The position numbers and the translations under genes were made by a program. The notes beneath the pieces were generated by a model, which saw only the letters and a program-made list of their open reading frames with translations, searched no databases and was not told the origin of the DNA. Shown piece by piece: positions 1 to 7,541 of a stretch of DNA of 7,541 nucleotides; position 1 is the first letter of the stretch, and each line of letters starts with the position of its first letter. The stretch covers positions 1-7,541 of the forward strand of contig JAJOLG010000026.1 in assembly GCA_021129445.1 (NCBI GenBank). Reading direction: 5' to 3'. The stretch is from Candidatus Altimarinota bacterium. GTDB taxonomy: Bacteria > Patescibacteriota > Gracilibacteria > GCA-2401425 > JAJOLG01.

Positions 1-5
1 AACAA

Positions 6-33
6 GAGATTCTTCGCGTTGCTTAGGATGACA
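6..33. repeat. Short hairpin-like intergenic repeat element
   Basis: The first bases contain a stretch resembling a short interspersed element seen in intergenic regions of many unrelated bacteria, with the general form GAGATTCTTCGC...GC(T)CAGAATGACA. Here ATTCT (9-13) can pair with AGGAT (25-29) using one G-T wobble, and GC (16-17) with GC (21-22) inside, giving a small imperfect hairpin. It is clearly richer in GC than its surroundings. It lies 3' of the minus-strand operon that ends at 73. The resemblance is from memory of the family, not a search. It is not followed by a clear T-tract in the minus direction, so I do not call it a terminator, although the left edge limits what can be seen. 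The remaining bases up to 72 are AT-rich with no visible gene. Confidence 0.45.
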
Positions 34-72
34 AAAAAGATGCTTAAAATAATAACATAATATTACCAAAAC

Positions 73-393
73 CTAATGCAACATTTCCAAAAAAAATCAA
101 TTCCCATTCTTACGATATAAAATATTCTTTTTATTTGTCAATAAATCAATATCACTGATTATTTCCATTTCTTCAATTTTTTTTAAATTTTCAGGGTATT
201 CTCAATAATTTTTTTTATAAGTTTCAATTGACCAAGTCAAAATTTTTTTGATTTCAGTATTTTTCTCAGAAATTTTTTTTTGTTCAAAAATTTTTGCTGG
301 AATTGTTAACATTAAGAAAAAAAACACACTTATTCAGAGTGTTAAAAAAATTTTTTTATTATTTGGAAAATTTTTTTTGATAATTTTTTTCAT
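73..393 (-). CDS. Small single-pass membrane protein with pilin-like tail, partner of PilT
   Basis: A 106-residue protein, read with TGA as Gly (three TGA, one GGG), ending in TAG. The start ATG lies 8 bases after the stop of pilT, so it is almost certainly co-transcribed with it. The N-terminus is basic (MKKIIKKN) and is followed by one hydrophobic helix at about residues 15-32. A short Lys/Glu-rich helical stretch leads to a tail containing YGEYP at residues 63-67. The pilin encoded at 3267 carries the same YGEYP at the same residue numbers, and this kind of motif (a tyrosine-rich helix end, then a YP turn) is common in type IV pilins and type II secretion pseudopilins. The GFTLIEL-type prepilin peptidase site is absent. 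I infer a pilin-like minor or accessory subunit that stays uncleaved. It could instead be an unrelated anchored protein; the gene is well supported, the role is not. Confidence 0.8.
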
Positions 394-401
394 TTTAATT
401 A

Positions 402-1889
402 TTATTCGGATTTGAAGAATCATTGATAACAATCATGTGGAATTTTTCATTCTGCAGCTAAATCTTCTGCATAATCAAACATTCTTACCATTCATTCAGA
501 TCTTCAAGAAAGCATTGCATTTCACATTTGACCCATATCTCATGTTCTAATGATGTTTCTTACAGCAGTATTTACAATTAAAACCTCAAATAATCAAATT
601 CTTCATTTTCAATCAACTGTTTTTACAAGTCTTTGAGAAAGTACTCAAATTAAAGCATCGGCAAGTCTTGATTGAACTTGATCTTGTTCGTCGGAAGGAT
701 ATGTTGAAACAAGTCTGGAAATTGTTTGTGCGGCTGATGATGTATGAAGTGTTGAAATTACTAAATGTCAAGTTTCTGCAAGGTGCATTGCGGCATTTAT
801 CGTCTCTTGATCTCTCATTTCTCAAATCATAATAATGTCTGGATCCTCACGAAGTGCAGCTTTTAGTGCATTATGAAAAGAATCTGTGTCTGTTCAAACT
901 TCTCTTTGAGAAAAAATTGATTTATCATTTGTAAAAATAAATTCAATCGGATCTTCGATTGTCAAAATGTGCTCAACTCTTGTTTCATTTATAAATTGCA
1001 ACATTGATTGCATTGAAGTTGATTTTCAAGATCAAGTTGGTCAAGTTACAAGTAAAAGTCATTGATTTTTTTTCAATAATTGTTTAATTGATTGAGGTAT
1101 TCATAAATCTTCAATTTTCATCGCCTGAGATGCGATTTTTCTCAAAACTCATGCCATTTTTTTTCTTTTGTAAAATAAATTTACCCTAAAATTGACTCAT
1201 GATGGATGTTCGTATGCACAATCCATTTCTTTTGTTTCTTTGTATCTTTCAATTATTTTTTTATCATTTCACATTAAAGTTGAAACATATTTTAGCATTG
1301 TTTTTTTGGACAATTGCTCAATTTCATTGATAAATTCGATACTTCAATTTATTCTCAATGCAACTTTTTCTCATGCTCAAAAATGTAAATCTGATGCTCA
1401 ATTTTCAATCACTGCATCTAAAAGTTTATCAATTGTCAAATCGTCCTCTCATGAAATTCAAGTTTCAATTGTTTGGATTTCTTCTGTTTCAACTTCTTCT
1501 TTGGTGTTTGTCATTTCTTCTTTTTTACAATCTTTTTTTTCTTCAAGTTGGTCTTGAAAAATATTATTTTCTGGAATTTCAATTTTATCTTCTGGTTCTG
1601 ATTTTTTTTCTTCTTCTTTTTCAGATTTTTGTTTTTTTGGTTTGTCCGATAAAACAACATTTTGGTTTAATGCTGCCATAAAATCGTCTTCAACAGTCTT
1701 TCATTTTGATCAATCAGAAACAACAGTTTTTGGGGCTGATGTGGTTTTTTCTTTTGGTTTTGAATCTGATTTTTTAGGAGTTTTTTCTTTTTTTACTTCA
1801 TTTTTTATTTCATTTTTTTTATTTGAAATTTCCTCGTTTGGAGTAATATCGTCATCAAAACTAGTTTTTACTTTGTCAAAAAATCCCAT
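402..1889 (-). CDS. pilT: PilT-type type IV pilus retraction ATPase with long N-terminal extension
   Basis: PilT is the cytoplasmic hexameric ATPase that depolymerises type IV pili and powers twitching and retraction. The 495-residue reading uses TGA as Gly (about 29 of 31 glycines). Residues 1-150 are a Lys/Glu-rich, probably disordered extension. Residues about 151-275 form the PAS-like N-terminal domain (ASDLHF from 165, then FRVNLFYKR). The RecA-like core carries Walker A GPTGSGKS at 283-290, an Asp box TIEDPIE at 310-316, Walker B DIIMIGEMRD at 351-360 and a His box with H375 and H382 (ETGH...STLHT). AVRNIIR at 442-448 matches the PilT-specific AIRNLIRE motif, which favours retraction ATPase over the PilB assembly ATPase. 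Usual PilT proteins are about 350 residues, so the extra length is all N-terminal. The ATG at 1889 is the first in frame; an internal ATG at 1679 is also possible. It ends in TAA and is followed closely by the pilin-like gene. Confidence 0.95.
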
Positions 1890-1916
1890 AAAATTTAATT
1901 ATTTTTTTTTATTACT

Positions 1917-1947
1917 TTACTTTTATTTTTTCAAAAATAAATATAAA
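1917..1947. promoter_or_regulatory. AT-rich divergent promoter region between pilT operon and glycosyltransferase
   Basis: The 108 bases between the divergent starts at 1889 (minus) and 1998 (plus) are nearly pure A/T and must hold both promoters if each operon has its own. On the plus strand TATAAA at 1942-1947 is a possible -10 box, with TTACTT at 1917-1922 as a poor -35 at 19-base spacing. On the minus strand TATATT (1945 down to 1940) overlaps it and would suit the pilT operon. In such AT-rich DNA matches of this quality arise by chance, so the boxes are weak candidates only. Confidence 0.25.
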
Positions 1948-1997
1948 AAATTTGCTTTATGCTTGGAAAAATTTATTTTTATGGAAAAATATTTTTT

Positions 1998-3194
1998 ATG
2001 AGTTTTGAGAAAAATTTTTTAAAAGGCAAAAAAATTGCAATTGTTCACGATTTTCTTGTGAGGTTTTGATGAGCAGAAAGGCTTGTTCAGAATTTTTCAG
2101 AAAATTTTCCTGATGCAAAAATTTTTACACTTTTTTATGATGAAAAAAAAATTTGAAAATTTTTTCCGAAAGAAAAAATCATAACTTCTTCGCTTCAAAA
2201 ATTTTATAATTTGAGTTTTTGAAAATACACTCATCTTTTTTGATTGATGCCAAAGGCAATTGAAGAGTTTGATTTTACTGGGTATGATGTGGTGATTTCT
2301 TCGTCGTCGGCATTTTCAAAATGAGTGATTACAAATCCTGAAACCTTTCATTTGTCGTATGTTCATGCACCGATGAGATATATTTGGGATTATTTTTTTA
2401 GGTATCCAGCCGAGAAAAAAATGTGATTTTTGAAAAAATTTTTTTTCGAAAAAATGGCTTCAAAAATGCGAGAATGGGATTTTGTGTCGGCTCAGAGGTC
2501 TGATAAAATTATTTGCCCATCAAAAGATGTTCAAAAAAGGATAAAAAAATTTTGGTGAAGAGACTCTGAAATTATTTTTCCCTTTGTTGAAATTGAAAAA
2601 TTTTCGCCCCCGGTGGCGAATTCTGCAAGAAAAAATTTTCTTGTTGTCTCTCAATTAGTACCTTACAAAAAAATTGATCAAATTATTTTGGCATTTCAAC
2701 AATTTTCAGAAAAATTTTCTGATGAAAAATTGATTATTGTTTGAGATTGACCGGAAAAAACAAGTTTGGAAAATTTGGCAAAAAAAGTTTTTTGAGAAAA
2801 TTTTTGAAAAAATATTGAATTTGTCGGTGCGAAATTTTGAGACGATTTGGTAAAATTTTATCAATGAGCAAAATTATTTATTTTCGCTTGAATCGACGAT
2901 TTTTGAATTACTCCGATTGAGTCAATGGCTTGTGGGGTGCCGGTTTTGGCGATTTGAAAGTGATGAGTTTTGGAAACTGTTGTTGAGTGAGAAACTTGAT
3001 TTTTTTACGATGAGCAAAAAGTAGAAAAAATTTTGGAAAAATTATTTTTTTTGCAGGAAAAAAATTTTTTAGAGTGAGAAAAATTTTCAGAACTTCAAAA
3101 AAAATCTGTTGAACAAGCGAAAAAATTTTCAAAAAAGATTTTTGAAGAAAAAATTTTATCAGAGTTGAAAAAGATTTTTAGCATAAAAAAATAA
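1998..3194 (+). CDS. GT4-family glycosyltransferase (WbaZ-like)
   Basis: A 398-residue GT-B fold glycosyltransferase of family GT4, which moves a sugar from a nucleotide-sugar donor to a growing surface glycan or other acceptor at the inner face of the membrane. Read with about 22 TGA-Gly and 4 GGN-Gly codons. The N-terminal acceptor domain opens with IAIVHDFL (13-20) and GGAER from 24. YVHAPMRYIWD follows, a signature of WbaZ-type mannosyltransferases. The donor domain starts near residue 217 (SQLVPYKKID), with IIVGDGPE at 246-253 and the retaining-GT4 acidic motif DDFGITPIE at 300-308, then CGVPVLA and a GG loop. The usual first Glu of EX7E is Asp here (D300, E308). There is no transmembrane segment, so it is peripheral or cytoplasmic. 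The ATG at 1998 places IAIVHDFL at the expected distance. Donor and acceptor sugars cannot be told. The neighbouring pilin gene makes surface polysaccharide or pilin glycosylation a reasonable guess. Confidence 0.93.
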
Positions 3195-3199
3195 TTATT

Positions 3200-3230
3200 T
3201 TGACTTTTCAAGTGTTTTATTTTTGAAAAT
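3200..3230 (+). promoter_or_regulatory. Weak promoter candidate upstream of the pilin gene
   Basis: In the 72-base gap before the pilin gene, TTGACT (3200-3205) matches five of six bases of a sigma-70 -35 box. GAAAAT (3225-3230), four of six, lies 19 bases further on. The -10 is poor, so the pilin may instead be read through from the glycosyltransferase gene. Confidence 0.3.
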
Positions 3231-3266
3231 TCATTTTTTTATTTATTTTTTTTAAAAAAATTTTTT

Positions 3267-3917
3267 ATGAAAAAAATATTAAAATCAAAGGCTTTTACAT
3301 TGATTGAATTGATGATAGTTGTGGTGATTTTGTGAGTTTTGATGTCGACAATTTTACCGAAATTGACTTGATGACAGGCGAGATCGAGAGATTCTTGAAG
3401 GATGAGTGATTTGAGAAATATTGTTTCTGCTCTTAATGTTTATTATGATGATTATTGAGAATATCCATGAATGCAATGAAAATCATATTGTTTACCAGAA
3501 AGTTGAGATTCTACTGATGAGAAAACAGCATCTCATGTTTCATGAGTATTACAATCTTATTTACAAGAATGAAAAGTTCCGCAGGATATGAAAAGTAGTT
3601 CAAATTCAAAGCTTTGTAATGCTGATTGATTATGAAAATATTATTATGTTCCATTGATTTGGAATTGATTAGATAAAAACTCTTTTGTTCTTTGTGCAGA
3701 TGTTGAGGATTATCATAATGCAAATATGTCTGTTGAAGATGATATAAATATTATTTGAACAGATGCAACAAATGCAGATTCTTTTGCTAAATATGCTTTA
3801 AAGCCTGATGACGATACAGTTGAAAAGTTTTATAAAACAGTTACAGAAAGAAAGTTTACAAAAGAATCGCCACATTGAGCATCTGATTCGGTTTATTGTA
3901 TTTTGAGAAGTTTATAG
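3267..3917 (+). CDS. Type IV pilin or pseudopilin with class III leader
   Basis: A 216-residue prepilin-like protein; all 15 glycines I counted are TGA, and the stop is TAG. A short basic leader (MKKILKSKA) precedes the hydrophobic helix FTLIELMIVVVILGVL. Phe10 would be the N-methylated first residue of the mature protein and Glu14 the conserved Glu5 needed for assembly. The residue before the cut is Ala rather than the usual Gly, which PilD-type peptidases tolerate in some pilins. After the helix comes a long amphipathic segment, then YYDDYGEYP ending at residue 67, as in major pilins and pseudopilins. Four cysteines at 75, 117, 143 and 211 could form two disulfides in the globular head. It is well suited as the fibre subunit retracted by the PilT encoded upstream. 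Major versus minor pilin cannot be decided. It sits 72 bases after the glycosyltransferase gene. Confidence 0.92.
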
Positions 3918-3959
3918 TTTATTACAAAACCCTAAAAAAATATTTTTTCAAACTAATTT

Positions 3960-3989
3960 TTGAGAAAATATTTTTTTTTCGTGTAAAAT
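3960..3989 (+). promoter_or_regulatory. Likely sigma-70-type promoter for the VirB2-like gene pair
   Basis: TTGAGA (3960-3965) and TAAAAT (3984-3989) each match five of six bases of the consensus boxes and are 18 bases apart. Transcription would begin near 3996, about 17 bases before the ATG at 4013. This is the best promoter match in the window, though the AT-rich background raises the chance of coincidence. Confidence 0.5.
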
Positions 3990-4012
3990 ATTTTGATTTC
4001 TAACTTAAAAAA

Positions 4013-4417
4013 ATGAAAAAAATTTTGAAAATATTTTTATTATCGTGCTGATTATTTTTTTTGATGCAGTGAGTTTGATTTGCAAATACTGGTATTTCAA
4101 ATAATGCAAGTAAATTTGATTTAAACACCTTATTTGTAAATAAAGCGGTTGTTAATTGAACAGATGTTTGAGAAGTAAAAGCAAAAAATGTTGATGAAAT
4201 GGCCGCACTAATTGTAAAAATGATAACCTGATTGATTTGATGATTTGCTGTACTTGGGGTTGTTTTGGGAGGTTTTATGATTTTAACATCGTGATGAAGT
4301 GATAATGGTATGAATAAATGAAAAAAGATAATTATTTATTCTTTGGTGTGAATTGCGATGAGTTTGGTGTCTTATGCTTTGATTCAGTTGGTACAAATAT
4401 TTTTATTTAGTTTTTAA
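4013..4417 (+). CDS. VirB2/TrbC-like small pilin-type membrane protein
   Basis: A 134-residue secreted or inner-membrane protein read with about 12 TGA-Gly and 5 GGN-Gly codons, stop TAA. Residues 1-24 form a signal peptide (basic MKKILK, a hydrophobic core, then GFA before a likely cut at Asn25). An LLSC at 9-12 looks like a lipobox, but the hydrophobic core runs past it, so lipidation is doubtful. After a polar stretch come two transmembrane helices, about 66-90 and 104-131. The connecting loop SGGSDNGMNKGKK resembles the T-S-x-G...KA-K loop of VirB2/TrbC-type subunits common in Candidate Phyla Radiation genomes, where they are annotated as type IV secretion pilins. No VirB4 or VirB6 is visible here, so a true secretion role is unproven. 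Its stop is 2 bases before the next gene, so the two are probably translated together. Confidence 0.85.
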
Positions 4418-4419
4418 TT

Positions 4420-5154
4420 ATGAGGATTTTTTTAGGAGTTTTTGTTGGTGTGGTGATGTGGTTTGATTTTGGGTTTACTGATGATTCTTTTTCTGTTTCA
4501 TATCCAACTAAACCTATTAATGTAAAAGATTATCTTCCGTATAATAATACTGATTATTTTAATGAAAAAATCGATAAAACAGTTGATACTGCTATTAAAG
4601 AAAAAGCATTAAAACAACATTGACCAACTAATGAAAAAGCAGAGGTATTAAAAGAATTAAAAGAAAAAGAAAAAAATAAAACAATAACAGAAGAAGAGAA
4701 AAGGATATTATGAAATTATCGTAATTCAATGTCTGCAAGAGAATGTAAATCACAAGAATTAATTGCAACAGCTGTGAAATATTCTAGTAATCAAAAACCA
4801 TTTTGTTATTTTACAAGAGCTGATTGATATTGATGTAAATCATGAATATGTAAAAATATTTGAGAAAATTGAACAACTTTACGGGTTTTTCCAGACTGAA
4901 CAAGTGAAAAGCAATGAATTAATTTAATGCAATCCTTCCTTTCTGTAATTTTATGATATGTTATCAAATTCTGAGCAATGCTTGCAGTTCTTGCAATTGT
5001 CATTTGATGAATTCAGGTTTCTATGAATTGAGATTCTGATTGAGAATCACCAATTTGAAAAGATAAGATTATGTGATGAATCGCGGCTTTGGTGGTGTTA
5101 TTTTTTACTGGGGTTATTTTGCATTTTATCAATCCTGGGTATTTTGTTTGGTAA
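4420..5154 (+). CDS. Membrane protein with four-cysteine outer domain and VirB2/TrbC-like C-terminal helices
   Basis: A 244-residue protein I do not recognise as a named family (about 18 TGA-Gly, 5 GGN-Gly, stop TAA). An N-terminal hydrophobic segment (about 1-20) looks like a signal peptide or anchor. Residues about 25-105 are polar, with a very Lys/Glu-rich helical part around 70-95. A small cysteine domain follows, with Cys at 109, 129, 139 and 144 and a Gly/Tyr-rich turn between the last pairs, suggesting disulfides or a bound metal outside the cytoplasm. Two C-terminal transmembrane helices lie at about 172-197 and 214-236. They enclose a Gly/Asp/Ser loop and GKDKIMGG, which echoes the two-helix unit of the preceding gene. 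I infer a paralogous or fused relative of the VirB2/TrbC-like protein, carrying an extra outer domain. The ATG at 4420 is 2 bases after the upstream stop, implying coupled translation. One codon, CGG at residue 155, is rare in this window. Confidence 0.85.
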
Positions 5155-5185
5155 AAATAGAATTTTTTATTTTGTAGATTTTTTT

Positions 5186-5214
5186 TTGCTTTCAAATAAT
5201 TTTTTTTTCATAAT
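5186..5214 (+). promoter_or_regulatory. Likely promoter for the sufBD-DUF4153 unit
   Basis: TTGCTT (5186-5191) and CATAAT (5209-5214, five of six consensus bases) are spaced by 17 bases. Transcription would begin around 5221, giving a leader of about 17 bases before the ATG at 5238, similar to the arrangement upstream of 4013. The -35 box is modest. The 83-base gap shows T-runs but no GC-containing terminator hairpin for the upstream genes. Confidence 0.4.
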
Positions 5215-5237
5215 TTAAAAAAATAATTTTTAAAAAA

Positions 5238-6236
5238 ATGGAAAAAAATATAAATTTAGAACAAAAAAGAGTAGAAAATAAAAGTAAAGCTCTGCAAAAA
5301 ATGCAAATTGTTGCAAAAGCGGTTTGAGTGCCGATTGAGACTTTGACGAAAAATAGGAAAAAGATGAATATTATTTTTTTGAATAATAATTCAGAAAAAG
5401 AAAATTTTACGAAAGAAATTTTAAACACAGCAATTACAGTTGAAAGTTCTGTAGAAAATGGAGTTTTAAGGTCAATTATTACTGTTCCTGATAATTATCA
5501 AGATGAAACTCCATGGTATTTTTGTTTTCAACTTGATAAAAAGTGAACAAAACAGGCGGTTTCGCCAACTTGGAATGTTTGAAAGAATGCAAAAGTGTTA
5601 ATTTATGCATATTGTTTTGGAATGGAGACTGATGTTGTGCATTGAGATTGAAAAATTTACAATATTTGAGATAATTCAAGTTTGGAAATTTATGAATTTA
5701 ATTTTAATATGTATGGCTCGTACATGAAGGTAAATAATGTTTTTAAGGCATATTTGTGAAAAAATGCATATTTTAAAAATCACTACGAATCGACAACTTG
5801 AAATCTTTGATATTGAAATACAAGGTGAGAGGTTTATTGTAATTGAGAAAATTCAAAAGCGGATTTTATCACAAAAAATAGGATTATGGATGGAGATGTT
5901 TCAAAATTGGATATAAAATTTTTCTTGAATTGAAAAAATTCATCTTGAATGATGCTTTCAAAATCCGTAACTTTTGAGTGATGAAAAAATTATTTTAAAT
6001 GAACAATTGTTTGAGATTGAGACAACACATCTTGACATATTAATTGTAGTGAGGTTTCGATGTGAAAATGTGAAATTGAGACATTGCCGTGTTTAAAAGT
6101 TTTAAACCCAAGTGCGAGATTGACTCATGAGGCTGCGGTTTGAACACTTGAAAGGAAGTCGGTTGAGAACTTGATGATAAAATGATTTTCTGAGGATGAG
6201 GCGATAAATTTTTTGGTGAATGGGGTTTTGGATTAA
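5238..6236 (+). CDS. SufB/SufD-family Fe-S cluster assembly protein (short, stand-alone)
   Basis: A 332-residue protein of the SufBD family, which with the ATPase SufC builds Fe-S clusters in the cytoplasm. Read with about 23 TGA-Gly and 5 GGN-Gly codons, stop TAA. The first 60 residues are helical and charged. The middle is beta-rich, with the repeated short strands expected for the SufBD right-handed beta-helix. The C-terminus is diagnostic: HINCSEVSMG from 267, ETLPCLKV, then RLTHEAAVG and a final helix with GFSEDEAINFLVNG. Cys270 and Glu298 line up with the catalytic Cys and Glu of E. coli SufB (C405 and E434 as I recall), 28 rather than 29 residues apart, so this looks SufB-like in function. 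Length is near that of short archaeal-type SufBD proteins and well below SufB (about 480-500 residues). No sufC, sufS or sufU is within the window; SufC would have to be encoded elsewhere. The next gene begins 16 bases later. Confidence 0.9.
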
Positions 6237-6252
6237 AAAAATAATAAATTTT

Positions 6253-7541
6253 ATGAAAAAAATAAAAAATTTCTTCCAAAAAAAATTTTTTTTGGATGTA
6301 AAAAATAATTTAAAAAAATCTTTTAAAAATTTTCCAATTTCTTTTATTTCAATAATTTTAATTTTCTGAATTTTAGAATTTTTAGTTTTGAAGTGAAATT
6401 TTTTGTCGGAAAATTTGCAAAATATTTTATGAAAATTAATTTTAAGTTTAAGCATTGTTGCAATTTTGTGAGTTTGAATAAAATTTTTTTTGGAAGATAA
6501 AATGTGAATTTGTTTGTGAAAAAGTTGTAAGATAAAAAAGAAAATTATTTGATTTTCACCAATAATTTTTTGAATTTTGTTTTTCGTAAATTTTGAAGGA
6601 AGTTTGCTAAAAAACTTTTATTTTGAAGATTTTTTATATATTTTTATTTCAATTTTTTTAGCTGTTTGCTTTTTATTTGTATCAAAATTTTTAAAAATAA
6701 AAAAAATTGAAAACGGAAAAATGCTTGATTGAGAATACAAAAATTCTGAATATATCCATTTTTTAAATGGACAAATCGGAAAAATTTGAATTTCATTTTT
6801 GGCATGATTTATTTTGATGATATTGTGATTTATTGCTTTTTCTGCAATTTTTTCACTTTTTGATTTGTGAGATTTTTTAAATACATCAAAAGTTTTTTGA
6901 TTTTGGTTGGTTTTTAGTTTTGGTTTTTTTGCACCGATTTATTTTTTGGTCAAAAATTCTGAAAAAAAATCCGAAAATTCACAAAATATTTTTTTTGAAT
7001 TTTTAACTAAATTTTTATTTTTACCATCAATTTTTATTTATTTTATCATACTTTTTGCATATTCTGCAAAAATTTTATTAAATTTCCAAAATTGGCCGAA
7101 TTGAGTAATTTCATGGTTAATAATTTTTTTCTCAACTTTTTGATACTTGGTTTATGCCGAAATTTTTCAACTTTCTGCAAAAAATAATTTTGCCAAAATT
7201 TTTAAGAAATTCTTTCCATTTGCGGTTTTATTGCAAATGCCGATGTTTTTTTATGCGATTTTTTTGAGAATAAATCAATACGATTGGACGATAAACAGAT
7301 ATTTACTCGTGGGTTTGTGATTGTATTTTACAGTTATTTCCCTGTATTTCATAATTTCAAAAAATAAAAAATTGGTAAATATTTTTTGGATTTTATTTTT
7401 ATTTTTGTCTTTTATTTCGTTTTCTTGACCATTTTCTGTTTACAAATTTCCAGAAAATCAGCAGTTAAAAATTTTGGAAAAAAATTTAATTGAAGCGAAA
7501 ATTTTACAAAATTGAAAAATTATTTTATCAAAAGAAGATGT
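6253..7541 (+). CDS. DUF4153-like polytopic membrane protein (3' end beyond window)
   Basis: At least 429 residues with no stop before the window edge (about 20 TGA-Gly, 6 GGN-Gly). After a basic, cytoplasmic N-terminus the chain holds roughly ten hydrophobic helices, for example about 29-47, 60-80, 97-112, 124-147, 178-205 and 215-235, and further ones to about 390. The C-terminal part visible matches what I know of the DUF4153 family: NRYLLVGLGLY from 348, a helix, then SGPFSVY around 391-397 and a QQ-L motif at 403-405 leading into a soluble helix. The function of DUF4153 is unknown; it is an integral membrane domain. The gene starts 16 bases after the sufBD-like gene and so is probably co-transcribed, but no functional link is evident. 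It is very rich in Phe, Ile, Leu and Lys (TTT, ATT, AAA), as expected at this GC content. The family assignment is by motif memory only. Confidence 0.78.

Follow-up and report, generated by a model that had tools for sequence, protein, structure and literature searches.

In the genome described here, UGA is the main sense codon for glycine, and the reassignment has arisen, with a probability of about 0.8, separately from that of the bacterial clade in which the same change is already known. That UGA encodes glycine is secure; the separate origin is argued from phylogenetic placement and from the behavior of related lineages, several of which terminate at UGA.

Reading of UGA in the window and in the genome

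The window, i.e. the whole analyzed stretch of 7,541 nucleotides, carries the genes and motifs reported in Table 1. Open reading frames of at least 80 amino acids cover 91% of it when translated by code 25, and 9% by code 11. The seven main code-25 frames contain 139 UGA and 30 GGN codons, so that UGA accounts for 82% of glycine codons; the first-pass annotation had estimated about 140 against about 28, and a share above 80%. Its statement that TGA occupies required glycines is also correct for GPTGSGKS and IGEMRD of PilT, for GGAER and GDGPE of the glycosyltransferase (UGA at both glycines of each of these two motifs), and for the SGG loop of the VirB2-like protein. As it had claimed, TAA or TAG closes each of the seven complete genes; the eighth runs off the window.

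Table 1. Genes and motifs of the window, with in-frame UGA and GGN counts and terminators
Feature	Position	Strand	Family	UGA	GGN	Stop	Remarks
Short gene	73..423	-		3		TAG	423 is the most probable start
PilT/PilU-family type IV pilus retraction ATPase	402..1889	-		29	2	TAA	N-terminal extension
PilT IGEMRD motif	810..827	-					Gly is UGA
PilT Walker A GPTGSGKS	1020..1043	-					three Gly, each UGA
GT4-type glycosyltransferase	1959..3194	+	PF00534, PF13439	22	6	TAA	
GG in FGGAER of glycosyltransferase	2067..2072	+					both Gly are UGA
Type IV pilin / GspG-like pseudopilin	3267..3917	+	PF07963, TIGR02532	15	0	TAG	
T4SS_pilin (VirB2-like) protein	4013..4417	+	PF18895	12	5	TAA	
SGG loop of T4SS_pilin (VirB2-like) protein	4292-4297	+					UGA-UGA
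Second T4SS_pilin-like protein	4420..5154	+		18	5	TAA	1 CGG
SufB/SufD core-domain protein	5238..6236	+	PF01458	23	5	TAA	
Membrane protein	6220..7541	+	DUF4153, weak	20	7		open at window end

The pilT product offers a direct comparison of alternative readings: with UGA as glycine it scores 400.6 bits against TIGR01420, over the cut-off, versus 328-352 bits with tryptophan, arginine, serine, alanine, cysteine, asparagine or glutamate. The same product matches PF00437 and the PDB PilT structure 2ewv (E 1.8e-84). A scan of a genome-contig collection with PilT returned only distant PilTs, usable as standard-code references. Between 44 and 46 UGA sites of the window can be aligned to homologs, and those strongly conserved correspond to glycine in 11 cases out of 11. 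As to the remaining genes, the second T4SS_pilin-like protein matches PF18895 under the cut-off (E 6e-4), and the short minus-strand gene gave no match in the family search; its code-25 frame may be extended to position 543, at the cost of overlapping pilT.

The same usage is found throughout the genome sample, composed of about 257 kb in 21 stretches, window included, and corresponding to about 38% of a reduced genome with a GC content of about 25%. UGA represents 73-93% of glycine codons on each of the 21 stretches, and 6.4% of all codons. Code-25 frames cover 67-96% of each stretch (0-13% under code 11) and end in TAA in 196 cases and in TAG in 24. When 1,978 UGA sites were aligned to standard-code proteins, the facing residue was glycine in 58% and tryptophan in 0.2%; the control codons GGT, GGA and GGG, in the same kind of alignment, face glycine at a similar level (59-69%). 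In conserved columns glycine faces UGA in 284 of 298. Homolog alignments, stop usage and UGA share all bear out the first-pass reading of UGA.

tRNAs, release factors and the CGG codon

By analogy with known cases, the decoder would be a tRNA-Gly(UCA), and release factor RF2 would have been lost; these are the two features that the first-pass annotation had proposed to look for. Neither the Rfam tRNA model nor two patterns detected a tRNA-Gly(UCA) in this incomplete assembly, from which tRNA-Met, tRNA-Glu, tRNA-Ser(GCU), tRNA-Arg(UCU) and others are also missing; an intron-bearing tRNA with a UCA anticodon is likewise absent from the stretches read. One match to the UCA pattern, on contig C22, is not a tRNA, and a tRNA with CCA anticodon (C8:1944), devoid of glycine identity bases, is not claimed as a UGA reader. 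No gene of the release factor family, either RF2 (prfB) or RF1, was detected in the incomplete assembly; a similar gene search does recover UGA-rich genes from it.

A second codon appears to have changed meaning. With 0.47 occurrences per 1000 codons CGG is used very seldom, and its alignment to homologs suggests that it stands for tryptophan rather than arginine: about 7-8 of 16 sites face tryptophan (weighted, 43%), none arginine. CGA, in this genome, still aligns with arginine. The tRNA(CCG) found at C5:3026 features G73 and a Trp-like A1:U72 pair, yet keeps A20, an arginine identity base, and its charging is uncertain. The designation "genetic code 25", given by the first-pass annotation, is therefore right for UGA, but plain code 25 seems incomplete for this genome, since one other codon, CGG, appears not to be standard.

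Placement of the lineage and origin of the reassignment

The GTDB class around this genome contains Gracilibacteria, Peregrinibacteria and Absconditabacteria. Trees support a position, for this genome (the only one sampled from its family), as sister to a genome labeled G001, outside the known clade of UGA=Gly users. With 18 ribosomal proteins and an outgroup (LG+F+G4), the two are placed together within a group formed by lineages f2, f13, f16 and f3 (UFBoot 100); under LG+C20+F+G4 PMSF, SH-aLRT is 99 for the pair and 99 for the wider group, G001 covering 45% of the columns. Masking every UGA as X leaves the placement unchanged. In the RpoB tree, where this genome is represented by a partial gene and the exact pairing with G001 is not recovered, branches at 96 and 99 separate it from the Gracilibacteria/Absconditabacteria clade. 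The AU test rejects a topology that unites all UGA=Gly users in one clade, both in the first test (p=0.0018) and on RpoB (p=0.0269). The tRNA-Gly(UCC) is identical to that of G001 at 72 of 75 positions, and to others at 54-58. In RpoB and ribosomal proteins, none of six residues specific to code-25 genomes is present, while four of six specific to the group of G001 are.

The relatives differ in their use of UGA. In f16 and f3 it is a stop, and f3 genomes possess RF2, with its SPF motif. In G001 the few readable UGA codons, from three readable frames, resemble rare stops; two release factor genes are present, and no match to tRNA-Gly(UCA) was found. G012, of lineage f13 and thus of the same wider group, carries a tRNA-Gly(UCA) along with an RF2 that is intact; its in-frame UGA codons are sparse, stand at glycine positions and are limited to about 16% of its genes, including those for giant proteins of surface type, for pilus ATPases and for a pilin.

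A position next to G001 and near UGA-stop lineages, rather than nested in the known clade, makes a separate reassignment the most likely explanation, so that the change from UGA to glycine probably occurred at least twice. In the proposed course, UGA and CGG probably became scarce at the outset because of low GC; a glycine tRNA would then have captured UGA, and a tryptophan-charged tRNA CGG. In the present code, UGA is a glycine codon, and the main one, as homology shows, and UAA and UAG are the sole terminators. The fuller scenario, joining this second UGA reassignment, CGG read as tryptophan, relatives terminating at UGA and a G012 caught in transition with both RF2 and tRNA-Gly(UCA), is somewhat favored.

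The first-pass annotation had connected the code with the lineages already known for it. Membership in them is not supported: the two marker sets, the two AU tests, the tRNA comparison and the signature residues group the genome with lineages outside them. That it belongs to the known clade (Gracilibacteria BD1-5 / Absconditabacteria SR1, GTDB JAEDAM01) as an ordinary member, misplaced by the trees, is unlikely. Such an error might be suspected, as a low-GC, fast-evolving genome is hard to place, the p value from RpoB is only 0.027, and UGA=Gly is common to both; CGG=Trp is also found there (PMC8629427), and the two changes together would also suggest common descent. Yet the independent marker sets agree with each other and with the masked alignment, and an AT-rich composition should draw the genome toward the AT-rich code-25 genomes, not away from them.

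Slightly less probable is a single old origin, with tRNA-Gly(UCA) arising in the ancestor of the whole class, or in that of f1/f2/f13/f16/f3, and reversion or loss in several lineages. It requires more changes than separate gains, by one step within the smaller group, and is at odds with the stops of f16 and f3 and with the negative search in G001. The tRNA and the UGA usage of G012 speak in its favor; but among 353 genomes of the class a tRNA-Gly(UCA)-like match occurs only in f15, f22, f24 and G012, by a pattern blind to the f12 form.

That the window, or the ribosomal contig, comes from another organism is very improbable, even for a metagenome-like bin of 77 contigs lacking RF1 and several tRNAs: recoding and placement are seen together on the ribosomal contig (26 UGA in L2), the rpoB contig likewise displays both, the 21 stretches are uniform in UGA share and GC, and the tetranucleotide profile of the window fits the genome's own contigs best. 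UGA as tryptophan (code 4), ambiguous readthrough and pseudogene decay are excluded for practical purposes by the 0.2% tryptophan at 1,978 sites, a UGA frequency far too high for that residue, genes unbroken by UAA or UAG, and a PilT score peaking with glycine.

Relation to known genetic codes

If truly separate, the second case, set beside lineages still stopping at UGA, would make a comparison possible where so far there was one historical event. It raises the questions whether low GC, rare UGA or the tRNA-Gly repertoire predispose the class to this change, and whether UGA to glycine and CGG to tryptophan tend to co-occur. G001 (UGA a rare stop, two release factors), G012 (tRNA-Gly(UCA) and RF2, sparse UGA) and this genome (UGA the main glycine codon) are candidate stages, and the series could test codon-capture against ambiguous-intermediate models. 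Gene callers that choose code 25 from taxonomy alone would annotate this genome and its relatives wrongly.

In the literature found, UGA=Gly is held to be restricted to JAEDAM01, with a single origin (PMC13293708, citing Ivanova 2014). This genome shares with NCBI table 25 of Gracilibacteria (BD1-5) and Absconditabacteria (SR1) the glycine meaning of UGA and the UAA/UAG ends and, with the organisms themselves, low GC, a reduced genome and the class; unlike them, it falls outside that clade in the ribosomal-protein and RpoB trees, next to G001 and near lineages in which UGA is a terminator and RF2 is retained. Absconditabacteria and some Gracilibacteria read CGG, and CGA as well, as tryptophan (Shulgina and Eddy, PMC8629427): CGG, aligning here with tryptophan and not arginine, is alike, whereas CGA differs. 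Code 4 of Mycoplasma and endosymbionts is similar in low GC and in the passage of UGA from stop to sense, but there the codon means tryptophan, here glycine.

Reading of UGA in the window and the genome

The assembly studied, of a Candidatus Altimarinota bacterium, comprises 672,893 bases in 77 contigs, the window being contig C39; about 257 kb were analysed, as stretches. Under code 25 (UGA as Gly), eight ORFs tile the window: a short gene, a PilT-family ATPase, a GT4 glycosyltransferase, a type IV pilin, two T4SS-pilin-like proteins, a SufB/D core protein and a membrane protein. ORFs of at least 80 aa cover 91% of it under this code, versus 9% under code 11. The first-pass annotation had placed UGA at required motif glycines and found only TAA or TAG as gene ends; indeed, every glycine of GPTGSGKS, IGEMRD, GGAER, GDGPE and the SGG loop is UGA-coded, and TAA or TAG closes all complete genes. 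The seven main ORFs contain 139 UGA and 30 GGN codons.

In 21 stretches of the genome, UGA makes up 6.4% of codons and, on each stretch, 73–93% of glycine codons; ORFs stop at TAA (196) or TAG (24). When UGA was masked and aligned to standard-code proteins, glycine was found at 61.7% of 1,575 sites, and in 150 of the 160 conserved columns; GGT, GGA and GGG controls, handled likewise, gave 59–69%. With a larger reference set and UGA as X, the 1,978 sites are 58.3% Gly and 0.2% Trp, and 284 of 298 conserved columns are glycine. The PilT model scores 400.6 bits with UGA as Gly, 328–352 with seven other residues. UGA is glycine, not a stop, in this genome.

Release factors, tRNAs and the CGG codon

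Among release factor (RF) family genes, neither RF2 nor RF1 was found in the assembly, by the same kind of search that detects UGA-rich genes. Termination at UAA and UAG requires an RF1; as it is absent, the assembly is gapped here. None of the 26 tRNAs found has anticodon UCA; the set also lacks tRNAs for Met, Glu, Ser(GCU), Arg(UCU) and others. Two patterns detecting tRNA-Gly(UCA) in known code-25 genomes gave no such tRNA in this assembly, which is without several essential tRNAs. Estimated completeness is 94.8%, yet RF1, tRNA-Met and tRNA-Glu are lacking: either the estimate is too high, or contigs carrying tRNAs dropped out of the assembly. A class A RNase P RNA directly follows an assembly gap.

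CGG is rare (37 of 78,849 codons). Tryptophan matches, at least partially, at 8 of 16 aligned CGG sites (weighted 43%, near the 48% of TGG), and arginine at none of the 16; the 8 aligned CGA sites lean to arginine. These alignments indicate that CGG is probably tryptophan. The tRNA(CCG) carries G73 and A1:U72, as in Trp tRNAs, and also the Arg identity base A20, so that the tRNA alone does not settle the meaning of CGG. Beside a normal tRNA-Trp, a second CCA-anticodon tRNA features C1:G72, A73 and G37, unlike normal bacterial tRNA-Trp.

Location of features in the studied genome (G000) and in G012, a relative from family f13
Feature	Stretch	Contig	Positions
PilT, charged Lys/Glu-rich N-terminal extension (~150 residues) ahead of ATPase core		window	1440-1889
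tRNA(CCG)	L191	G000:C5	3026-3102
tRNA, second with CCA anticodon	L193	G000:C8	1944-2019
tRNA-Trp, normal		G000:C4	12830-12904
Assembly gap (N run)	L196	G000:C15	3149-3249
RNase P RNA, class A	L196	G000:C15	3251-3606
Intact RF2, tRNA-Gly(UCA) and in-frame UGA together, first of three loci	L387	G012:C1	4485-4561
The same, second locus	L406	G012:C59	
The same, third locus	L405	G012:C43	

Phylogenetic placement

Class members were put through the same searches. In-gene UGA occurs in families f12, f15 and f22; f15 and f22 have a tRNA-Gly(UCA) with glycine identity bases, f12 a UCA tRNA of another form. Judging from code and tRNA, these families probably represent the known code-25 clade. The studied genome is the sole member of its family and, among the class genomes examined, shares its order only with G001, in which two full-length genes of the RF family occur, one reading as RF1. 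ORFs in the G001 DNA analysed stop at TAA (29), TAG (9) and TGA (3), which suggests that this genome seldom terminates at UGA; tRNA pattern search found no UCA tRNA in G001. In f16 and f3, other members of the wider group, UGA is plainly a stop, and f3 genomes carry RF2 with the SPF motif.

In the ribosomal tree (18 proteins, 2,573 columns; LG+F+G4, E. coli outgroup) the studied genome and G001 are nested in f2/f13/f16/f3 (UFBoot 100); under LG+C20+F+G4 PMSF, SH-aLRT is 99 for the pair and 99 for the wider group. Masking every UGA leaves this placement unaltered. RpoB, from a different contig, puts the genome among lineages outside the code-25 clade, cut off by branches at 96 and 99, and not sister to G001. 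AU tests reject the grouping of all UGA=Gly users in one clade, by 58 lnL units for the ribosomal proteins (p=0.0018) and 26 for RpoB (p=0.0269). The tRNA-Gly(UCC) is identical to that of G001 at 72 of 75 positions, to others at 54–58; code-25-specific residues are found at 0 of 6 sites, those specific to the group of G001 at 4 of 6. Its AT-richness should bring the genome closer to the AT-rich code-25 genomes; the opposite is seen. The contig behind the ribosomal placement shows the recoding too (26 UGA in L2), as does the rpoB contig, and window tetranucleotides correlate at 0.49–0.70 with the genome's own contigs versus 0.10–0.48 with other genomes, pointing to one organism rather than a mixed bin. 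A separate origin of UGA=Gly in this lineage is supported.

A possible transitional relative and the origin of the code

In a tRNA-Gly(UCA) pattern survey of 353 class genomes, the sole tRNA-like match outside f15/f22/f24 was in G012: it has a cloverleaf fold, with G1:C72, C2:G71, G3:C70 and U73. RF1 (PVT motif) and RF2 (SPF, GGQ) are both intact in G012. Its 336 kb hold 194 in-frame UGA within 41 of 261 ORFs, the other 220 having none; genes bearing them include very long surface-type proteins, a T4SS pilin and pilus ATPases, and in two pilus-type ATPases several UGA fall at columns that are Gly in 25–30 of 30 homologs. As G012 is counted among the lineages outside the known clade, its sparse in-frame UGA means that this group is not uniformly standard-code. 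The pattern could reflect a reassignment in its early phase, or the gain of genes from a recoded donor.

In the studied lineage, low GC may have made UGA rare as a stop; RF2 would have been lost and UGA captured by a tRNA-Gly(UCA), while a Trp-charged tRNA would have captured CGG.

No report of a second origin of UGA=Gly was found in the literature searched, subscription papers and preprints being outside its scope. CGG=Trp has been described for Absconditabacteria and some Gracilibacteria (PMC8629427). UGA=Gly, in the literature found, is confined to Gracilibacteria and Absconditabacteria/JAEDAM01, and PMC13293708, citing Ivanova 2014, puts its origin in their common ancestor.
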